From positions 1-64,000 of the forward strand of contig NZ_VORR01000016.1 in the NCBI RefSeq assembly GCF_007997085.1: a stretch of DNA of 64,000 nucleotides, in the 5' to 3' direction. Positions 1 to 64,000 of this stretch are shown in pieces (within the stretch, counting starts at the first letter, position 1; every line of letters begins with the position of its first letter). The notes under the pieces are model-generated. The model searched no databases. It was given only the letters and a program-made list of their open reading frames with translations, and was not told the origin of the DNA. A program made the position numbers and the translations under genes. This DNA is from Polaribacter sp. IC066 (GTDB taxonomy: Bacteria; Bacteroidota; Bacteroidia; Flavobacteriales; Flavobacteriaceae).

Positions 1-2
1 TT

Positions 3-270
3 AGAGAAAAGGTAATCGAATTCTTAGAAAGTCACTCTTGGAAAAATGAGGAATTCAAAAATATCCTAACAGATAATTTTCAAATTATTAAACCTAATTT
101 TTCGGGATCCTATTTGTAATGAGTATATTAACAAATTAAAACAAGTGGCAGAAATCTCAAGCTCTGCAAATGATATGAGAGAAAATGTATTGATTGATTA
201 TTCTAAAACATTGCCACCAACAGAAACTGCTATTGCTTTTATCAAAAATGAAGTAAAAAAGTTATTGTAA
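3..270 (+). pseudogene. 3' end of an unidentified gene, apparently frameshifted
   Basis: The gene runs in from the left edge. The frame starting at base 3 is open for 38 codons and stops at 117-119. The frame starting at base 70 is open through that stop and ends at 268-270. The two readings can be joined at the T-run around bases 97-102, giving one C-terminal piece of about 88 residues rich in Lys and Glu. No start codon with a plausible leader separates them. I do not recognise the family. A strong hairpin follows the second stop, as expected for the true gene end. A single-base sequencing error in the T-run is an alternative to real decay. Confidence 0.4.
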
Positions 271-300
271 AAAAAAGACTCCTAATAAGGAGTCTTTTCT
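271..300 (+). terminator. Rho-independent terminator, probably bidirectional
   Basis: An 11-bp perfect stem (273-283 with 288-298, AAAAGACTCCT and its complement) closes a 4-nt loop and ends in T-rich sequence. It starts just after the stop at 270. A-runs on the left and T-runs on the right would let it work for the minus-strand lipoprotein gene ending at 365 as well. Confidence 0.8.
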
Positions 301-364
301 TCTTTTTCAATGTGACTTTCCCAATTAAAAATTGAGTAACAACTCAATTTTATACTTTATAAAC

Positions 365-1453
365 TTAATTAAAATATATTTTAGAAGCGCCTAAACCTAC
401 TGGTGAAGTATAAATTTCTTGCTTTGAAGACAAATCTGTAACAATTAATTTACTTAAAGAAGTAAAATTATAGCTTACTGTGTATAAGTTATTATCTTTT
501 ACTGCCATACCATAAATACTTCCTGTAGAAATACCATCCGTTGCAAGCATAGTGTCAGATTCATTGATCGAAAAAACAGTTTTTTCTGATCCCATATAAT
601 AATAAACGTTTCCATTATTATAAGAAAGCTGGGTGGCTCTCTCATTATCATTAAAAGTAATTTCTTTAGTTACCGTATTATCATTTACATTGATAAATGA
701 AATTGAAGAAGTAGTACTTGTTAAGACAGCATAATCTGGAGCACCTCCATAGGATAAAGGTCTTCCTTCAGAAAGTACAATTAAGTTTCCTGCAACATCA
801 AATAACAACTCATCTGGATTGTCTTTTACTATAATTTTTGCTACTGCATTATTTGCTGATACATCTACTACAGAAATAATGTTATTAGAAGTAAAAGCAC
901 CTTTATGAGAAACATATAACTTGCTATTTTTAGCAACAATTCGTTCTACTCCGTTATCTAAAGAAATCTTTGTACTTTCTATTGTGTTGGTTGATACATC
1001 AATCACAGCCAAATAATCATCTGTTGTATCTGAACCACTTCCCCAATTTGTTACATATCCTTTGCCATTCGCAAATGCCATATACCTAGGGTTGCTTAAT
1101 CCAGTTCTAATCTCCGTTACCTTCTTAAAAGTAAATCTATCTACCACTACAATTGTGTTTACATCGTTTAAAACAACATACGCTTCTGTATCTGTAAAAG
1201 CGATAGATTGCACTAAACCACCCAATTGTGCATTGTTAACACCTGTATACATAAAATTTGTTGCCAGCCTGTTTAAATCATTATTTACATAAGAAATAGA
1301 GCCATCTTTATTACCAAAAGCACCTTCTGCGCTTACAATAAGACCGTTATCGTATCTACCAGATACTTCAGGTATTTCTGCTGTTTCATCATTACATGCA
1401 GTAAAAACTAAACTCAATAAGAATAGTTTAAAAATTGATTTTGTAATCTTCAT
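365..1453 (-). CDS. BtuG-like surface beta-propeller lipoprotein
   Basis: 362-aa protein with a lipoprotein signal peptide: hydrophobic stretch and lipobox FTAC with the lipid Cys at residue 20. Acidic residues right after the Cys (CNDETAE) fit the surface-export signals known in Bacteroidetes. The rest shows repeating beta-propeller blades (phrases such as YVTNWGSGS, LYVSHKG, LYTVSYN), as in YncE/DUF5074 proteins. It starts 5 nt after the stop of the TonB receptor gene. In Bacteroides the surface lipoprotein BtuG is a propeller that binds B12 very tightly and sits on BtuB. The same gene pairing behind a cobalamin riboswitch makes a BtuG role likely here. The fold and the pairing are seen or known; B12 binding is inferred. 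Confidence 0.75.
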   Translation of the reverse strand: MKITKSIFKLFLLSLVFTACNDETAEIPEVSGRYDNGLIVSAEGAFGNKDGSISYVNNDLNRLATNFMYTGVNNAQLGGLVQSIAFTDTEAYVVLNDVNTIVVVDRFTFKKVTEIRTGLSNPRYMAFANGKGYVTNWGSGSDTTDDYLAVIDVSTNTIESTKISLDNGVERIVAKNSKLYVSHKGAFTSNNIISVVDVSANNAVAKIIVKDNPDELLFDVAGNLIVLSEGRPLSYGGAPDYAVLTSTTSSISFINVNDNTVTKEITFNDNERATQLSYNNGNVYYYMGSEKTVFSINESDTMLATDGISTGSIYGMAVKDNNLYTVSYNFTSLSKLIVTDLSSKQEIYTSPVGLGASKIYFN

Positions 1454-1458
1454 TCGTT

Positions 1459-3360
1459 TTAAAATTTATAGTTTATGTTCATATTAAAATTGCTACCTGG
1501 CATAGGTCGTAAATTCGAAAAATAATACACTTCGTTAAAAATGTTATTTACTTTTATGCCGATTAGTAGTTTTTTGTGATTGTGCTGATAGACTTCAAAA
1601 TCTGCACCTATATTGGTTACGCTTAAAGCGTTTAATGAATAAAAGTCAATATTAATTTCGTTTGTGTATACTTTACTTTGATATAAGTTTTGCACAAAAA
1701 AAGTTGCTTTCTTATAGGTATAATCTAAATTAAAGTTCATCAGCTGTTTAGGCGCAAAAGGTAAAAAGGTATCCGTTTCTTTGTTTTTTGCGAGTGTAAA
1801 TGTGTAGTTCATTGTAAAATTAAAAAAATGCGCCCCAATTTCTTTTGATAAATTCATGAAAGTTTCAATTCCTTGATGCACAACATCACCAACATTTCTA
1901 GGTCTCCATAAATTTGATGCTGCAGTTGGTAACCATAAAATTTTATCGTTCAAATGAATATAAAAAAGAGAGGTTGTTATTTCTATATTTTTTTTCTTGT
2001 AGCTTGCTCCTATTTCCCCTTGAATAGAACTTTCTGGTTTTAAGTCTAAATTACCCACTATTGGCCAGTACAATTCATTAAAAGTAGGCACCCTATAATT
2101 GGTAGATATATTTGTTTTTAAAATAAGATTATCTGTAATTTCTTGCTCCGCAGCTGCAGATACTACTAAAGGTACTTTAAAATCTGAATTTAATTCTTTT
2201 CTAACACTCGTTGCAATTGTTAATCTCTCTGATGGCTTGTAGGTAACTTTTGCTAAAGCAGCAAAAAAGGTTCTTTCTCTGGCTATAATTTCATTGGTTG
2301 TTCCGTTATTACTGTCATAAATAAAGGATGAAGAAATTTTTAAGTAATTAGAAAAACGATATTTTAAATTATAATTTATGTTATAATTTTTAGATTTTCC
2401 GAATGTAAATTCTTCTGCATTTTTATCATCATAATACCGATACTCTTGCATTAAATAAGCTACATTTAATGTTTGTGTAAAATTGGAGAAAGAATATTTC
2501 CATTTTAATAAGTTTCTTTGATTAAAATCTTCATTTCTTTCGCTACCAGCCGCAGGGTTTGGTAATCCGTCAGAGAACAAACGATCTCCGTAATATCCTG
2601 TTGAATAAAAATAAAGCTTGTTTTTGTGAGAAAATTGGTACCCTAGGCTAAAGTTTAATCCGTAATTTTTATAAACACCATTATCGTTTTTTAATAAACT
2701 ACCATCATTATTCTTATATCTCTGGTCTATAAACGTGTAATCATTATCAGAATAATTTACAGTAGAAGCAAATTTTAGAGCCCATTTACCTGTACCAATA
2801 TTCGTTTTAAAAAAATTAGAGGTTGTATTAAAACTTCCATAAGATGAAAAAAGATGAAAATCTTTGTGTTCATTAAAAGTCAGATTATCTTTTAATTCTA
2901 CAGTTCCGCCAATTGCTCCAGAACCAGATTCAACACTATCACCCCCACTGTTTACAATGATTTCATCAGAAATACTTGCAGACAAAGAATTAAAGTCCGT
3001 TTGCCCGCTACCGATAGCGTTTATAGAAATTCCGTTCCATAGAACAGCAGTATTAGATGCAGATGTTCCTCTAAAACGTGCAGTGCTTATGCCGCCGTTT
3101 CCATAATCTCTTAAAGCAATGGGACTGTTATATCTTAATAAATCTGTAAGGTTTGTAGGATTTTTAATAATTTGACTAGTGCCAATTTTTACCTGTTTTT
3201 TTCCAATAAAATTATGTTGTTGCTTTTTAGCACCAATAATGACTACTTCTTTTAATTGATTTGAAAGCGAATCTTTTTGAATCATTTTCTTCTGCGCAAA
3301 AACATTGTTTGCACAGAAAATAATAGACAAAATAAAGATGATAATATACCTCATAATCAT
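1459..3360 (-). CDS. btuB: TonB-dependent outer-membrane cobalamin receptor
   Basis: 633-aa TonB-dependent receptor. A signal peptide (MIMRYIIIF..., cleavage near NVFA) is followed by a plug domain at about residues 35-165 (ELKDN near its end, with the FRGTSASNTAVLWNG region typical of plugs) and a 22-strand-type barrel ending in MNINYKF with the terminal Phe of outer-membrane barrels. It would import corrinoids across the outer membrane using TonB energy. A cobalamin riboswitch lies directly upstream and a BtuG-like lipoprotein gene follows after 5 nt, so B12 is the likely substrate. The start could be Met1 (3360) or Met3 (3354). There is no N-terminal CarboxypepD-like extension of the SusC type, which supports a small-ligand receptor. 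Confidence 0.88.
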   Translation of the reverse strand: MIMRYIIIFILSIIFCANNVFAQKKMIQKDSLSNQLKEVVIIGAKKQQHNFIGKKQVKIGTSQIIKNPTNLTDLLRYNSPIALRDYGNGGISTARFRGTSASNTAVLWNGISINAIGSGQTDFNSLSASISDEIIVNSGGDSVESGSGAIGGTVELKDNLTFNEHKDFHLFSSYGSFNTTSNFFKTNIGTGKWALKFASTVNYSDNDYTFIDQRYKNNDGSLLKNDNGVYKNYGLNFSLGYQFSHKNKLYFYSTGYYGDRLFSDGLPNPAAGSERNEDFNQRNLLKWKYSFSNFTQTLNVAYLMQEYRYYDDKNAEEFTFGKSKNYNINYNLKYRFSNYLKISSSFIYDSNNGTTNEIIARERTFFAALAKVTYKPSERLTIATSVRKELNSDFKVPLVVSAAAEQEITDNLILKTNISTNYRVPTFNELYWPIVGNLDLKPESSIQGEIGASYKKKNIEITTSLFYIHLNDKILWLPTAASNLWRPRNVGDVVHQGIETFMNLSKEIGAHFFNFTMNYTFTLAKNKETDTFLPFAPKQLMNFNLDYTYKKATFFVQNLYQSKVYTNEINIDFYSLNALSVTNIGADFEVYQHNHKKLLIGIKVNNIFNEVYYFSNLRPMPGSNFNMNINYKF

Positions 3361-3362
3361 AT

Positions 3363-3383
3363 AAACTTTTTTCCCGAAAGTTT
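3363..3383 (-). promoter_or_regulatory. Hairpin covering the btuB start region (possible riboswitch expression platform)
   Basis: On the minus strand a 7-bp stem (AAACTTT pairing with AAAGTTT) with a 7-nt loop lies 2 nt before the btuB start codon. It has no U-run, so it does not look like a terminator. Its place between the aptamer and the start codon suggests control of translation initiation. This is inferred from position only. Confidence 0.4.
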
Positions 3384-3394
3384 TATTAGATTTA

Positions 3395-3605
3395 TAATTG
3401 AGGCAGGTCTCCTGGCTTGTTTTCTGTTATTAGACCTTCCCATTCTTACTAAACTTACTGTAGTAATTGAACAGTGGTAAAAGAATTAATAACAGCTCTT
3501 AAAAGAGGTTTCGAAAACATATCGAAACAAACTTACAGTTGCGGGAACAGCTTTGGTTTTTAACCAAATTCCCTTTTAATCTGTTCTAAAATAAAACAGA
3601 ACCTT
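3395..3605 (-). promoter_or_regulatory. Cobalamin (AdoCbl) riboswitch
   Basis: Read on the minus strand the region carries the conserved aptamer pieces in the right order: AAAGGGAAT near 3570, then CCCGCAACTGTAAG (about 3530-3545), ACCACTGTTC (about 3470-3480), GGGAAGGTC (about 3431-3440), and the 3' B12-box AGCCAGGAGACCTGCC (about 3402-3417). It lies between the stop of the BtuF-like gene (3633) and the btuB start (3360), so it should act on btuB and the BtuG-like gene. Ligand binding normally lowers expression of such transporters. There is no second copy in front of the cob operon. Confidence 0.95.
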
Positions 3606-3632
3606 AATTATCGGCAAATGTAATTTTAAAAA

Positions 3633-4568
3633 TTACTTTACGACTACTAATTCATTATAATTTGTGAATTTCTTATTTAAATCTTCAGAAACTTCAAAAT
3701 AATCAGGATGAATCATTTTAGCCAAACATTCTATTCCGTTTACCAAAGTATCTGCAGAAGACTGTGTAAACATGTCAAAATCGGCAAGATACACTTGGCC
3801 GTTTTGAACTGCTTTTAAAGCGCTCCATTCTGGTTTTTCTTCTAGAAACTTCATATCTTCTAAAGTTCTAGAGATTTCATAACCACAGGGTGCAATAATC
3901 AATATTTCTGGATTGTATTTAACAATTTTATCCCAAGGAATTACAATACTATTGCCAGAAGGATGCGATAATAAATCAATACCACCCGCATATCCTATTT
4001 GATGAGGAATCCAATGACCACAGTTAAATAACGGATCAATCCACTCTAACATCAACACACTTTTAGGCTGAATTCTTTTGGCTCTCTGAATATCTATTAT
4101 TGAATAAATTCGTGCTTTTAGGCTTTCTACGTAAGCAATCCCTACTTCTTTTTTTCCGAGTGCATCGGCTATCGTAATTGCATTCTCAAAAACATCTTCT
4201 AAAGAACTGGGTGTAATAGAAATTAACTTGGGTACTTTTGGCAATTTATACGCCGAAGTTGCTACACAAGCTGTATCAATTTGGCAAACATCACAAACAT
4301 CTTGTGTAAAAATAACATCCGGAGCAATACTTTCTAAAACTGGCTCATCAATATAATAGAGAGTACCACCTTCTGCTTTTGTTTTAGAAAAAATAGTATT
4401 GATCTCTTCGCTTGTTAAAACTTGTCCTTCTAGTTTATAACGAACGGCAACCTGTTTTTCTGCCAAAGCAATTTTTGGGCATTCAAAAGTAATTCCGTGT
4501 AAATATTCTTGTAAACCCATATCATAAATCATTTGGGTTACTGCAGGCATAAAAGAAGAAACAATCAT
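3633..4568 (-). CDS. Cobalamin-binding (BtuF/PeriBP III) family protein without signal peptide
   Basis: 311-aa protein of the helical-backbone metal/cobalamin-binding family (COG0614). The N-terminus begins at once with the family's first beta-strand (IVSSFMPAVTQMIYDMGL, matching IVSL.PS.TE..Y.LG) followed by GITFECP. There is therefore no signal peptide, and the stretch upstream to cobU leaves no room for one. A Cys-rich segment CDVCQIDTAC lies near residues 91-100. It is the first minus-strand gene of the locus, 94 bp from the divergent cobU. A cytoplasmic corrinoid-binding role is inferred. It could instead be exported in a non-classical way or have lost its leader. Confidence 0.8.
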   Translation of the reverse strand: MIVSSFMPAVTQMIYDMGLQEYLHGITFECPKIALAEKQVAVRYKLEGQVLTSEEINTIFSKTKAEGGTLYYIDEPVLESIAPDVIFTQDVCDVCQIDTACVATSAYKLPKVPKLISITPSSLEDVFENAITIADALGKKEVGIAYVESLKARIYSIIDIQRAKRIQPKSVLMLEWIDPLFNCGHWIPHQIGYAGGIDLLSHPSGNSIVIPWDKIVKYNPEILIIAPCGYEISRTLEDMKFLEEKPEWSALKAVQNGQVYLADFDMFTQSSADTLVNGIECLAKMIHPDYFEVSEDLNKKFTNYNELVVVK

Positions 4569-4663
4569 TTTAATTTATTTTGAATTGCAAATTTACATCC
4601 TTTTAAGATATTCTTTCCTTTTTAAAAAAATGTTTCTAATCTTTGTTCCTTATTTAAAAAGTT

Positions 4664-5167
4664 ATGATTCATTATATTTCTGGAGGAGAAAGATCTGGTA
4701 AAAGTAGTTATGCGCAGAAAATAGCAGAAGCTATTTCTGAAAACCCTATTTATTTAGCAACTTCTAGAATTTGGGATGCTGATTTTCAGAAAAGAGTTGA
4801 CAGACATATTTCTGATAGAGATGAGCGTTGGACGACGATTGAAGAGGAAAAAAATATCAGTGGTGTTATTTCTGATAAATCTACGGTAGTGATTGATTGC
4901 GTAACATTATGGATTACAAATTTCTTTGTAGATACAAAATATGACACAAAAATAGCTTTAGAATTAGCCAAAAAAGAGATAGAAAAGCTAATAAAGATTG
5001 ACGCAAATATAATCATTATTTCAAACGAAATAGGAATGGGATTGCACGCAACAACAGAATCTGGAAGAAAGTTCACAGAACTACAAGGTTGGATCAATCA
5101 ATTTATTGCAAAAAAAGCAGATAAAGCCACGTTTATGGTTTCTGGATTACCTCTAAAATTAAAATAA
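4664..5167 (+). CDS. cobU: Adenosylcobinamide kinase / adenosylcobinamide-phosphate guanylyltransferase
   Basis: 167 aa, normal for the family. P-loop GERSGKS at residues 8-14; RVDRHISDRDERW at about 44-56 includes the His that carries GMP in known CobU enzymes; VIDCVTLWITN (about 74-84) and SNEIGMGLH (about 119-127) are further family motifs. The enzyme phosphorylates adenosylcobinamide and then adds GMP to give AdoCbi-GDP, in the cytoplasm. It opens a tight plus-strand operon: cobT starts 4 nt after its stop. A box resembling a Bacteroidetes -7 element (TAATCTTTG, 4637-4645) lies just upstream. No riboswitch precedes it. Confidence 0.95.
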   Translation: MIHYISGGERSGKSSYAQKIAEAISENPIYLATSRIWDADFQKRVDRHISDRDERWTTIEEEKNISGVISDKSTVVIDCVTLWITNFFVDTKYDTKIALELAKKEIEKLIKIDANIIIISNEIGMGLHATTESGRKFTELQGWINQFIAKKADKATFMVSGLPLKLK

Positions 5168-5171
5168 ATAT

Positions 5172-6209
5172 ATGATTTCGAAAATCACTCCGTTAAATAA
5201 AAAATTAGAAGCAGCCCTTCAAAAAAAAATAGATTTTAAAACAAAACCTTTGGGTTCTTTAGGAATGCTAGAAACTATTGCAATACAAATTGGAAGGATT
5301 CAAAATACGTTATCACCAAAAATTATAGCACCAACAATTGTTGTTTTTGCAGGCGATCATGGTATTGTAAATTCTAAAGCTGTTAGTCCGTATCCGCAAA
5401 AAGTTACACAGCAAATGGTATTTAATTTTTTAAATGGCGGCGCTGCAATTAATGTTTTTTGTAAACAAAACAACATCAATTTAAAAATTGTAGATGCTGG
5501 CGTAAATGGCGATTTTGAAAAAAAAGAAAAATTAATTCAGGCTAAAATAGCAAAAGGAACAAAAGATTTTTATGTAAAAAAAGCAATGACACTTTTAGAG
5601 TGTACTTCTGCTCTAGAGAAAGGAAAAGAAATTGTGAAAACCCTGTTTGATAAAAAATGTAATACCATTGGTTTTGGCGAAATGGGGATTGGAAATACTT
5701 CTTCCGCAGCACTTTTAATGAGTTATTTTACCAATATTACGATTGAAGATTGTGTAGGGAAAGGAACTGGTTTAGATAATAAGGGACTAGAACAAAAAAA
5801 GTTAATTTTAAAAGAAGTGTATGAAAAACATATCATATCTATAAATTCTCCAAAAGATGCTTTAACTGCTTTTGGTGGTTTCGAAATTGTGATGATTACA
5901 GGTGCTATTTTAGAGGCTGCTGCTTTAAAAATGACGATTTTAATAGATGGTTTTATTGTAACTGCGGCATTGTTGGCTGCGAATGCTATGGATAAAAATG
6001 TATTAGATTATTGTATTTTTACACATACTTCTGGAGAACAAGGGCATCAAAAAATAATAAATTTTTTAAACGTACAACCCGTTTTAAATTTAGGTTTACG
6101 TTTAGGTGAAGGAACTGGTGCAGCAGTTGCATTACCTATTATACAATCTGCAACTCAATTTTTAAATGAAATGGCTACTTTTGAAAGTGCTAATGTAAGC
6201 GAGGCTTAA
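5172..6209 (+). CDS. cobT: Nicotinate-nucleotide--dimethylbenzimidazole phosphoribosyltransferase
   Basis: 345 aa, full length. It joins the lower base (dimethylbenzimidazole) to ribose phosphate from nicotinate mononucleotide, making alpha-ribazole phosphate for the B12 nucleotide loop. Visible family motifs are KPLGSLGMLE (about 24-33), VVFAGDHGI (about 56-64), GEMGIGNTSSAA (about 169-180) and LRLGEGTGAA near residue 313, where the Glu matches the catalytic base of known CobT. It is separated by 4 nt from cobU and by 4 nt from cobS. Confidence 0.95.
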   Translation: MISKITPLNKKLEAALQKKIDFKTKPLGSLGMLETIAIQIGRIQNTLSPKIIAPTIVVFAGDHGIVNSKAVSPYPQKVTQQMVFNFLNGGAAINVFCKQNNINLKIVDAGVNGDFEKKEKLIQAKIAKGTKDFYVKKAMTLLECTSALEKGKEIVKTLFDKKCNTIGFGEMGIGNTSSAALLMSYFTNITIEDCVGKGTGLDNKGLEQKKLILKEVYEKHIISINSPKDALTAFGGFEIVMITGAILEAAALKMTILIDGFIVTAALLAANAMDKNVLDYCIFTHTSGEQGHQKIINFLNVQPVLNLGLRLGEGTGAAVALPIIQSATQFLNEMATFESANVSEA

Positions 6210-6213
6210 CTCT

Positions 6214-6981
6214 ATGAAAAAAGAAATTCATTATTTTTTAACAGCACTGTTATTCTTTACAAGAATACCATGCCCAAAATGGATAAATCATTCCGCTGAA
6301 ATTTTAAATAAAAGCAATCGATATTTTTCTTTAATAGGTATTTTAGTAGGGGCTATTTCTGCGCTTGTTTACTATCTATCTGCGTTTATTTTTACGCTAG
6401 AAATTTCTATTATTTTAAGTATGATTGCTTCTGTTTTAACAACTGGTGCTTTTCATGAAGATGGTTTAGCAGATAGTTGTGATGGTTTTGGTGGCGGTTG
6501 GACTAAAGAAAAAATTCTATTTATCATGAAGGATTCTCGATTGGGAACTTTTGGTGTTATAGGATTATTTTCAATTCTTATTTTAAAATTTTCAGCTTTA
6601 CAAACCCTCGCAATTTCAGATATAAATTTTCCGTTACTTCTAATTTCTGGTCACGCTATTAGTCGTTTTATTGCCACGATTCTGCTCTATACGCAACCTT
6701 ATGTTAGAGACCTAGAGAGTTCTAAAATAAAACCAACAACAACTCAAATGAGTACAAAATCTTTGATCATTTCATTCATTTTTGGAGTTTTACCTCTTTT
6801 CTTTTTCCAAAATTATTGGGTATTTCTTTCTCTCATTCCTTTATTATTTACCTATTGGTATTTGGCTCGTTTTTTCAAAAAATGGATTGGCGGTCAAACA
6901 GGCGATTGTGCCGGCGCTTTGCAACAAGTTGCAGAAGTTATTTTTTATCTCTCTTTACTTATTTTATGGAAATTACATTAA
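6214..6981 (+). CDS. cobS: Adenosylcobinamide-GDP ribazoletransferase (cobalamin synthase)
   Basis: 255-aa polytopic membrane protein. The signature HEDGLADSCDGFGGG lies at residues 81-95 and provides the acidic metal ligands; RLGTFG follows near 109-114, and GGQTGDCAGA lies near the C-terminus. It joins AdoCbi-GDP (from CobU) to alpha-ribazole or its phosphate (from CobT) at the inner membrane. Its 3' end overlaps the start of cobC by 16 nt, showing translational coupling. Confidence 0.95.
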   Translation: MKKEIHYFLTALLFFTRIPCPKWINHSAEILNKSNRYFSLIGILVGAISALVYYLSAFIFTLEISIILSMIASVLTTGAFHEDGLADSCDGFGGGWTKEKILFIMKDSRLGTFGVIGLFSILILKFSALQTLAISDINFPLLLISGHAISRFIATILLYTQPYVRDLESSKIKPTTTQMSTKSLIISFIFGVLPLFFFQNYWVFLSLIPLLFTYWYLARFFKKWIGGQTGDCAGALQQVAEVIFYLSLLILWKLH

Positions 6982-7493
6982 TTAGACACACCACACCCAA
7001 AATAGCAAAAGGAATTTGCTACGGGCAATCTGATATTGATATTATTGACACTTTTTTAGAAGAAATTAAACCTATTTTAAAAGAGGTTCCTATAAATAAT
7101 TTAGAAACTACGTATTATAGTAGTCCGCTTTTGAGATGCAAAAAACTAGCAGAAAAACTTTCTGACACGGTTATTTATGATAATCGATTAAAAGAGTTAG
7201 ATTTTGGTGATTGGGAATTAAAAAACTGGGATGCTATCAACAAAGTAGAATTAGATATTTGGATGACTGATTTTGTAAATGTTTCTGCCACAAATGGCGA
7301 ATCTTATATAGGTTTACATGCAAGAACAACAGACTTTTTATCAGAAATAGTGGTACAAAACCATCAAAAAATAGTTATTGTAGCGCATGCAGGAGTTATT
7401 AGAAGTTTGAACGCTTTTATCAAAAAAATTCCGTTAGAAAAATCCTTTGATTTAAAACTACAATACGGTGAGATTTTAAAACTAAATTATTAA
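6966..7493 (+). CDS. cobC: Alpha-ribazole phosphatase (histidine phosphatase family)
   Basis: 175 aa. I chose the ATG at 6966 because the histidine-phosphatase core begins there: MEITLIRHTTP with catalytic RH at residues 7-8. The frame is open further upstream inside cobS, but that extension is out-of-frame cobS sequence. Other motifs: YSSPLLRCKKLA, LKELDFGDWE, and the second His in VAHAGVIRS. It removes the phosphate from alpha-ribazole phosphate or cobalamin phosphate. The start overlaps the cobS end by 16 nt and the next gene starts 1 nt after its stop. Assignment to CobC rather than a general phosphoglycerate-mutase-like enzyme rests on the operon. Confidence 0.88.
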   Translation: MEITLIRHTTPKIAKGICYGQSDIDIIDTFLEEIKPILKEVPINNLETTYYSSPLLRCKKLAEKLSDTVIYDNRLKELDFGDWELKNWDAINKVELDIWMTDFVNVSATNGESYIGLHARTTDFLSEIVVQNHQKIVIVAHAGVIRSLNAFIKKIPLEKSFDLKLQYGEILKLNY

Positions 7494-7494
7494 A

Positions 7495-8607
7495 ATGAGA
7501 TACTTTTTATCAACCTTAATTATTAGTGTTTTTTTTATTTCTTGTAAAGAAAAACCAACATCTAAAGAGCCTTTAATAGGAGGTAAAAGTTCGGTAAAAT
7601 ACGCCACTGGTTTTGATATCATTACCGAAGGAAATCAAAAGAAATTAATTATTAAAAAACCGTATCAAAACTCAGACAAATCTTTTGTGTATGTACTTGC
7701 GAATGCAACAGATGTACTTAATAATATAATTAAAGTTCCTGTAAAAAATATTGTAGTAACAAGTACCACGCACATTGCGATGCTTGAGCTTCTTGGGGCA
7801 GAAAATCTTTTAACGGGTTTTCCTCAAACTAGATTTATTTCTTCAGAAAAAACTAGAAAACGGGTTGATAATGGCGATATCATAGAACTAGGAAGCGAGC
7901 AAACAATGAACACCGAAAAACTGATAGAACTAGCCCCAGAACTTGTTATTGGCTTTAGTTTAAACGGAAATAATAAAGTGTATAATACGGTTGAAAGAAC
8001 TGGAATTCCCGTTTTATATAACGGAGATTGGTTAGAAGAAACACCTTTAGGACGCGCTGAATGGATTAAGTTTTTCGGTGTTTTATTTAACAAAGAAAAA
8101 GAAGCAGACAGTATTTTCAAATCCATTGAAACTAGTTATTTGAAAGTAAAAGAATTGGCTTTGAAAGCAAAAAAAGTTCCGACAATTATTTCTGGCAATT
8201 TGTTTAAAGACGTTTGGTATATGCCGGCCGGAGAAAGTTTTATTGCCAATTATTTTAAAGACGCAAATACCAACTATATATGGAAAAACACCAAAGGAAA
8301 TGGTAGTTTGCCTTTAAGTATAGAAAGTGTTTTAGATAAGGCACAAGATGCTACTTATTGGATTGGTTGCGGATTATTTGAGAACAAAGAAGACATGTTA
8401 AAATCGAATCAATATTATAATTCTTTTACAGCTTTTAATCAAAGTAACATTTATACCTACGCTACAAACAAGGGCAAAACTGGTGGACTTGTTTATTTTG
8501 AAAAATCACCAACAAGACCCGATTTAGTTTTAAAAGACATTATAAAAATTACAAATCCTGATTTGCTGCCTGATTATGAACTAGTGTTTTTTGAAAAAAT
8601 GGAATAA
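7495..8607 (+). CDS. BtuF-like periplasmic binding lipoprotein (corrinoid ABC transporter)
   Basis: 370 aa with a short lipoprotein signal: hydrophobic residues 3-15 and lipobox FISC with the lipid Cys at residue 17, followed by KEK. The mature part is a COG0614 binding protein: IVVTSTTHIAMLELLG (about 85-100), then a two-lobe fold joined by a helix. It starts 1 nt after cobC and closes the cob operon, so a corrinoid substrate is likely; an iron-siderophore ligand is possible from the family alone. It is the second COG0614 protein of the locus and, unlike the one at 3633-4568, is exported. The permease and ATPase (BtuC/BtuD) are not in the window. Confidence 0.82.
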   Translation: MRYFLSTLIISVFFISCKEKPTSKEPLIGGKSSVKYATGFDIITEGNQKKLIIKKPYQNSDKSFVYVLANATDVLNNIIKVPVKNIVVTSTTHIAMLELLGAENLLTGFPQTRFISSEKTRKRVDNGDIIELGSEQTMNTEKLIELAPELVIGFSLNGNNKVYNTVERTGIPVLYNGDWLEETPLGRAEWIKFFGVLFNKEKEADSIFKSIETSYLKVKELALKAKKVPTIISGNLFKDVWYMPAGESFIANYFKDANTNYIWKNTKGNGSLPLSIESVLDKAQDATYWIGCGLFENKEDMLKSNQYYNSFTAFNQSNIYTYATNKGKTGGLVYFEKSPTRPDLVLKDIIKITNPDLLPDYELVFFEKME

Positions 8608-8609
8608 AA

Positions 8610-8636
8610 AAACCTTCAGCTTAGAGCTGAAGGTTT
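8610..8636 (+). terminator. Terminator of the cob operon
   Basis: A perfect 12-bp stem (8610-8621 with 8625-8636, core CCTTCAGCT) closes a 3-nt loop, starting a few bases after the stop at 8607. It ends in a short T-run. Confidence 0.85.
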
Positions 8637-8745
8637 CATATACTAAATTGGGGGAACTTATTTTATAATACAAAATTAAGTTTTATTTCACTTAAATGAA
8701 GGGTTGTAACGGGTAGTTTAAGGGTAGTTTTAAGCTTTTAGCTCC

Positions 8746-10068
8746 CTAATGAATAGATTCCTCTAGCTTTATAGCCTCTTTTCTACTTTTGATATCTAAT
8801 TTTTCGTAAATATTTTTTACATGAAATTTAACGGTATTTACAGATATATTTAAAGTGTTGGCTATCTCTTTGTTTGATTCTTGTGAAGTGATAAAGTCGA
8901 AAACTTCTCTTTCCCTTATACTTAAATTTTTTAAGATATCTTTTTTTATTTCATCTTTGGTAACAATAGAAATTTGTGCTTGTTCGGTAGCGTATTTTAT
9001 AATTTCATTTTTCATGAAATAATTAGCGTATCGCAATTCTTTTTCTCTACATAAAACAGCTATCGATATGACGATAATTTGAATCAATCCTCCTATTTTC
9101 ATATTTGCCGGATTTGTTTCGAATAAGCTATATCCAAAATTTTTCAATACAAAAAAGTCAATTCCAGAAAATAATAACGTCACATAAGCAAATACAAATA
9201 TTTTGGTATAAATATTATTTTTAAAAAGTAGAATTCCTGTAAACCAATAAATAAAAAGTATTAGAAACACTAAAACATTAATAAATATAAAAATAGTATG
9301 AATCCTTAAAAAGAAAAATAATATTGCAAGCAAAGCAAGTAGCAATACTAAAAGATACATGTACCGCTTTAGCTTTGGGTAATAATAATCTAATCTTAAA
9401 AAACTGCTTACAAATTTTGATGAAAAAAAAGCTAAAAAAATAATATTCAAAAGAATTATAAAATCAATTATTTGATCATTAATATTAAAAAAATGCCACA
9501 TACCATCCATTACCGAAAAGCCTGACGATAAAACTGACAATAACAAAGCATAATACAGGTATGCATCGTCTTTAAAAAAATAAGAATAAAAAAAGCAATA
9601 TATAATTACTAAAAAAGCAAAACCGTAATAAAAACTATTTATTATAAGCTGTATTTTTTCTGAATAATTAGCAACAGACTCTTTTTCTAAACTAAAAGGG
9701 TAATAAGCAGCAAATTCAGAATTTACACGAACATAAACTGGTGCGGTTCTATCTAATTTAAAAGCAACATATCTTTCGTTTGGCATTTCTTTGATCTCTT
9801 TTGAGTTTTGAAACGCTCTAGATTTATTAATTCTAATATTATTAATCCTAAAAATATACTTTAATTCTGTTTGATATGCAGGTATTTTAAACCAAAAAGT
9901 AGCATCAGTCTGTTTTTCTAGAATTACTTTTTCTACAAGTTTAAAATTAACACTTGCTATTGTACTTTCTGAATATTCGTTTTTTATGTCTTTAAAAAAA
10001 TAGACTTCATTTTGAGCGTGTATAAATGTTGTAAGAAATAAAAAAAATAAGAGTAGTTTATAGCTCAT
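8746..10068 (-). CDS. Membrane-bound LuxR-type regulator with 7TMR-DISM-like sensor
   Basis: 440 aa. A signal peptide (cleavage near FIHA) precedes an extracytoplasmic beta-rich domain (about 20-150) like the 7TMR-DISM extracellular module. Then come about seven hydrophobic helices (about 150-335), a short linker, and a LuxR/GerE helix-turn-helix at about 375-430 with LSIREREVFDFI and the recognition helix NISVNTVKFHVKNIYEKL. This joins an outside sensor to a DNA-binding domain in one membrane protein, without kinase or receiver domain. The start overlaps the upstream DUF2834 gene by 11 nt, so the two are probably co-transcribed. The ligand and targets are unknown. Confidence 0.8.
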   Translation of the reverse strand: MSYKLLLFFLFLTTFIHAQNEVYFFKDIKNEYSESTIASVNFKLVEKVILEKQTDATFWFKIPAYQTELKYIFRINNIRINKSRAFQNSKEIKEMPNERYVAFKLDRTAPVYVRVNSEFAAYYPFSLEKESVANYSEKIQLIINSFYYGFAFLVIIYCFFYSYFFKDDAYLYYALLLSVLSSGFSVMDGMWHFFNINDQIIDFIILLNIIFLAFFSSKFVSSFLRLDYYYPKLKRYMYLLVLLLALLAILFFFLRIHTIFIFINVLVFLILFIYWFTGILLFKNNIYTKIFVFAYVTLLFSGIDFFVLKNFGYSLFETNPANMKIGGLIQIIVISIAVLCREKELRYANYFMKNEIIKYATEQAQISIVTKDEIKKDILKNLSIREREVFDFITSQESNKEIANTLNISVNTVKFHVKNIYEKLDIKSRKEAIKLEESIH

Positions 10069-10393
10069 CTAGTCTTTTTTCTAGAGCAACTTCTCTCATA
10101 TATAAAAACAACGGAAATGTAAAAGCAATGGCAATTAAAAACGTAAACGGAATTAAAACCCACCAATATTTTATTTTTAAGCGTAAAGATTCAGGAATCA
10201 TAAACGCAAAAAAAGTAAACACAACAACTGTTAAATCTGCTCCAAAAGATTTGCCTGCAAAATTAGATTGTGCATCATTCATAAAATTTAAAAATGAAGG
10301 ATTCTCTGTAGTTTGAAACCATTGAATATTGTAATACCAAGTATAACAAATTCCTAAAATTGATAATGCTATGTATAGATATTTTAATTTCAT
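10058..10393 (-). CDS. DUF2834 small membrane protein
   Basis: 111 aa with three hydrophobic segments (about 4-20, 50-67 and 76-98). Motifs FLNFMNDAQSN, SFGADLTVVVFTFFAFMIPE and KYWWVLIPFTFLIAIAFTFPLFLYMRE are typical of DUF2834 when broken into their parts. The function of the family is not known. Its 3' end overlaps the LuxR-type regulator start by 11 nt, so the two may work together at the membrane; this is inferred from the overlap only. Confidence 0.75.
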   Translation of the reverse strand: MKLKYLYIALSILGICYTWYYNIQWFQTTENPSFLNFMNDAQSNFAGKSFGADLTVVVFTFFAFMIPESLRLKIKYWWVLIPFTFLIAIAFTFPLFLYMREVALEKRLDEL

Positions 10394-10468
10394 AATTCTT
10401 TATATAGGTGCCTGCAAGGATAGCAATGCTGTGTTTACTTCAGTATTACTAACCTTGAGGAAGTTTAT

Positions 10469-13222
10469 TTAAAATAGTTTCGTCTGGTTTTCATCATCTA
10501 TTTTCTTCTGTTCTGCTTTCTTTTTCAAGATGGATTTATACAAAGCAATTTTAGCTTTTTCTTCGGCAGAAAGTTCTTCGTAAACTGGTTTCTTTATTTC
10601 TGAAGTTATTATTTCAGTGGGTAATTTATCTTCAATGACTTCTTCTTCTACCACTTCGATTTCTTCTACCGTTTCTTCTTTGGGGGGCAAAAACGGTAAA
10701 GACTCTAATAGGTTTACTTGTTTAATTTTTTCAGAAGTAAATTGATTTCCCAGCGCTTTTATTCCTTTAACCGCAATAAACTCCTCTAAATTAACTACTT
10801 CATTTTCTAAACTTCTTTTTGAAAATAGCACCTCTGCTATAGGTCTGTAATCGGTTGCTAGAATTACCAATCTACTTTTTGGATGTTCTGATATAAAAAT
10901 CTCTTCTTTTTCTGTCGTTTCAATTAAAAAACGTTTTATATAATAGCGCTCTTTTTCACCCTCAAAATAAATCGCAGAAATCGGCTTATTTGGTTGCCAT
11001 TTTTCTAAAACAATCATATCATCTTCAAAATGCATTGTTAAATTTGGTTTTACTGCTTTTACTTTTCCACTTTGTGCAATAATTAATAATTTATCTTCCG
11101 CTTTAAATTCTCCTAATAACGCACCTCTGCCATCAACATTTAGACGCTGCACAGCTTCATCAAACCAAATTTTACGTGGTTTTAAAGTTGAGACTCCTTC
11201 AGATTTAAAATCGACACTTCTAACTACATATTTCGTAATTATATTACCACGCACGGCTCTACCTTTTACGCCTAAATCTGCAAAATCAATATCCCATTTC
11301 AACTTTTTTATACTTCCTACAGAACGTAAATTAATCGTCACAACTTCTGCCTCTCCATTTAAATTTGCAGAAAAATAATGCACCAAAGAACCTTTATTTC
11401 CGTTTGTTAAATCGTATTCTTTATCTCTTGTAACAGAGGTAACGTTAAAACGCTTCATATAACTTGGTCCTTTTACACCATCTCGATAGATATAATTGTA
11501 AACCGTACGCCTATCTTTCTTTTTAAACACGGCAACATATAAAATATCTTTACCTACAAAAGTTTTAGAATCAATTTTTGAAACCATCATCACTCCATCT
11601 TTTCTAAAAATAATAATATCATCTATATCAGAACAATCGGTCACAAACTCATCTCTTTTTAAAGAAGTTCCAATAAAACCTTCTGCCCTATTTACATATA
11701 ACTTTGCATTATTCATAGCCACTTTTGATGCCTCAATGTCATCAAAAATTCTAATTTCCGTTTTACGCTCTTTTCCTTTTCCGTAGGTTTCTTTTAGACG
11801 CTTAAAATAATCAATTGCATATTCAATTAATTTTGACAAATGCTCTTTAACAATCGCTATTTTGGCTTCTAAACCTTCAATAAATTGTTTGGCTTTATCA
11901 ATATCAAATTTTGATATTTTTTTAATTCTAATTTCTGTTAATCGTGCAATATCTTCATCTGTCACTGCACGTTTTAAATGTTTTATGTGTGGTTGCAAAC
12001 CTAAATCAATGGCTCTAATTACGCCTTCCCAAGTTTCTTGTTCTTCAATATCTCGATAGATTCTGTTTTCAATAAAAATTCTTTCTAAAGATGAAAAATG
12101 CCATTGTTCTTCTAATTCGTTTAACTGAATTTCTAATTCCTTTTTCAGCAAATCGACCGTTAAATCAGTAGAGTGTTTCAACATTTCTGAAACGCCAACA
12201 AAAACTGGTTTGTTATTTTCAATGGTACACGCTAAGGGAGAAATTGAATTTTCACAATTTGTAAACGCATATAAAGCATCAATACTTTTATCTGGCGAGA
12301 CATTTGGTGGCAAATGCACTAAAATTTCTACCTCGGCAGCAGTATTGTCTTCAATCTTTTTAATCTTTATTTTTCCTTTTTCATTCGCTTTTATAATGCT
12401 ATCAATTAACGATGTTGTGGTTGTTCCAAAAGGAATTTCATTAATAACTAATGTTTTTTTATCAAGTTGTGCAATTTTTGCTCTCACACGCACTTTTCCT
12501 CCACGCTTTCCATCTTTATAACCTGTGAAATCTGCAATTCCGCCTGTTAAAAAATCTGGAAAAATAGTAAAACTTCTTCCTTTTAAATACTTGATAGAAG
12601 CATCAATCAGTTCAATAAAATTATGCGGTACTATTTTTGTTGATAAACCAACGGCAATTCCCTCTGCACCTTGAGCCAGCAACAATGGGAATTTTACGGG
12701 TAAATCTATGGGTTCTTTTCTTCTGCCATCATAAGACATTTTCCAATCTGTTGTTTTCGGATTAAAAACAACATCCAACGCAAATTTAGATAAGCGAGCT
12801 TCAATATAACGAGAAGCCGCAGCACGATCTCCTGTTAGGATATTTCCCCAGTTTCCTTGCATATCAATCAGCAATTCTTTCTGACCAATTTGCACCATCG
12901 CATCGGCAATAGAGGCATCTCCATGCGGATGGTATTGCATGGTATGCCCAACAATATTCGCTACTTTATTGTAACGACCATCATCTAAATCTTTCATAGA
13001 ATGCATAATTCTACGTTGTACAGGTTTTAATCCGTCTTCTAAAGAGGGCACTGCTCTTTCTAAAATTACATAAGAAGCATAATCTAAAAACCACTCCTTA
13101 TACATTCCTGTAACTTTGGTAATGGTTTCTACAGAATCTATCTCATGATTTAACTCATCTGATTGTTCCTCTTGATTATTTAATTCCTCTTCGTGCTCGT
13201 TATCGTTTATTTCTTCACTCAT
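10469..13222 (-). CDS. parC: DNA topoisomerase IV subunit A
   Basis: 917-aa type IIA topoisomerase A subunit. An acidic N-terminal tail (about 1-32) is followed by the winged-helix breakage-reunion domain with LKPVQRRIMH (about 65-74), HPHGDASIADAMV (98-110) and GDRAAASRY, where Tyr139 is the DNA-cleaving residue. A coiled-coil region around 420-470 and C-terminal propeller-like repeats follow, and the protein ends in a long Lys/Glu-rich tail. With ParE it unlinks daughter chromosomes. Assignment to ParC rather than GyrA rests on the parE gene in the same orientation upstream and on the sequence style of Bacteroidetes ParC. At the position of E. coli GyrA Ser83 there is Ala103, which I believe is usual in this lineage. 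Confidence 0.93.
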   Translation of the reverse strand: MSEEINDNEHEEELNNQEEQSDELNHEIDSVETITKVTGMYKEWFLDYASYVILERAVPSLEDGLKPVQRRIMHSMKDLDDGRYNKVANIVGHTMQYHPHGDASIADAMVQIGQKELLIDMQGNWGNILTGDRAAASRYIEARLSKFALDVVFNPKTTDWKMSYDGRRKEPIDLPVKFPLLLAQGAEGIAVGLSTKIVPHNFIELIDASIKYLKGRSFTIFPDFLTGGIADFTGYKDGKRGGKVRVRAKIAQLDKKTLVINEIPFGTTTTSLIDSIIKANEKGKIKIKKIEDNTAAEVEILVHLPPNVSPDKSIDALYAFTNCENSISPLACTIENNKPVFVGVSEMLKHSTDLTVDLLKKELEIQLNELEEQWHFSSLERIFIENRIYRDIEEQETWEGVIRAIDLGLQPHIKHLKRAVTDEDIARLTEIRIKKISKFDIDKAKQFIEGLEAKIAIVKEHLSKLIEYAIDYFKRLKETYGKGKERKTEIRIFDDIEASKVAMNNAKLYVNRAEGFIGTSLKRDEFVTDCSDIDDIIIFRKDGVMMVSKIDSKTFVGKDILYVAVFKKKDRRTVYNYIYRDGVKGPSYMKRFNVTSVTRDKEYDLTNGNKGSLVHYFSANLNGEAEVVTINLRSVGSIKKLKWDIDFADLGVKGRAVRGNIITKYVVRSVDFKSEGVSTLKPRKIWFDEAVQRLNVDGRGALLGEFKAEDKLLIIAQSGKVKAVKPNLTMHFEDDMIVLEKWQPNKPISAIYFEGEKERYYIKRFLIETTEKEEIFISEHPKSRLVILATDYRPIAEVLFSKRSLENEVVNLEEFIAVKGIKALGNQFTSEKIKQVNLLESLPFLPPKEETVEEIEVVEEEVIEDKLPTEIITSEIKKPVYEELSAEEKAKIALYKSILKKKAEQKKIDDENQTKLF

Positions 13223-13297
13223 TATTGTTAAACGTTTATTCGTTTAAGAGTTTATTGGTTCATTCTAATAAAATCAATTCTAATCGTTCTTTTTTTT

Positions 13298-13411
13298 GGG
13301 CGTTACTTTATCCTGAAGGCATTCAGGGCCAAGTCGGGCTTTCCGTGATATCTTTTTTTCTACCGATAAAAAATCGGAAGAAAAAAAGGATGCCACTCCA
13401 ATCCCTAACGC
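13298..13411 (+). repeat. Structured intergenic repeat element (possible RNA)
   Basis: The element is bounded by GGGCGTTA and TAACGC, which can pair. Inside are a hairpin CCTGAA-GGCA-TTCAGG (13312-13327), a linker GTCGGGCTTTCCG, and a long hairpin of a TCTTTTTTTCT arm with an AGAAAAAAAGGA arm capped by CGAT-AAAAA-ATCG (about 13350-13390). Elements of this GGGCGTT...GTCGGGCTTTCC...CCTAACGC kind recur between genes in flavobacterial genomes as far as I recall. Whether it is transcribed is unknown. A 112-codon open frame across it is not convincing as a gene. Confidence 0.55.
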
Positions 13412-13450
13412 AGACATACTTATTAACTATTTTCGTTAATTATGATCATT

Positions 13451-13978
13451 TTAATATCCTATTTTATTTCTGTCTGTTAAGTTTTCTTTCTTCTCAACCA
13501 ATTCATCTAAATAAGAAAACACCAGCTCTATATTTTTATCGTGATTATTTAGCTTCTTTTTAATCTCTTCTACCTCCAATCGTAAGCTCAAATTATCACT
13601 TAATAAATCTCGCATTTTAGTAAATATTCTAATAATTTTAATATTTACTGCAATTGCGCTGTCACTGTTTAATACACTTGATAACATAGCAACTCCTTGT
13701 TCGGTAAAGACCATTGGTGCATAACGTAAACCCATAGTTTCAGAATTGGAGGTGCCAAATTGGCTCCTCCAATTTTGTAATTCGTTTTCAGTCATTTCAA
13801 ACATAAAATCAGTTGGAAATCTTTCTATATTTCTGCGAACTTGACGTTTTAATTGTTTTGTTTCAACTTTATACAAATCCGCTAAATCCCTATCTAATAG
13901 TACCTTTTGATTTCGAATCAAATAAATTTTGTTTGATATAGTTTCATCTGGAATTATACTTTTCTCTTCTTCTTTCAT
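13451..13978 (-). CDS. ORF6N domain-containing protein
   Basis: 175 aa. An ORF6N domain covers about residues 14-100: NKIYLIRNQKVLLDRDLA, LYKVETKQLKRQVRRN and RFPTDFMFEMTENE in separate parts, with APMVFTEQGVAMLSSVL closing it. A coiled-coil-prone Lys/Glu tail (about 120-165) follows. ORF6N is related to KilA-N, a DNA-binding module first seen in phages and large DNA viruses, and is widespread in Bacteroidetes chromosomes. The gene sits between parE and parC on the same strand with gaps on both sides, so it may be a resident of mobile origin or an accessory of the topoisomerase IV locus. Its function is not established. Confidence 0.85.
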   Translation of the reverse strand: MKEEEKSIIPDETISNKIYLIRNQKVLLDRDLADLYKVETKQLKRQVRRNIERFPTDFMFEMTENELQNWRSQFGTSNSETMGLRYAPMVFTEQGVAMLSSVLNSDSAIAVNIKIIRIFTKMRDLLSDNLSLRLEVEEIKKKLNNHDKNIELVFSYLDELVEKKENLTDRNKIGY

Positions 13979-14028
13979 TTTTTATACTCTTGAGAAGATA
14001 AATTAAAACCTCAAGATTTTCTTTTTTC

Positions 14029-14061
14029 AGATCTCATAGGTTTTTAAAACCTGTGAGATCT
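14029..14061. repeat. 33-nt palindrome of the AG(A)CCTCA...TGAGGTCT family
   Basis: A 16-bp stem around a single central base, with one G-T pair. It lies between ORF6N and parE. A sister copy at 26409-26441 differs by paired changes that keep the stem. It could end transcripts in either direction or act as a REP-like element. Confidence 0.7.
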
Positions 14062-14142
14062 ATATTCAAATCCAATTTTTTTTCATAAACTTTCTAAAAG
14101 TCATTTCGAAAACTTGTATTAAGCCTTACCAAATCAAAAGAT

Positions 14143-16011
14143 TTAGGATACGCTTTCTTCCTCTTCTAAAGTATCCAACTCAACCTTTAAATTCTCAATA
14201 ATAAACTTCTGTCTATCGGGTGTGTTTTTCCCCATATAAAACTGCAACATATTTTCTATAGACATTTCTTTGTCTAACATTATAGGATCTAAACGAATAT
14301 CATCGCCAATAAAATGCACAAATTCATTTGGCGAAATCTCACCCAAACCTTTAAATCGAGTTATTTCTGGTTTCCCTCTTAATTTACCAATCGCGTCTTG
14401 TTTTTCTTCTTGAGAGTAACAATAATAGGTTTCTTTTTTATTACGAACTCTAAATAGCGGCGTTTCTAAAATATATAAATGTCCTTCTTTGATCAACTCT
14501 GGAAAAAATTGCAGGAAAAATGTGATTAGTAAAAGTCTAATATGCATCCCGTCTACATCGGCATCTGTTGCAATTACGATGTTGTTATACCGCAAATCTT
14601 CTAAACCATCTTCTATATTTAAAGCAGCTTGTAATAAATTAAATTCCTCATTTTCGTACACAATTTTTTTACTCAACCCAAAAGAGTTTAAAGGCTTTCC
14701 TTTTAAGCTAAAAACAGCTTGAGTATTTACATTTCGAGATTTTGTAATAGAACCAGAAGCGGAGTCTCCCTCTGTAATAAATAACGTAGACTCTAAATAA
14801 TTATCTTTTTTAACATCTCCTAGATGAACTCTACAATCCCGTAATTTTTTGTTATGTAAACTAGATTTCTTTGCTCTATCTCTCGCTAATTTTCTAATGC
14901 CAGAAAGCTCTTTTCGTTCTTTTTCTGCCTGAACAATTTTTTTCTGAAGCTTGTCTGCAACGTCTGTATTTCTATGTAAAAAATTATCTAATTTTGTTTT
15001 TACAAAATCATTAATGTAGGTTCTAACGGTAGATAATTCGCCACCCATTTCTGTAGATCCTAATTTTGTCTTTGTCTGACTCTCAAAAATAGGTTCCATT
15101 ACTTTAATAGCAATTGCAGAAATAATTGATTTCCGAACATCAGAAGCTTCAAAGTTTTTTCCGTAAAAATCACGAATTGTTTTTACAATAGCTTCTCTAA
15201 ATGCCGATTGATGCGTTCCTCCTTGCGTTGTGTATTGTCCGTTAACAAAAGAATGATATTCTTCTGAATATTGCGTTTTACTATGTGTAATAGCAATTTC
15301 AATATCGTTGCCTTTTAAGTGAATAATAGGATATAACATATCTTCTATATTGTTATTATCTTCTAACAGATCTTTCAATCCATTTTCTGAAAAAAACTTT
15401 TCACCGTTAAAAATAATCGTTAAACCGGGGTTTAAATACACGTAATATTTGAGCATTTTTGCTACATACTCATTTCTATATTTGTATTTCTTAAAGATTT
15501 CCTCATCCGGTATAAAAGAAACTTTAGTTCCTTTTCTACGAGAAGTTTCTTCTAAAAAATCTTGATTTTCTAAATTTCCTTGGCTAAATTCTGCGGATGC
15601 TGATTTACCATCTCTAGAAGATTCAACTCTAAAAAAAGAAGAAAGTGCATTGACTGCTTTGGTACCAACGCCGTTTAAACCAACAGATTTCTTAAACGCT
15701 TTAGAGTCATATTTACCACCAGTATTCATTTTAGAAACTACATCCACCACTTTTCCTAAAGGAATTCCACGTCCATAATCTCGAACGGTAACTTTACTTC
15801 CTTGAATAGAAATTTCGATGGTTTTTCCGGCACCCATCACATACTCATCGATAGAATTGTCAAGAACTTCTTTTACCAAAATATAAATTCCGTCATCAGC
15901 TGAAGAGCCATCACCCAATTTACCGATATACATTCCTGGCCGCATTCTAATATGCTCTTTCCAGTCTAATGACCTGATATTATCCTCTGTATATTTAGTT
16001 TCTTGCGTCAT
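14143..16011 (-). CDS. parE: DNA topoisomerase IV subunit B
   Basis: 622 aa from the ATG at 16011. An open extension of 12 codons to a GTG at 16047 is not conserved-looking, so the ATG before [14 protein letters not shown] is preferred. GHKL ATPase motifs: [36 protein letters not shown] and QGGTHQSAF. The Toprim domain has [11 protein letters not shown] and [15 protein letters not shown]. It provides the ATP-driven gate of topoisomerase IV with ParC, encoded downstream beyond the ORF6N gene. The length is close to other ParE proteins and shorter than GyrB-type proteins with inserts. Confidence 0.93.
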
Positions 16012-16254
16012 GTAATATCTTACTGTAAGTAGGTTAGAATACCTCACAAGATAGTATTATCATCAGAAAAAAGAAATGACTATTGCAATTAGTTATTAAC
16101 AGGATTTCAACGATTTTTTTTGGCGTTTAGCTTTTCGCTGTTTACTTTTAACTAGTGGCTACTAGCAAAAAGCAACTAACAAAAACACAAAAATCACAAT
16201 AAAAATCAATTTGTTATATTTTACAACAAATCCATTTTTATTAAACAAATTAAC

Positions 16255-16262
16255 TACTTTTG
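16255..16262 (+). promoter_or_regulatory. Probable lysA -7 box
   Basis: TACTTTTG matches the Bacteroidetes -7 consensus TAnnTTTG. Transcription would begin a few bases later, leaving a leader of roughly 15 nt before the GTG start at 16285. The -33 element is weak. Confidence 0.45.
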
Positions 16263-16284
16263 GTATCTAAATAACAAACAAATC

Positions 16285-17529
16285 GTGGAAAGAGCACAAC
16301 TTACAGCATTAGCACATAAATACGGAAGTCCTTTGTATGTATACGATACAGCTAAAATTGAATCGCAATACAACAGATTAACAGATGCGTTTAGCAGCGT
16401 CAAAAATTTAAAGTTGAATTATGCTGTAAAAGCACTTTCGAACATTAATATTTTAAAATTTTTTAAAAATTTAGGAGCAGGTTTAGACACGGTTTCTATT
16501 CAAGAAGTTCATTTAGGATTGACCACAGGAATTGATCCGAAGAAAATAATTTTTACACCCAACGGTGTTTCTTTAACGGAAATTGAAGAAGTCGCAAAAT
16601 TAGGCGTTCAGATAAATATCGATAATCTTTCTATTTTAGAATTATTCGGACAAAAACATCCAGAGATTCCTGTTTGTATCCGTATCAATCCACATATTAT
16701 GGCGGGCGGGAATTCTAAAATTTCGGTAGGTCATATTGATTCTAAATTCGGAATTTCAATTCACCAAGTTCCACATATTAAACGTGTTGTAGAAAATACC
16801 GGCATGAATGTTAACGGAATTCATATGCACACAGGTTCTGACATTTTAGATATTGACACTTTTTTACGAGCTACAGAAATTTTGTTTGATGTTGCAAAAC
16901 AATTTGAAAATATTGATTTTATTGATTTCGGTAGTGGCTTTAAAGTACCTTATAAAGAAGGCGATATTTCTACGGATATTGAGCAATTAGGGTTACAATT
17001 ATCAGAAAGATTCAATGAATTTTGTGTTGAATACGGAAAAGAAATTACCTTAATGTTTGAGCCAGGAAAATTTTTAGTTTCTGAAGCTGGCGTTTTTTTA
17101 GCAAAAGTAAATGTAGTAAAACAAACAACTTCTACTGTTTTTGCACATGTAGATTCTGGTTTTAACCATTTGGTAAGACCTATGATGTATGATTCCTATC
17201 ATCATATTACCAACATTTCAAACACCACAGGAAGAGATCGTTATTACTCTGTTGTAGGTTATATCTGCGAAACAGATACGTTTGGTTCTAACAGAAGAAT
17301 TTCAGAAATCTCTGAAGAAGATGTGCTTTGTTTCCATAATGCGGGCGCGTATTGTTTTTCTATGGCTTCAAATTATAACTCGCGTTACCAACCAGCAGAA
17401 GTAATGATTCATGAAGGAAAAGATTACTTAATTAGAAAAAGACAAACCATTAAAGATATTTTACATAATCAAGAAGTGGTAGAGTTTTCAACAAATAAGA
17501 AAATAAAAAAAGAAGCAATTACCGCTTAA
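16285..17529 (+). CDS. lysA: Diaminopimelate decarboxylase
   Basis: 414-aa PLP enzyme of alanine-racemase fold type III that makes L-lysine from meso-diaminopimelate. It starts with GTG, which gives the usual N-terminus (LTALAHKYGSPLYVYD). The PLP Lys is K49 in LNYAVKALSN. Other motifs are HMHTGSD (about 181-187), GSGF (about 214-217), EPGKFLV (about 263-269) and the C-terminal HNAGAYCFSMASNYN with the Cys and Tyr of the active site. A strong hairpin follows 22 nt after the stop, so it may be monocistronic or loosely linked to the GNAT gene behind. Confidence 0.93.
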   Translation: MERAQLTALAHKYGSPLYVYDTAKIESQYNRLTDAFSSVKNLKLNYAVKALSNINILKFFKNLGAGLDTVSIQEVHLGLTTGIDPKKIIFTPNGVSLTEIEEVAKLGVQINIDNLSILELFGQKHPEIPVCIRINPHIMAGGNSKISVGHIDSKFGISIHQVPHIKRVVENTGMNVNGIHMHTGSDILDIDTFLRATEILFDVAKQFENIDFIDFGSGFKVPYKEGDISTDIEQLGLQLSERFNEFCVEYGKEITLMFEPGKFLVSEAGVFLAKVNVVKQTTSTVFAHVDSGFNHLVRPMMYDSYHHITNISNTTGRDRYYSVVGYICETDTFGSNRRISEISEEDVLCFHNAGAYCFSMASNYNSRYQPAEVMIHEGKDYLIRKRQTIKDILHNQEVVEFSTNKKIKKEAITA

Positions 17530-17550
17530 AAGCTTCTAAAAATAAATTAT

Positions 17551-17600
17551 TTTAGCCACGAGTTCACAACTATTTTTTGTGAGTTCGTGGCTAAACTTTT
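17551..17600 (+). terminator. Long inverted repeat, probable lysA terminator
   Basis: A 19-bp stem (17551-17569 with 17577-17595, two G-T pairs) closes a 7-nt loop, built from TTTAGCCACGA and its complement. The phrase TTCGTGGCTA recurs at about 18322, so the arms belong to a dispersed repeat. It lies between the lysA stop and the acetyltransferase start. Confidence 0.7.
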
Positions 17601-17614
17601 TAAAATACTTTTTG

Positions 17615-18127
17615 ATGAAAATTAGACTTTCTACTTCGGATGATATTCCGAATATTATATCCATTATTGATGATGCAAAAGAATATTTGGCATCTCAAAA
17701 AATTAATCAATGGCAAAACGGATATCCAAATAAGGAACAAATTGAGAATGATATCAAAAACGGAGAAAGTTATGTGGTTTTAAATTATGAACACCAAGTG
17801 ATGGCAACTTCGATGTTTACCACAAACCCAGAACCAACCTATAAAATTATTGATGGCAATTGGATCATCGATGAAACCATAAAATACGGGGTAATTCATA
17901 GAATGGCAATTAAAAAAGAATTTCGAAAATTAGGCTTGGCAACGATTTTGTTTGATGAGTTTCATCAACAGTTAAAAAACCAAAACATACAAAGTTTAAA
18001 GATTGATACGCATGAAGAAAATATAGGCATGCAGTCTTTAATTAAAAAATTGGGTTATAGCTACTGTGGAATAATTTACACGAGTTATGGAGATAAAAGA
18101 TTCGCTTTTGAAAAAGTAATTTTGTGA
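17615..18127 (+). CDS. GNAT family N-acetyltransferase
   Basis: 170 aa from the ATG at 17615. An upstream GTG at 17579 lies inside the terminator-like hairpin and adds a non-conserved piece, so it is rejected. The fold begins with IRLSTSDDIPNIISII. The acetyl-CoA site motif is HRMAIKKEFRKLGLATIL (about 101-118), and SLIKKLGYSYCGI is the usual C-terminal helix-strand. The substrate cannot be told from sequence. It follows lysA on the same strand, but the hairpin between them argues for separate control. Confidence 0.8.
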   Translation: MKIRLSTSDDIPNIISIIDDAKEYLASQKINQWQNGYPNKEQIENDIKNGESYVVLNYEHQVMATSMFTTNPEPTYKIIDGNWIIDETIKYGVIHRMAIKKEFRKLGLATILFDEFHQQLKNQNIQSLKIDTHEENIGMQSLIKKLGYSYCGIIYTSYGDKRFAFEKVIL

Positions 18128-18170
18128 AAAATTGAAACAAATTAATAAATAACTTATTGAAGCTTCTCGA

Positions 18171-18293
18171 TACAATCCCGCCCAAAAGCGGAATCACTCG
18201 AAGTGACAGCGTGTTCTTACTTATGCTCGAATTTTACACATGTTGTCACATCGAGTGAAATTCTTTTTTCAAGAATTTTGTATCGAGATGTTT
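18171..18293. repeat. Inverted pair of the hairpin repeat found in the tex array
   Basis: Bases 18171-18222 are a reverse-complement copy of the CTTCGAGTGATCTCGCTTTT type repeat of the following array, continuing to the GTTCTTAC end. Bases 18241-18293 are a diverged forward copy (TCGAGTGAAATTC...TATCGAGATG). The two face each other and border the array on its left. Confidence 0.6.
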
Positions 18294-18332
18294 TACATAC
18301 CTATTTTGTTTAATTCGTTAATTCGTGGCTAC

Positions 18333-20960
18333 CATTTTATAAATATTCCACCGTTAAACAGAACATAAAATGCAACAACGTCAATATATAATTCAACAAA
18401 CACAACTTTCTTCAAAATTTGTAGAAAAGACAATTAGCTAATAAAATAAAAAGTGATAATACATGCTAAAATATAGATTAAAATATGAGTAACATATCAG
18501 TAAGAACAGCATGTCACTTCGAGTGATCTCGCTTTTGGGCGAGATTGTATCGAGAAGTTTTTAGTTAAAAATTCCTAGTTCCTATTTTAAAATATTTCAT
18601 CCAATTCAAAACATAAAAATGCAACAACTCCAATATATAATTTAACAAACATAATTTTCTTCAAAATCTGTAGAAAAGACAATTAGCTTATTAAATAAAA
18701 AGTGACAATACATGCTAAAATATAGATTAAAATATGCGCAACATATCAGTAAGAACAACATGTCACTTCGAGTGATCTCGCTTTTGGGCGAGATTGTATC
18801 GAGAAGTTTTTAGCGAAGAGCCAAAATTTCTAGTTTCTATTTTAAAATATTTCATCTAATTCAGAACAAAAAATGTAACTACTCCAATGTATAATTCAAC
18901 AAACACAACTTTCTTCAAAATCTATAGAAAAGACAATTAGCTTATTAAATAAAAAGTGATAATACATGCTAAAATATAAATTAAAATATGCACAACATAT
19001 AAGTAAGACCACAATGTCACTTCGAGTGATCTCGCTTTTAGGCGAGATTGTATCGAGAAGTTTTTAGTTAAAAATTCCTAGTTCCTGTTTTAAAATACTC
19101 CATCTAAATCCAAAACCAAAAATGCAAATACTCCAATATATAATTCAACAAACACAACTTTCTTTAAAATCTGCAGAAAAGACAATTAGTTTATTAAATG
19201 AAAAGTGACAACGCGTGCTAAAATATAAATTAAAATATGCACAACATATGAGTAAGAACATCGTGTCCCTTCGAGTGATCTCGCTTTTGGGCGAGATTGT
19301 ATCGAGAAGTTTTAACTCAAAATTCCTAGTTCCTGTTTTAAAATACTCCATCTAAATCCAAAACCAAAAATGCAAATACTCCAATATATAATTCAACCAA
19401 CACAACTTTCTTTAAAATCTGCAGAAAAGACAATTAGTTTATTGAATGAAAAGTGACAACGCGTGCTAAAATATAGATTAAAATATGAGTAACATATCAG
19501 TAAGAACAGCATGTCCCTTCGAGTGATCTCGCTTTTGGGTAAGATTGTATCGAGAAGTTTTTAGTTAAAAATTCCTAGTTCCTATTTTAAAATATTTCAT
19601 CCAATTCAAAACATAAAAATGCAACAACTCCAATATATAATTTAACAAACATAATTTTCTTCAAAATCTGTAGAAAAGACAATTAGCTTATTAAATAAAA
19701 AGTGACAATACATGCTAAAATATAGATTAAAATATGCGCAACATATCAGTAAGAACAACATGTCACTTCGAGTGATCTCGCTTTTGGGCGAGATTGTATC
19801 GAGAAGTTTTTAGCGAAGAGCCAAAATTTCTAGTTCCTATTTTAAAATACTCCATCTAAATCCAAAACCAAAAATGCAAATACTCCAATATATAATTCAA
19901 CAAACACAACTTTCTTTAAAATCTGCAGAAAAGACAATTAGTTTATTGAATGAAAAGTGACAGCGCGTGCTAAAATATAAATTAAAATATGCACAACATA
20001 TGAGTAAGAACAACATGTCACTTCGAGTGATCTCGCTTTTGGGCGAGATTGTATCGAGAAGTTTTTAGCGAAGAGCCAAAATTTCTAGTTCCTATTTTAA
20101 AATATTTCATCTAATTCAGAACAAAAAATGTAACTACTCCAATATATAATTCAACAAACACAACTTTCTTCAAAATCTATAGAAAAGACAATTAGCTTAT
20201 TAAATAAAAAGTGACAATACATGCTAAAATATAGATTAAAATATGCGCAACATATCAGTAAGAACAACATGTCACTTCGAGTGATCTCGCTTTTGGGCGA
20301 GATTGTATCGAGAAGTTTTTAGCGAAGAGCCAAAATTTCTAGTTCCTATTTTAAAATACTCCATCTAAATCCAAAACCAAAAATGCAAATACTCCAATAT
20401 ATAATTCAACAAACACAACTTTCTTCAAAATCTATAGAAAAGACAATTAGCTTATTAAATAAAAAGTGATAATACATGCTAAAATATAAATTAAAATATG
20501 CACAACATATGAGTAAGAACATCGTGTCCCTTCGAGTGATCTCGCTTTTGGGCGAGATTGTATCGAGAAGTTTTAATTAAAAATTCCTAGTTCCTATTTT
20601 AAAAATACTCCATCTAAATCAAAACAAAAAATGCAACTACTCCAATATATAATTCAACCAACACAACTTTTTTCAAAATCTGTAGAAAACACGATTACTT
20701 AATTGAATGAAAAGTGACAACGCGTGCTAAAATATAAATTAAAATATGTGCTACATATGATTAAGAACATCGTGTCTCTTCGAGTGATCTCGCTTTTGGG
20801 CGAGATTGTATCGAGAAGTTTTAATTAAAAATTCCTAGTTCCTATTTTAAAAATACTCCATCTAATTCAAAACAAAAAATGCAACTACTCCAATATATAA
20901 TTCAACAAACACAACTTTCTTCAAAATCTATAGAAAACACGATTACTTTATTAAATGAAG
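18333..20960 (+). repeat. Ten tandem ~250-bp copies of the tex leader and first codons, ending at the real tex start
   Basis: A unit of 248-255 bp is repeated. The tex-like start codons lie at 18370, 18619, 18873, 19122, 19370, 19619, 19874, 20128, 20383 and 20631; the eleventh is the real tex ATG at 20879. Each unit holds, in order, a leader (CTAGTTCCTATTTTAAAAT...), a copy of about the first 27 codons of tex, an AT-rich spacer of about 80 bp, and a hairpin repeat (CACT-TCG-AGTG then ATCTCGC-TTTTGG-GCGAGAT). Similarity to tex stops after the codons for LLNE. Copies at 18873 and 20128 have ATG followed directly by TAA; 18619 and 19619 stop after 8 codons; 19122, 19370, 19874 and 20383 encode 28-residue peptides. 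The segment near 18480-18850 is almost repeated 1000 bp further on, so groups of four units were also copied. Confidence 0.95.
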
Positions 20961-23002
20961 ACGCTACAATCCCCTTTATATCAAGATATAGAAAGGAAAT
21001 AACAGGCAATTTAGATGAAGTTCAAATTGGTGATATTGTAAAGTTTAAAGAACTTTTTGAAGCGTTAGAAAAGCGTAAAGCGAGGATTTTAAAAGCCTTG
21101 GAAGAACAAAATGTTTTAACGCCGGCTTTAGAAGAACAGGTAAAAATTACCAAAGATTTAATTTCTTTAGAAGATTTATATCTACCCTTTAAGAAAAAAC
21201 GAAAAACGAAAGCAGAAACTGCGCGTTTACAAGGTCTAGAACCGTTGGCAAAACTGATGATGAGTCAGCGTGTAAATGATTTAGAACATACAGCCTCAAC
21301 ATACACAACCAACGAAGTTGAAACTATTGAAGACGCTTTAGAGGGAGCACGTTTTATTATTGCAGAATGGATCAATGAACGCACAGATATTAGAAATAAT
21401 ATCCGACGTGAATTAGAACGACATACTACAATTGCATCCAAAGTCATAAAAACTAAAATTGAAGACGAAAAAGCACAAAAATTTAAAGATTATTTTGACT
21501 GGCAAGAGTCTTTAAATAGAATTCCATCTCATAGATTATTAGCAATTTTAAGAGCAGAAAATGAAGGTTTTATCCGCGTTAAAATTGCCATTGATTCAGA
21601 GAGAATTTTAGAGAGAATAAAAAATAGAATTATCAAAACTCAAAATGAATGTTCGCCTCAAATTGAATTGGCTATTCAAGATGCTTTTAAACGCTTATTA
21701 TTCCCTTCTTTGTCAAACGAAGCACTGTCAATTGCCAAAGAAAAAGCAGATGAAAATGCCATTACCGTTTTTGCGAAAAACCTACAGCAACTATTACTAG
21801 GCGCGCCTTTAGGAGGAAAAAGAGTTTTAGCAATCGACCCTGGTTTTAGATCGGGTTGTAAAGTTGTTTGTTTAAATGAGCAAGGAGATTTAGTGCACAA
21901 CGACAATATCTATCCGCATGCCCCACAAAATAAAGCTGCAGAGGCTATAGACAAGATTAGTTCTTTAGTTGATCAATATAAAATTGATGCAATTGCCATT
22001 GGAAACGGAACCGCTTCAAGAGAAACAGAACAACTAATTAAAAAGATTCAGTTCAAAAATAACGTAGAAATTTTTGTCGTTAGTGAAGCTGGCGCGTCTA
22101 TTTATTCAGCGTCAAAAATTGCAAGAGATGAATTCCCTGATTATGATGTTACGGTTCGTGGATCGGTTTCTATCGGAAGACGACTGCAAGATCCTTTGGC
22201 AGAATTAGTGAAAATTGATGCAAAATCGATTGGCGTTGGGCAATATCAGCATGATGTAGATCAATCAAAATTAAAGAAATCTTTAGACATCACTGTAGAA
22301 AGTTGTGTAAATACTGTGGGTGTAAATATCAATACCGCCAGTGAATCTTTGTTGAGTTATGTATCCGGAATCGGACCAAAATTAGCGGAGAATATTGTAA
22401 ATTATAGAAATGAAAACGGTTCTTTTGCTTCAAGAACTGCCATTAAAAAAGTGCCTCGTTTAGGTGGAAAAGCATTTGAACAAGCTGGTGGTTTTTTAAG
22501 AATTAAAAACGGAAAAAATCCTTTAGATGATTCTGGCGTGCATCCAGAAAGTTATGGGTTGGTTGATGCAATGGCCAAGAACTTGCAAAAAAAGGTTTCC
22601 GACTTAATCGGAAATAAAGAGTTGCTTCAAAAAATAAATTTAAAAAATTATATTTCATCCACCATCGGATTGCCAACTTTAGAAGATATTATTAAAGAAT
22701 TAGAAAAACCCGGTGTAGACCCAAGAGCAAAAGCGAAAGCATTTTCTTTTGATCAAAATTTGAATTCAATTTCGGATGTAAGCGCAGGGCAAATTTTACC
22801 AGGAATTGTAAATAATATTACCAATTTTGGATGTTTTGTAGATCTTGGAATTAAAGAAAGTGGCTTAATTCACGTTTCTAATTTGTCTGATACTTTTGTA
22901 AAAGATGTCAATGCCATTGTTACTTTGCAACAACAAATTACTGTAAAAGTTTTAGAAGTTGATGCGGTAAGGAAGAGAATTCAACTGGCTTTGGTGAAGT
23001 AG
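20879..23002 (+). CDS. tex: Tex-family RNA-binding transcription accessory protein
   Basis: 707 aa, nearly full length for Tex. N-terminal helical domain with ATIPFISRYRKEITGNLDE (about 29-47), YqgF/RNase-H-like domain starting at RVLAIDPGFRSGCKVVCL (about 315-332), helix-hairpin-helix segments (SGIGPKLAENIVNYR and KVPRLGGKAFEQAGGFLRI in parts), and a C-terminal S1 RNA-binding domain (GQILPGIVNNITNFGCFVDL, about 635-654). Tex-type proteins bind nucleic acid and RNA polymerase; their exact role is unsettled. The start codon is the last of eleven equivalent ATGs in the tandem array upstream, and only this frame continues. The array may affect its expression. Confidence 0.93.
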   Translation: MQLLQYIIQQTQLSSKSIENTITLLNEDATIPFISRYRKEITGNLDEVQIGDIVKFKELFEALEKRKARILKALEEQNVLTPALEEQVKITKDLISLEDLYLPFKKKRKTKAETARLQGLEPLAKLMMSQRVNDLEHTASTYTTNEVETIEDALEGARFIIAEWINERTDIRNNIRRELERHTTIASKVIKTKIEDEKAQKFKDYFDWQESLNRIPSHRLLAILRAENEGFIRVKIAIDSERILERIKNRIIKTQNECSPQIELAIQDAFKRLLFPSLSNEALSIAKEKADENAITVFAKNLQQLLLGAPLGGKRVLAIDPGFRSGCKVVCLNEQGDLVHNDNIYPHAPQNKAAEAIDKISSLVDQYKIDAIAIGNGTASRETEQLIKKIQFKNNVEIFVVSEAGASIYSASKIARDEFPDYDVTVRGSVSIGRRLQDPLAELVKIDAKSIGVGQYQHDVDQSKLKKSLDITVESCVNTVGVNINTASESLLSYVSGIGPKLAENIVNYRNENGSFASRTAIKKVPRLGGKAFEQAGGFLRIKNGKNPLDDSGVHPESYGLVDAMAKNLQKKVSDLIGNKELLQKINLKNYISSTIGLPTLEDIIKELEKPGVDPRAKAKAFSFDQNLNSISDVSAGQILPGIVNNITNFGCFVDLGIKESGLIHVSNLSDTFVKDVNAIVTLQQQITVKVLEVDAVRKRIQLALVK

Positions 23003-23011
23003 AACATTAAT

Positions 23012-23140
23012 TTTATTATCTTTAAGAAAGAAAAAGAAAATGATTATTGTGATGACTTAAGTGTTTCTGAACAAGATTAAATTCAACTAGAAATTAAAGA
23101 ATTAAATGCGGGTAAAATAGTTTCTTGGGAGCAGTTTTAA
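23012..23140 (+). pseudogene. Decayed copy of the antitoxin-like gene downstream
   Basis: One frame reads KKEKENDYCDDLSVSEQD, a stop, then IQLEIKELNAGKIVSWEQF and a stop. This lines up with the 23227-23646 protein, whose matching parts are KKEKKDFWDDL and IQQGIKELDEGKKVSFEDF. It is a piece of a second antitoxin with an internal stop and no start codon. No matching toxin remnant is recognisable behind it. Confidence 0.65.
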
Positions 23141-23226
23141 AAGAACTTTCACAATTAAAATGAAGTTCGATCAATTTTGATGAAACAATGATCAGAAAAA
23201 AATAGTATATTTATAAAAAAGAAAAA

Positions 23227-23646
23227 ATGGATATTCAAACTGCAAAAATAGAATTAGTAAAAGAAATTTTAAATATTGATGCTCCTGAATTGATAGAAAA
23301 AGTAGCAAATCTTCTAAAAAAAGAGAAAAAAGATTTTTGGGATGATCTAATTCCTTACCAACAAGAAGAAATTACAAAAGCGGATTTGGAAATTCTTAAT
23401 GAAGAAACTTTCGACTACGAAACTTTAATGGCTTCTCATAGAAATAGGAAATTAAACTTCATAAAAGATTTTATAAATTTAGAGAACGAAGAAACAATTT
23501 CTAAACTTGAAAATATACTTTGGAAAAATAAAGATTTTTGGAATGAATTAAGTCTTTCTGAAAAAGAAGAAATTCAACAAGGAATTAAAGAATTAGATGA
23601 AGGTAAAAAAGTTTCTTTTGAAGATTTTTTAAGTAAAGTTTCCTAA
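23227..23646 (+). CDS. Antitoxin-like protein with internal duplication
   Basis: 139 acidic, helix-rich residues. Two halves resemble each other: residues 10-70 (LVKEILNID...KKDFWDDLIPYQQEEI) and about 78-139 (FIKDFINLE...NKDFWNELSLSEKEEI). The C-terminal part, EIQQGIKELDEGKKVSFEDF, looks like the toxin-binding tail of small antitoxins paired with RelE/ParE toxins in Bacteroidetes. Its stop codon overlaps the toxin ATG by one base (TAATG), as in two-gene toxin-antitoxin operons. No DNA-binding domain is obvious, so autoregulation is uncertain. Confidence 0.75.
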   Translation: MDIQTAKIELVKEILNIDAPELIEKVANLLKKEKKDFWDDLIPYQQEEITKADLEILNEETFDYETLMASHRNRKLNFIKDFINLENEETISKLENILWKNKDFWNELSLSEKEEIQQGIKELDEGKKVSFEDFLSKVS

Positions 23647-23948
23647 TGAAAGTTAGTCTTTCTAATCGTGCCGAATATAAATTACTACAAATCTCTAATT
23701 ACCTTTTAGAGAATTGGAGTTTGCAGTCTAAAAATGATTTCATAAAAAATCTTTACGAAAAAGTAGAGCAAATAAAAAAGTATCCTTATAGCTGTATTGA
23801 ATCTTTTGAATATAAAGGTTTGTATAAATGTGTTGTTTCAAAACAAACTACTTTTTATTATAGAGTTTTAAAAGATAAAGATGAAATAGAAATAATTTCC
23901 GTTTTTGATACAAGACAAAATCCTGATAAGTTAAATAGAGATTTATAA
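23646..23948 (+). CDS. RelE/ParE-family toxin
   Basis: 100 aa. The fold of RelE/ParE toxins is visible: VSLSNRAEYKLLQISNYLLENW (helical hairpin after the first strand, in two parts), FIKNLYEKVEQIKKYPYSC, GLYKCVVSKQTTFYYRV and EIEIISVFDTRQNPDKL at the C-terminus. RelE-type members cut mRNA at the ribosome and ParE-type members poison gyrase; the sequence alone does not decide. The one-base overlap with the upstream antitoxin-like gene supports a toxin-antitoxin pair. topB starts 45 nt later. Confidence 0.85.
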   Translation: MKVSLSNRAEYKLLQISNYLLENWSLQSKNDFIKNLYEKVEQIKKYPYSCIESFEYKGLYKCVVSKQTTFYYRVLKDKDEIEIISVFDTRQNPDKLNRDL

Positions 23949-23993
23949 AACTTCTCGAATATTTCCTTACTTTCGACTTCGCAAAATTAACCA

Positions 23994-26393
23994 ATGAAAG
24001 TCTGTATTGCAGAAAAACCAAGTGTAGCAAGAGAAATCGCTAATATTCTAGGAGCCAACACAAAACGTGATGGTTTCTATGAAGGAAACGGCTACGCGGT
24101 AACCTATACTTTCGGACATTTATGTACACTTCTAGAACCTAAAGATTACAAACCTCATTGGAAAAGTTGGGATTTGAACAATCTGCCAATGTTGCCAGAA
24201 CGTTTTGATACAAAAGTTACTGGCGATGCAGGGATCAGAAAACAATTTAATATTGTAAAATCTTTGTTCGACAAAGCAAGTGTTGTCATCAATTGTGGGG
24301 ATGCAGGAACCGAAGGAGAACTCATTCAGCGTTGGGTAATTAATCAATGTGGTTATAAAGGCGAAGTGCAACGTCTATGGATTTCATCGTTAACGGAAGA
24401 AGCCATTAAAGAAGGGTTTAATAATTTAGAATCTTCTGAAAAATATGATAACTTGTATTATGCAGGCTATTCTAGAGCTATTGGAGATTGGCTTTTGGGG
24501 CTAAATGCTACACGTTTATACACCATAAAATTCGGAGGATACAAGCAAGTTTTGTCGGTTGGTAGAGTGCAAACTCCTACCCTAGCGATGCTTGTAAATC
24601 GGTATTTAGAAATTCAGAATTTTAAACCAGAACCTTATTGGGAATTACAAACTACCTATAGAAATACACTTTTTAATTACGAAGATGGTCGTTTTTTAAA
24701 AGAAGAAGACGGACAAGTTTTAGCAAACAAAGTAAAGGAATCTGACTTTGAAATTGTTTCTGTAACCAAAAAGAAAGGAAAAGAATATGCTCCCAAATTA
24801 TTCGATTTAACAGGTTTGCAAGTGTATTGCAATAATAAATTTGGATTTTCTGCGGACGAAACCCTGAAAATGGTTCAGAAATTATATGAAATGAAAGTAG
24901 TGACCTACCCAAGAGTTGATACTACTTTTTTACCAAATGATGTATATCCGAAAATTCCGGGCATTTTATCTAAATTAACAAATTATAGCGCGCTAACGCA
25001 ACCTCTTCTAGAAAAGAAAATAAAGAAAACGAAACGTATTTTTGATGATACTAAAGTAACAGATCACCATGCCATAATTCCGACAGGAATTCAAGGAAAT
25101 TTGCAATACAATCAACAAAGAGTGTACGATATCATTACCCGCAGATTTATTGGAGCTTTTTATCCAGATTCGGATGTTTCGAACACTTCGGTAATTGGCA
25201 AAGCTGCAGAGGTTCCTTTTAAAACAACTGGCAAAGAAATTTTAACCAAAGGTTGGCGAGTTGCATTTGAAACTGAAGAGAGCAAGGCTAAAAAGGAATT
25301 AAATGAACAAGCAACCTTACCATCCTTTGTAAAAGGAGAAAAAGGAGCGCATGAACCTTCATTTTTACAAAAAGAGACAAAACCGCCAAGAAATTTCACA
25401 GAAGCAAGTTTGCTGCGTGCCATGGAAACTGCAGGAAAGCAAGTAGATGACGACAATTTGCGCGAACTCATGAAAGAAAACGGAATTGGAAGACCCTCTA
25501 CCAGAGCAAGTATTATTGAAACCTTATTCCGAAGAAAATATATAGAACGGAAGAAAAAGCTTGTTTTACCAACTCAAACAGGTATCGATTTAATAAATAT
25601 AATTGACAACGAACTTTTAAAATCGGCTGAACTAACGGGTCGTTGGGAAAAACGTTTAAAAGAAATTGAACGTGGAGAGTTCAATGCAGGAACTTTTATC
25701 AACAACATGAAAAAAATGGTGGATGAATTGGTATATGAAGTTCGTTCAAATACCTCTAAAAAAAGAATTTCTTCAAATTCAGATGTCATTGCGAATGACG
25801 CAGGAATGAAGCAATCTGTAAATTCAAACGCTAATAATTCAGCTAAAAAAGTTCCAACAAAATCAAAACAAGTAGCAGGAAAAATTTGTCCGAAATGTGA
25901 TAAAGGGCAACTTTTAAAAGGCTCTTCGGCTTATGGATGCTCTGAATATAAAAACAACTGCAATTTTAAAATTCCGTTTGAAATCTATGGAAAAAAGGTT
26001 TCAGAAAATCAGTTGATAAGATTGATTGGTAAAAATTGTACCACCAATTTAAAAGGCTTTAAAGAAAACGGAAATTCTGTTGAAGGTTTGATTCGTTTTG
26101 ACGAAGATTTTAATTTAAAATTAGAACCTAAAAAAGCAGTTATTGCGAAAGAAGAAGGATTAAAGCAATCTTTAAATTCAAATAAAATTGCTTCGCCAAA
26201 AACCAGTAATGACAAAGATAAGATTCCGTGTCCTAAATGTAAAAAAGGGAACATTTTAAAAGGAAAAACTGCTTATGGTTGTTCGGATTACAAAAATGGT
26301 TGTGATTTTGTTTTTAAGTTCGATGAAATTAAAAAACGAGCTAATGGTAAATCATTAACAAAAGAATTAGTTATCGAAATTATATCAAACTAA
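23994..26393 (+). CDS. topB: DNA topoisomerase III with two C-terminal zinc-ribbon-like repeats
   Basis: 799-aa type IA topoisomerase. The Toprim domain starts at CIAEKPSVAREIA (about 3-15) and contains NCGDAGTEGELIQRW (about 100-114). The central domain has SVGRVQTPTLAMLV, and the cleaving Tyr lies in VVTYPRVDTTFLP near residue 306. GIGRPSTRASIIETL is the usual late motif. Two C-terminal repeats each have four Cys: CPKCDKGQLL...YGCSEYKNNC (about 637-666) and CPKCKKGNIL...YGCSDYKNGC (about 744-771). It would decatenate or unlink single-stranded DNA substrates. The stop is followed closely by a strong palindrome. Confidence 0.93.
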   Translation: MKVCIAEKPSVAREIANILGANTKRDGFYEGNGYAVTYTFGHLCTLLEPKDYKPHWKSWDLNNLPMLPERFDTKVTGDAGIRKQFNIVKSLFDKASVVINCGDAGTEGELIQRWVINQCGYKGEVQRLWISSLTEEAIKEGFNNLESSEKYDNLYYAGYSRAIGDWLLGLNATRLYTIKFGGYKQVLSVGRVQTPTLAMLVNRYLEIQNFKPEPYWELQTTYRNTLFNYEDGRFLKEEDGQVLANKVKESDFEIVSVTKKKGKEYAPKLFDLTGLQVYCNNKFGFSADETLKMVQKLYEMKVVTYPRVDTTFLPNDVYPKIPGILSKLTNYSALTQPLLEKKIKKTKRIFDDTKVTDHHAIIPTGIQGNLQYNQQRVYDIITRRFIGAFYPDSDVSNTSVIGKAAEVPFKTTGKEILTKGWRVAFETEESKAKKELNEQATLPSFVKGEKGAHEPSFLQKETKPPRNFTEASLLRAMETAGKQVDDDNLRELMKENGIGRPSTRASIIETLFRRKYIERKKKLVLPTQTGIDLINIIDNELLKSAELTGRWEKRLKEIERGEFNAGTFINNMKKMVDELVYEVRSNTSKKRISSNSDVIANDAGMKQSVNSNANNSAKKVPTKSKQVAGKICPKCDKGQLLKGSSAYGCSEYKNNCNFKIPFEIYGKKVSENQLIRLIGKNCTTNLKGFKENGNSVEGLIRFDEDFNLKLEPKKAVIAKEEGLKQSLNSNKIASPKTSNDKDKIPCPKCKKGNILKGKTAYGCSDYKNGCDFVFKFDEIKKRANGKSLTKELVIEIISN

Positions 26394-26408
26394 TTTTTCA
26401 CCAGCTAA

Positions 26409-26441
26409 AGACCTCACAGGTTTTAAAAACCTGTGAGGTCT
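26409..26441. repeat. 33-nt perfect palindrome, sister of 14029-14061; possible topB terminator
   Basis: A perfect 16-bp stem around one central A, 15 nt after the topB stop. Relative to the copy at 14029, the bases that differ change on both arms together (for example T/A to C/G at position 4 and its partner), so the pairing is kept. Confidence 0.75.
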
Positions 26442-26460
26442 GAAATTAATGCGTAAACCG

Positions 26461-26568
26461 ATTCTAGCCTTGATGGAAGCATTTTTTTGAGCTCTTTTTT
26501 ATTTTTCAAAAAAAAGCGAGCGCCTTTTGACTTTGCTCAAGATAAACTACAAGCAGGAAATAGCTTCA
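26461..26568 (-). repeat. Second structured intergenic element, related in layout to 13298-13411
   Basis: On the minus strand it reads GAAGCTATTTCCTGCTTG, TTTATCTTG, an A/T-rich hairpin (GCTCTTTTTT with AAAAAAAAGCGAGC on the plus strand), then ATGCTTCCATCAAGGCTAG. The order of a CTTTCC-like part, a TATCTT arm, a hairpin, and an ATGCC/ATGCTTCCATC part is like the element at 13298. The primary sequence match is weak, so kinship is tentative. Confidence 0.4.
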
Positions 26569-26577
26569 AAAAAAAAT

Positions 26578-26799
26578 CTAATCAATCATGTTTTTTAAAT
26601 AAAACTGTTCTACTTTTTCTCTTGCCCAAGGCGTAGTTCTTAAAAATTTTAAACTCGATTTATAGGTAGGGTTATTTTTAAAAGCATTGATATTTAAAGT
26701 ATCTCCTAAATCTTCCCAACCATATTCTAGAAACAATTGTTCTAACATGGTTGCTAATTTTATTCCGTGTAAAGGATTATTGGGTTGTTCTGTGCTCAT
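26578..26799 (-). CDS. VF530 family (DUF2132) small DNA-binding-type protein
   Basis: 73 aa. The family hallmark [16 protein letters not shown] lies at residues 7-22, followed by [37 protein letters not shown] in two parts. VF530 is a small all-helical protein reported to bind DNA; its role is unknown. Its start codon is directly adjacent to the stop of the Rossmann-fold gene upstream on the same strand, so they are co-transcribed. Confidence 0.85.
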
Positions 26800-27465
26800 T
26801 TATTTTTTTGAATTCGCTATTTTTTCTATTTCATCTGAACTGAAAACAGACTGATTTTTGTGATTATTAGCTAGTTTTTGCATGCAACTCGCTATTTTTT
26901 CTGGATGAATCATTTTATACTTTTCTAAACCACCTTTCATAAATGGGTTCATGAGACTCATAAAACCTTTTCCTATATTTTCACCCAATCTAAATTCATT
27001 GCGATTGCCCCCAATTAAAGAGGGTCTTAAAATATAGGTGTTTTTGATTTTCTGATTTAAAACATCACGTTCCATTTCACCTTTTGTTTTGCTATAAAAA
27101 ACCGAGCTAGCAGCATCTGCTCCCATGGAAGACATTACTACAAAGGTATCCATATTGTTTTCTTTTGCAAGTTTTGCTGCAGCAACAGGAATTCCGTAAT
27201 CAATTTGTTTGTATTTAGAACTGTCTTTTGTTTTGGCAGCGGTTGTGCCGATGCAACAAAAAACTTCATCTGCTGTAAAATCTTCTTTATAATTTTCTAA
27301 TTGCAATACATCGATTATATGCTCCTGAATTTTATCTGATTTAATTTTCGTTGCACTTCTAGAAAATAATTTAATTTTTGTGTAAGTTGTATCTTCAATT
27401 AGTTTTTGTAACAAAAGACTTCCTGTTAACCCGGTTGCGCCTAAAAGAATCGCTGTTTTACTCAT
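26800..27465 (-). CDS. NAD(P)-binding Rossmann-fold protein, TIP30/HTATIP2-like
   Basis: 221 aa. N-terminal nucleotide-binding motif GATGLTGSLLLQKL (residues 9-22); FCCIGTTAAKTKDSS; VVMSSMGADAASSVFYSKTKGEME (about 109-132, in two parts) with the Tyr-x-x-x-Lys of extended SDRs; and YILRPSLIGG. The substrate is unknown. It overlaps the upstream aminopeptidase stop by one base and abuts the DUF2132 gene, forming a three-gene minus-strand operon. Confidence 0.8.
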   Translation of the reverse strand: MSKTAILLGATGLTGSLLLQKLIEDTTYTKIKLFSRSATKIKSDKIQEHIIDVLQLENYKEDFTADEVFCCIGTTAAKTKDSSKYKQIDYGIPVAAAKLAKENNMDTFVVMSSMGADAASSVFYSKTKGEMERDVLNQKIKNTYILRPSLIGGNRNEFRLGENIGKGFMSLMNPFMKGGLEKYKMIHPEKIASCMQKLANNHKNQSVFSSDEIEKIANSKK

Positions 27466-29087
27466 TATTCATCTAAATTTGGTAAGTTAAAATCATTTAA
27501 AACAGATTTTTTTGCCATCATTTTTTCAATAGCTTCTGTTGTTCTTGGTGCTTCTCCTGATAAATTTATCGGCCCGTTTTTAGTCACTAAAATATCATCT
27601 TCTATTCTAATTCCGATTCCCCAATACTTTTCATCACAAGGACTTCCATCAGGAATATAAATTCCGGGTTCCATGGTAACTACCATATTCTCTTCGAAAT
27701 TTTTATAATTACCCGGATCGTGCACATCTAAACCAATATGATGTGAAGTTCCGTGTGGAAAATAATTATGTTTTTCATCCACAGTTTTTATAATCCCTAG
27801 TTTAAACAATCCTTCATTTATAATTTTGATAGCAATTTGCCTTGGCGCTGCAAAACTTGCACCAATTGTATATAAAGCGATTCCTGCTTCTTGCGCCTCA
27901 TAGACCAAATCGTAAATTTCTTTTTGTGTTTTGGTGAATTTTCCGTTTGCCGGAATTGTTCTCGTTACATCGGCAGTATAGCCTCTATATTCCGCCCCTA
28001 AATCCATTAAAACCAATTCATTTCCTACTTTGGTTTTATTGTTTTCTATATAATGTAAAATACAACCATTATTACCCGCTCCGACTATTGATGGATATCC
28101 TTCATACTCTGCTCCATACTTTTTATACACAAACTCGTGAATTCCTTGTAATTCTGTTTCCGACATGTGAGGCTTCATGGCTTTCATCACTTCTATTTGC
28201 CCTACAGCTGAAATACGCACCGCTTTGGTTAATAATTTTAATTCTTCAGCTGTTTTCACCTCACGCATTGTTGCCAATTTAGCTGCTAAAAAAGTTAAAT
28301 CGATATTCGTTTTTGGTTTTAAAACCAGAGTTATTTTCTGCTGAAATTCCTTTTTTAAAGCATCCGTTTTTGCAGCTTTATATCCTTTAATTAAATCATC
28401 CTCCTTTATTTCAGCAGAGCTTGTTGCCAACCTATCAATAATATTAATAACGTTTGCATTACTTTCTACCGGAGTTTCTGAAATACTTGTATACACATCT
28501 TTTTTGTTTTTAGATAAATTTACAAGCGGATCATACCCTATTTTTATTTTAAAACTCTTTACAAGGTTAAAAATATCGGCGCCTCCTAAATCTCTATAGT
28601 CGTCGTTAAACTTTTTAATAAAAACTTTATCAAACTTTTTAAAATCGATGGTTGATTTTAAAAATTCATCTGCGTTCATTGCCATTTTAAAGCCTAATTC
28701 TTTTTTTGCTCCTTCCGTTCCTAAACGTATTCCGTTCCATTGCTCTGCTCTTTTATCCCGTTTTTGAACATATAAAATTTCATCAAACGTATTGTCTTCA
28801 TCATCTGTTTGCTCATCAGAAAACAAAACTAAAACTCCGTTTGGTTCTCTATACCCTGTTAAATAATAGAAATTAGGATCTTGATGAAAGATATAATCTA
28901 CATCATTTGCTCTGTTTCTTAAGGGGTTTGCAAAAACAACAGTTACCGAATTTTTAGGCATTTTAGCGCGTAGAATGGCGCGTCTTTCTTTATGAAATTC
29001 TTTCGATAAATAATCTTTAGGTGTCTGCGAAACAAGATTTGTTGTTATCAACAAAAAGGTAATTACTACTAATTTAAAAAACTTCAT
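27465..29087 (-). CDS. Exported Xaa-Pro aminopeptidase (M24B)
   Basis: 540 aa from the ATG at 29087, which gives a clean signal peptide (MKFFKLVVITFLLITTNLVSQ in parts). The open frame continues 17 codons further upstream but would bury that signal. An N-terminal creatinase-like domain with FHQDPNFYYLTGYREPNG (about 68-85) precedes the pita-bread catalytic domain. Its metal ligands lie in LMDLGAEYRGYTADVTRT, HGTSHHIGLDVHD, VTMEPGIYIPDG and GIGIRIEDDILVT. It would remove N-terminal residues preceding proline, in the periplasm or outside. The next gene overlaps it by one base. Confidence 0.88.
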   Translation of the reverse strand: MKFFKLVVITFLLITTNLVSQTPKDYLSKEFHKERRAILRAKMPKNSVTVVFANPLRNRANDVDYIFHQDPNFYYLTGYREPNGVLVLFSDEQTDDEDNTFDEILYVQKRDKRAEQWNGIRLGTEGAKKELGFKMAMNADEFLKSTIDFKKFDKVFIKKFNDDYRDLGGADIFNLVKSFKIKIGYDPLVNLSKNKKDVYTSISETPVESNANVINIIDRLATSSAEIKEDDLIKGYKAAKTDALKKEFQQKITLVLKPKTNIDLTFLAAKLATMREVKTAEELKLLTKAVRISAVGQIEVMKAMKPHMSETELQGIHEFVYKKYGAEYEGYPSIVGAGNNGCILHYIENNKTKVGNELVLMDLGAEYRGYTADVTRTIPANGKFTKTQKEIYDLVYEAQEAGIALYTIGASFAAPRQIAIKIINEGLFKLGIIKTVDEKHNYFPHGTSHHIGLDVHDPGNYKNFEENMVVTMEPGIYIPDGSPCDEKYWGIGIRIEDDILVTKNGPINLSGEAPRTTEAIEKMMAKKSVLNDFNLPNLDE

Positions 29088-29165
29088 GCTACTATTTTTT
29101 GAATGTATCTTCAAATGTAATATTATTTCTTTTTTCATGAATACATATTAACAGAATTTTAGTAA

Positions 29166-29195
29166 TTGTTTATTATGAATTTTTCAATAATTTAG
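29166..29195 (+). promoter_or_regulatory. Probable gcvT promoter
   Basis: TTG at 29166-29168, a 19-nt spacer, and TAATTTAG at 29188-29195 resemble the Bacteroidetes TTTG-N19-TAnnTTTG arrangement. The start codon is at 29218. Confidence 0.4.
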
Positions 29196-29217
29196 CACAA
29201 ATTTAAAGAATCTATAC

Positions 29218-30303
29218 ATGAAAAACATCGCTTTACATCAAGTTCACGAAAATTTAGGAGCAAAAATGGTGCCTTTTGCAGGGTATAATATGCCAGTATC
29301 GTATGAAGGTGTTACCGCCGAACATCTTACTGTTAGAAAATCAATAGGTGTTTTTGATGTAAGCCACATGGGTGAGTTTTTAGTTTCTGGAGAAAATGCA
29401 TTAGCTTTAATTCAGAAAGTATGTTCTAACGATGCCTCTAAATTAGAAATTGGTGATGCACAGTATAGTTGTTTCCCGAATGAAGATAACGGAATTGTAG
29501 ATGATTTACTTTGTTATCGAATGAAGGAGCAGCAATATTTATTAGTTGTAAATGCGTCTAATATTGAAAAAGATTGGAATTGGATTTCTAAATACAATGA
29601 AAATTTTAATGCAGATTTAAAAGATCTATCCGAAGAATATTCTTTGCTAGCAATACAAGGACCTAAAGCAGTTGTAGCAATGCAATCTTTAACCCCTTTA
29701 AATTTAGCCGCGATTTCTTTCTATAAATTTAACGTAGGAGAATTCGCAGGAGTTGAAAATGTAATTATTTCTGCAACGGGTTATACCGGCTCTGGCGGAT
29801 TTGAAATTTACTGTAAAAACGCTGACGCTGAAAAAATTTGGAACAAAGTTTTTGACGCCGGTGCGGCATACGATATTAAACCAATTGGTTTAGCGGCAAG
29901 AGATACGTTGCGTTTAGAGATGGGCTATTGTTTGTATGGAAATGATCTTAATGATACAACTTCACCTATTGAAGCAGGTTTAGGTTGGATTACGAAGTTT
30001 ACCAAAGACTTTGTAAATCATGAAGCTTTAGCAAAACAAAAAGAAGAAAAACCAGAAAGAAAACTAATAGCCTTTGAGATGAATGAAAGAGGCATTCCAA
30101 GACAAGGTTATGATATTGTTGATAATATTGGAAATGTATTGGGCACTGTTACTTCTGGCACAATGAGTCCGAGTTTATCTAAAGGAATTGGAATGGGATA
30201 TGTAACAAGATTATTCTCTAAATTTGGAACTCAAATTTATATTCAAGTTCGTAAAAAAGCAATTCCTGCCACGATTATTAAGTTGCCATTTTATAAAGGC
30301 TAA
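29218..30303 (+). CDS. gcvT: Glycine cleavage system T protein (aminomethyltransferase)
   Basis: 361 aa, normal length. It takes the aminomethyl group from the H protein to tetrahydrofolate, releasing ammonia. Motifs: [16 protein letters not shown] near the N-terminus, [11 protein letters not shown] (about 44-54), [15 protein letters not shown] (about 186-200), [20 protein letters not shown] with the Asp used in catalysis (about 225-244), and [10 protein letters not shown] near the end. gcvH and gcvP are not adjacent, which is common in this group. No terminator is obvious before the DUF2071 gene 133 nt downstream. Confidence 0.95.
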
Positions 30304-30436
30304 AAATTTAGTTTTAAAAATAAAATCAAAAAAAACGGCATTACCAGAGACTCGGTAGTGAGGTTTCTGTGTTTAAAAGACGTATTTTTACTAACGGAAA
30401 TTATAACAAAATAATACCTCACTAAAAACAAAAACA

Positions 30437-31159
30437 ATGAGCTTTTTAAAGGCAGAATGGCGAAAGTTAGCATTTGCTAACTATGAAGTTGATCCGAAGA
30501 TTCTAGCAGCCTATGTTCCGCCAGGAACTGAACTCGATTTATGGGAAGGTAAATGCTTTGTAAGCTTAATTGGTTTTATATTTTTAGACACTAAAATACT
30601 AGGAATAAAAATACCTTTTCATGCTACTGTAGAAGAAGTTAACCTGCGCTTTTACGTAAGAAGGTTAGAAAACAATACATGGAAACGTGGTGCTGTTTTT
30701 ATAAAAGAAATTGTGTCTAAACCGATGCTAACTTTTGTAGCAAATACTGTTTATAAAGAGCACTATGAAACAATGCCCATGAAATACGAATGGGAAGAAA
30801 ATGATGCCAATAGAAGTGTAGCTTATCATTGGAGAAAAAAGAAGATTTGGCAATCTTTTAAAGTTACGGCAGCGCTTAAAACATCAGAAATTGAACAAAA
30901 TAGTGAAACCGAATTTATTACAGAACATTATTGGGGTTATGCTAAAGTAACAAATACCGTTACCAATGAATACCAAGTGACACACCCAAGATGGCAACAA
31001 TACAAAGTAGAAAGTTTTGACATAAAAGTAGATTATGAACTTGTATATGGTAAAGAATTTGAGTTTTTAAACCACATAAAACCCACTTCGGTAATGCTTA
31101 TTGAAGGTTCTAAAATTACTATTGAAGGTAAAAAAACCTTAAAAACAAAAGCGTTATAA
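30437..31159 (+). CDS. DUF2071 (YqjF-like) protein
   Basis: 240 aa, soluble. Typical features are an N-terminal segment with Trp/Arg then LAAYVPPGTELDLWEGKCFVSL (about 25-45, in parts), VEEVNLRFYVRR (about 68-79), GAVFIKEIVSKP (about 88-99) and a YWGYAKV...YQVTHPRW stretch (about 167-190). DUF2071 belongs to an acetoacetate-decarboxylase-like fold group, but no activity is established. It stands alone on the plus strand and is followed by a terminator. Confidence 0.8.
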   Translation: MSFLKAEWRKLAFANYEVDPKILAAYVPPGTELDLWEGKCFVSLIGFIFLDTKILGIKIPFHATVEEVNLRFYVRRLENNTWKRGAVFIKEIVSKPMLTFVANTVYKEHYETMPMKYEWEENDANRSVAYHWRKKKIWQSFKVTAALKTSEIEQNSETEFITEHYWGYAKVTNTVTNEYQVTHPRWQQYKVESFDIKVDYELVYGKEFEFLNHIKPTSVMLIEGSKITIEGKKTLKTKAL

Positions 31160-31231
31160 AGTTATAGGTGCCTAAATTGAATACAATAGAACTTTAGAGA
31201 ACATTTCTTTTTAACGCAAAAATCCCTTATA

Positions 31232-31270
31232 AAAAATAGCACTTATAGAGGCTTCGAGAGTGCTATTTTT
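31232..31270 (+). terminator. Terminator behind the DUF2071 gene
   Basis: A perfect 12-bp stem (31232-31243 with 31259-31270, AAAAATAGCACT and its complement) closes a 15-nt loop. The right arm ends in TTTTT. Confidence 0.75.
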
Positions 31271-31320
31271 AATTTTAAAAGGGGTATGTTTACGTGCTGA
31301 ATCAAACGTAAATTATAAGT

Positions 31321-32436
31321 ATGAATTGTCTATTAACTGGTGGTGGAGGAATTGTTGGAAGTCATATTATTTTTGAATGGATACACAAAGCCATTGTTGA
31401 AAAAACAGTAGATCATCTTTTTGTAATTATAAGAGATAACGAAAAATCTGCCGAACAACGTTTGCTTGATATTCTGCAAGATGCTTCTCGTCCTGAATTT
31501 TTAAATAAATTTACGCTAAAAGACTGTTTAAAAAAAGTAACGTTAATTTCTGGTAATTTGGCTGAAATTAATAAAGATACATTAGAAGCGTATGATTTTG
31601 ACACGATTATACATTGTGCCGGATCTACTAGTTTACTGCATACTACCGACTCTAAAGAAATGGTACACACGCAAAACTATCTAATTACAAAGCACCTTTT
31701 AAATGAGTTACCAGAAACTGTTACTCGTTTTATTTATATTAGTACGGCATATTCTTTTGGTATTCAACATGAAAAAGTAAATGATACAATTAAAAATTAT
31801 GATGTTACTGATTTTAGAAATCCATACGAGAAATCTAAATATGAAAGTGAATTGTATGTGAGAGAAATGTGTGAGCTAAAGAAAATAAATTCACAGATTT
31901 TAAGACCTAGTATTATTTGCGGTAGACTTATCGATCGGCCTTTTTATGAAACGCCGAAATTTGATGTTTTTTACTCTTGGGCCATGTTTTTAGATAAATA
32001 CGCCAATAAAGCAAAAGAAAACTTTAGAATTTGGATCGATAAGAAAAGTGGTTTAAATATAGTACCCGTAGATTTTGTTTCTAAAGCTATTTTATACGCC
32101 TTTTTAAATCCTGATATCAAAGAACTGAACATTGTAAACCCTGAACAAATATTGCATACAGAATACGTTAGCGATGTATTAGATGCTTTTAAGGTAAATG
32201 ATTATGAATATGTAGAAGAAAGACCAGAGAACCTAAATGCTTTTGAGCAATTGTACTATAAAACGATTGGAGTAATTTTTGAGAAATATATTTCAGTGCC
32301 TGATTTACAGTTTAAACCCGAGCTAATTTTAAAACTAATAGCAGATTTAAAACTAGAAAATACTTTAGGTGTTCATAAAAATTTTATGAACCTCATTAAT
32401 TTTTCAGTAGATAAAAAATTTAGAAAGAGTTATTAA
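31321..32436 (+). CDS. Extended SDR / fatty acyl-CoA reductase-like (NAD_binding_4) protein
   Basis: 371 aa. N-terminal Rossmann motif TGGGGIVGSHII (residues 6-17); FDTIIHCAGSTSLL (about 93-106); FIYISTAYSFG (about 140-150); active-site Tyr-x-x-x-Lys in NPYEKSKYESE (about 166-176); ILRPSIICGR. The pattern is that of the NAD-binding domain of fatty acyl-CoA reductases and related thioester reductases, but the separate C-terminal reductase domain is absent. The substrate is therefore unknown. It is preceded by a terminator and has its own leader. Confidence 0.75.
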   Translation: MNCLLTGGGGIVGSHIIFEWIHKAIVEKTVDHLFVIIRDNEKSAEQRLLDILQDASRPEFLNKFTLKDCLKKVTLISGNLAEINKDTLEAYDFDTIIHCAGSTSLLHTTDSKEMVHTQNYLITKHLLNELPETVTRFIYISTAYSFGIQHEKVNDTIKNYDVTDFRNPYEKSKYESELYVREMCELKKINSQILRPSIICGRLIDRPFYETPKFDVFYSWAMFLDKYANKAKENFRIWIDKKSGLNIVPVDFVSKAILYAFLNPDIKELNIVNPEQILHTEYVSDVLDAFKVNDYEYVEERPENLNAFEQLYYKTIGVIFEKYISVPDLQFKPELILKLIADLKLENTLGVHKNFMNLINFSVDKKFRKSY

Positions 32437-32561
32437 TAATTTGCTCATTTAAATGGAATTATTCTTATGATTTTTTAAATTTTTAATAAAATATAGCATA
32501 ATTAAAATCAACACTTTATTAATTGCCTCCCTCTTTTGTAAAACTTGAACCACACGATTTT

Positions 32562-32596
32562 TTTGGTTGATTTTCTCCGCAAAATTTTTAGCTTTG
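32562..32596 (+). promoter_or_regulatory. Probable promoter of the small zinc-ribbon gene
   Basis: TAGCTTTG at 32589-32596 matches the Bacteroidetes -7 box TAnnTTTG exactly. Upstream, TTTG (32562-32565) or TTGA (32567-32570, spacing 18) could serve as the -33 element. Confidence 0.45.
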
Positions 32597-32668
32597 TGAG
32601 GTGTTAATTTAAACCGTTTAAATTATATTTTAAGCTTCATAAATTACATTTAACTAAAAAAGAAAAAG

Positions 32669-32917
32669 ATGGACGAAATTAAATGTTTAAAATGTGGCTC
32701 TGAAAAAATTATTAAAAACACGACGATTACAGATTTTAGTCACGGAAATATCGAAAAAAACTTATCAGTCTATATTCAAAAAACAGATAGAGCATTCTTT
32801 AACAAATCAGTACAAGGAGAAATTAACGCTCAAATATGCGGGGATTGTGGAAACATGGATTTAAAAGTTAAAAATCCAAAGGAATTATGGAAAGCCTATT
32901 TAAAATCTCAAGAATAA
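32669..32917 (+). CDS. Small zinc-ribbon protein, function unknown
   Basis: 82 aa. Two Cys pairs, CLKCGS (residues 6-11) and CGDCGN (about 57-62), would bind one zinc ion. Between them lies a charged segment (IEKNLSVYIQKTDRAFF). The C-terminus is Lys-rich. No signal peptide or membrane segment is seen. The gene has its own likely promoter and is flanked by an SDR gene and a membrane hydrolase gene on the same strand. I do not recognise a named family. Confidence 0.65.
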   Translation: MDEIKCLKCGSEKIIKNTTITDFSHGNIEKNLSVYIQKTDRAFFNKSVQGEINAQICGDCGNMDLKVKNPKELWKAYLKSQE

Positions 32918-32993
32918 GAGGTATTTATTTCTTTTATACTTGCAATATTCATAATCCGATTGCACAAAACTAATTCTTACCACTATTTAAAAT

Positions 32994-33001
32994 TATCTTT
33001 G
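32994..33001 (+). promoter_or_regulatory. Probable -7 box for the YdjM-like gene
   Basis: TATCTTTG matches TAnnTTTG. It lies 21 nt before the TTG start codon at 33023, so the leader would be very short. No clear -33 element is seen. Confidence 0.4.
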
Positions 33002-33022
33002 CATCAAACATAATTTCATTCA

Positions 33023-34021
33023 TTGGATTCATTAACACAAATTATTTTAGGGGCTGCCGTTGGCGAAGCTGTTTTAGGAAAAAAAATTGGTAATAAAGCC
33101 ATGTTATATGGCGCTATAGCCGGTACAATTCCTGATTTAGATGTCATTGCCTCCTTTTTTACGGATACGGTTAGTGCGCTAGAAATTCATAGAGGTTTTA
33201 CTCATTCTATTTTTTTCTCTGTGCTATTTGCACCAATTTTTGCGTTTATTGTTACCAGATTTGAACATTACAAAAATCTAAAAGATTGGTCTTGGCTTTT
33301 CTTTTGGACTTTTATTACACATCCTATTTTAGATGCACAAACAACTTGGGGAACACAGCTTTTTTGGCCTTTAGACATTAGATTGGCATTTAAAAACGTC
33401 TTTGTCATAGATCCTTTATATACACTTCCGTTTTTGGTGTTTTTAATTTTAGCGATGCGTCAAAAAAAAGATACTAAAAAAAGAAGATTTTATAACAATT
33501 TAGGCTTAATCGTAAGCTGCAGCTATTTAGTATTTACGCTTGTTTTAAAAGGTTTCGCTTATCAAAAATTCAGCAAAGAACTTACCACACAAAATATTCA
33601 TTATAAAACATTTGACACAAAACCAACTCCGCTAAACACTATTTTATGGAGTGCAAATATAGAAACAGAAAATTCTTTTTTAATTGGTTACTCTTCTTTT
33701 TTAGATACAAATCCCATTCAATTTTCTAGGTATCCAAAAAATCATCATTTATTAGGCGATTTAGCAAATCATCCGAAGATAAAAAGAATGATTGCAATTT
33801 CTAAAGGCTGGTACACCATCAACAAAAAAAATAACACCTTATATTTTAATGATTTACGATTTGGTTTATTAAGTATTCAACCGAATGCAGAAAATTTTGT
33901 TTTTAAATATAAAATTGAAGTTGATAAAAACGGAACACCTTTTTTAACGGAAGAACCCAAAGAAAAAAAAGATGGTAAGAAATTACTATCTGATTTATGG
34001 CTCAGGATTAAAGGAAATTAA
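33023..34021 (+). CDS. YdjM/DUF457-type membrane-bound metal-dependent hydrolase
   Basis: 332 aa beginning with TTG, chosen because the family N-terminus DSLTQIILGAAVGEAVLG follows at once. Several membrane segments lie in the first ~170 residues. Putative metal ligands are in GTIPDLDVIAS (about 34-44), HRGFTHSIFFSV (about 57-68) and FITHPILDAQTTWGT (about 95-109). The C-terminal ~150 residues form a soluble domain. The substrate is unknown; relatives are called LexA-regulated hydrolases in enterobacteria, but nothing here shows SOS control. Confidence 0.8.
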   Translation: MDSLTQIILGAAVGEAVLGKKIGNKAMLYGAIAGTIPDLDVIASFFTDTVSALEIHRGFTHSIFFSVLFAPIFAFIVTRFEHYKNLKDWSWLFFWTFITHPILDAQTTWGTQLFWPLDIRLAFKNVFVIDPLYTLPFLVFLILAMRQKKDTKKRRFYNNLGLIVSCSYLVFTLVLKGFAYQKFSKELTTQNIHYKTFDTKPTPLNTILWSANIETENSFLIGYSSFLDTNPIQFSRYPKNHHLLGDLANHPKIKRMIAISKGWYTINKKNNTLYFNDLRFGLLSIQPNAENFVFKYKIEVDKNGTPFLTEEPKEKKDGKKLLSDLWLRIKGN

Positions 34022-34323
34022 CAAGCGTAAAATCTAGTTGAATTTTTAGCTATGTTAACTATAAAAAGTAAACTTTATAATTTGAGTACCCAGTTATTCT
34101 AGTTCTTTCTGTACAAGTGAAAAATAGCAGAATTCGAATATCAAATCGAAATATAAGTCTAAAGTGTAGCTTTAAAACATTCAAAAATAAAAATAAAATT
34201 TTAGACGAACCTAAAAGCTGCAATTATCATTTAATGAATATATTTAAATAAGAACTACTGCTATTCTTTAGAACTGAAGCTCTTTCTTAAAAAAGCTAAA
34301 AACCGTTTTAAAAAAATAATTGC
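34022..34323. other. Intergenic stretch without recognised features
   Basis: About 300 AT-rich bases between the YdjM-like gene and a possible small minus-strand membrane protein. I see no gene, hairpin or repeat that stands out. Confidence 0.5.
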
Positions 34324-34506
34324 TTAATGAGATATCGATTTTATAGTACTCGCTTTTACTCCGATATTTTTTAACTTTTTTGCTCTATCTAGCACATGGT
34401 TTACAGCTACAAAAATAAAAAAGAAAACTAATATTAAAACTGTGTACTCAAAAAATTGTAGTGCAAAAGTTTTTAAAAGAACAAGATTAAAAGATTGAAT
34501 CAACAT
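34324..34506 (-). CDS. Possible small single-span membrane protein
   Basis: 60 codons. The middle, YTVLILVFFFIFVAVNHVL (about 21-39), is a strong membrane segment followed by a Lys/Arg-rich tail (DRAKKLKNIGVKAS), a sensible topology for a real small protein. There is no homolog I can name and no clear ribosome-binding site, though Bacteroidetes often lack one. It lies alone between two larger genes. It may be a chance open frame. Confidence 0.35.
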   Translation of the reverse strand: MLIQSFNLVLLKTFALQFFEYTVLILVFFFIFVAVNHVLDRAKKLKNIGVKASTIKSISH

Positions 34507-34671
34507 GGCTATTTGTTTTAGATATTCAAAAATACTCTTTAAACTTTATGCCTTTATTATTATTTTATGAACGACACATACCTATAGTTGAAATGAATAT
34601 TTAAGGAGTTAAGCTCATTTAAAAGAATTTATAAAGTTACTTTAATGGCTTTTTTGCTTGAAGTTAGCAAA

Positions 34672-34712
34672 CGAGCAAAAAAAATCGCCTAAAAATTAAT
34701 TTTAGACGATTT
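34672..34712 (-). terminator. Terminator of the minus-strand lipoprotein gene
   Basis: On the minus strand AAATCG.CTAAAA pairs with TTTTTAG.CGATTT with one mismatch and a short loop, and it runs into a stretch of T. It begins about 20 nt after the stop at 34734. Confidence 0.7.
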
Positions 34713-34733
34713 AAATGTTAAAAATTAAGACTT

Positions 34734-35921
34734 TTAATTTCTAAACCTATTTCTAGTAATAATAGATTTTAATTTTTGTTTTAAATCGTTGCCAGTATCG
34801 TAAATCATTTCTTCGTTGGTAGGAAAAGCAATCGCTTTTAAAATCAATAAATCTAATAGAGATTCTTCTAAAGCTCTTTTATCGCCATCAAATCTTGCAT
34901 ACAAATGTTCAAATACAAATTCACTTTGTATAGGATATACCTGTACCGTTTGTTTTGAAACCAAGTCTACATATTTTACTTGACCAGAAACTTTGGCTGC
35001 TTTAAATTGTGTAAACTGATAAAATTCGCAACGAACATTTAATAATTTATCAACTTTAATCTTTTTACCTAAACTATCTTTTACTTGATTGCCATTATCA
35101 TCTAACAAATATTTAAATCCGTTTACGATCTGTTTTTCTTTGATAATTTGTTTTTCTCTAACTTGCTCTGGAGAAACTTCTATGCTTCTTAAATTTAATT
35201 CCAAACCAAAATCATAGGTAATTTTAGCATCTTTTTTACTGTGATAAATGGTCCATAAATCATTTAAACCATACGTATCAAAATTTAATAAATCTTCTTC
35301 TAATCTTGTCGGAATCACTTTTTCAGTTTCATTTTTCATAGAAACAAAAACAAAATCTACGCCTCTTTGTTGGGCGAGAACCATTAGATTTCGCACATCT
35401 TTAAAATTAGCATTTATTTTTTCTAAATACGCTAATTCATCATATGCTTTTCGGTACTCAAACTTATCATTAAAACTAAATAATTTCTTTGCTTTTACAT
35501 ATAAAAAATCTGACAACTTATTTTTAGTGCTAATAATTTCTTCGTCGTAATTGCTAAATTGAAACTTTGCGTTTTTATTCTTCTTTAAAATGGGCAAAGG
35601 CAACAAAGGTTTTATAATTTCTTGTCTATTTTTTAAAGTTTCATACAAACCAAAAATTTCTTCTAAATTTTCTGGATTCTTATCCTTTTTCAAAAAATTA
35701 ATACGACTTAAATCTTTAACGGTTACTTTGGCAAAAGCATCTTGCAACATGAAAACATAGGGCTGATTTCCTTTTTTAGCTTTGTTCTTTTTTAAATTAT
35801 CAAGTGCAATATTTATTGCGCGCTCATAATTTCCGTTATTAATGGCTTCTTGTGTTTTTTTAACACTACTGCAAGCACTCATTAAAAAAATTGAGACAAT
35901 AAAAAGTAACGTTTTTTTCAT
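34734..35921 (-). CDS. Lipoprotein of unknown function with TPR-like N-terminus
   Basis: 395 aa. Lipoprotein signal with lipobox MSAC, lipid Cys at residue 17. The region just after it (TQEAINNGNYERAINIALDNL, in parts, about 23-45) looks like a TPR helix pair. The rest is Lys-rich without a domain I recognise; KQIIKEKQIVNGFKYLLDD..GNQVKDSLGKKIKVD marks the middle. The residue after the lipid Cys is Ser, and no acidic export signal is present, so periplasmic facing is likely. It is a single gene with its own terminator. Confidence 0.6.
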   Translation of the reverse strand: MKKTLLFIVSIFLMSACSSVKKTQEAINNGNYERAINIALDNLKKNKAKKGNQPYVFMLQDAFAKVTVKDLSRINFLKKDKNPENLEEIFGLYETLKNRQEIIKPLLPLPILKKNKNAKFQFSNYDEEIISTKNKLSDFLYVKAKKLFSFNDKFEYRKAYDELAYLEKINANFKDVRNLMVLAQQRGVDFVFVSMKNETEKVIPTRLEEDLLNFDTYGLNDLWTIYHSKKDAKITYDFGLELNLRSIEVSPEQVREKQIIKEKQIVNGFKYLLDDNGNQVKDSLGKKIKVDKLLNVRCEFYQFTQFKAAKVSGQVKYVDLVSKQTVQVYPIQSEFVFEHLYARFDGDKRALEESLLDLLILKAIAFPTNEEMIYDTGNDLKQKLKSIITRNRFRN

Positions 35922-36089
35922 GATTTGGTTGGTTTCTTTTGATAAAGCAATGTATGTGCCAAAAATAATTAAAAAAAATACTTGCTCAAGTTAAATTTCT
36001 GAAATTGATTCAACGTGAGCAAGTTTTAGTATTACTGTAATTTTTATAATAATAAGAATCTAAATAAATAAAATCAATGCAACCTTTGA

Positions 36090-37181
36090 CTAAACATTAA
36101 ATCTAAAGTGCATTACATCGCCATCTTTTACAATGTACTCCTTACCTTCTACTCTCATTTTACCAGCTTCTTTTACTTTTGCTTCAGAACCATAAGTCAC
36201 ATAGTCTTCATAAGCAATAGTTTCGGCTCTAATAAATCCTTTTTCAAAATCGGTATGAATTACACCTGCCGCTTGTGGTGCAGTCGATCCAACCGGAATT
36301 GTCCAAGCTCTTACTTCTTTAACACCTGCTGTAAAATAGGTTTGTAAATTTAATAGTTTGTACGCAGAACGAACCAATCTAGCTACACCCGCTTCTTCTA
36401 AACCAATATCGGCTAAAAACATCTGGCGTTCTTCATAATCATCTAACTCAGTAATATCTGCTTCTGTGCCAACTGCTAAAACAATTACTTCTGCATTTTC
36501 ATCTTTTACGGCTGCTCTTACTTTTTCTACGTACGCATTTCCTGAAACAGCAGAATCTTCATCAACATTACAAACATATAACACTGGTTTTGCTGTAATA
36601 AATTGCAAAGGTTGCACAAATTCCATTTCTTTTTCAGAAAAATCTAACGCCCTTATAGAAATCCCTTTTAGTAAAGTTTCTTCAATTTTTAATAAAACAA
36701 CCAATTCTGCTTGCGCTTCTTTATTGCCAGTTTTTGCGGTCCTTTTAACTCTTTCAAGTCTTTTTTCAACAGTTTCTAAATCCTTTAATTGCAACTCAAT
36801 ATCAATTGTTTCTTTATCTCTAACAGGATCTACAGATTCATCTACATGAATTATATTATCGTTATCAAAACAACGAATTACATGTAAAATAGCATCTGTT
36901 TCTCTAATATTTGCTAAAAACTGATTTCCTAAACCTTCGCCTTTACTTGCTCCTTTTACCAAGCCAGCAATATCTACAATCTCTACAGTAGCAGGCATTA
37001 CACGCTCTGGATTTACTAATTCTTCTAATTTTTCAATTCTTTTGTCTGGTACATTTACAACGCCTAAATTCGGTTCTATGGTACAAAAAGGGAAGTTGGC
37101 ACTTTGCGCTTTTGCGTTCGATAAACAGTTAAATAAAGTCGATTTTCCTACGTTTGGTAATCCTACAATTCCAGCTTTCAT
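36090..37181 (-). CDS. ychF: Redox-regulated ATPase YchF (OBG-like)
   Basis: 363 aa, the usual length. P-loop GLPNVGKS at residues 7-14, switch region [12 protein letters not shown] (about 31-42), [20 protein letters not shown] (G3, about 66-85) and the altered G4-like region [11 protein letters not shown] (about 200-210) that fits ATP preference. A coiled coil covers about 125-165 and a TGS domain ends the protein ([20 protein letters not shown] near 312-331). It binds ribosomes in other bacteria. It stands alone and is transcribed away from the gene at 37336. Confidence 0.95.
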
Positions 37182-37335
37182 TTTGTATGTGTATTAAGAT
37201 TATGACATTTATTAACTTATTTTAAGAGAATTATCATAATTTTTTCAGAATGCAAATATAATACTTTGTTAAAAGTAAATGTTCTTTTATTCAGAATTCT
37301 CAAATTGTTATACATTACCCAAAAAATTGAACCAA

Positions 37336-38838
37336 ATGCTTCAAAAAATACAATTTACTTTTCTTCTTTTCTTCGGATGTTTAACATTGCAATCTCAAAT
37401 AGTTAACGGCAAAATAATAAATGCTTCTTCCTCTAAACCCATACAAGACGTTGCCATTCTTACAGATTTAAATAAAGGAAGTATTTCTGATGAAAATGGT
37501 CGATTTAGTGTTTCTACTACCAATCTAAAAACGATTACTTTTTCTATTTTAGGTTTTGAAACCACAACTCTAAAAATTGAGGATTTAAAAAGACTAAAAT
37601 ACATTGTTTCACTTGTCGAAAAAGTGAATGAGTTGAATGAAATTCAGTTAAATTTAGCGAAAATTTCTTTAGATTCTTTGTTGATAAAGACGCAAAAAAA
37701 TATGGATGAAAATTTTATTGCTGGTCCTTTAAAGCATCAATTTTTTGTGCGAGAAAACACTGTTGTAGATTTTCAAAAATTAGCATTAGATTTAGAAAGA
37801 AGTTCTTTATTGAGTAAGAAAAACAGAAAGCTAGCAGAACAAGAATTAACAGCATATTCTAAAGAATTAAAAAGTAGTACTCCTGAATTTTCATCAGAAT
37901 TTACAGGCATTTTATTATCAAAAAAAATAATATCCGAAAAAGAAAAAAAGAATGTGGATTTAAATAAAATGGATAGTATTAGCGGATACCGAGTTTTTAC
38001 AGGTAAAAAGAACATCACTCTAAAAGAAGCCCAAAATGATTTTCAAAATATTATTTTAAAACATTTAAATAGAGATAAAACCTATAAAATTAGTTCTGGT
38101 TTATTTACCATTGAAGATTCTTTATCCATAAAAAAAATACTTCAAAAAAGGGATTCTGTGCAAGCCGACAATTCATTTAAAGAATTTGAACCCATGTATT
38201 TATATACAACTGCAAATAAAAAATCAAAATTTTTTAGAGAGCAAAATGAAGATAACTTTTTTGATCGAAGATATTACAATCATACTTTACAAGAAAAAGA
38301 AATTTTAGGTACTACAATGCTTTATGTAATAGGTTTTTCGCCAAGAAAATCTAAATCTAAATACCGCGGACGTATTTTTATAAATCCGAAAGATTTTACA
38401 ATTGCTAAAATTGAATACGAATTTGCAGAAGGAAAAAGAGGAATGCACGTAAATTTGAAATGGGTTCTTGGATTAAAAGTTTCATTAGACCTAAAAAAAG
38501 TAACCCTATTTTATGAGAAGAATAAAGAAGAGAAAGTTTACAACTCCTATTATAAAGAAACGTCAGAAACCTACGCTTATGTGCATAGACCTATAAAATT
38601 TAAAGAAAATTCTAAAACAAGAAATAAGGTTAAATTTGATATTAAAGTAGAATTAAACACTGAAGAAACTATAGAAGTTTTATTATTAAATGCCATTAAT
38701 ATTGATGAATCTCTAATACAACCTATGAAAAAAGGAGATGTAACAAAGAGTATTTATTACACTTCTTTAGAAGATTATAACAATACAACGTGGAAGAATA
38801 GGCAGCTTATTATCGAGTATCTTAAAAAATATGAATAA
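37336..38838 (+). CDS. Secreted protein with carboxypeptidase-D regulatory-like domain
   Basis: 500 aa from the ATG at 37336, which gives a signal peptide (LQKIQFTFLLFFGCLTLQSQ); 19 further upstream codons are open but would bury it. Residues about 22-105 form a CarboxypepD_reg-like beta-sandwich (VNGKIINASSSKPIQDVAIL, GSISDENGRFSV, ISFSILGFETTTL-like pattern). The rest is a Lys-rich domain of unknown fold found in Bacteroidetes outer-membrane-associated proteins. No SusC-type barrel follows. A strong terminator starts at once after the stop. Confidence 0.75.
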   Translation: MLQKIQFTFLLFFGCLTLQSQIVNGKIINASSSKPIQDVAILTDLNKGSISDENGRFSVSTTNLKTITFSILGFETTTLKIEDLKRLKYIVSLVEKVNELNEIQLNLAKISLDSLLIKTQKNMDENFIAGPLKHQFFVRENTVVDFQKLALDLERSSLLSKKNRKLAEQELTAYSKELKSSTPEFSSEFTGILLSKKIISEKEKKNVDLNKMDSISGYRVFTGKKNITLKEAQNDFQNIILKHLNRDKTYKISSGLFTIEDSLSIKKILQKRDSVQADNSFKEFEPMYLYTTANKKSKFFREQNEDNFFDRRYYNHTLQEKEILGTTMLYVIGFSPRKSKSKYRGRIFINPKDFTIAKIEYEFAEGKRGMHVNLKWVLGLKVSLDLKKVTLFYEKNKEEKVYNSYYKETSETYAYVHRPIKFKENSKTRNKVKFDIKVELNTEETIEVLLLNAINIDESLIQPMKKGDVTKSIYYTSLEDYNNTTWKNRQLIIEYLKKYE

Positions 38839-38870
38839 AAAAACCTCGAGATTAATCTCGAGGTTTTTTT
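38839..38870 (+). terminator. Strong terminator
   Basis: AAAACCTCGAGAT and its complement form a perfect stem centred at about 38853, ending in seven T. It begins right after the stop at 38838 and is symmetric enough to serve the convergent ferredoxin gene as well. Confidence 0.9.
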
Positions 38871-38958
38871 ATTTATATTTTAATGCTATTTACAAAACTC
38901 TATTATTAAATCTTGTCTTTTTTATCTCTTGTCTCTTGTTTCTAAAAGTCAAAGAAAT

Positions 38959-39309
38959 CTAATCAACATGCATAAACTTCTGCTTTGCAGTTAACTCTTC
39001 TTGAGTTTCTACGTTATCATCATCTGGAACGCAACAATCTACTGGGCAAACTGCCGCACATTGTGGTTCTTCATGAAAACCAACACATTCTGTACATTTA
39101 TCTGCTACAATAAAATAAATTTCATCAGAAACAGGTTCTTGATCTTCATCTGCATTTACAGATTTACCATTCGGTAACACTGCTTTACCAGATAAATCAG
39201 TTCCGTCTGCGTATTTCCAATCTTCAGCCCCTTCATAAATTGCTGTGTTCGGACATTCTGGTTCACATGCTCCACAATTTATACACTCATCTGTTATTAT
39301 AATTGCCAT
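38959..39309 (-). CDS. 4Fe-4S dicluster ferredoxin
   Basis: 116 aa. First cluster motif [12 protein letters not shown] (residues 9-20). Second cluster Cys in [18 protein letters not shown] (about 73-90), with the long spacing and extra Cys of the YfhL/Clostridium-like type. A ~45-residue insert between the clusters contains an acidic stretch. It carries low-potential electrons. It is divergent from a LuxC-type acyl-CoA reductase and shares a compact promoter region with it; whether it supplies that enzyme is inference. Confidence 0.9.
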
Positions 39310-39329
39310 AATTTTCTTTTCTGTTTTTG

Positions 39330-39375
39330 TACCTTTGCAATTGCAAAAATAAAGCCAAAATCATAGACAACCAAA
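39330..39375. promoter_or_regulatory. Overlapping divergent promoters sharing a 14-nt palindrome
   Basis: A perfect palindrome TTTGCAATTGCAAA lies at 39334-39347. On the plus strand TACCTTTG (39330-39337) and on the minus strand TATTTTTG (39344-39351) both match the -7 box TAnnTTTG, and each uses one palindrome arm. The minus promoter has TTTG as -33 at 39372-39375 (spacing 20). The plus -33 is weak. A dimeric regulator bound there would block both genes. Confidence 0.55.
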
Positions 39376-39379
39376 ATAA

Positions 39380-40441
39380 ATGGATAGTATTCAAAATAGA
39401 ATTAACGCTTTCGTTAAATTAGGTGCTTTTTTAAGTCAGTTTTCCAATAATAAGATTGAAAAACTTGCTCATATAGAGCAAAATGATCTTTTTTTTGATG
39501 GTTTTTTACATCAAATTAAATTAGCCCAAGAAAAAAATTCTTGGTTTACAAAAGATAATATTTTATTTTCTTTAGAAAGCTGGAGCAAAGCTTTAACAGA
39601 AAGTAATTTAAACGATTTTGTAAAAGATTTAGACACAAAGCCTAAAACGCCTAAAAAAGTAGCCATCATTATGGCGGGAAATATTCCGTTGGTTGGTTTT
39701 CATGATTTTTTAGCTGTTTTAATTTCGGGTAATGCTGTTTTGGTAAAACAATCTTCTAGCGATAAACATTTATTGCCTTTTTTGGCTAAATATTTAGAGT
39801 TCGTAGAAGAAGACTTTAAAGGTAAAATTGTTTTTACGGAAGAGAAATTAACGGCTTTTGATGCGGTTATTGCAACAGGAAGTTCTAATACAGCCCGTTA
39901 TTTTGAGTTTTATTTTAAAGGAAAACCAAATATCATCAGAAAAAGCAGAAATTCTGTGGCTGTAATTACAGGCAAAGAATCGGAAGATGATTTTGCAAAA
40001 TTATCTGACGATGTTTTTCAATATTTTGGTTTAGGATGCAGAAGTGTTTCTAAAATCTATGTTCCTAGAGATTTCGATTTTGAACCTTTTTTTACAGGAA
40101 TGTACGCAAAAAAAGACTTTATCTATAACGCTAAATACGCGAATAATTACGATTACAACAAAGCTGTATATTTAATGAGCGAATTCCATTTGTTAGAAAA
40201 TGGTTTTTTGATGATTAAAGAAGATGAGAGTTACTCCTCTCCTATTGCAACTGTTTTTTATGAATATTATGAGAATGAAATCGATTTAAAAATAAAATTA
40301 CACGTAGATAGAGAAAAAATACAATGTATAGTTGCCAAGGATTTTATAGAAAATGAAGTTGGTTTTGGGCAAACACAACATCCAAAATTAACAGAGTATG
40401 CAGATGGTGTAAATACGTTAGAATTTTTATCGAAAATATAG
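39380..40441 (+). CDS. LuxC-type acyl-CoA reductase
   Basis: 353 aa of the aldehyde-dehydrogenase superfamily (LuxC/acyl-CoA reductase branch). KKVAIIMAGNIPLVGFHDFL (about 92-111), ATGSSNTARYFEFYF (about 169-183), the catalytic Cys in YFGLGCRSVSKIYVPRDFD (in parts, near residue 219) and GQTQHPKLTEYADG near the C-terminus. It would reduce a fatty acyl-CoA to the aldehyde with NAD(P)H. No lux genes are nearby. The gene is usually found in flavobacteria beside this ferredoxin and serC, as I recall, which hints at a housekeeping role. It is 50 nt from serC. Confidence 0.85.
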   Translation: MDSIQNRINAFVKLGAFLSQFSNNKIEKLAHIEQNDLFFDGFLHQIKLAQEKNSWFTKDNILFSLESWSKALTESNLNDFVKDLDTKPKTPKKVAIIMAGNIPLVGFHDFLAVLISGNAVLVKQSSSDKHLLPFLAKYLEFVEEDFKGKIVFTEEKLTAFDAVIATGSSNTARYFEFYFKGKPNIIRKSRNSVAVITGKESEDDFAKLSDDVFQYFGLGCRSVSKIYVPRDFDFEPFFTGMYAKKDFIYNAKYANNYDYNKAVYLMSEFHLLENGFLMIKEDESYSSPIATVFYEYYENEIDLKIKLHVDREKIQCIVAKDFIENEVGFGQTQHPKLTEYADGVNTLEFLSKI

Positions 40442-40491
40442 TAAGATGGTTTTAGTGGATAGTTTTTGGTTGATGGTAAATAAAAATAGAA

Positions 40492-41547
40492 ATGAAAAAA
40501 CATAATTTTAGTGCGGGACCGTGTATTTTACCGCAAGAAGTTTTAAAAAAAGCATCTGAAGCAATTCTCAATTTTAATGATGACGATTTGTCTTTGATAG
40601 AAATTTCTCATAGAAGTAAATCTTTTGTTGCGGTAATGGAAAAAGCACGCTCTTTAGCTTTAGAATTGCTAGGATTAGAGAACAAAGGTTACAAAGCTGT
40701 GTTTTTACACGGTGGCGCTAGTTTAGAATTTTTAATGGTAGCTTATAATTTATTAAATAAAAAAGCGGCGTATTTAAATACAGGAACTTGGGCAGACAAT
40801 GCTATTAACGAGGCCAAAGCTTTCGGTAAAGTTATAGAAGTGGGGTCTTCTAAAGATAAAGGATTCACATACATTCCTAAAGGATACTCAATTCCAGAAG
40901 ATGCAGATTATTTTCACTGCACAAGCAACAATACTATTTTTGGTACTCAAATGAAATCGTTTCCAGAAACCAATGTTTCTTTGGTATGTGATATGAGTTC
41001 AGATATTTTTTCTCGTCAATTAGATTTTGAAAAATTCGACTTAATTTATGCTGGCGCACAAAAAAATATGGGTCCGGCAGGCACAACTTTAGTCATTATT
41101 AAAGAAGATATTTTAGGCAAGGTAGAAAGACACATTCCGTCTATGCTAAATTATCAAATGCATATTGATAAAGATAGTATGTTTAACACACCCTCTGTTT
41201 TTGCCATTTATGTTTCGATGCTTACCTTACAATGGTTAAAAGATTTAGGTGGCATTCCGTTTATTGAAGAAGTAAACAATAAAAAAGCAGAACTTTTGTA
41301 TAATGAAATTGATAGAAATCCGCTTTTTAAAGGTGTTGTAGCCAAAGAAGACAGAAGTACAATGAATGCAACCTTTGTGCTAACCGATACATCTTTCACT
41401 GAAAAATTTGATACGATGTGCAAAGAGGCAGGTATTAACGGTTTAAATGGACACAGAAGTGTTGGCGGTTATAGAGCAAGTATGTACAATGCATTGCCAT
41501 TATACAGTGTTCAGGTTTTGGTAGATGTAATGCAGAGTCTCTCCTAG
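40492..41547 (+). CDS. serC: Phosphoserine aminotransferase
   Basis: 351 aa. PLP enzyme converting 3-phosphohydroxypyruvate to phosphoserine. N-terminal HNFSAGPCILP, ISHRSKSFVAVMEKA (about 38-52), FLHGGASLEFLMVAYNLL (about 73-90) and the PLP Lys in YAGAQKNMGPAGTTLVI near residue 193. NGHRSVGGYRASMYNALP closes the active site. It is followed by serA on the same strand after 165 nt containing a small hairpin repeat, so the serine pathway genes are together. Confidence 0.95.
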   Translation: MKKHNFSAGPCILPQEVLKKASEAILNFNDDDLSLIEISHRSKSFVAVMEKARSLALELLGLENKGYKAVFLHGGASLEFLMVAYNLLNKKAAYLNTGTWADNAINEAKAFGKVIEVGSSKDKGFTYIPKGYSIPEDADYFHCTSNNTIFGTQMKSFPETNVSLVCDMSSDIFSRQLDFEKFDLIYAGAQKNMGPAGTTLVIIKEDILGKVERHIPSMLNYQMHIDKDSMFNTPSVFAIYVSMLTLQWLKDLGGIPFIEEVNNKKAELLYNEIDRNPLFKGVVAKEDRSTMNATFVLTDTSFTEKFDTMCKEAGINGLNGHRSVGGYRASMYNALPLYSVQVLVDVMQSLS

Positions 41548-41682
41548 CCTCTCCGAAGGCGAGGAACTCTCACTGTTGATAAAAACTCACTGTTGAGAAT
41601 GAATTAAACATATAGAAAAAAATACTTTTTGAACTTATAAAGTTTGAAGGAAAACAACATATAATTAAATATAAATAAAACT

Positions 41683-41699
41683 CCTTCCCTTTGGGAAGG
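41683..41699. repeat. Small hairpin repeat before serA
   Basis: CCTTCCC-TTT-GGGAAGG is a perfect 7-bp hairpin followed by TTAAGATGGGCT. This resembles a dispersed sequence frequent between genes in Bacteroidetes. It lies 14 nt before the serA start. Confidence 0.5.
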
Positions 41700-41712
41700 T
41701 TAAGATGGGCTA

Positions 41713-42663
41713 ATGAAGATATTAATAAACGACGGAATTTCACAAAGCGGAATAGACGCTTTAGAAAAAGGAGGATTTGAAGTAATGAATACAAAAGTTG
41801 CTCAAAATCAGTTAGAAAATTACATTAACGAACATAATATTGATGCAATTCTAGTAGGAGATACAACACAGGTTCGCCAAGAATTGATAGAAGCGTGTCC
41901 GAGTTTAAAGTTAATTGGGCGTGGTGGCATTGGCATGGACAATATTGATGTTGAATATGCAATCGATAATGGTTTGCAAGTAATTAATACGCCCGAAGCC
42001 TCCACAAATTCTGTGGCAGAATTGGTTTTTTCTCATTTATTTGGCATGGTGCGTTTTCTGCATTCATCAAACAGAGAAATGCCATTAGAAGGAGATTCTC
42101 GTTTTCAAGAATTGAAAAGAGCCTATGGACAAGGAGTTGAATTAAGAGGAAAAACACTTGGAATTATTGGTTTTGGAAAAATAGGGCAAGAAGTTGCAAA
42201 AATTGCCATTGGTTTAGGAATGCATGTTTTAGCAACAGATGAAGTTATAGAAAGCGCTTCTATAACGTTAGATTTTTTCAATGGTCAAAAAGCCATTTTT
42301 AATATTGGTACTGTCGATAAAGAAGAAGTGTATAAAGAATCAGATTTTATCACCTTACATGTTCCTGCACAAGAAGATTTTTTAATTACAGCAACAGATT
42401 TCGATAAAATGAAAGACGGTGTTGGTCTTATAAATACAGCAGCAGGTGGCGTTATAAATGAAGTAGATTTAATAAAAGCTATCGAAGAAGGTAAAGTACA
42501 ATTTGCTGGTTTAGATGTTTTTGACACCGAACCAACACCCGCGGTTCAGGTTTTAATGAATCCAGAGATTTCATTAACGCCTCATATTGGCGCATCAACC
42601 AAAGAAGCATTTGATAGAGTTGGTTTAGAATTGGCTTCGCAAATAATTAGTTTATTAAAATAG
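41713..42663 (+). CDS. serA: D-3-phosphoglycerate dehydrogenase, short form
   Basis: 316 aa: only the substrate- and NAD-binding domains, without the C-terminal ACT domain that mediates serine feedback in long forms. Motifs: LIGRGGIGMDNIDVEYA (about 69-85), TLGIIGFGKIGQEVAKIA (NAD-binding, about 147-164), the catalytic Arg/Glu/His set in INTAAGGVINE, FAGLDVFDTEP and LTPHIGASTKEA. It makes 3-phosphohydroxypyruvate for SerC encoded just upstream. Without ACT the enzyme is probably not inhibited by serine in the E. coli way. Confidence 0.92.
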   Translation: MKILINDGISQSGIDALEKGGFEVMNTKVAQNQLENYINEHNIDAILVGDTTQVRQELIEACPSLKLIGRGGIGMDNIDVEYAIDNGLQVINTPEASTNSVAELVFSHLFGMVRFLHSSNREMPLEGDSRFQELKRAYGQGVELRGKTLGIIGFGKIGQEVAKIAIGLGMHVLATDEVIESASITLDFFNGQKAIFNIGTVDKEEVYKESDFITLHVPAQEDFLITATDFDKMKDGVGLINTAAGGVINEVDLIKAIEEGKVQFAGLDVFDTEPTPAVQVLMNPEISLTPHIGASTKEAFDRVGLELASQIISLLK

Positions 42664-42712
42664 TTTTAGATTTTACAAAGAATTAAAATTAAAGCCCAAT
42701 CACCCTTTTTAT

Positions 42713-43948
42713 ATGGCAATCGTAAATCCTTTTAAAGCAGTAAGACCAAGCAGAGACAAGGTTGCTTTGGTATCTTCAAAATCGTATGAAGCGTATACGC
42801 ATGCTGAATTAGGTGCTAAATTAGATTTTAATCCGTATTCTTTTTTACACATTGTAAATCCTGATTATAAATTTTTACAAGAGGTTTCTACCGAAAGACG
42901 ATTTCTATCGGTACATAATAGATATGAAGATTTTAAAAGGAATCAAATTTTTATAAAAGATAAAATTCCTGCATTTTACATTTATGAAAGAATAGATGCA
43001 CAGCATTCTTTTTGCGGAATTATCGGAGCCACAAGTATTGCTGATTATTTGAATGGTGATATTAAAAAACATGAAGGTACCATCAGTAAAAGAGAGCGTC
43101 TTTTTCAAAAATATCTAAAAATAATCGGCTTTAATGCAGAACCTATTTTATTAACTTTTAAGGATGATGAAACGATCGCAGAAATCATCACCCAAGAAAA
43201 AAAAAAAAGACCAGAATATGAATTCTCTACAACAGATAAAAAATTACATAAACTTTGGTTGGTCACAGATGAGAACATCACCCAAAAAATAAGAAAAGCT
43301 TTTGCAAAAATAAAAACGTTATATATTGCTGATGGTCATCACAGAACTGCATCTTCTGCTTTGTTAGCAAAAGATTTAGCGTCAGAAAACGAAAATCACA
43401 CAGGAAATGAAGCATATAACTTTTTTATGAGTTATCTTATCCCTGAATCGCAATTGGATATTGCCGAATTTAACCGATTTGTAAAAGATTTAAACGGATT
43501 ATCGCTTACTGAATTTTTAGGAAAATTAAGTGTTTCTTTTACAATTACAAATCATGGTCAACAAGTATATTTTCCTGATAAAAAACATCATTTTAGCATG
43601 TATGTACATGGTGAATTTTACTCTTTGTATTTAAAAGAAGACGTTTATAAATTTACAGATTCTTTGAGTGCATTAGATGCAGAAATTTTATATAGAACAG
43701 TTTTAAATCCTATTTTAGGTATTGAAGATTTATCAAATAATGATAGAACTGGTCATTCTGATACTAAAAAAGATATCGTTTCTATAAAAACAAAAGTTGA
43801 TTTAGGTTTGTATACCGTTGGTTTTAGTTTAACGCCTGTAACCGTTCATGAAATGAAAGAAATTGCAGATGCTAACTTAAAAATGCCACCAAAAACAACC
43901 TATATTCAGCCAAAATTAAGAAGTGGTTTAACCATTTATGAGTTCTAA
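42713..43948 (+). CDS. DUF1015 family protein
   Basis: 411 aa, full length. Family marks are the N-terminal FKAVRPSRDKVALVSSKSYE (about 5-24), a FLHIVNPD-like segment, RYEDFKRNQIF and IADGHHRTASSALL (about 204-217), the most conserved part. No catalytic function is known; the family often lies with serine or glycine genes. Here it follows serA by 49 nt, so it probably belongs to the serC-serA transcript. Confidence 0.88.
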   Translation: MAIVNPFKAVRPSRDKVALVSSKSYEAYTHAELGAKLDFNPYSFLHIVNPDYKFLQEVSTERRFLSVHNRYEDFKRNQIFIKDKIPAFYIYERIDAQHSFCGIIGATSIADYLNGDIKKHEGTISKRERLFQKYLKIIGFNAEPILLTFKDDETIAEIITQEKKKRPEYEFSTTDKKLHKLWLVTDENITQKIRKAFAKIKTLYIADGHHRTASSALLAKDLASENENHTGNEAYNFFMSYLIPESQLDIAEFNRFVKDLNGLSLTEFLGKLSVSFTITNHGQQVYFPDKKHHFSMYVHGEFYSLYLKEDVYKFTDSLSALDAEILYRTVLNPILGIEDLSNNDRTGHSDTKKDIVSIKTKVDLGLYTVGFSLTPVTVHEMKEIADANLKMPPKTTYIQPKLRSGLTIYEF

Positions 43949-44050
43949 TACTTTAAAAGTTTAGTGAGGTAAAAATTAATGAAGTACGTTTATTGCTGCT
44001 AATAGTCGCAAAAATTTAACAAGAAAGGAACATAAAAACATGGATTTTGT

Positions 44051-44058
44051 TAATTTTG
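44051..44058 (+). promoter_or_regulatory. Probable -7 box upstream of the YggS-type gene
   Basis: TAATTTTG matches TAnnTTTG and lies 96 nt before the start at 44147. The -33 region is poor. Confidence 0.3.
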
Positions 44059-44146
44059 TATCTTGGTAGTAATTTGATAACATCGTCAAATATAAAAAAC
44101 GTTAAATACAGCTTACTTCAGCGTTTCATCCTAAAATATTCTAAAA

Positions 44147-44806
44147 ATGATTACAGAAAATATAAACGAATTTTTATCAAAAATACCAAAAAGTGTAACT
44201 TTAGTTGCTGTTTCTAAAACCAAACCTATCGAAGATTTACAAGAAGCTTACGATGCTGGGCAGCGAGTTTTTGGTGAAAATAAAATTCAAGAAATGGCTA
44301 ATAAATATGATGCCTTGCCAAAAGATATTCAATGGCATATGATTGGTCATTTACAAAGCAATAAGGTAAAATACATGGCTCATTTTGTGAATTTAATTCA
44401 TGGAGTTGATAAATTTAGTACTTTAAAAGAAATTAACAAGCAAGCAAAAAAGCACGATCGCGTAATTAATTGTTTGTTGCAGGCAAAAATTGCCAAAGAA
44501 GATTCAAAATTCGGACTTGCTTTTCATGACATAGAAGAAATTTTAAAATCTACAGAACTAGCAGCGCTTACTCATATAAAAATTGTAGGTTTTATGGGGA
44601 TGGCTACTTTTACCGATGATCAAGAGCAATTAAATGAAGAGTTTTTATCCTTAAAAACTTTTTATGATGCACAAAAATCGCAAACCGATCTTAAAAATTG
44701 TGAAATAGAAGTTTTATCGATGGGGATGAGTGGAGATTATCAACTAGCCATCGAAAACGGAAGTACAATGATTAGAGTAGGTAGCTCTATATTTGGTGCA
44801 CGATAA
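44147..44806 (+). CDS. YggS/PROSC-type PLP homeostasis protein
   Basis: 219 aa. Single-domain alanine-racemase-like barrel. The PLP Lys is K24 in LVAVSKTKPIEDL; GENKIQEMANKY (about 44-55), WHMIGHLQSNKVKYM (about 65-79), HGVDKFSTLKEI, VGFMGMATFTDD (about 148-159) and LSMGMSGDYQLAIENGSTMIR (in parts) are the usual motifs. The family regulates free PLP and shows no enzymatic turnover of its own. The exonuclease gene follows after 34 nt. Confidence 0.93.
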   Translation: MITENINEFLSKIPKSVTLVAVSKTKPIEDLQEAYDAGQRVFGENKIQEMANKYDALPKDIQWHMIGHLQSNKVKYMAHFVNLIHGVDKFSTLKEINKQAKKHDRVINCLLQAKIAKEDSKFGLAFHDIEEILKSTELAALTHIKIVGFMGMATFTDDQEQLNEEFLSLKTFYDAQKSQTDLKNCEIEVLSMGMSGDYQLAIENGSTMIRVGSSIFGAR

Positions 44807-44840
44807 TTAAATTAGTAAACTTTATAAAAAAGGAAAGAAA

Positions 44841-45920
44841 TTGTACGTTATTTTAGACATTGAAACTACAGGAGGTAAATTTAATGAAGAAGGTATTACT
44901 GAAATAGCCATCTATAAATTTGATGGTCATGATGTTGTCGATCAGTTTATATCACTTGTAAACCCAGAGAAACCGATTCAAGAATTTGTTGTAAAACTAA
45001 CAGGCATTAACAATAAAATGTTACGAAATGCCCCAAAATTTTATGAAGTTGCAAAACGTATTGTAGAAATAACCAAAGATTGTATTGTGGTAGCCCATAA
45101 TGCTGCTTTTGATTATCGAATTTTAAGAACAGAATTTGAGCGTTTAGGGTTTGACTTTTACAGAAATACATTGTGTACTGTAGAATTAAGTCAGAATTTA
45201 ATAGAAAACCAGCCTTCTTATAGTTTAGGAAAGCTTACAAAGTCTTTAGGAATACCTATTACCGACAGACACAGAGCAACTGGAGATGCGCTTGCAACCG
45301 TGCAACTTTTTAAGTTACTTTTAGAAAAAGATACTGAAAAAACTATTATTCAGAATTCAGTTAAGTATTTTGATAGAAGATTAGAAAAAGAAAAACTAAA
45401 AAATTTAATTGATGAAATACCTGATACGTTAGGGGTCTATTATGTTCACGATAGTACCGGGAAAGTAATTTTTATAGGCAAAGGCAAAAATATAAAAGCT
45501 GAACTAAATAATCTCTTTATTAAAACATCTAGGCGTGCAGTTAAAATTCAAGAAAGAGCAAGTACTGTTTCTTTTAATAAAACAGGTAATGAACTTTTTA
45601 CTCGCTTAAAGTATTATTTACAGTTAGATAAAATTTCACCGAAATTTAATTTTAAAAAGAAACTTAAAATTAATGAAGAAAACTTTAACAACGATAATTT
45701 TATAATTTTTGATAAAGGTAGAGAGGTTGAAGAACATGCCGTAATACTGATCGAAAACAATATCGTAACTAGCTATGGTTATATCAATTTAGCACACCAA
45801 GAAAATAATTTAGAAATTCTAAAATCTGTTTTAACAAAAATTGAAAATAAAGAGATTTCTAAAACCATTATTAAAAACTACTTAAAGCGAAGTAAGGTTC
45901 AAAAAATCATTAGATTCTAA
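44841..45920 (+). CDS. DnaQ-like DEDDh exonuclease with C-terminal GIY-YIG (UvrC-N-like) domain
   Basis: 359 aa beginning with TTG, preferred because the first residues are the Exo I motif itself (VILDIETTGG, D6 and E8). Exo II is AHNAAFDYRIL (about 85-95) and Exo III HRATGDALAT (about 137-146), the DEDDh type. The second domain (about 190-280) begins with LGVYYVHDSTGKVIFIGKG, like the GIY-YIG nuclease of UvrC but with YY for the GIY core and a degenerate later part. It lacks the other UvrC domains. Exonuclease-GIY-YIG fusions are known in several phyla; a DNA repair role is likely. Confidence 0.85.
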   Translation: MYVILDIETTGGKFNEEGITEIAIYKFDGHDVVDQFISLVNPEKPIQEFVVKLTGINNKMLRNAPKFYEVAKRIVEITKDCIVVAHNAAFDYRILRTEFERLGFDFYRNTLCTVELSQNLIENQPSYSLGKLTKSLGIPITDRHRATGDALATVQLFKLLLEKDTEKTIIQNSVKYFDRRLEKEKLKNLIDEIPDTLGVYYVHDSTGKVIFIGKGKNIKAELNNLFIKTSRRAVKIQERASTVSFNKTGNELFTRLKYYLQLDKISPKFNFKKKLKINEENFNNDNFIIFDKGREVEEHAVILIENNIVTSYGYINLAHQENNLEILKSVLTKIENKEISKTIIKNYLKRSKVQKIIRF

Positions 45921-45922
45921 AA

Positions 45923-46000
45923 CATTCTTGTCAGATAAAAGACTCAAGATTGCTCCGTTTTTATTAGACAAGATTGCTCCGTTTTTATTAGACAAGATTG
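45923..46000 (+). repeat. Dispersed CATTCTTGTC repeat with a 24-bp tandem duplication
   Basis: A 24-bp unit (AGATTGCTCC...ATTAGACA) occurs twice, at 45947-45970 and 45971-45994, and a third copy begins at 45995. The preceding CATTCTTGTCAGATAAAAG and CTCAAGAT recur almost unchanged at 51578-51605, again just behind a stop codon. TCTTG and CAAGA can pair, so this may also work as a weak terminator. Confidence 0.7.
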
Positions 46001-46770
46001 CTTTTAATAATGTGTTTACTAAAATATTGATAGATAGTAAAGAGTATTATTTAGAAGCAACCGATAAGTTTTTCCTTTTGGGTAGGTACCTGTTAAAACA
46101 CTAAATGGGCAAGCAAGAATCATCAACTATAAAAAAGAAAGTAATTGGGTTTATGTAAGTTTGAAAATTAAATCTTCAAAAAATGTTACTGCTAATTTAG
46201 TTTTAAATAAAAAAGCTGAACTCACTAAACACTTATTAATTAAAAGGCTAGGCTATGCTACTCAAATACAAAGGAACTAATTAAAGGTATTAGGTTTTGA
46301 AAACTATCTATAAAAATTTACAGCAGATAATCAGGATATTGAAGCAAAAGATTGCATAATTCGTTTTCAAGATAAATTAAACAAAGCATTGCAAAAAGTT
46401 TTCAAAATAAATGTAATGATGACCAATGACTTCATCAAGAAAACAAGAATTACTCCTTCCTTTTTTGATCAACTAAAAGAAATAAATAATACTGTAGCTT
46501 TTGGTTTTGACAAAAAAATAGCTTTGCTTTAAGTTTGGAAATTGCACCCCCCTATTAAAGAACCCTACTCCCAAAAGAAATCGCAAATTCTTTGCCTAAT
46601 AAAGGAGGCCGGTTATTCTTAAAGTAGACAACAAAGGTAAATTATTTCCTATTTACTAAAGAATGTCGCTTAATCAGAAGGCTTACAATTCTGAAGAATA
46701 TTTTGCTTTAAAGAAATTTTTAACAAGTTGTCATTGCAAAAAACTCATATCTAACTTTAGAAAAAAATAA
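45998..46770 (+). pseudogene. Decayed C-terminal part of a DUF3857/DUF3858 transglutaminase-like protein
   Basis: Translating in shifting frames gives, in order: FNNVFTKILIDSKEYYLEATDK, split here as FNNVFTKILIDS and KEYYLEATDK (about 46000-46070); LNGQARIINYKKESNWVYV (about 46100-46160); MMTNDFIKKTRITPSFF (about 46420-46470); PKEIANSLPNKGG (about 46570-46610); and NSEEYFALKKFL up to the stop at 46768-46770. These match the order of the end of the transglutaminase domain, the linker and DUF3858 in large Bacteroidetes secreted proteins. Several frameshifts and stops separate the pieces, and the N-terminal part is missing. Confidence 0.7.
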
Positions 46771-46857
46771 CAGCGAATAAATATCCCTTATCAAATGAAT
46801 TATTAGAATAGAAAAACAATACATTTGATTATATTACTTTATATTCGCCGAGTACAT

Positions 46858-47391
46858 ATGGTAAATCAAGAACTTTTAATTTCGCAGTTTCAGAAGAAAG
46901 ATGTGAAAGCATACGAAAAACTATACAATCTTTATTGTAATAGTATTTCTGGAGTAGTAAATAATATTGTTAAAAATAATGATGTTGCACAAGAAATAAC
47001 CCAAGATGTTTTTATAAAAGCTTGGAACAATGCAGAAAGTTACTCTTCAAAAAAAGGTCGCTTTTTTACATGGATTCTAAATATAGCAAGGAATTCTGCT
47101 ATAGATTACACGCGCTCTAAAAAATTTAAAGAATCTAAACAAAACCTTAATGCCGATTTTCTCGTAGATATATTAGAAACCAGTAGTAGTTTAGATAGCA
47201 CAACGAACACCATTGGCTTAAAAGAATTTGTAACCAAACTAGGTGACTCTTGTAAATCTGTTATAGAATTATTATATTTTAAAGGATTTACACAAAAAGA
47301 AGCATCAGAAGAATTAAGCATGCCTATTGGAACGATTAAAACCAAAAATAGAACGTGCATTGGCGAATTACGAACAATGTTAGGAGTATAA
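46858..47391 (+). CDS. ECF-type RNA polymerase sigma factor
   Basis: 177 aa from the ATG at 46858; an in-frame TTG at 46825 adds 11 non-conserved residues. Sigma-70 region 2 covers about 20-95: DVKAYEKLYNLYCNS, AQEITQDVFIKAWNNAESY, GRFFTWILNIARNSAIDYTRS (in parts). Region 4 covers about 120-175: VIELLYFKGFTQKEASEEL and IGTIKTKNRTCIGELR. It lies 3 nt before a membrane anti-sigma factor gene, the usual pair. The signal it answers to is unknown. Confidence 0.9.
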   Translation: MVNQELLISQFQKKDVKAYEKLYNLYCNSISGVVNNIVKNNDVAQEITQDVFIKAWNNAESYSSKKGRFFTWILNIARNSAIDYTRSKKFKESKQNLNADFLVDILETSSSLDSTTNTIGLKEFVTKLGDSCKSVIELLYFKGFTQKEASEELSMPIGTIKTKNRTCIGELRTMLGV

Positions 47392-47394
47392 AAA

Positions 47395-48171
47395 ATGGAC
47401 AATAAAGAATACATAGCATCTGGAATTTTAGAACTGTACGTCGCAGGCTCGCTTTCTGAAAAAGAAAATGAAGAAGTGTCTGCCCTAATTCAAGAAAATC
47501 CAGAACTACTTGCGGAAGTAATATCTATAGAAAAAGCAATTGTACAATTAACAGCTGCTGCAAAAAAGGACGCTACCTATTCTTTTAACGATATTAAAAA
47601 TCAGTTAAAAGATACGGAAACGAAAGTAATAACATTTCCAAAACCAAACAGAAAACAATATATTGGTTGGGCCGCTGCTTTTATTTTAGGATCTACATTA
47701 CTTTTATCGGTACTTCAAAACAATAGTTTAAAAGAGCAATTAAGCGCAGAAAAACAACAATTAGAAGAACAAATAAATAAATCTTCTAATAGTTTAGCAG
47801 ACGCAGAAAAGTTAATTGAGGTTTTTAGAGATAAAGATATTATTTCAATTCCTTTGGCAGGTCAAACTGTTTCGCCAACTTCGTATGCAAAAGTATATTG
47901 GGATAAAAAAACAAATTCTATTTATTTAGATGCTAAAGGTTTACCAGAACCTCCAGAAGGAAAAGTATATCAAGTTTGGTCTTTAACTTTAGACCCTTTA
48001 ACACCAACAAGTTTGGGTGTTTTAGATACTTTTACTGCAGATGTTAATAAGATTTTTACCATCAGCAATGCAAATCAATCTGAAGCATTTGGTATTACTT
48101 TAGAACCTGCAGGTGGTAGTCTTTCTCCTAATTTAGAGCAATTATATACTTTGGGTGCAGTTGCCTCTTAA
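47395..48171 (+). CDS. Membrane anti-sigma factor (RskA-like)
   Basis: 258 aa. N-terminal anti-sigma domain of the zinc-less or degenerate type (about 1-60: IASGILELYVAGSLSEKENEEV), one membrane segment (YIGWAAAFILGSTLLLSVL, about 88-106), a coiled-coil stretch (about 110-145) and an extracytoplasmic RskA C-terminal domain with VYWDKKTNSIYLDAKGLPEPP and KVYQVWSLTLDP (about 160-205). It should hold the ECF sigma factor encoded 3 nt upstream inactive until a signal releases it. A hairpin terminator follows. Confidence 0.9.
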   Translation: MDNKEYIASGILELYVAGSLSEKENEEVSALIQENPELLAEVISIEKAIVQLTAAAKKDATYSFNDIKNQLKDTETKVITFPKPNRKQYIGWAAAFILGSTLLLSVLQNNSLKEQLSAEKQQLEEQINKSSNSLADAEKLIEVFRDKDIISIPLAGQTVSPTSYAKVYWDKKTNSIYLDAKGLPEPPEGKVYQVWSLTLDPLTPTSLGVLDTFTADVNKIFTISNANQSEAFGITLEPAGGSLSPNLEQLYTLGAVAS

Positions 48172-48231
48172 AGATTAAGTTATACTTTTTTTGAGTAAAG
48201 CTCAATTTTTTAAAATATTATAAATTGAAAT

Positions 48232-48280
48232 AATCCCGCTTTATCTGCTGAACTTGCTTCAGTATTTAGCGGGATTTTGG
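48232..48280. repeat. Dispersed hairpin repeat acting as terminator of the sigma/anti-sigma pair
   Basis: AATCCCGCT (48232-48240) pairs with AGCGGGATT (48268-48276), and CTGAA-CTTGC-TTCAG nests inside. T-rich sequence follows. The whole unit recurs, diverged, at 62864-62909, so it is a REP-like element that may serve as a terminator. Confidence 0.65.
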
Positions 48281-48600
48281 TTTTAATTTATTTGATGAAT
48301 AAAAATATACAGCCTGCTTAGTAAAAGATACGGTCTTAATTCTCAACGATGAAATAGTAAACAATCAGCATAAAATAAAACCTATTAATTAGTTTACTAA
48401 CTCTCTTTTTTCAAAACCAAAAATGCCAAAACAAACTTTATAAAGTGTTTGAAATCTGATAAAAAAAGGAATTCCGTTCGTTTATAAACTTCTATAAAGT
48501 GAATTTCCCTTTCATTTTATTGCACACATAAACAGCCAATAAAATCCAAAAAAATGCTCAAACCATAAAGCTTGCGCATTTATATTTTATTCTAGAAAAC
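48281..48600. other. Intergenic stretch without recognised gene
   Basis: About 320 AT-rich bases between the sigma/anti-sigma terminator and the DUF937 pseudogene. No open frame, strong hairpin or repeat was recognised. Confidence 0.5.
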
Positions 48601-49236
48601 TTACTTTCCAAAAAGACCACTAACATACCTCTAAATCCTTTAGATTCTTTTTTATCGCCCCTTAAAAACATTCCTGCAACATCATCAACAAGACTTACAT
48701 CGCCAACTGCATCTAACATTTTTTCAAGAAAACTTGCTCACCTGCTTCACTGCTACCGCCAAACAAACCTCCAAGAAGTCCCGTTAAATCTCCTGAATGA
48801 TCTAAATTCTGTTCTTTAGTTTGTTTTGCAAAAAACGCATTAAAATAGGAGCTGATACTTTTAAAATATTCGCAACAGAACTTGCATCTAAACCTGCTTT
48901 TTGACCAATAATTTGCTCAACACCTTGTTGCTTGCTCCCTAAAATATGACTTAAAATTCCCGCGCCATCTTGTTTAAGGGCATCTTTTACTCCGCCGCCA
49001 AATAAACCATCAAGATTGTCTAAAATACTACCGTCGTGTTTCCCAGACAAGGCATTCATTAAGCCTGCTGCTCTTTCTGGTGTCTTTGCATTTCTTTCCA
49101 TTGCTTTCATAAGCACAGGTAAAGCCATGGTTAAAACACTACTTGTTTTATTAGAATCATTTCCTGTAGAATCTATTACACCAGCTATTATTGATTTTCC
49201 TAAATCACTATCTAATAAGTCTAAAATTCCTGTCAC
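48601..49236 (-). pseudogene. DUF937 gene broken by about three frameshifts
   Basis: The intact N-terminal part starts at a GTG at 49236 (TGILDLLDSDLGKSIIAGV) and reads on through SSVLTMALPVLMKAME, GLFGGGVKDALKQDGAGILSH (in parts) and APILMRF to a stop at 48802. The family sequence goes on in another frame (FFAKQTKEQNLDHSGDLTG and LLGGLFGGSSEAGEQ), then in a third (KMLDAVGDVSLVDDVAGM), and finally GLFGK with a stop at 48601-48603 in yet another. The shifts lie at a T/A run near 48829, near 48735 and near 48618. DUF937 proteins are small, glycine-rich and of unknown function. Confidence 0.75.
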
Positions 49237-49359
49237 TTTATATTTTTTATAATTAATTGATGTTGTTGCCAAATTTATGACACAATATAGCAATAAAGTC
49301 ACGCTACTTTTAAATATTTTTTTATCTTTCAGCTTCTTAATTAAATTTTAAGTAACCAC

Positions 49360-50685
49360 ATGAAAAAACTCGCATTACATTGGAAAATTTTAATAGGAAT
49401 GGTTTTAGGAATCGTTTTTGGTTTTATAATGAATTCTATAGACGGTGGTAAAGGATTTGTAACCGATTGGGTAAAACCTTTTGGAACTATTTTTATCAAT
49501 CTTTTAAAATTAATTGCAGTACCCTTAATATTGGCTTCTTTAATTAAAGGAATTTCTGATTTAAAAGATATTTCTAAAATTAAAAAAATGGGCTTAAGAA
49601 CAATGGTTATTTATATGATGACTACGGTAGTTGCTATTATTATTGGTTTAGGAATTGTAAATCTCGTGAAACCTGGTGCAGGAATGTCTGCTGATACCAT
49701 AGAAAAAATAAAGGCGAAATATGAAACATCTACCGATGTTGTTGATAAATTAACCAAGGCCTCTACGCAGAAACAATCGGGTCCTTTGCAAGCTTTAGTT
49801 GATATTTTTCCAAGTAATATTTTTACTGCTTTGGGTGATGCTAATATGTTACAGATTATCTTTTTCGCTTTATTTATTGGTATTTCTTTGTTGTTAATTC
49901 CAGAAAAAAAAGCAAAACCTTTAATGAAATTCTTTGATTCTTTAAATGAAGTAGTCATGAAAATGGTCGATTTAATTATGCTATTTGCGCCTTATGCTGT
50001 TTTTGCGTTATTAGCAAACGTTATTATTGCTTTTGATGATATCGAAATTCTTCTTAAACTTTTAGTATACTCTGCTTGCGTTGTTGGTGGTTTATTATTG
50101 ATGATTAGTTTCTATTTGATGTTGGTTTATGTGTATACAAAAAAATCACCTTTATGGTTTTTAAAGCAAATAAGTCCGGCTCAATTATTGGCTTTCTCTA
50201 CAAGTTCTAGTGCGGCAACTTTACCAGTAACCATGGAGAGGGTTGAAGAGCATTTAGGCGTAGATAAAGAAGTTTCAGGCTTTGTATTACCCGTTGGCGC
50301 AACCATAAATATGGACGGCACAAGCTTATACCAAGCCATTGCAGCGGTATTTATTATGCAAGTAGTTTGGCCAGAAGGGTTAACATTTTCTAATCAATTA
50401 ATTATTGTGGCAACCGCATTATTAGCCTCTATTGGTTCGGCAGCCGTGCCAAGTGCAGGTATGGTTATGTTGGTTATTGTACTAGAATCTATTGGCTTTC
50501 CGCCAGAATTATTACCAATTGGTTTAGCATTAATTTTTGCAGTTGATAGACCTTTAGACATGTGCAGAACTACCGTAAATGTTACAGGAGATGCTACAGT
50601 TTCTATGATTGTTGCAAAATCTTTAGGTAAATTACGAGATCCTAAACCAAAAGAATGGGATGACAACTATAAAAAAGAAAAATAA
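49360..50685 (+). CDS. Dicarboxylate/amino acid:cation symporter (DAACS family)
   Basis: 441-aa polytopic inner-membrane carrier. Family marks: LLKLIAVPLILASLIKGISDL (about 48-68, in parts), the first hairpin signature SSSAATLPVTMERVEEHLGV (about 284-303), GATINMDGTSLYQAIAAVF (about 310-328) and the second hairpin plus TM8 motif DRPLDMCRTTVNVTGD (about 391-406). It takes up C4-dicarboxylates or acidic amino acids with Na+ or H+. The exact substrate cannot be told. It is divergent from the DUF937 pseudogene and 26 nt upstream of the sulfurtransferase. Confidence 0.92.
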   Translation: MKKLALHWKILIGMVLGIVFGFIMNSIDGGKGFVTDWVKPFGTIFINLLKLIAVPLILASLIKGISDLKDISKIKKMGLRTMVIYMMTTVVAIIIGLGIVNLVKPGAGMSADTIEKIKAKYETSTDVVDKLTKASTQKQSGPLQALVDIFPSNIFTALGDANMLQIIFFALFIGISLLLIPEKKAKPLMKFFDSLNEVVMKMVDLIMLFAPYAVFALLANVIIAFDDIEILLKLLVYSACVVGGLLLMISFYLMLVYVYTKKSPLWFLKQISPAQLLAFSTSSSAATLPVTMERVEEHLGVDKEVSGFVLPVGATINMDGTSLYQAIAAVFIMQVVWPEGLTFSNQLIIVATALLASIGSAAVPSAGMVMLVIVLESIGFPPELLPIGLALIFAVDRPLDMCRTTVNVTGDATVSMIVAKSLGKLRDPKPKEWDDNYKKEK

Positions 50686-50711
50686 ATTTGTAACATATTA
50701 TTTTTAATAAA

Positions 50712-51557
50712 ATGTTCTTAAAAATTGAGAATCCTTTAGTATCTGCAGATTGGCTTTATAAGCACTTAAATAGCAAAAACCTTATTGTTTTAGATGCTAC
50801 AATTCTGAATGTTACAGATAAAAAACAGCAAGAAATCAACACGAAAAAGCAAGTTAAGGGCGCAGTATTTTTTGATATTAAAAATATTTTTTCTGACACA
50901 AAAAGTCCCTTACCTAATACTGTTTTAACACCAAAAGAATTTGAAGAAAAAGCACAGATTTTTGGAATTCAAAAAAATAGTGCACTTGTAGTTTATGATG
51001 ATTTAGGCATCTACGCATCGCCAAGAGTTTGGTGGATGTTTACCTTAATGGGTTTTACGAACATTGCTATTTTAGATGGAGGTTTCCCTGCATGGAAAGC
51101 TCAAAATTACCCCATAGAAAGCCCTAAACAACGTTCTTTACCAAAAGGAGATTTCGTTGTCAATTATCAATCAGAAAAATTAAAATATACGCAAGATGTT
51201 TTAAAATCAATAGAAAACAACAATTCTATAATCGCAGATGCGCGCTCAAAAGGTCGTTTTTATGCAACAGAACCTGAACCAAGACAAGATTTAAAAACAG
51301 GTCATATACCCACTGCTTTTAGTTTGCCACATTCTGAAATTCTAGAAAATGGTTTTATGAAAACTAAAGACCAATTAAAAACAATTTACGATACTATAAA
51401 TCCGACAAAAAAAGATTTTATTTTCACTTGTGGATCAGGTATTACGGCCTCTGTTTTAGCTTTTGGAGCGGCTTTAATAGATATAAATAATTACGCTGTT
51501 TACGATGGTTCTTGGACAGAATGGGGCTCTACAAATCATTTACCAATAGAAAAATAA
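50712..51557 (+). CDS. Sulfurtransferase (two-domain rhodanese, SseA-like)
   Basis: 281 aa with two rhodanese domains. The N-terminal domain (about 8-130) has the inactive-domain features VVYDDLGIYASPRVWWMF; the C-terminal domain has the active Cys in FTCGSGITASVLA (about 238-250). The loop CGSGITA is of the mercaptopyruvate sulfurtransferase type rather than thiosulfate-specific CRKGVTA. It lies 26 nt behind the symporter gene and may be co-transcribed. A dispersed repeat follows after about 20 nt. Confidence 0.88.
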   Translation: MFLKIENPLVSADWLYKHLNSKNLIVLDATILNVTDKKQQEINTKKQVKGAVFFDIKNIFSDTKSPLPNTVLTPKEFEEKAQIFGIQKNSALVVYDDLGIYASPRVWWMFTLMGFTNIAILDGGFPAWKAQNYPIESPKQRSLPKGDFVVNYQSEKLKYTQDVLKSIENNNSIIADARSKGRFYATEPEPRQDLKTGHIPTAFSLPHSEILENGFMKTKDQLKTIYDTINPTKKDFIFTCGSGITASVLAFGAALIDINNYAVYDGSWTEWGSTNHLPIEK

Positions 51558-51577
51558 AAAACTAATTTAATTGACTT

Positions 51578-51640
51578 CATTCTTGTCCGATAAAAGACTC
51601 AAGATCCCTTCGCTTTTAGAACCAAGACTTGTTTCTAACT
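51578..51640 (+). repeat. Second copy of the dispersed CATTCTTGTC repeat
   Basis: CATTCTTGTCCGATAAAAG and CTCAAGAT match 45923-45949 with few changes. Both copies lie within 25 nt of a stop codon on the same strand. This copy continues with a different tail (CGCTTTTAGAACCAAGACTTG). Confidence 0.6.
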
Positions 51641-52667
51641 ATCTGACAAACATATTTAATTTGAAATAAATTTATCTGCTTTATATTCATTAAATTATTT
51701 TCAAAAAAGCAAGAAGTCATTTAAAAAATTCGCAAAACCTTTCATTTTAACAAGGTTTATTACACTAAAAATATTTGTAATCAGACACTAATGAATCTAA
51801 ATAATAGTTTAAAACTTTTATCTTTTTATAAGCCATACATGGCGATTATTTTGAAGATAAAAGAATAGAACTTCATTTTATCCAAAGTAAATAGAACAAC
51901 AACATATCATCAAATTCATCGTAATTGCTAATTCTGATGAAAATAATTTGTGTAAAGTTAAAAAGTGTATCAATGAAAATAAATTTAACCGACTATAGAA
52001 ACATGCATTTATTAAAGAACTAAAATATATTCTTTGCTATTGATTTTTTAGAAACACTCAAAAAAAATATTTACAAAATTTTTTACAAATTCTTGCGATT
52101 TACTTCTACCACTCTTTTTAGCGCATAAAACAAATACAGACTAACATAAAAAGGAGAGTAAGCGTTTCTGTAATACAAATTAATTTTAAAAACGGGCCAT
52201 AATAGTTAAAACTCAAAATGCCTTTTTAATTTTGTCTGAAAATAAAGTAATGCAGTTTAAAAATCTTCGAAAAGTAAATAGTATCAAAATTTTAAACCAA
52301 CTCACATTGGCAATAGATGGATTGCAATCAAAATTATACTGGTTAAACGACAAGGAATAACTAAATTAGTTTTGCTTATTTTGATCTTTTTATTATTTAG
52401 AATTTCAAGCTTCGATTAGAGCAATCAATGTATCAAGTGAAAAAAGACTTTTTTTTTGTTTGATGAAAACCTAGATTTTTAAACTTTCCTTTTAACTACC
52501 GATGTAGAGCATCAGAAAATTATAACAATTAGAATAAAAACAGTTCTGTATAAACTACATGTAATAAACTGATATAAAACGGAGAACGATATTATTTTAA
52601 AATAAAAATTCTTTATATATTTCAGACTTTAATAGTAGCTGAAGTAAAATCGCCGTAAAAAAATAAT
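51641..52667. other. 1-kb AT-rich stretch without an intact gene
   Basis: No open frame of useful length exists on either strand. Short coding-like pieces on the plus strand (for example a frame reading FIVIANSDENNLCKVKKCIN around 51920-51980, and one reading NQLTLAIDGLQSKLYWLNDKE, given here as NQLTLAIDGLQ and SKLYWLNDKE, around 52295-52360) suggest a gene in late decay. I cannot name it. No strong hairpins or repeats were seen. Confidence 0.4.
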
Positions 52668-53600
52668 ATGCAAATAATTTTAGGAGCAAACGGAATAATT
52701 GGAGAAGAATTAGCAAGCGAGTTAAGAGTTAATTATACAGATAAAATAAAATTAGTGGGCAGAAATCCAAAAAAAGTAAACACCGATGATCTCTTATTTC
52801 AAGGCGACTTATTAAAACCCGAAGATGTTAACAATGCTTTAAAACACTGCGAAATTGCCTATTTAACAGTTGGGCTTCCTTATAATTCAGCCGTATGGTT
52901 AAGAGATTGGCCAAAAATTATGCACAATGTAATCGCAGGATGTAAAGCTAACAATTGCAAACTTGTTTATTTTGATAATACCTATGCCTATCCGCAAGGC
53001 AGCAAGATTCAAAAAGAAAATACCCCCTTAAAATCGGAAGGAAAAAAAGGCAAAGCTAAAAAAATAGCGGCTCAACTGTTATTACTAGCAATTAAAGAAA
53101 AAAAGATTGATGCCGTTATATGCAGAGCACCCGAATTTTATGGGCCCGGTAAAACAAAAGGAATTACAAATACACTTATATTTAAAAAGCTAAAAATAAC
53201 TAAAAAACCAAAATTATTTTTAAAAGATAATGTTTTAAGAACTTTAATTTATGCACCTGACGCTAGTAAGGCGATGGCTTTAATTGGAAATACACCTGAT
53301 GCTTTCGGCCAAACTTGGCATCTTCCTTGTGATGATTATCGACTAACTTACAAAGAAATACTAGAAGAAATCTCTAAACAACTAGGTCGCACAATACAAT
53401 ACGACATACTAAATTCGGTTACTTTAAAAATAGCTTCATTCTTTAATAATGATATTAAAGAAACACAAGAACTACTCCCGCGTTATAAAATCGATAATCT
53501 ATTCTATTCTTCAAAATTTAAGAAAAAATTTCCTGATTTTAATATAACTACGTATCAACAAGGAATTAAGAATATCCTTGAAGATTACCAAATAAAATAG
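52668..53600 (+). CDS. NAD-dependent epimerase/dehydratase family protein
   Basis: 310 aa. N-terminal Rossmann motif LGANGIIGEELASEL (about 4-18), an acidic second strand end (KLVGRNPKKV), AYLTVGLPYNSAVW (about 64-77) and KLVYFDNTYAYPQGS (about 98-112). The usual Tyr-x-x-x-Lys pair is not obvious where expected (GKKGKAKKIAAQLLL follows instead), so it is an atypical SDR. It may use NADP in nucleotide-sugar or unrelated reductions. It stands alone. Confidence 0.75.
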   Translation: MQIILGANGIIGEELASELRVNYTDKIKLVGRNPKKVNTDDLLFQGDLLKPEDVNNALKHCEIAYLTVGLPYNSAVWLRDWPKIMHNVIAGCKANNCKLVYFDNTYAYPQGSKIQKENTPLKSEGKKGKAKKIAAQLLLLAIKEKKIDAVICRAPEFYGPGKTKGITNTLIFKKLKITKKPKLFLKDNVLRTLIYAPDASKAMALIGNTPDAFGQTWHLPCDDYRLTYKEILEEISKQLGRTIQYDILNSVTLKIASFFNNDIKETQELLPRYKIDNLFYSSKFKKKFPDFNITTYQQGIKNILEDYQIK

Positions 53601-53756
53601 CAAAAACAACAAAATATATAATACATAAACTGTTGTAGTACATCACTAAATCTATGTAATTGCTAAAACTACAACAACTCTATAATCAAATTGTGTGCAC
53701 TGTAATTAGCCACTTACAAAAAAAAGGTACACAAAAACCTAGTAAAATATAAAAAC

Positions 53757-54053
53757 CTAAACAAGCATCAATTTCTCAATGATGTCCTCACCTATTTCTT
53801 CATTCATCATTTTAACAATTTTTTCTTTGCCATAACTCAACTCTTCTCGCAAAACCGACGATGTTAATTGAATAATTAATGTTTTATTTTGCAATCTTAC
53901 AGAAGTTGTATGGGTCGTAACTCCTGGACCCATCATTTTAATCCAAGTTTCTTCTACCTTTATTTTTTGCATGCCTTTACTCAAATTATTTTCTTTGATA
54001 AAACTCTGCATTAAGTCTTCTATAGAAAAAGAATCGTTTTCTCTTTTTGCCAT
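53757..54053 (-). CDS. DUF721 (DciA-like) protein
   Basis: 98 aa. DUF721 core: SIEDLMQSFIKENNLSKGM (about 10-28), VEETWIKMMGPGVTTHT (about 34-50) and LIIQLTSSVLREELSYGKEKI (in parts, about 59-79). The domain is shared with DciA, which loads the replicative helicase in many bacteria without DnaC. It follows recF on the same strand after 91 nt, a common order. Whether this short form acts in helicase loading is not shown. Confidence 0.85.
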   Translation of the reverse strand: MAKRENDSFSIEDLMQSFIKENNLSKGMQKIKVEETWIKMMGPGVTTHTTSVRLQNKTLIIQLTSSVLREELSYGKEKIVKMMNEEIGEDIIEKLMLV

Positions 54054-54144
54054 TTTTAGTTCGCTTTTCGCTTTTTATTGTTTGCCTTTTACTGATCAAA
54101 TACTCCTTAAAATTGTAGTTTGCTTAAAACAGTTTACGCTGAAC

Positions 54145-55230
54145 CTACTCTTTTAATTTAAAAATCTGATATTTTTTATCGCCTTTCTTTAAAATATTCT
54201 CTGTTCTATCTGCATGTGTGTCGGTGATAAATATTTGTCCGAAATCATCATTATTCACCAAATCTATAATATGTGAAACTCTGTTCTCATCTAATTTATC
54301 AAAAATATCATCCAATAATAAAATAGGCAATATATTGGTTTGTTGTTTGATAAAATCGAACTGTGCCAATTTTAGTGCAATTAAATACGATTTTTGCTGC
54401 CCTTGAGACCCAAATTTTTTAATAGGATACTCTCCAATCTCAAAACTTAAATCGTCTTTATGAATACCTGCAGTTGTATATTGAATCATCTTATCTTTCG
54501 CTAAAGACTTTTTCAACAAATCTTTCATTAAAAAATCGTTGAGCTGACTCTTATAATTAAGGTTTACTTTTTCTTTATCCCCAGAAATTATTTGATATTT
54601 CTCATTAAAGATAGGAATAAATGCTGCTAAAAACGCTTTTCTAACCTCATAAATTCTTGCTCCATATTCAGAAAGTTGATCGTCATAGACACTCAAGTTT
54701 AAAGCATCAAAAGTTCTATTTGCTGCAAAATATTTTAACAAAGCATTTCTTTGCGTTAACACTTTATTATAAGCCATTAAATCTTTTAAATACAATTTAT
54801 TTTGCTGCGAAATTACGCCATCAATAAATTTTCTTCTAGTATCACTGCCTTCTGTCACTAAATCTCTATCCGCCGGTGACACAATGACCAACGGAAATTG
54901 ACCAATATGATCGGCAAACTTGTCATATATTTTAGCATTCCTTTTTAAGACCTTTTTTTGTCCTTTTTTTAAACTACACACTATTTTCTCTTCTCTATGG
55001 TTTAAAAGGTACGTTCCTTCTACCATAAAAAAGCCTTCTCCGTGTCTAATATTCTGAAGCGCTATAGAATTAAAGTAACTTTTTGTAAAAGATAAATAGT
55101 AAATGGCGTCTAAAACATTGGTTTTACCAATGCCATTATTACCCACAAAACAATTTATTTTCTCTTGAAAATCAAAAGATTGTGACGCAATATTCTTAAA
55201 ATTAACAAGCGAAATTTTCTGTAAATACAT
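54145..55230 (-). CDS. recF: DNA replication and repair protein RecF
   Basis: 361 aa. Walker A GNNGIGKT at residues 30-37, [11 protein letters not shown] (about 43-53), the signature region [21 protein letters not shown] (in parts, about 270-290) and Walker [19 protein letters not shown] (about 300-317). It is an SMC-like ATPase that helps load RecA at gaps. It is the first gene of a minus-strand pair with DUF721 and divergent from the TPR gene. Confidence 0.95.
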
Positions 55231-55313
55231 GAATAATGAAGAGTATTAAATAGGAATTGCAAATTATTGAAAATTTAGCGAAATAACCTCTTTTTAAATC
55301 CAATTAAAAAAAC

Positions 55314-55321
55314 TATTTTTG
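55314..55321 (+). promoter_or_regulatory. Probable -7 box of the TPR gene
   Basis: TATTTTTG matches TAnnTTTG, 24 nt before the start at 55345. TTTT at about 55291 is a poor -33 element at normal spacing. Confidence 0.4.
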
Positions 55322-55344
55322 TCGCCAATAATTTTAAGAAAACT

Positions 55345-56112
55345 ATGGCTACATACAAGAAAAAATATAAACCAGAAGGTAAAAAAGAAGCACAAGAAGT
55401 TGATGAAACTGAATTTGAAACAGCTGGAGTTTTAAACACTTTAGACGAAACTGCTTCTAGATCTGAAAAATGGATCGAAAAAAACAGCAAACCTTTATTT
55501 GCTTCTTTAATAGGTGTTGTCGTTATTTTTCTTGCTTTTTTAGCTTACAATAATTACGTTACAAAACCAAATGAATTAGAAGCTTCTAACGAGTTAGCTT
55601 TTCCTAGAAAATATTTTGATGAAGCTGCAACTGCTGGTTCTGGTATCGATTCTTTATTAAATTTAGGATTAGAAGGTGCAAACGGTAGATATGGTTTTTT
55701 AGATATTGCGGAATCTTTTAGTGGCACAAATGCAGGAAATATAGCAAATTATTATGCTGGTATTTCTTACTTACAAATGAAGCAATACGAAAAAGGAATT
55801 GAATATTTAAGTAAATTTAATTCTGATAATGCAACTTTAAACGCTGTTTCTTTTGGCGCAGTAGGAGATGCTTTTTCTGACATCGATCAGCAAGAAGATG
55901 CTTTAGACTATTATGAAAAAGCTGCAAATGCAAATGCAAACGACTTTACAACACCGTTGTTTTTATACAAAGCAGGACAAACCGCTATGTTATTAAAAAA
56001 ATACGATAAAGCTGAATCTTTATTTACCAAAATAAAAGAAAAATATTCAGCATCAGATCAAGGAAAAGATGTTGAAAAATTTATCAACGCAGCAAAATAT
56101 GCTGAACAATAG
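55345..56112 (+). CDS. Membrane-anchored TPR protein (YfgM-like layout)
   Basis: 255 aa. A charged N-terminal cytoplasmic part (about 1-48), one membrane segment (LFASLIGVVVIFLAFLAYNNYV, about 50-71, in parts) and a periplasmic TPR domain (about 105-250) with NYYAGISYLQMKQYEKGIEYL, EDALDYYEKAANANAND and YDKAESLFTKIKEKY. The layout resembles YfgM, a partner of the periplasmic folding machinery in E. coli, but that function is not shown here. It lies upstream of ribH with a 72-nt gap. Confidence 0.8.
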   Translation: MATYKKKYKPEGKKEAQEVDETEFETAGVLNTLDETASRSEKWIEKNSKPLFASLIGVVVIFLAFLAYNNYVTKPNELEASNELAFPRKYFDEAATAGSGIDSLLNLGLEGANGRYGFLDIAESFSGTNAGNIANYYAGISYLQMKQYEKGIEYLSKFNSDNATLNAVSFGAVGDAFSDIDQQEDALDYYEKAANANANDFTTPLFLYKAGQTAMLLKKYDKAESLFTKIKEKYSASDQGKDVEKFINAAKYAEQ

Positions 56113-56184
56113 TATTTAGCAATTAGGTTTTTAGTGATTGGTAAAAACTTAACTACTAAAAACCAAATTCTAAAAACTAAAAAT

Positions 56185-56691
56185 ATGGCAACAAATAATT
56201 TATCATATTACGATAAAGAAACAATCCCAAATGCGAAATCTTTTCGATTTGGGATTGTTGTTTCAGAATGGAATCCTGAAATTACAAGAAATTTACAAAA
56301 AGGTGCAATAGAAACTTTAATAGATTGCGGAGCAACAAAAGAAAATATTATTTCTTGGGATGTTCCTGGAAGTTTTGAACTTGTTTTTGGTTGTAAAAAA
56401 ATGGTTCAATCTCAAAAGTTAGACGCTATTATTGCCATTGGGAATGTAATTCAAGGAGAAACAAAACATTTCGATTTTGTTTGTGAAGGTGTTACCCAAG
56501 GTATTATAGATTTAAATGTTCACTATGATGTTCCTGTAATTTTTTGTGTTTTAACAGATAATACAAAACAACAGTCTTTAGATAGATCTGGCGGAAAACT
56601 TGGTAATAAAGGAATTGAATGTGCTGTTGCAGCCGTAAAAATGGCTGCTATTATAAACTTTAATAGAACTTCTGAAAGTATCGGTTTTTAA
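56185..56691 (+). CDS. ribH: 6,7-dimethyl-8-ribityllumazine synthase
   Basis: 168 aa from the ATG at 56185; 17 upstream codons are open but consist of a low-complexity repeat (AAAAACTAAAAA type). Motifs: FGIVVSEWNPEITRNL (about 23-38), DVPGSFELVFGCKKM (about 60-74), AIGNVIQGETKHFDFVCEGV (about 84-103, with the catalytic His) and FCVLTDNTKQQSLDRSGG. It makes the riboflavin precursor from the ribityl-uracil and butanone phosphate. Two palindromes follow. Confidence 0.93.
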   Translation: MATNNLSYYDKETIPNAKSFRFGIVVSEWNPEITRNLQKGAIETLIDCGATKENIISWDVPGSFELVFGCKKMVQSQKLDAIIAIGNVIQGETKHFDFVCEGVTQGIIDLNVHYDVPVIFCVLTDNTKQQSLDRSGGKLGNKGIECAVAAVKMAAIINFNRTSESIGF

Positions 56692-56704
56692 AAAAATATG
56701 TTTT

Positions 56705-56795
56705 CCTGCAAGGTTTTTTCTCGACCTTGTGGGTATTTATGTATCAAACTATACGTTTAATTAAACCTAAAAGGTTCTAAAAGCCTTGCAGGTTT
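56705..56795. repeat. Two hairpins of the CCTGCAAGG/CCTTGCAGG type
   Basis: CCTGCAAGG (56705-56713) pairs with CCTTGTGGG (56725-56733). AAACCTAAAAGG (56763-56774) pairs with CCTTGCAGGTTT (56784-56795), with a two-base internal loop. They resemble the palindromes at 14029 and 26409 in style (ACCT...AGGT) and may end the ribH transcript. Confidence 0.55.
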
Positions 56796-56929
56796 ATTGT
56801 ATAATTTTAAGAATACTTTTCGCAACATTTCTTGACGCATTGCTTTTAATTCTTTAAATTTGATATGCCTAAAATTGGTATAAAAATTGATTTACTTTAC
56901 ATCAGTACACATCAATTATTTTTAAAGTT

Positions 56930-57205
56930 ATGGGATTTCTAAAAAGAACAAATAAAAAATTTGATTATCAACCTCGGTATTATAAAGGAGAAGGAAATCC
57001 TTTTAAAATTGAGCATAAACTAGATAAGTTTAGAACAACTACCGGAAAAAGTAAAGGCCTAAAATCTACTTTTTCAGAGGCGGTTAAAGACCTTAATGGT
57101 GGCGATAAAAGTGGAAACAAAACCATTATTTACATTGTTGTCATACTCGTTTTAATTTTCTTATTTATCATTGATTTTGATCTCTCTATATTCTACTCTA
57201 AATAA
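56930..57205 (+). CDS. Small membrane protein upstream of mutL
   Basis: 91 aa. A basic N-terminal half (FLKRTNKKFDYQPRYYKGEG, FRTTTGKSKGLKSTFSEA) and one C-terminal membrane segment (TIIYIVVILVLIFLFIIDF, about 65-83). Proteins of this type are sometimes labelled riboflavin synthase subunit beta in flavobacteria, probably because ribH is near; I see no such motif. Its stop overlaps the mutL ATG by one base, so it is co-translated with mutL. Confidence 0.75.
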   Translation: MGFLKRTNKKFDYQPRYYKGEGNPFKIEHKLDKFRTTTGKSKGLKSTFSEAVKDLNGGDKSGNKTIIYIVVILVLIFLFIIDFDLSIFYSK

Positions 57206-59019
57206 TGTCAGATATTATACAGCTTTTACCAGATCATGTAGCAAATCAAATTGCCGCAGGAGAAGTAGTACAAAGACCTGCTTCTGTAGTGAAAGAGCTA
57301 CTAGAAAATGCAATTGATGCTGGTGCAACAAATATTAAGTTACTATTAAAAGATGCGGGTAAAACACTAATTCAAGTAATAGATGATGGTAAAGGCATGA
57401 GTGCCACCGACGCTAGAATGAGTTTTGAGCGCCATGCAACTTCAAAAATTCAAAAAGCAGAAGATTTATTTAATTTATGTACCAAAGGGTTTAGAGGTGA
57501 AGCTTTGGCATCTATTGCTGCCATTTCTCATGTTGAGTTAAAAACGAAACAAGAAAATGAAGAATTAGGTACTTCTATTAAAATAGAAGGAAGTAAAATA
57601 GTTTCTCAAGACTTTATTAGTACTTCAGAGGGCACAAGTATGGCAGTAAAAAACTTATTTTACAACATTCCTGCAAGAAGAAATTTTTTAAAATCAGATA
57701 CGGTTGAAACTAGACATATTATTGACGAGTTTCAGCGTGTTGCTTTAGCACATTCTGCTATTTCATTTTTATTACATCATAATAATAACGAAGTATATCA
57801 TTTAAAAGGGGGTAATTTAAGACAACGAATTGTTGCTATTTTTGGTGGTAAAATGAACGAAAAATTAGTTCCTATAAATGAACATACAGATATTGTTGCT
57901 ATCAATGGTTTTATTGCAAAACCAGAGTTTTCTAAAAGAAAACGTGGCGAACAGTTCTTTTTTGTAAATGATCGTTTTATAAAAAGCTCTTATTTGAACC
58001 ATGCGGTTGTAAATGCTTTTGATGGTTTGTTAGAGCAAGGTGCTCATCCCTCTTATTTTTTATATTTATCAGTACCTCCAAATAGTATTGATATTAATAT
58101 TCACCCAACAAAAACAGAAATAAAGTTTGATAACGAAAAGGCATTATATGCCATGTTAAGAGCAACGGTAAAACATAGTTTAGGGCAATACAATGTAGCA
58201 CCTGTTTTAGATTTTAATAGAGATGCTAATTTAGATACTTCCTATCATTCTACTAAAAACGCAGTAAAAACGTCTAGTCCTAGAATTATAGTAGATCACG
58301 ATTTTAACCCTTTTAAAGAAACACAGCAAAAAGAAATTACGTTTCCTTACAAAAGAGAACAACACACACAAAGCTGGGAATCTTTATACACTTCTGTGGC
58401 TATTTCTGATGAAGAAAAACAAGAAGAATTATTTGAACATCAACATGAAGTAAAAACACAGAAAACATTTCAAATTCAGCGTAAATATTTATTGAGTTCT
58501 ATAAAATCTGGTGTGGTTTTAATCAACCAATCATTAGCACATCAGCGTATATTATATGAAGATTTTTTAGAAAGTATTACAGTAAAAGAAGCCAATAGTC
58601 AGCAATTATTATTTCCTGTAAAAATATCTTTTTCATCTCAAGAAATAGAAATGATTTACACCATGAAAACTGAATTAGAAAATGCAGGTTTTTCTTTTGA
58701 TGAGTTCACGAAAGATAGTGTTACGATTAAAGGAATTCCGGTTTCTGTGATAGAAAGCAAAATTACTATTATTTTAGAAGAACTTTTAAACGATATGAAT
58801 TTTGAAGTGCCAGATGCTAGTTTTAGTCATTTTGATGTGATGGCAAAATCTTTTGCAAAAACATTATCGATAAAAACAGGAACACAGCTTTCAGGTAAAG
58901 AACAAGAAGGTTTAGTAAACGATTTATTCTCTTGCAAAGATCCTTCTGTTTCTCCTTTTGGTAAAGCTACTTTTAAGACCTTAACTTTAAACGAAATTGA
59001 TAATTTATTTAATAGCTAA
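57205..59019 (+). CDS. mutL: DNA mismatch repair protein MutL, endonuclease motifs degenerate
   Basis: 604 aa. GHKL ATPase domain: HVANQIAAGEVVQRPASVVK and ELLENAIDAGAT (about 9-40), DDGKGMSATDARMSFERHAT (about 61-80), KGFRGEALASIAAIS (about 96-110), and NIHPTKTEIKF (about 295-305). In the C-terminal domain the endonuclease motif DQHA..E....E reads NQSLAHQRILYE (near 435), and the CPHGRP-type motif reads SPFGKA near the end. So the nick-making activity of most MutL proteins is probably lost. It overlaps the small gene upstream and is followed by two rhomboids 3 nt later. Confidence 0.93.
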   Translation: MSDIIQLLPDHVANQIAAGEVVQRPASVVKELLENAIDAGATNIKLLLKDAGKTLIQVIDDGKGMSATDARMSFERHATSKIQKAEDLFNLCTKGFRGEALASIAAISHVELKTKQENEELGTSIKIEGSKIVSQDFISTSEGTSMAVKNLFYNIPARRNFLKSDTVETRHIIDEFQRVALAHSAISFLLHHNNNEVYHLKGGNLRQRIVAIFGGKMNEKLVPINEHTDIVAINGFIAKPEFSKRKRGEQFFFVNDRFIKSSYLNHAVVNAFDGLLEQGAHPSYFLYLSVPPNSIDINIHPTKTEIKFDNEKALYAMLRATVKHSLGQYNVAPVLDFNRDANLDTSYHSTKNAVKTSSPRIIVDHDFNPFKETQQKEITFPYKREQHTQSWESLYTSVAISDEEKQEELFEHQHEVKTQKTFQIQRKYLLSSIKSGVVLINQSLAHQRILYEDFLESITVKEANSQQLLFPVKISFSSQEIEMIYTMKTELENAGFSFDEFTKDSVTIKGIPVSVIESKITIILEELLNDMNFEVPDASFSHFDVMAKSFAKTLSIKTGTQLSGKEQEGLVNDLFSCKDPSVSPFGKATFKTLTLNEIDNLFNS

Positions 59020-59022
59020 CCT

Positions 59023-59748
59023 ATGAATAAACTTACAGACGCCATAAAACACATTATAATTTTAAATGTAATTCTATTTATTGCTCCGCAATTATTAAAA
59101 TTAGATTTTACAAATATGTTGGCTTTACATTTTCCTAAAAATGAACATTTTGGCTTTTGGCAATATGTAACACATATGTTTATGCACGGTAGTTTTCCGC
59201 ATATTCTATTTAATATGTACGGTTTATGGGCATTCGGGACACCATTAGAACAAATGTGGGGAAAAAAGAAATTTATATTTTTCTATTTTTCATCGGGCAT
59301 CGGCGCAGGCCTTATTTATACGTTGGTTAATTATTACCAATTTAACGGTATTTATGATCAGTTAGTAAGTTTTGGTTTATCAAACGGAAGTATTCAGAAC
59401 ATTCTTGATATCGGGAGTTATAATGACCCAAGAATAGCATTATCAAACGAAACCATGAAAAAATTTTACAGTTTATACCACACACCAGCAGTTGGTGCTT
59501 CAGGTGCTGTTTATGGAGTTTTAGTAGCTTTTGGTTTGTATTTTAAAGATGCAAAATTAGCGCTGTTATTTTTACCAGTTCCTATAGCTGCAAAATATTT
59601 TATCCCTGTAATGATTTTAGGAGATTTATTTTTCGGTATGACAAAATATTCTGTAGGTAACGTTGCTCATTTTGCGCATATTGGAGGTGCTTTAATAGGA
59701 TTTATTATTGCTTACTATTGGAAACAAAATAATTTTAAAATAAGCTAA
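59023..59748 (+). CDS. Rhomboid family intramembrane serine protease
   Basis: 241 aa with six membrane segments. HMFMHGSFPHILFNMYGLWAFG (in parts, about 50-70) is the first conserved loop with HILFNM; the catalytic Ser lies in VGASGAVYGVLVAFG (GxSG, near residue 158) and the catalytic His in HFAHIGGALIGF (near 222). A glycine-rich insert lies between. It cuts substrates within the membrane. It starts 3 nt after mutL, and the second rhomboid overlaps its stop by one base. Confidence 0.9.
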   Translation: MNKLTDAIKHIIILNVILFIAPQLLKLDFTNMLALHFPKNEHFGFWQYVTHMFMHGSFPHILFNMYGLWAFGTPLEQMWGKKKFIFFYFSSGIGAGLIYTLVNYYQFNGIYDQLVSFGLSNGSIQNILDIGSYNDPRIALSNETMKKFYSLYHTPAVGASGAVYGVLVAFGLYFKDAKLALLFLPVPIAAKYFIPVMILGDLFFGMTKYSVGNVAHFAHIGGALIGFIIAYYWKQNNFKIS

Positions 59749-60596
59749 TGAACATTATACAAGAAATAAAAGGAAGATATATTTCAGGAAATATTATTGA
59801 GAAACTTATCTTTATCAATATTGGCGTTTTTGTTTTTGCGCTTTTATTAACGGTATTTTCAAAATTATATAATGGAGAAGGTAGTTTTATAGCAGATTGG
59901 TTTGCATTAAGTGACAACTTTAATTCGATGTTATTTAAACCTTGGTCTATAATTTCTTACGGATTTTTACATGCTGGTTTTCTGCATATTTTATTTAATT
60001 GTATTGGTTTATATTTTATCGGAAATTTATTTCTTCAATATTTTTCAGAAAAGCAATTGTTAAGTTTCTATTTATTAGGTACTTTTTTTGGCGGAGTTTT
60101 ATATTTATTAAGTCAGAATTACTTTCCTTTATTTCAAGGTAGATCTTCTAGTTTAGTAGGTGCTTCGGCGGGAGTTTCTGCCATTTTTGTAGGCGTTGCA
60201 ACGTACATACCAAACTACGAATTAAAAATTCGTTTTATTGGCTACGTAAAATTATGGTATTTGGCAGCTATTTGGGTTGGTTTAGACGTTTTGGGCTTAA
60301 TTGGTACCAATGCTGGTGGTAATTTTGCACATATAGGAGGCGCTTTATTTGGTTTTTTATATGTAAAAAGAGCAAGTAACAAAGAAATTACAGTGTTCGA
60401 TTCTATTGGTAGTCTCTTTAAAAAGAAAGAAAAGCCATTACAAACAGTCTATAAATCGACTGAAAAAAAAGCACAAAGGCAACCCAATTTAGAGCAGCAA
60501 GAAATCAATGAAATTTTAGATAAAATTAGCAAATCTGGTTACGACACCTTAACAAAATCTGAAAAAGAGTTCTTGTTTAAACAAGGCAAAAAATAG
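59748..60596 (+). CDS. Second rhomboid protease with a cytoplasmic tail
   Basis: 282 aa. HAGFLHILFNCIGLYFIG (about 76-93), the Ser in LVGASAGVSAIFVG (near residue 137; the residue after Ser is Ala instead of the usual Gly) and the His in NFAHIGGALFGFLYV (near 194). A hydrophilic C-terminal tail of about 80 residues (Lys/Glu-rich, ending LTKSEKEFLFKQGKK) is absent in the first rhomboid. It overlaps the first rhomboid gene by one base (TAATG). Confidence 0.88.
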   Translation: MNIIQEIKGRYISGNIIEKLIFINIGVFVFALLLTVFSKLYNGEGSFIADWFALSDNFNSMLFKPWSIISYGFLHAGFLHILFNCIGLYFIGNLFLQYFSEKQLLSFYLLGTFFGGVLYLLSQNYFPLFQGRSSSLVGASAGVSAIFVGVATYIPNYELKIRFIGYVKLWYLAAIWVGLDVLGLIGTNAGGNFAHIGGALFGFLYVKRASNKEITVFDSIGSLFKKKEKPLQTVYKSTEKKAQRQPNLEQQEINEILDKISKSGYDTLTKSEKEFLFKQGKK

Positions 60597-60613
60597 TATA
60601 ATTACTCACCAAC

Positions 60614-61624
60614 GTGAAAAACTTATCGTTTATACATAAGGTTATTTTTATAATCAACTCTTTGTTGGCTGCATTTCTGTTGCTTTCTTATTTGCTTCCT
60701 TTCGTATCACCTAACAGAAACGCTATTTTTGCCATCGTAAGTCTAATAGTGCCTTTTTTAATTCTTATTAATATTCTTTTTATGCTTTTTTGGTTGATAA
60801 AACTAAAAAAACAACTTATTCTCTCTGCTTTCGTTCTTACTATCGGCTGGTTTTTTACCCCTCCTATCTATAAACTAACTAGCAATAAGTCTTCTTTAAA
60901 TACTGATTTAAAAGTGATGAGTTACAATGTAAGAATGTTTAACCATTGGAAATGGATTGCCGGAGACAGCATCCCACAAAAAATCCATAAATTTGTGGTA
61001 GACAAATCGCCCGATATTTTATTATTTCAAGAATATTATAGTTTAGAAAAACAGCAATTTTCGTATCCTTATAAATATATAAAAACCAAAACTAGTAAAG
61101 CTAAAATAGGCTTGGCCATTTACTCTAAATTCCCGATTATAAACACGGGTTCTTTAGATTTAAAAAACACCTCTAACAATATTATTTTTGCCGATATAAA
61201 AAGAGAAAAAGACACGATAAGAGTCTATAATTTACATTTACAATCTTTACAACTGAAAACTGATAAAGAAAACTTCGGACAAGAAAATTCAGAAAAATTA
61301 ATTGCCCGATTAAAAGAGGGGTTCATAAAACAAGCAGCACAAACCGAAGTATTTCTAAAGCATGAAAAAAAATGGAAAGGTAAAAAAATAGTTGCTGGCG
61401 ATTTTAATAACACTTCTTACTCTTGGGTGTACAATCAAATTGCATCCAATAAAAAAGATACTTTTATAGAAGCTGGCCAAGGCTTCGGAAAAACATTTAA
61501 CTACTGGTTTCCTATGAGAATCGATTTTATTTTAACAGATGAAAACGCAATTGTAAATCAATTTCATTCTTTTTCTGAAAATAATTCTGACCACACCCCT
61601 ATTCTAGCCAAAGTAAATTGGTAA
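60614..61624 (+). CDS. Endonuclease/exonuclease/phosphatase family protein with membrane N-terminus
   Basis: 336 aa beginning with GTG. Three membrane segments lie in residues 8-95. The EEP catalytic domain starts at LKVMSYNVRMFNHWKW (about 102-117) and shows DILLFQEYYS (metal-binding Glu, about 137-146), HLQSLQL, AGDFNNTSYSWVY (about 262-274) and the C-terminal DHTPILAKV. The substrate could be nucleic acid, phospholipid or a sugar phosphate. It follows the rhomboids by 17 nt on the same strand and is probably in their operon. Confidence 0.85.
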   Translation: MKNLSFIHKVIFIINSLLAAFLLLSYLLPFVSPNRNAIFAIVSLIVPFLILINILFMLFWLIKLKKQLILSAFVLTIGWFFTPPIYKLTSNKSSLNTDLKVMSYNVRMFNHWKWIAGDSIPQKIHKFVVDKSPDILLFQEYYSLEKQQFSYPYKYIKTKTSKAKIGLAIYSKFPIINTGSLDLKNTSNNIIFADIKREKDTIRVYNLHLQSLQLKTDKENFGQENSEKLIARLKEGFIKQAAQTEVFLKHEKKWKGKKIVAGDFNNTSYSWVYNQIASNKKDTFIEAGQGFGKTFNYWFPMRIDFILTDENAIVNQFHSFSENNSDHTPILAKVNW

Positions 61625-61662
61625 TATTCTTTATATTAGCCTAAATATTTTCTTTTAAATTT

Positions 61663-62832
61663 ATGAAACATTTTGATGTTGCAATTATTGGTAGTGGACC
61701 TTCTGGCGCCTCAACAGCATTTTATTTAGGCCAACAAGGTATTACTACCGTAATTATAGAAAAAGAAACACTCCCAAGATATAAAACATGTGGTGGTGGT
61801 TTTGTAAATAGAGGTAAAAAGGAAATGCCTTTTGATATTTCTGAAGTTGTAGAACGCGCGTTTTTTACAGTAGATAGTTATTTTAATAATAATGAAAAAA
61901 TTGTCTATAAATCTAGTAAAAACATTCCTATTGTTACGATGATTATGCGCGATGCCTTTGATAATCTAATTACACAAAAAGCAAAAGAATTTGGAGTTAC
62001 CTTATTAGAAAATCATAAACTAATAAGCATCGATTTTATTGGTGAAAAATCGATCTTAAAAACTTCTCAAGGAGAAATTTCTGCAAATTTTGTTATTGCT
62101 GCAGATGGTGTTTTGAGTACGACTGCAAAAATGGCGGGATGGAAAGAAGACACAAGAAAATTAATTCCTGCATTAGAATATGAAGTTAAAGTTTCTGCAG
62201 AAGATTTTGAGCGACTTTCTAAAACTGTTCGTTTTGATATTGATGCAGTTCCTTATGGATATGCATGGAGTTTTCCGAAAAAAAATCATTTGTCTTTAGG
62301 AGTTTTAACGACCAAAAAAGGAAAAATTAATTTAAAAGAATATTATAGAAAATATATTGAAACTTTAGGGATTAAAGAAATTATACAAGAAGATGCACAT
62401 GGTTTTCAAATTCCGATTGCACCAAGAACAGACGGCTTTGTAAAAAACAATGTATTTTTAATAGGAGATGCTGCTGGTTTTGCAGAACCAATTACAGCCG
62501 AGGGTATTTCTAACGCAATTTTAAGCGGAAAATATGTTGCCGAAGCAATCATTGAAAGTAATTTAAATAAAGCATTGGCCGCAAAAATCTATTTAGAAAA
62601 ATTAAATATCAAGTTATTACCTGAACTAAAATCTGGTCAAATTTTAGCTAAATTTTTCTACCACCAAAACCCTGTTAGGAACTTTATTCTTACTAAATAC
62701 GGACAACATTTTAACAATATCATGGTCGATGTTTTACACGGAGATAGACCTTTTCCTACAAATGTTGCAGAAAAACTAAAAGCTAAAATTAAAGAAAAGT
62801 TGATAGTGAAACTCAATTTTGAAAAAAAGTGA
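61663..62832 (+). CDS. Geranylgeranyl reductase family FAD-dependent oxidoreductase
   Basis: 389 aa. FAD-binding GSGPSGASTAFYLGQQGI (residues 10-27), PRYKTCGGGFVNRG (about 38-51, the family's Cys-Gly-Gly-Gly motif), AADGVLSTTAKMAGW (about 146-160) and GDAAGFAEPITAEGISNAI (about 267-285). It probably reduces isoprenoid double bonds or a related hydrophobic substrate at the membrane face. It stands 38 nt after the EEP gene. Confidence 0.85.
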   Translation: MKHFDVAIIGSGPSGASTAFYLGQQGITTVIIEKETLPRYKTCGGGFVNRGKKEMPFDISEVVERAFFTVDSYFNNNEKIVYKSSKNIPIVTMIMRDAFDNLITQKAKEFGVTLLENHKLISIDFIGEKSILKTSQGEISANFVIAADGVLSTTAKMAGWKEDTRKLIPALEYEVKVSAEDFERLSKTVRFDIDAVPYGYAWSFPKKNHLSLGVLTTKKGKINLKEYYRKYIETLGIKEIIQEDAHGFQIPIAPRTDGFVKNNVFLIGDAAGFAEPITAEGISNAILSGKYVAEAIIESNLNKALAAKIYLEKLNIKLLPELKSGQILAKFFYHQNPVRNFILTKYGQHFNNIMVDVLHGDRPFPTNVAEKLKAKIKEKLIVKLNFEKK

Positions 62833-62863
62833 AGCTGTGATTACAAAATTGTAAGTTGAACTA

Positions 62864-62909
62864 AATCTGCTTTATGTGCTGAACTTGTTTCAATATCTAG
62901 CGGAATCTT
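62864..62909. repeat. Diverged second copy of the 48232 hairpin repeat
   Basis: AATCTGCTTTATGTGCTGAA and CTTGTTTCAATATCTAGCGG align base for base with 48232-48274 with a handful of changes. It follows the reductase stop by about 30 nt and may end that transcript. Confidence 0.6.
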
Positions 62910-62965
62910 GCTTCAGAATTTAGCAGCATCTCGGATTTAACAAACCGACCCTATAAGTCGAAATA

Positions 62966-63533
62966 TTAAAAGATATTCCTTTTGAATACCTCGATGGCGT
63001 TACTTCGAAGTTGTTCTTTTACTTGCACTTTCTTTAGCTTTTTTTTGTTATAATGCTTTTTATCAGCAATATAAACGGTCTTTAAAACTTCTGCAAAAAC
63101 GACACTTTTATCTTTATTAGTAAGTTGAATATTTTTAATTAAATCGATTTCCTTTATAATTTCTACATCTTTTTTAATTTGTGTTATTTCATCCGCAGTA
63201 AAATAAAATTAACATAACAGTTTTCTTTGGCTGGTCTTTTAAATTTGATGGTTGCAGCTTTATCACAAACCACATAATTAGCACCTAAAATGTTCATTAA
63301 TTGAATCATAAAAATAGGATCGGTTGCAGAGAACAAACTTCCTCCAAGAATCGATCCTACATAATTACTATCTTTATAAGACAATTTAATAGGAACGTTA
63401 ACCTTACATAAATCATCAGAAACCTCATAAATTTTCCCAGTAGTTCTTCTATACATAGGAGAAAGGTTAACGCCATATTTATAAATAGTACTCTTGTTGA
63501 TAAACTTTTCTAAAATTTTTGAAATGGTTGCAT
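62966..63533 (-). pseudogene. DUF4442 (hotdog-fold) gene with two single-base frameshifts
   Basis: The middle part is open from 63456 to 63184 and matches DUF4442 proteins: NLSPMYRRTTGKIYEV, YVGSILGGSLFSATDPIFM, NYVVCDKAATIKFKRPAKE. Upstream, the same frame reads ATISKILEKFINKSTIYKYG back to an ATG at 63533 that is out of frame by one base, as if ATGG had become ATG. Downstream, the family sequence continues in another frame (FTADEITQIKKDVEI, LTNKDKSVVFAEVLKTVYI) to a stop at 62966-62968; the shift lies in a T-run near 63205. Without the shifts it would be an ordinary gene of about 190 aa. Confidence 0.75.
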
Positions 63534-63851
63534 ACCTTAATTATTTTCTAAATCTAAAATATAGTTTCATTTTAAAAACTAATAATTGCTAATGTTGATA
63601 CATTTTTTTATCGCAAATTTAAGATTTCTAGCTTCAATATTATTTTTTATGGTTGATAATCTCTTTTAAAAATAACAAATAAAAACCTGCAGTTTCTAGG
63701 TAGACTTTAGCAGAATCTTTACTTAAATACCTCTGTAAAAACATCATTGCACATTACCCTTTACAGAGTAAAACATAATTGATCTAAAAACAACATACAC
63801 TTAAAAGTAGCTTGTTACTTTCTGTTTAATGAAATACTTATAAAGTATTCA
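63534..63851. other. Intergenic stretch without recognised gene
   Basis: About 320 AT-rich bases between the DUF4442 pseudogene and a possible insertion-sequence end. No open frame or strong hairpin is recognised. Confidence 0.45.
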
Positions 63852-64000
63852 TAGTGTCCGACTAAAAATAGTTTAGGTTCATAAATCGTTTTAAAATTAA
63901 GGGGTTTCACTTGCTTTTTAAAAGGATATCTTATTTTTTGAATTAATTTTCAAATAAAAATTCATCCCTATTTTTTTCTGACTTTAAGTTAGTAATAATC
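63852..64000 (-). mobile_element. Possible end of an IS4-like (DUF4372-type) insertion sequence
   Basis: On the minus strand a frame entering from the right edge reads TNLKSEKNRDEFLFEN and stops at 63943-63945, like the short acidic/Phe-rich tail of IS4-type transposases of Bacteroidetes. About 60 bases later comes AACCTAAACTATTTTTAG then TCGGACACTA, which I recall as a terminal inverted repeat of such elements. Only one end is in the window, so the call is tentative. Confidence 0.35.

Follow-up and report, generated by a model that had tools for sequence, protein, structure and literature searches.

The tandem array that precedes tex in Polaribacter sp. IC066 probably arose by amplification of a mobile-looking palindrome, here termed H1, with the 5′ end of tex carried along as a passenger and with predicted cleavage by a GIY-YIG endonuclease starting the duplication. 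The array is not a tex-specific device; eight other stretches fetched from the same genome contain H1 arrays. H1 forms a dispersed family, inverted H1 pairs fill the gnat-tex gap in some relatives, palindromes and GIY-YIG genes are paired clade by clade, and the arrays have locus-specific spacers.

Analysis of the window (the whole 64-kb stretch of DNA studied, which lies within contig C74) with TRF revealed a 248-bp period repeated 10.3 times across 18362-20956 (89% matches, score 3845) and, for periods up to 500, no second array in the window with a period above 24 bp. A perfect 24-bp tandem repeat of 2.4 copies is found at 45945-46002. Units are 248-255 bp long and are ordered as a diverged tex leader with the first ~27 codons, a spacer and an H1 hairpin, and the ten hairpins recur at that spacing from 18517 to 20778, all on the plus strand, with intact tex following the array (Table 1). 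The TRF result, the hairpin spacing and the eleven tex-like starts bear out the claim of an earlier note that ten tandem ~250-bp units stand before tex, and the content of the units agrees with its view that the tex 5′ end has been amplified. The start at 20879, the last of the eleven, is the true tex start, as also claimed there; following that note, we take the open reading frame that begins at this position to be tex. All ten tex-start copies differ from tex. The description of these copies as decayed is accurate for six of them as reading frames, which are broken by a stop at codon 2, 9 or 24 within the tex-derived part, but not for the other four, in which the frame is open up to the junction and stops at codon 29 just beyond it.

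Table 1. Features of the window around tex (positions in the window) and H1 arrays elsewhere in the same genome (by contig).
Feature	Location	Strand	Remark
Acetyltransferase-like (GNAT) gene	17579..18127	+	named by look; ORF listed from GTG
Inverted H1 pair after gnat, left hairpin	18165..18201	-	
Inverted H1 pair after gnat, right hairpin	18251..18288	+	stem AAATTC/GAATTT
Array of ten units, each with tex leader, ~27 codons, spacer and H1	18325..20833	+	
tex-start copy 1	18370..18450	+	stop at codon 24
H1 hairpin, unit 1	18519..18555	+	
tex-start copy 2	18619..18699	+	stop at codon 9
H1 hairpin, unit 2	18768..18804	+	
tex-start copy 3	18873..18953	+	stop at codon 2
H1 hairpin, unit 3	19022..19058	+	
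tex-start copy 4	19122..19202	+	open to junction
H1 hairpin, unit 4	19271..19307	+	
tex-start copy 5	19370..19450	+	open to junction
H1 hairpin, unit 5	19519..19555	+	
tex-start copy 6	19619..19699	+	stop at codon 9
H1 hairpin, unit 6	19768..19804	+	
tex-start copy 7	19874..19954	+	open to junction
H1 hairpin, unit 7	20023..20059	+	
tex-start copy 8	20128..20208	+	stop at codon 2
H1 hairpin, unit 8	20277..20313	+	
tex-start copy 9	20383..20463	+	open to junction
H1 hairpin, unit 9	20532..20568	+	
tex-start copy 10	20631..20711	+	stop at codon 24
H1 hairpin, unit 10	20780..20816	+	
tex, intact	20879..23002	+	707 codons; array copies derive from its first ~27
H1 array	C92		218-bp unit; overlaps ORF 3′ end by 23 bp
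H1 arrays	C155 and C89		188-bp unit common to both; probably a single array split by contig ends
H1 array	C107		213-bp unit
H1 array	C144		161 bp, orientation alternating; adjoins 96-aa GIY-YIG gene
H1 array	C143		130-bp unit
H1 array	C136		133-bp unit; overlaps ORF 3′ end by 51 bp
H1 array	C169		151-bp unit; overlaps ORF 3′ end by 79 bp

The array is a mosaic of units that are 80-100% identical in pairwise comparison, and the two halves of one unit can have different best-matching units. Exact block repeats of 294 bp at an offset of 1000 bp and of 246 bp at an offset of 509 bp suggest that sequence was copied across distances of four and two units, respectively. Where the tex-derived part ends, after codon ~27, the sequence continues as AAGTGACA, which is the half-cap belonging to the minus-strand hairpin at 18165; this is a single case. 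A breakpoint in the hairpin cap shared by every array was not supported by the units compared (L198, L206, L208 and L209 left out), in which array edges vary relative to the hairpin. As single-stranded DNA, the inverted H1 pair at 18165-18288 folds with z = −7.7 relative to shuffled sequences and the H1 hairpin of unit 10 alone with z = −3.9; the fold of spacer and hairpin of one unit together is weak (z = −1.85, with 11 of 200 shuffles equally good). No Rfam match up to E = 1 was found in 17900-21200, and the array had no DNA match in plasmid records. Downstream of tex, two small overlapping ORFs at 23227-23948 resemble a toxin-antitoxin pair by eye.

Comparison with related genomes, which the earlier note had proposed for copy number, revealed an array abutting tex in none of 99 other tex loci (L022-L120), a sample in which some loci have at most 1.5 kb of upstream sequence, one (L065) begins inside tex and some genomes occur twice (e.g. 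L037 and L044). In two loci (L107 and L114) an array is present more than 2 kb upstream of tex. The closest named tex matches are from Polaribacter, with identity up to 85%. The gnat gene was upstream of tex in 43 of the 46 Polaribacter-side loci tested, with a gnat-tex gap of 80-93 bp, often ~84 bp, in 20 of these 43 and a filled gap in others. For example, in L048 and L062 the gap is 237 bp and contains an inverted H1 hairpin pair after gnat, a pair that the window shares at 18165-18288; H1 pairs are also present in L052 and L032, in the latter of which gnat was not found, and one recognisable half of an H1 pair lies in the gap of L024 and L035. Several short gaps contain a CCTCATAAA..TTTATGAGG stem, which was not found in window positions 18128-20878 with one mismatch allowed. 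No target-site duplication was noticed in the alignment of the gnat-tex gap. By eye, four loci (L022, L030, L023 and L084) have sequences similar to a second palindrome, H2, in the gap where other Polaribacter have H1 pairs.

These comparisons bear on the possibility that the array regulates tex, acting through promoter or ribosome-site copy number, decoys or small RNAs. In its favor, a tex-like leader and ATG are retained in every unit, and in four of the ten copies the frame runs to the junction without a stop; however, the lack of an abutting array at the other tex loci, the early breaks in six frames and the similar arrays adjoining unrelated genes all argue against it, and we consider regulation of tex an unlikely explanation. 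The earlier note's suggestion that tex is the purpose of the array is thus not upheld, given these tex loci and the H1 arrays at unrelated spots in the genome, and no sequence feature was noticed that speaks for copy-number control of tex, decoy ribosome sites or small RNAs. Since tex is intact at the array end, the array is tolerated.

The ends of H1 are fixed (TCGAGTGA...TGTATCGAGA), and its inner stem is highly variable yet self-complementary. It is a dispersed repeat family throughout the IC066 genome, in which 69 exact core matches were found compared to 0 for a reversed control pattern, its extragenic position having been judged just at the loci read. In the stem, 5.99 of 7 positions were complementary versus 2.94 (sd 0.07) when the arms were shuffled, based on 269 different inner sequences, among which 132 different 5′ arms occur, from the window and fetched loci, a non-random set in which many loci were chosen for H1 or the nuclease. 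This complementarity despite variable arms indicates that the structure of H1 is conserved and the stem sequence is not.

The H1 arrays in the eight further fetched stretches of the IC066 genome have their own spacers, and three of the eight overlap ORF 3′ ends. Of the tex array and the arrays in these fetched stretches, the tex array alone involves a gene 5′ end. The draft status of the assembly (4.28 Mb in 169 contigs), the position of several H1 arrays at contig ends and the exact 294-bp internal repeats, which leave the copy number of the tex array uncertain, would be compatible with an assembly artefact. The divergence among the units speaks against invented copies, and similar H1 arrays are found in three one-contig genomes (G036, G047 and G239), making an artefact very unlikely in our view.

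The array on C144 adjoins a gene for a 96-aa standalone GIY-YIG protein with PF01541 as its sole Pfam match (E 1.5e-15). This is the one gene of its clade (clade A) in the IC066 genome, and because it lies on a different contig from the tex array, any action on that array would be in trans. In Flavobacteriaceae, a GIY-YIG homologue was found in 224 of the 299 genomes searched, and the loci examined comprised 30 from this family search, 40 further loci taken from its hits, for the most part by rank, and loci from the genus. H1 was present within 600 bp in 62 of 64 clade A hits (at least 60% identity; L123 and L187 are one locus), and within 100 bp on both sides in 51 of the 64, compared to 4 of 56 GIY-YIG hits below 60% identity, a count in which a few loci are doubled and from which four short hits and five loci without a hit were dropped. 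The two misses in the clade A range (L243 and L252) group in the tree with genes that have H2. For 61 distinct clade A genes the median distance to the nearest H1 was 20 bp on the upstream side and 12 bp on the downstream side, with H1 within 25 bp upstream in 36 and downstream in 42; two lacked an upstream H1 and one a downstream H1.

This pairing extends to other palindromes. Among GIY-YIG genes located by profile search, a second group is flanked by H2 (GAGC..GTCGA) and a third by H3 (TGTCATTNCGA), and none of the three palindromes was found at 21 of 127 genes. Among 3,527 pieces of 300 bp from tex loci, the background occurrence was 11 (H1), 23 (H2) and 25 (H3); among 66 tex gene flanks it was 3, 2 and 1, respectively. 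In a tree of 123 GIY-YIG proteins the palindrome label changed 6 times versus at least 46 times in 500 shuffles. The H1 clade held 61 H1 genes among 62 tips (support 0.78), and the biggest clean clade contained 24 of 31 labelled tips for H2 and 9 of 16 for H3. A motif-free test gave a similar picture, with an inverted repeat of at least 11 nt spanning the gene in 81 of 124 GIY-YIG genes versus 37 of 556 control genes. The identity, palindrome-label, tree and inverted-repeat counts contain most of 20 hand-picked stretches, many of them chosen for hairpins or tandem copies, and p values overstate independence because loci and tree rows are related. In a phylum-wide sample, spanning inverted repeats occurred at 9 of 22 solo GIY-YIG genes, six further loci being UvrC-like or without a usable hit. 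Further inverted sequences, such as TCCTGAAACAAGTTCAGGATT and TGTCATTCCTGCGTAGGCAGGAATC, surround GIY-YIG genes in L152, L137, L173, L174 and L179, and a clade B protein had matches in 11 plasmid records, all below 60% identity.

The clade A proteins retain the expected catalytic residues (Y7, Y17 and H31 in 58 of 58, R27 and E65 in 57 of 58), and clades A, B and C all conserve residues at the positions expected for SLX1 Tyr17, Tyr29, Arg39, His43 and Glu82, matched by order and spacing and not by alignment. The H1 partner resembles UPF0213 and other standalone GIY-YIG proteins (PDB 1zg2, 1ywl) and SLX1 in its GIY-YIG domain with conserved Tyr, Tyr, Arg, His and Glu, and differs from UPF0213 and SLX1 in being ~96 aa long, having only a GIY-YIG domain by Pfam and being tied to dispersed palindromes. 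According to the accessible text of one report, SLX1 cuts branched DNA (PMC8287910). GIY-YIG homing endonucleases of the I-TevI type are described, in the portion of the source at hand, as small nucleases encoded by mobile elements (PMC1564403); unlike these, the H1-linked genes are flanked by the palindromes themselves, and no intron or intein was noticed.

Another candidate partner is a RAYT (Y1) transposase, which would make H1 an ordinary REP element. The architecture is as in REP and REPIN systems, and the genome has Y1_Tnp genes (seven matches), yet none of the seven Y1_Tnp loci (L130-L136, up to 1.5 kb on each side, L134 and L136 overlapping) had H1, which instead flanks the clade A GIY-YIG genes. 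On the basis of these seven loci RAYT was rejected as the partner of H1, and we regard mobilisation of H1 by such a transposase as very unlikely.

Comparison of H1 copy number across 58 genomes of the genus revealed a median of 23 copies in the 11 with clade A (here 62% or more identity) versus 3 in the 47 without it, counting copies within arrays (one-sided Mann-Whitney p = 2.1e-5, a generous value since related genomes are not independent). For genomes at least 90% complete, the medians were 26 (n = 10) and 5 (n = 35), respectively. Two genomes have disrupted clade A genes, G041 with five internal stops and 2 H1 copies and G011 with one stop and 14 copies. G008 and G036, with 48 and 44 H1 copies, both lack a clade A gene, indicating that H1 can persist or spread without one.

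Tandem arrays with a period of at least 60 were found at 24 of 93 GIY-YIG loci compared to 6 of 297 control pieces, after hand-picked loci and loci outside 2.5-3.9 kb were dropped, and were unevenly distributed by palindrome label (H1, 14 of 48; H3, 6 of 11; H2, 3 of 24; mixed, 1 of 4; none, 0 of 6). Some GIY-YIG loci copy gene edges. In the IC066 genome, tandem GIY-YIG genes carry in each unit part of the 3′ end of tRNA-Pro (L177, 6778-7453) or part of the 5′ end of tRNA-Leu (L178, 3412-4118), and in the phylum-wide sample tRNA-end repeats were seen by eye beside 5 of 22 GIY-YIG genes (L259, L261, L271, L272 and L274), with no tRNA gene called in L259, which is at a contig start. These units show that copying of gene edges recurs at GIY-YIG loci and is not peculiar to tex. 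The 178-bp repeats of E. coli tyrT also form a tandem unit in which each copy has the edge of the neighbouring gene (the tRNA 3′ end), similar to the inclusion of the adjoining gene's edge in each unit of the tex array; we know of no hairpin family or nuclease for the tyrT repeats. Elsewhere, two clade A genes lie ~1 kb apart inside long alternating H1 arrays (G069 C15 and G265 C1; L206 and L208), and in L186 (1977-3317) a 255-bp unit is repeated about four times behind a GIY-YIG gene, up to the contig end.

The main rival explanation dispenses with the nuclease, holding that the array was built at a stable hairpin by RecA recombination and by slippage of the usual kind during replication, and that the GIY-YIG gene may explain the spread of H1 but not the amplification. 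Hairpins are hot spots of slippage, the mosaic units and block repeats need recombination alone, and G036 has an H1 array in the absence of a clade A gene. In contrast, the enrichment of arrays at GIY-YIG genes, which is weak for the H2 clade, speaks against it, and we give this explanation slightly less than an even chance. The passenger role of tex is common to it and to amplification started by cleavage, so that our estimates for the two overlap and are not exclusive. The earlier note's proposal of slippage between the hairpins is close to the H1-based amplification that we favor.

We propose that amplification started by cleavage would have begun from an H1 pair beside tex in a gnat-tex gap otherwise of ~84 bp. 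A GIY-YIG enzyme may have recognised the H1 hairpin or cruciform and cut or nicked it, and repair of the break would have copied in tandem everything between the hairpin and tex codon ~27. The units could then have recombined unequally, which would have expanded the array and mixed the copies. What the sequences show is the pairing of palindromes with nucleases, the constraint on hairpin structure, the short and filled gaps and the set of arrays; the cut, the duplication and the later expansion are inferred.

The tex array belongs to a known type, namely tandem palindrome clusters with their flanks, such as the REPIN clusters described in the part of the source available to us (PMC3116915). 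Tandem clusters that include flanking sequence are likewise described for REP/REPIN systems in the accessible text of two papers (PMC3116915, PMC2817692), and the tex units similarly hold the palindrome and its flanks but have one H1 per unit and no doublet. Like REP, BIME and REPIN elements, H1 is a short extragenic palindrome, dispersed in many copies per genome and found in inverted pairs, and as in REP/RAYT systems the partner gene is flanked by inverted palindrome copies and sorts together with its palindrome. In contrast to REP, the stem of H1 is hypervariable between fixed ends; these ends are those given above, compared to the GTAG/CGTC-type tag beside the palindrome in REP/RAYT systems (PMC3733652, as far as its accessible text goes). 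The partner also differs, being a GIY-YIG endonuclease with PF01541 as its only Pfam domain and not a Y1 (PF01797) transposase. This replacement of RAYT by a GIY-YIG partner is a variant that we did not find described, as no tie of GIY-YIG genes to bacterial palindromic repeats was present among the literature matches listed, from a search whose coverage stops short of most subscription journals and of bioRxiv preprints.

We lean, if only slightly, towards the broader view that standalone GIY-YIG endonucleases mobilise a large superfamily of bacterial palindromes, with one palindrome per clade (H1, H2, H3 and others, including those at tRNA edges), as a RAYT-independent kind of REP system that breeds arrays in which gene edges are copied. 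Palindromes of the H2 and H3 types resemble repeats of many bacterial genomes, and the clade-by-clade match to a small nuclease family provides a testable source for such palindromes. The match between palindrome and nuclease may represent a new mechanism of transposition or homing, and would explain the amplification of gene edges.
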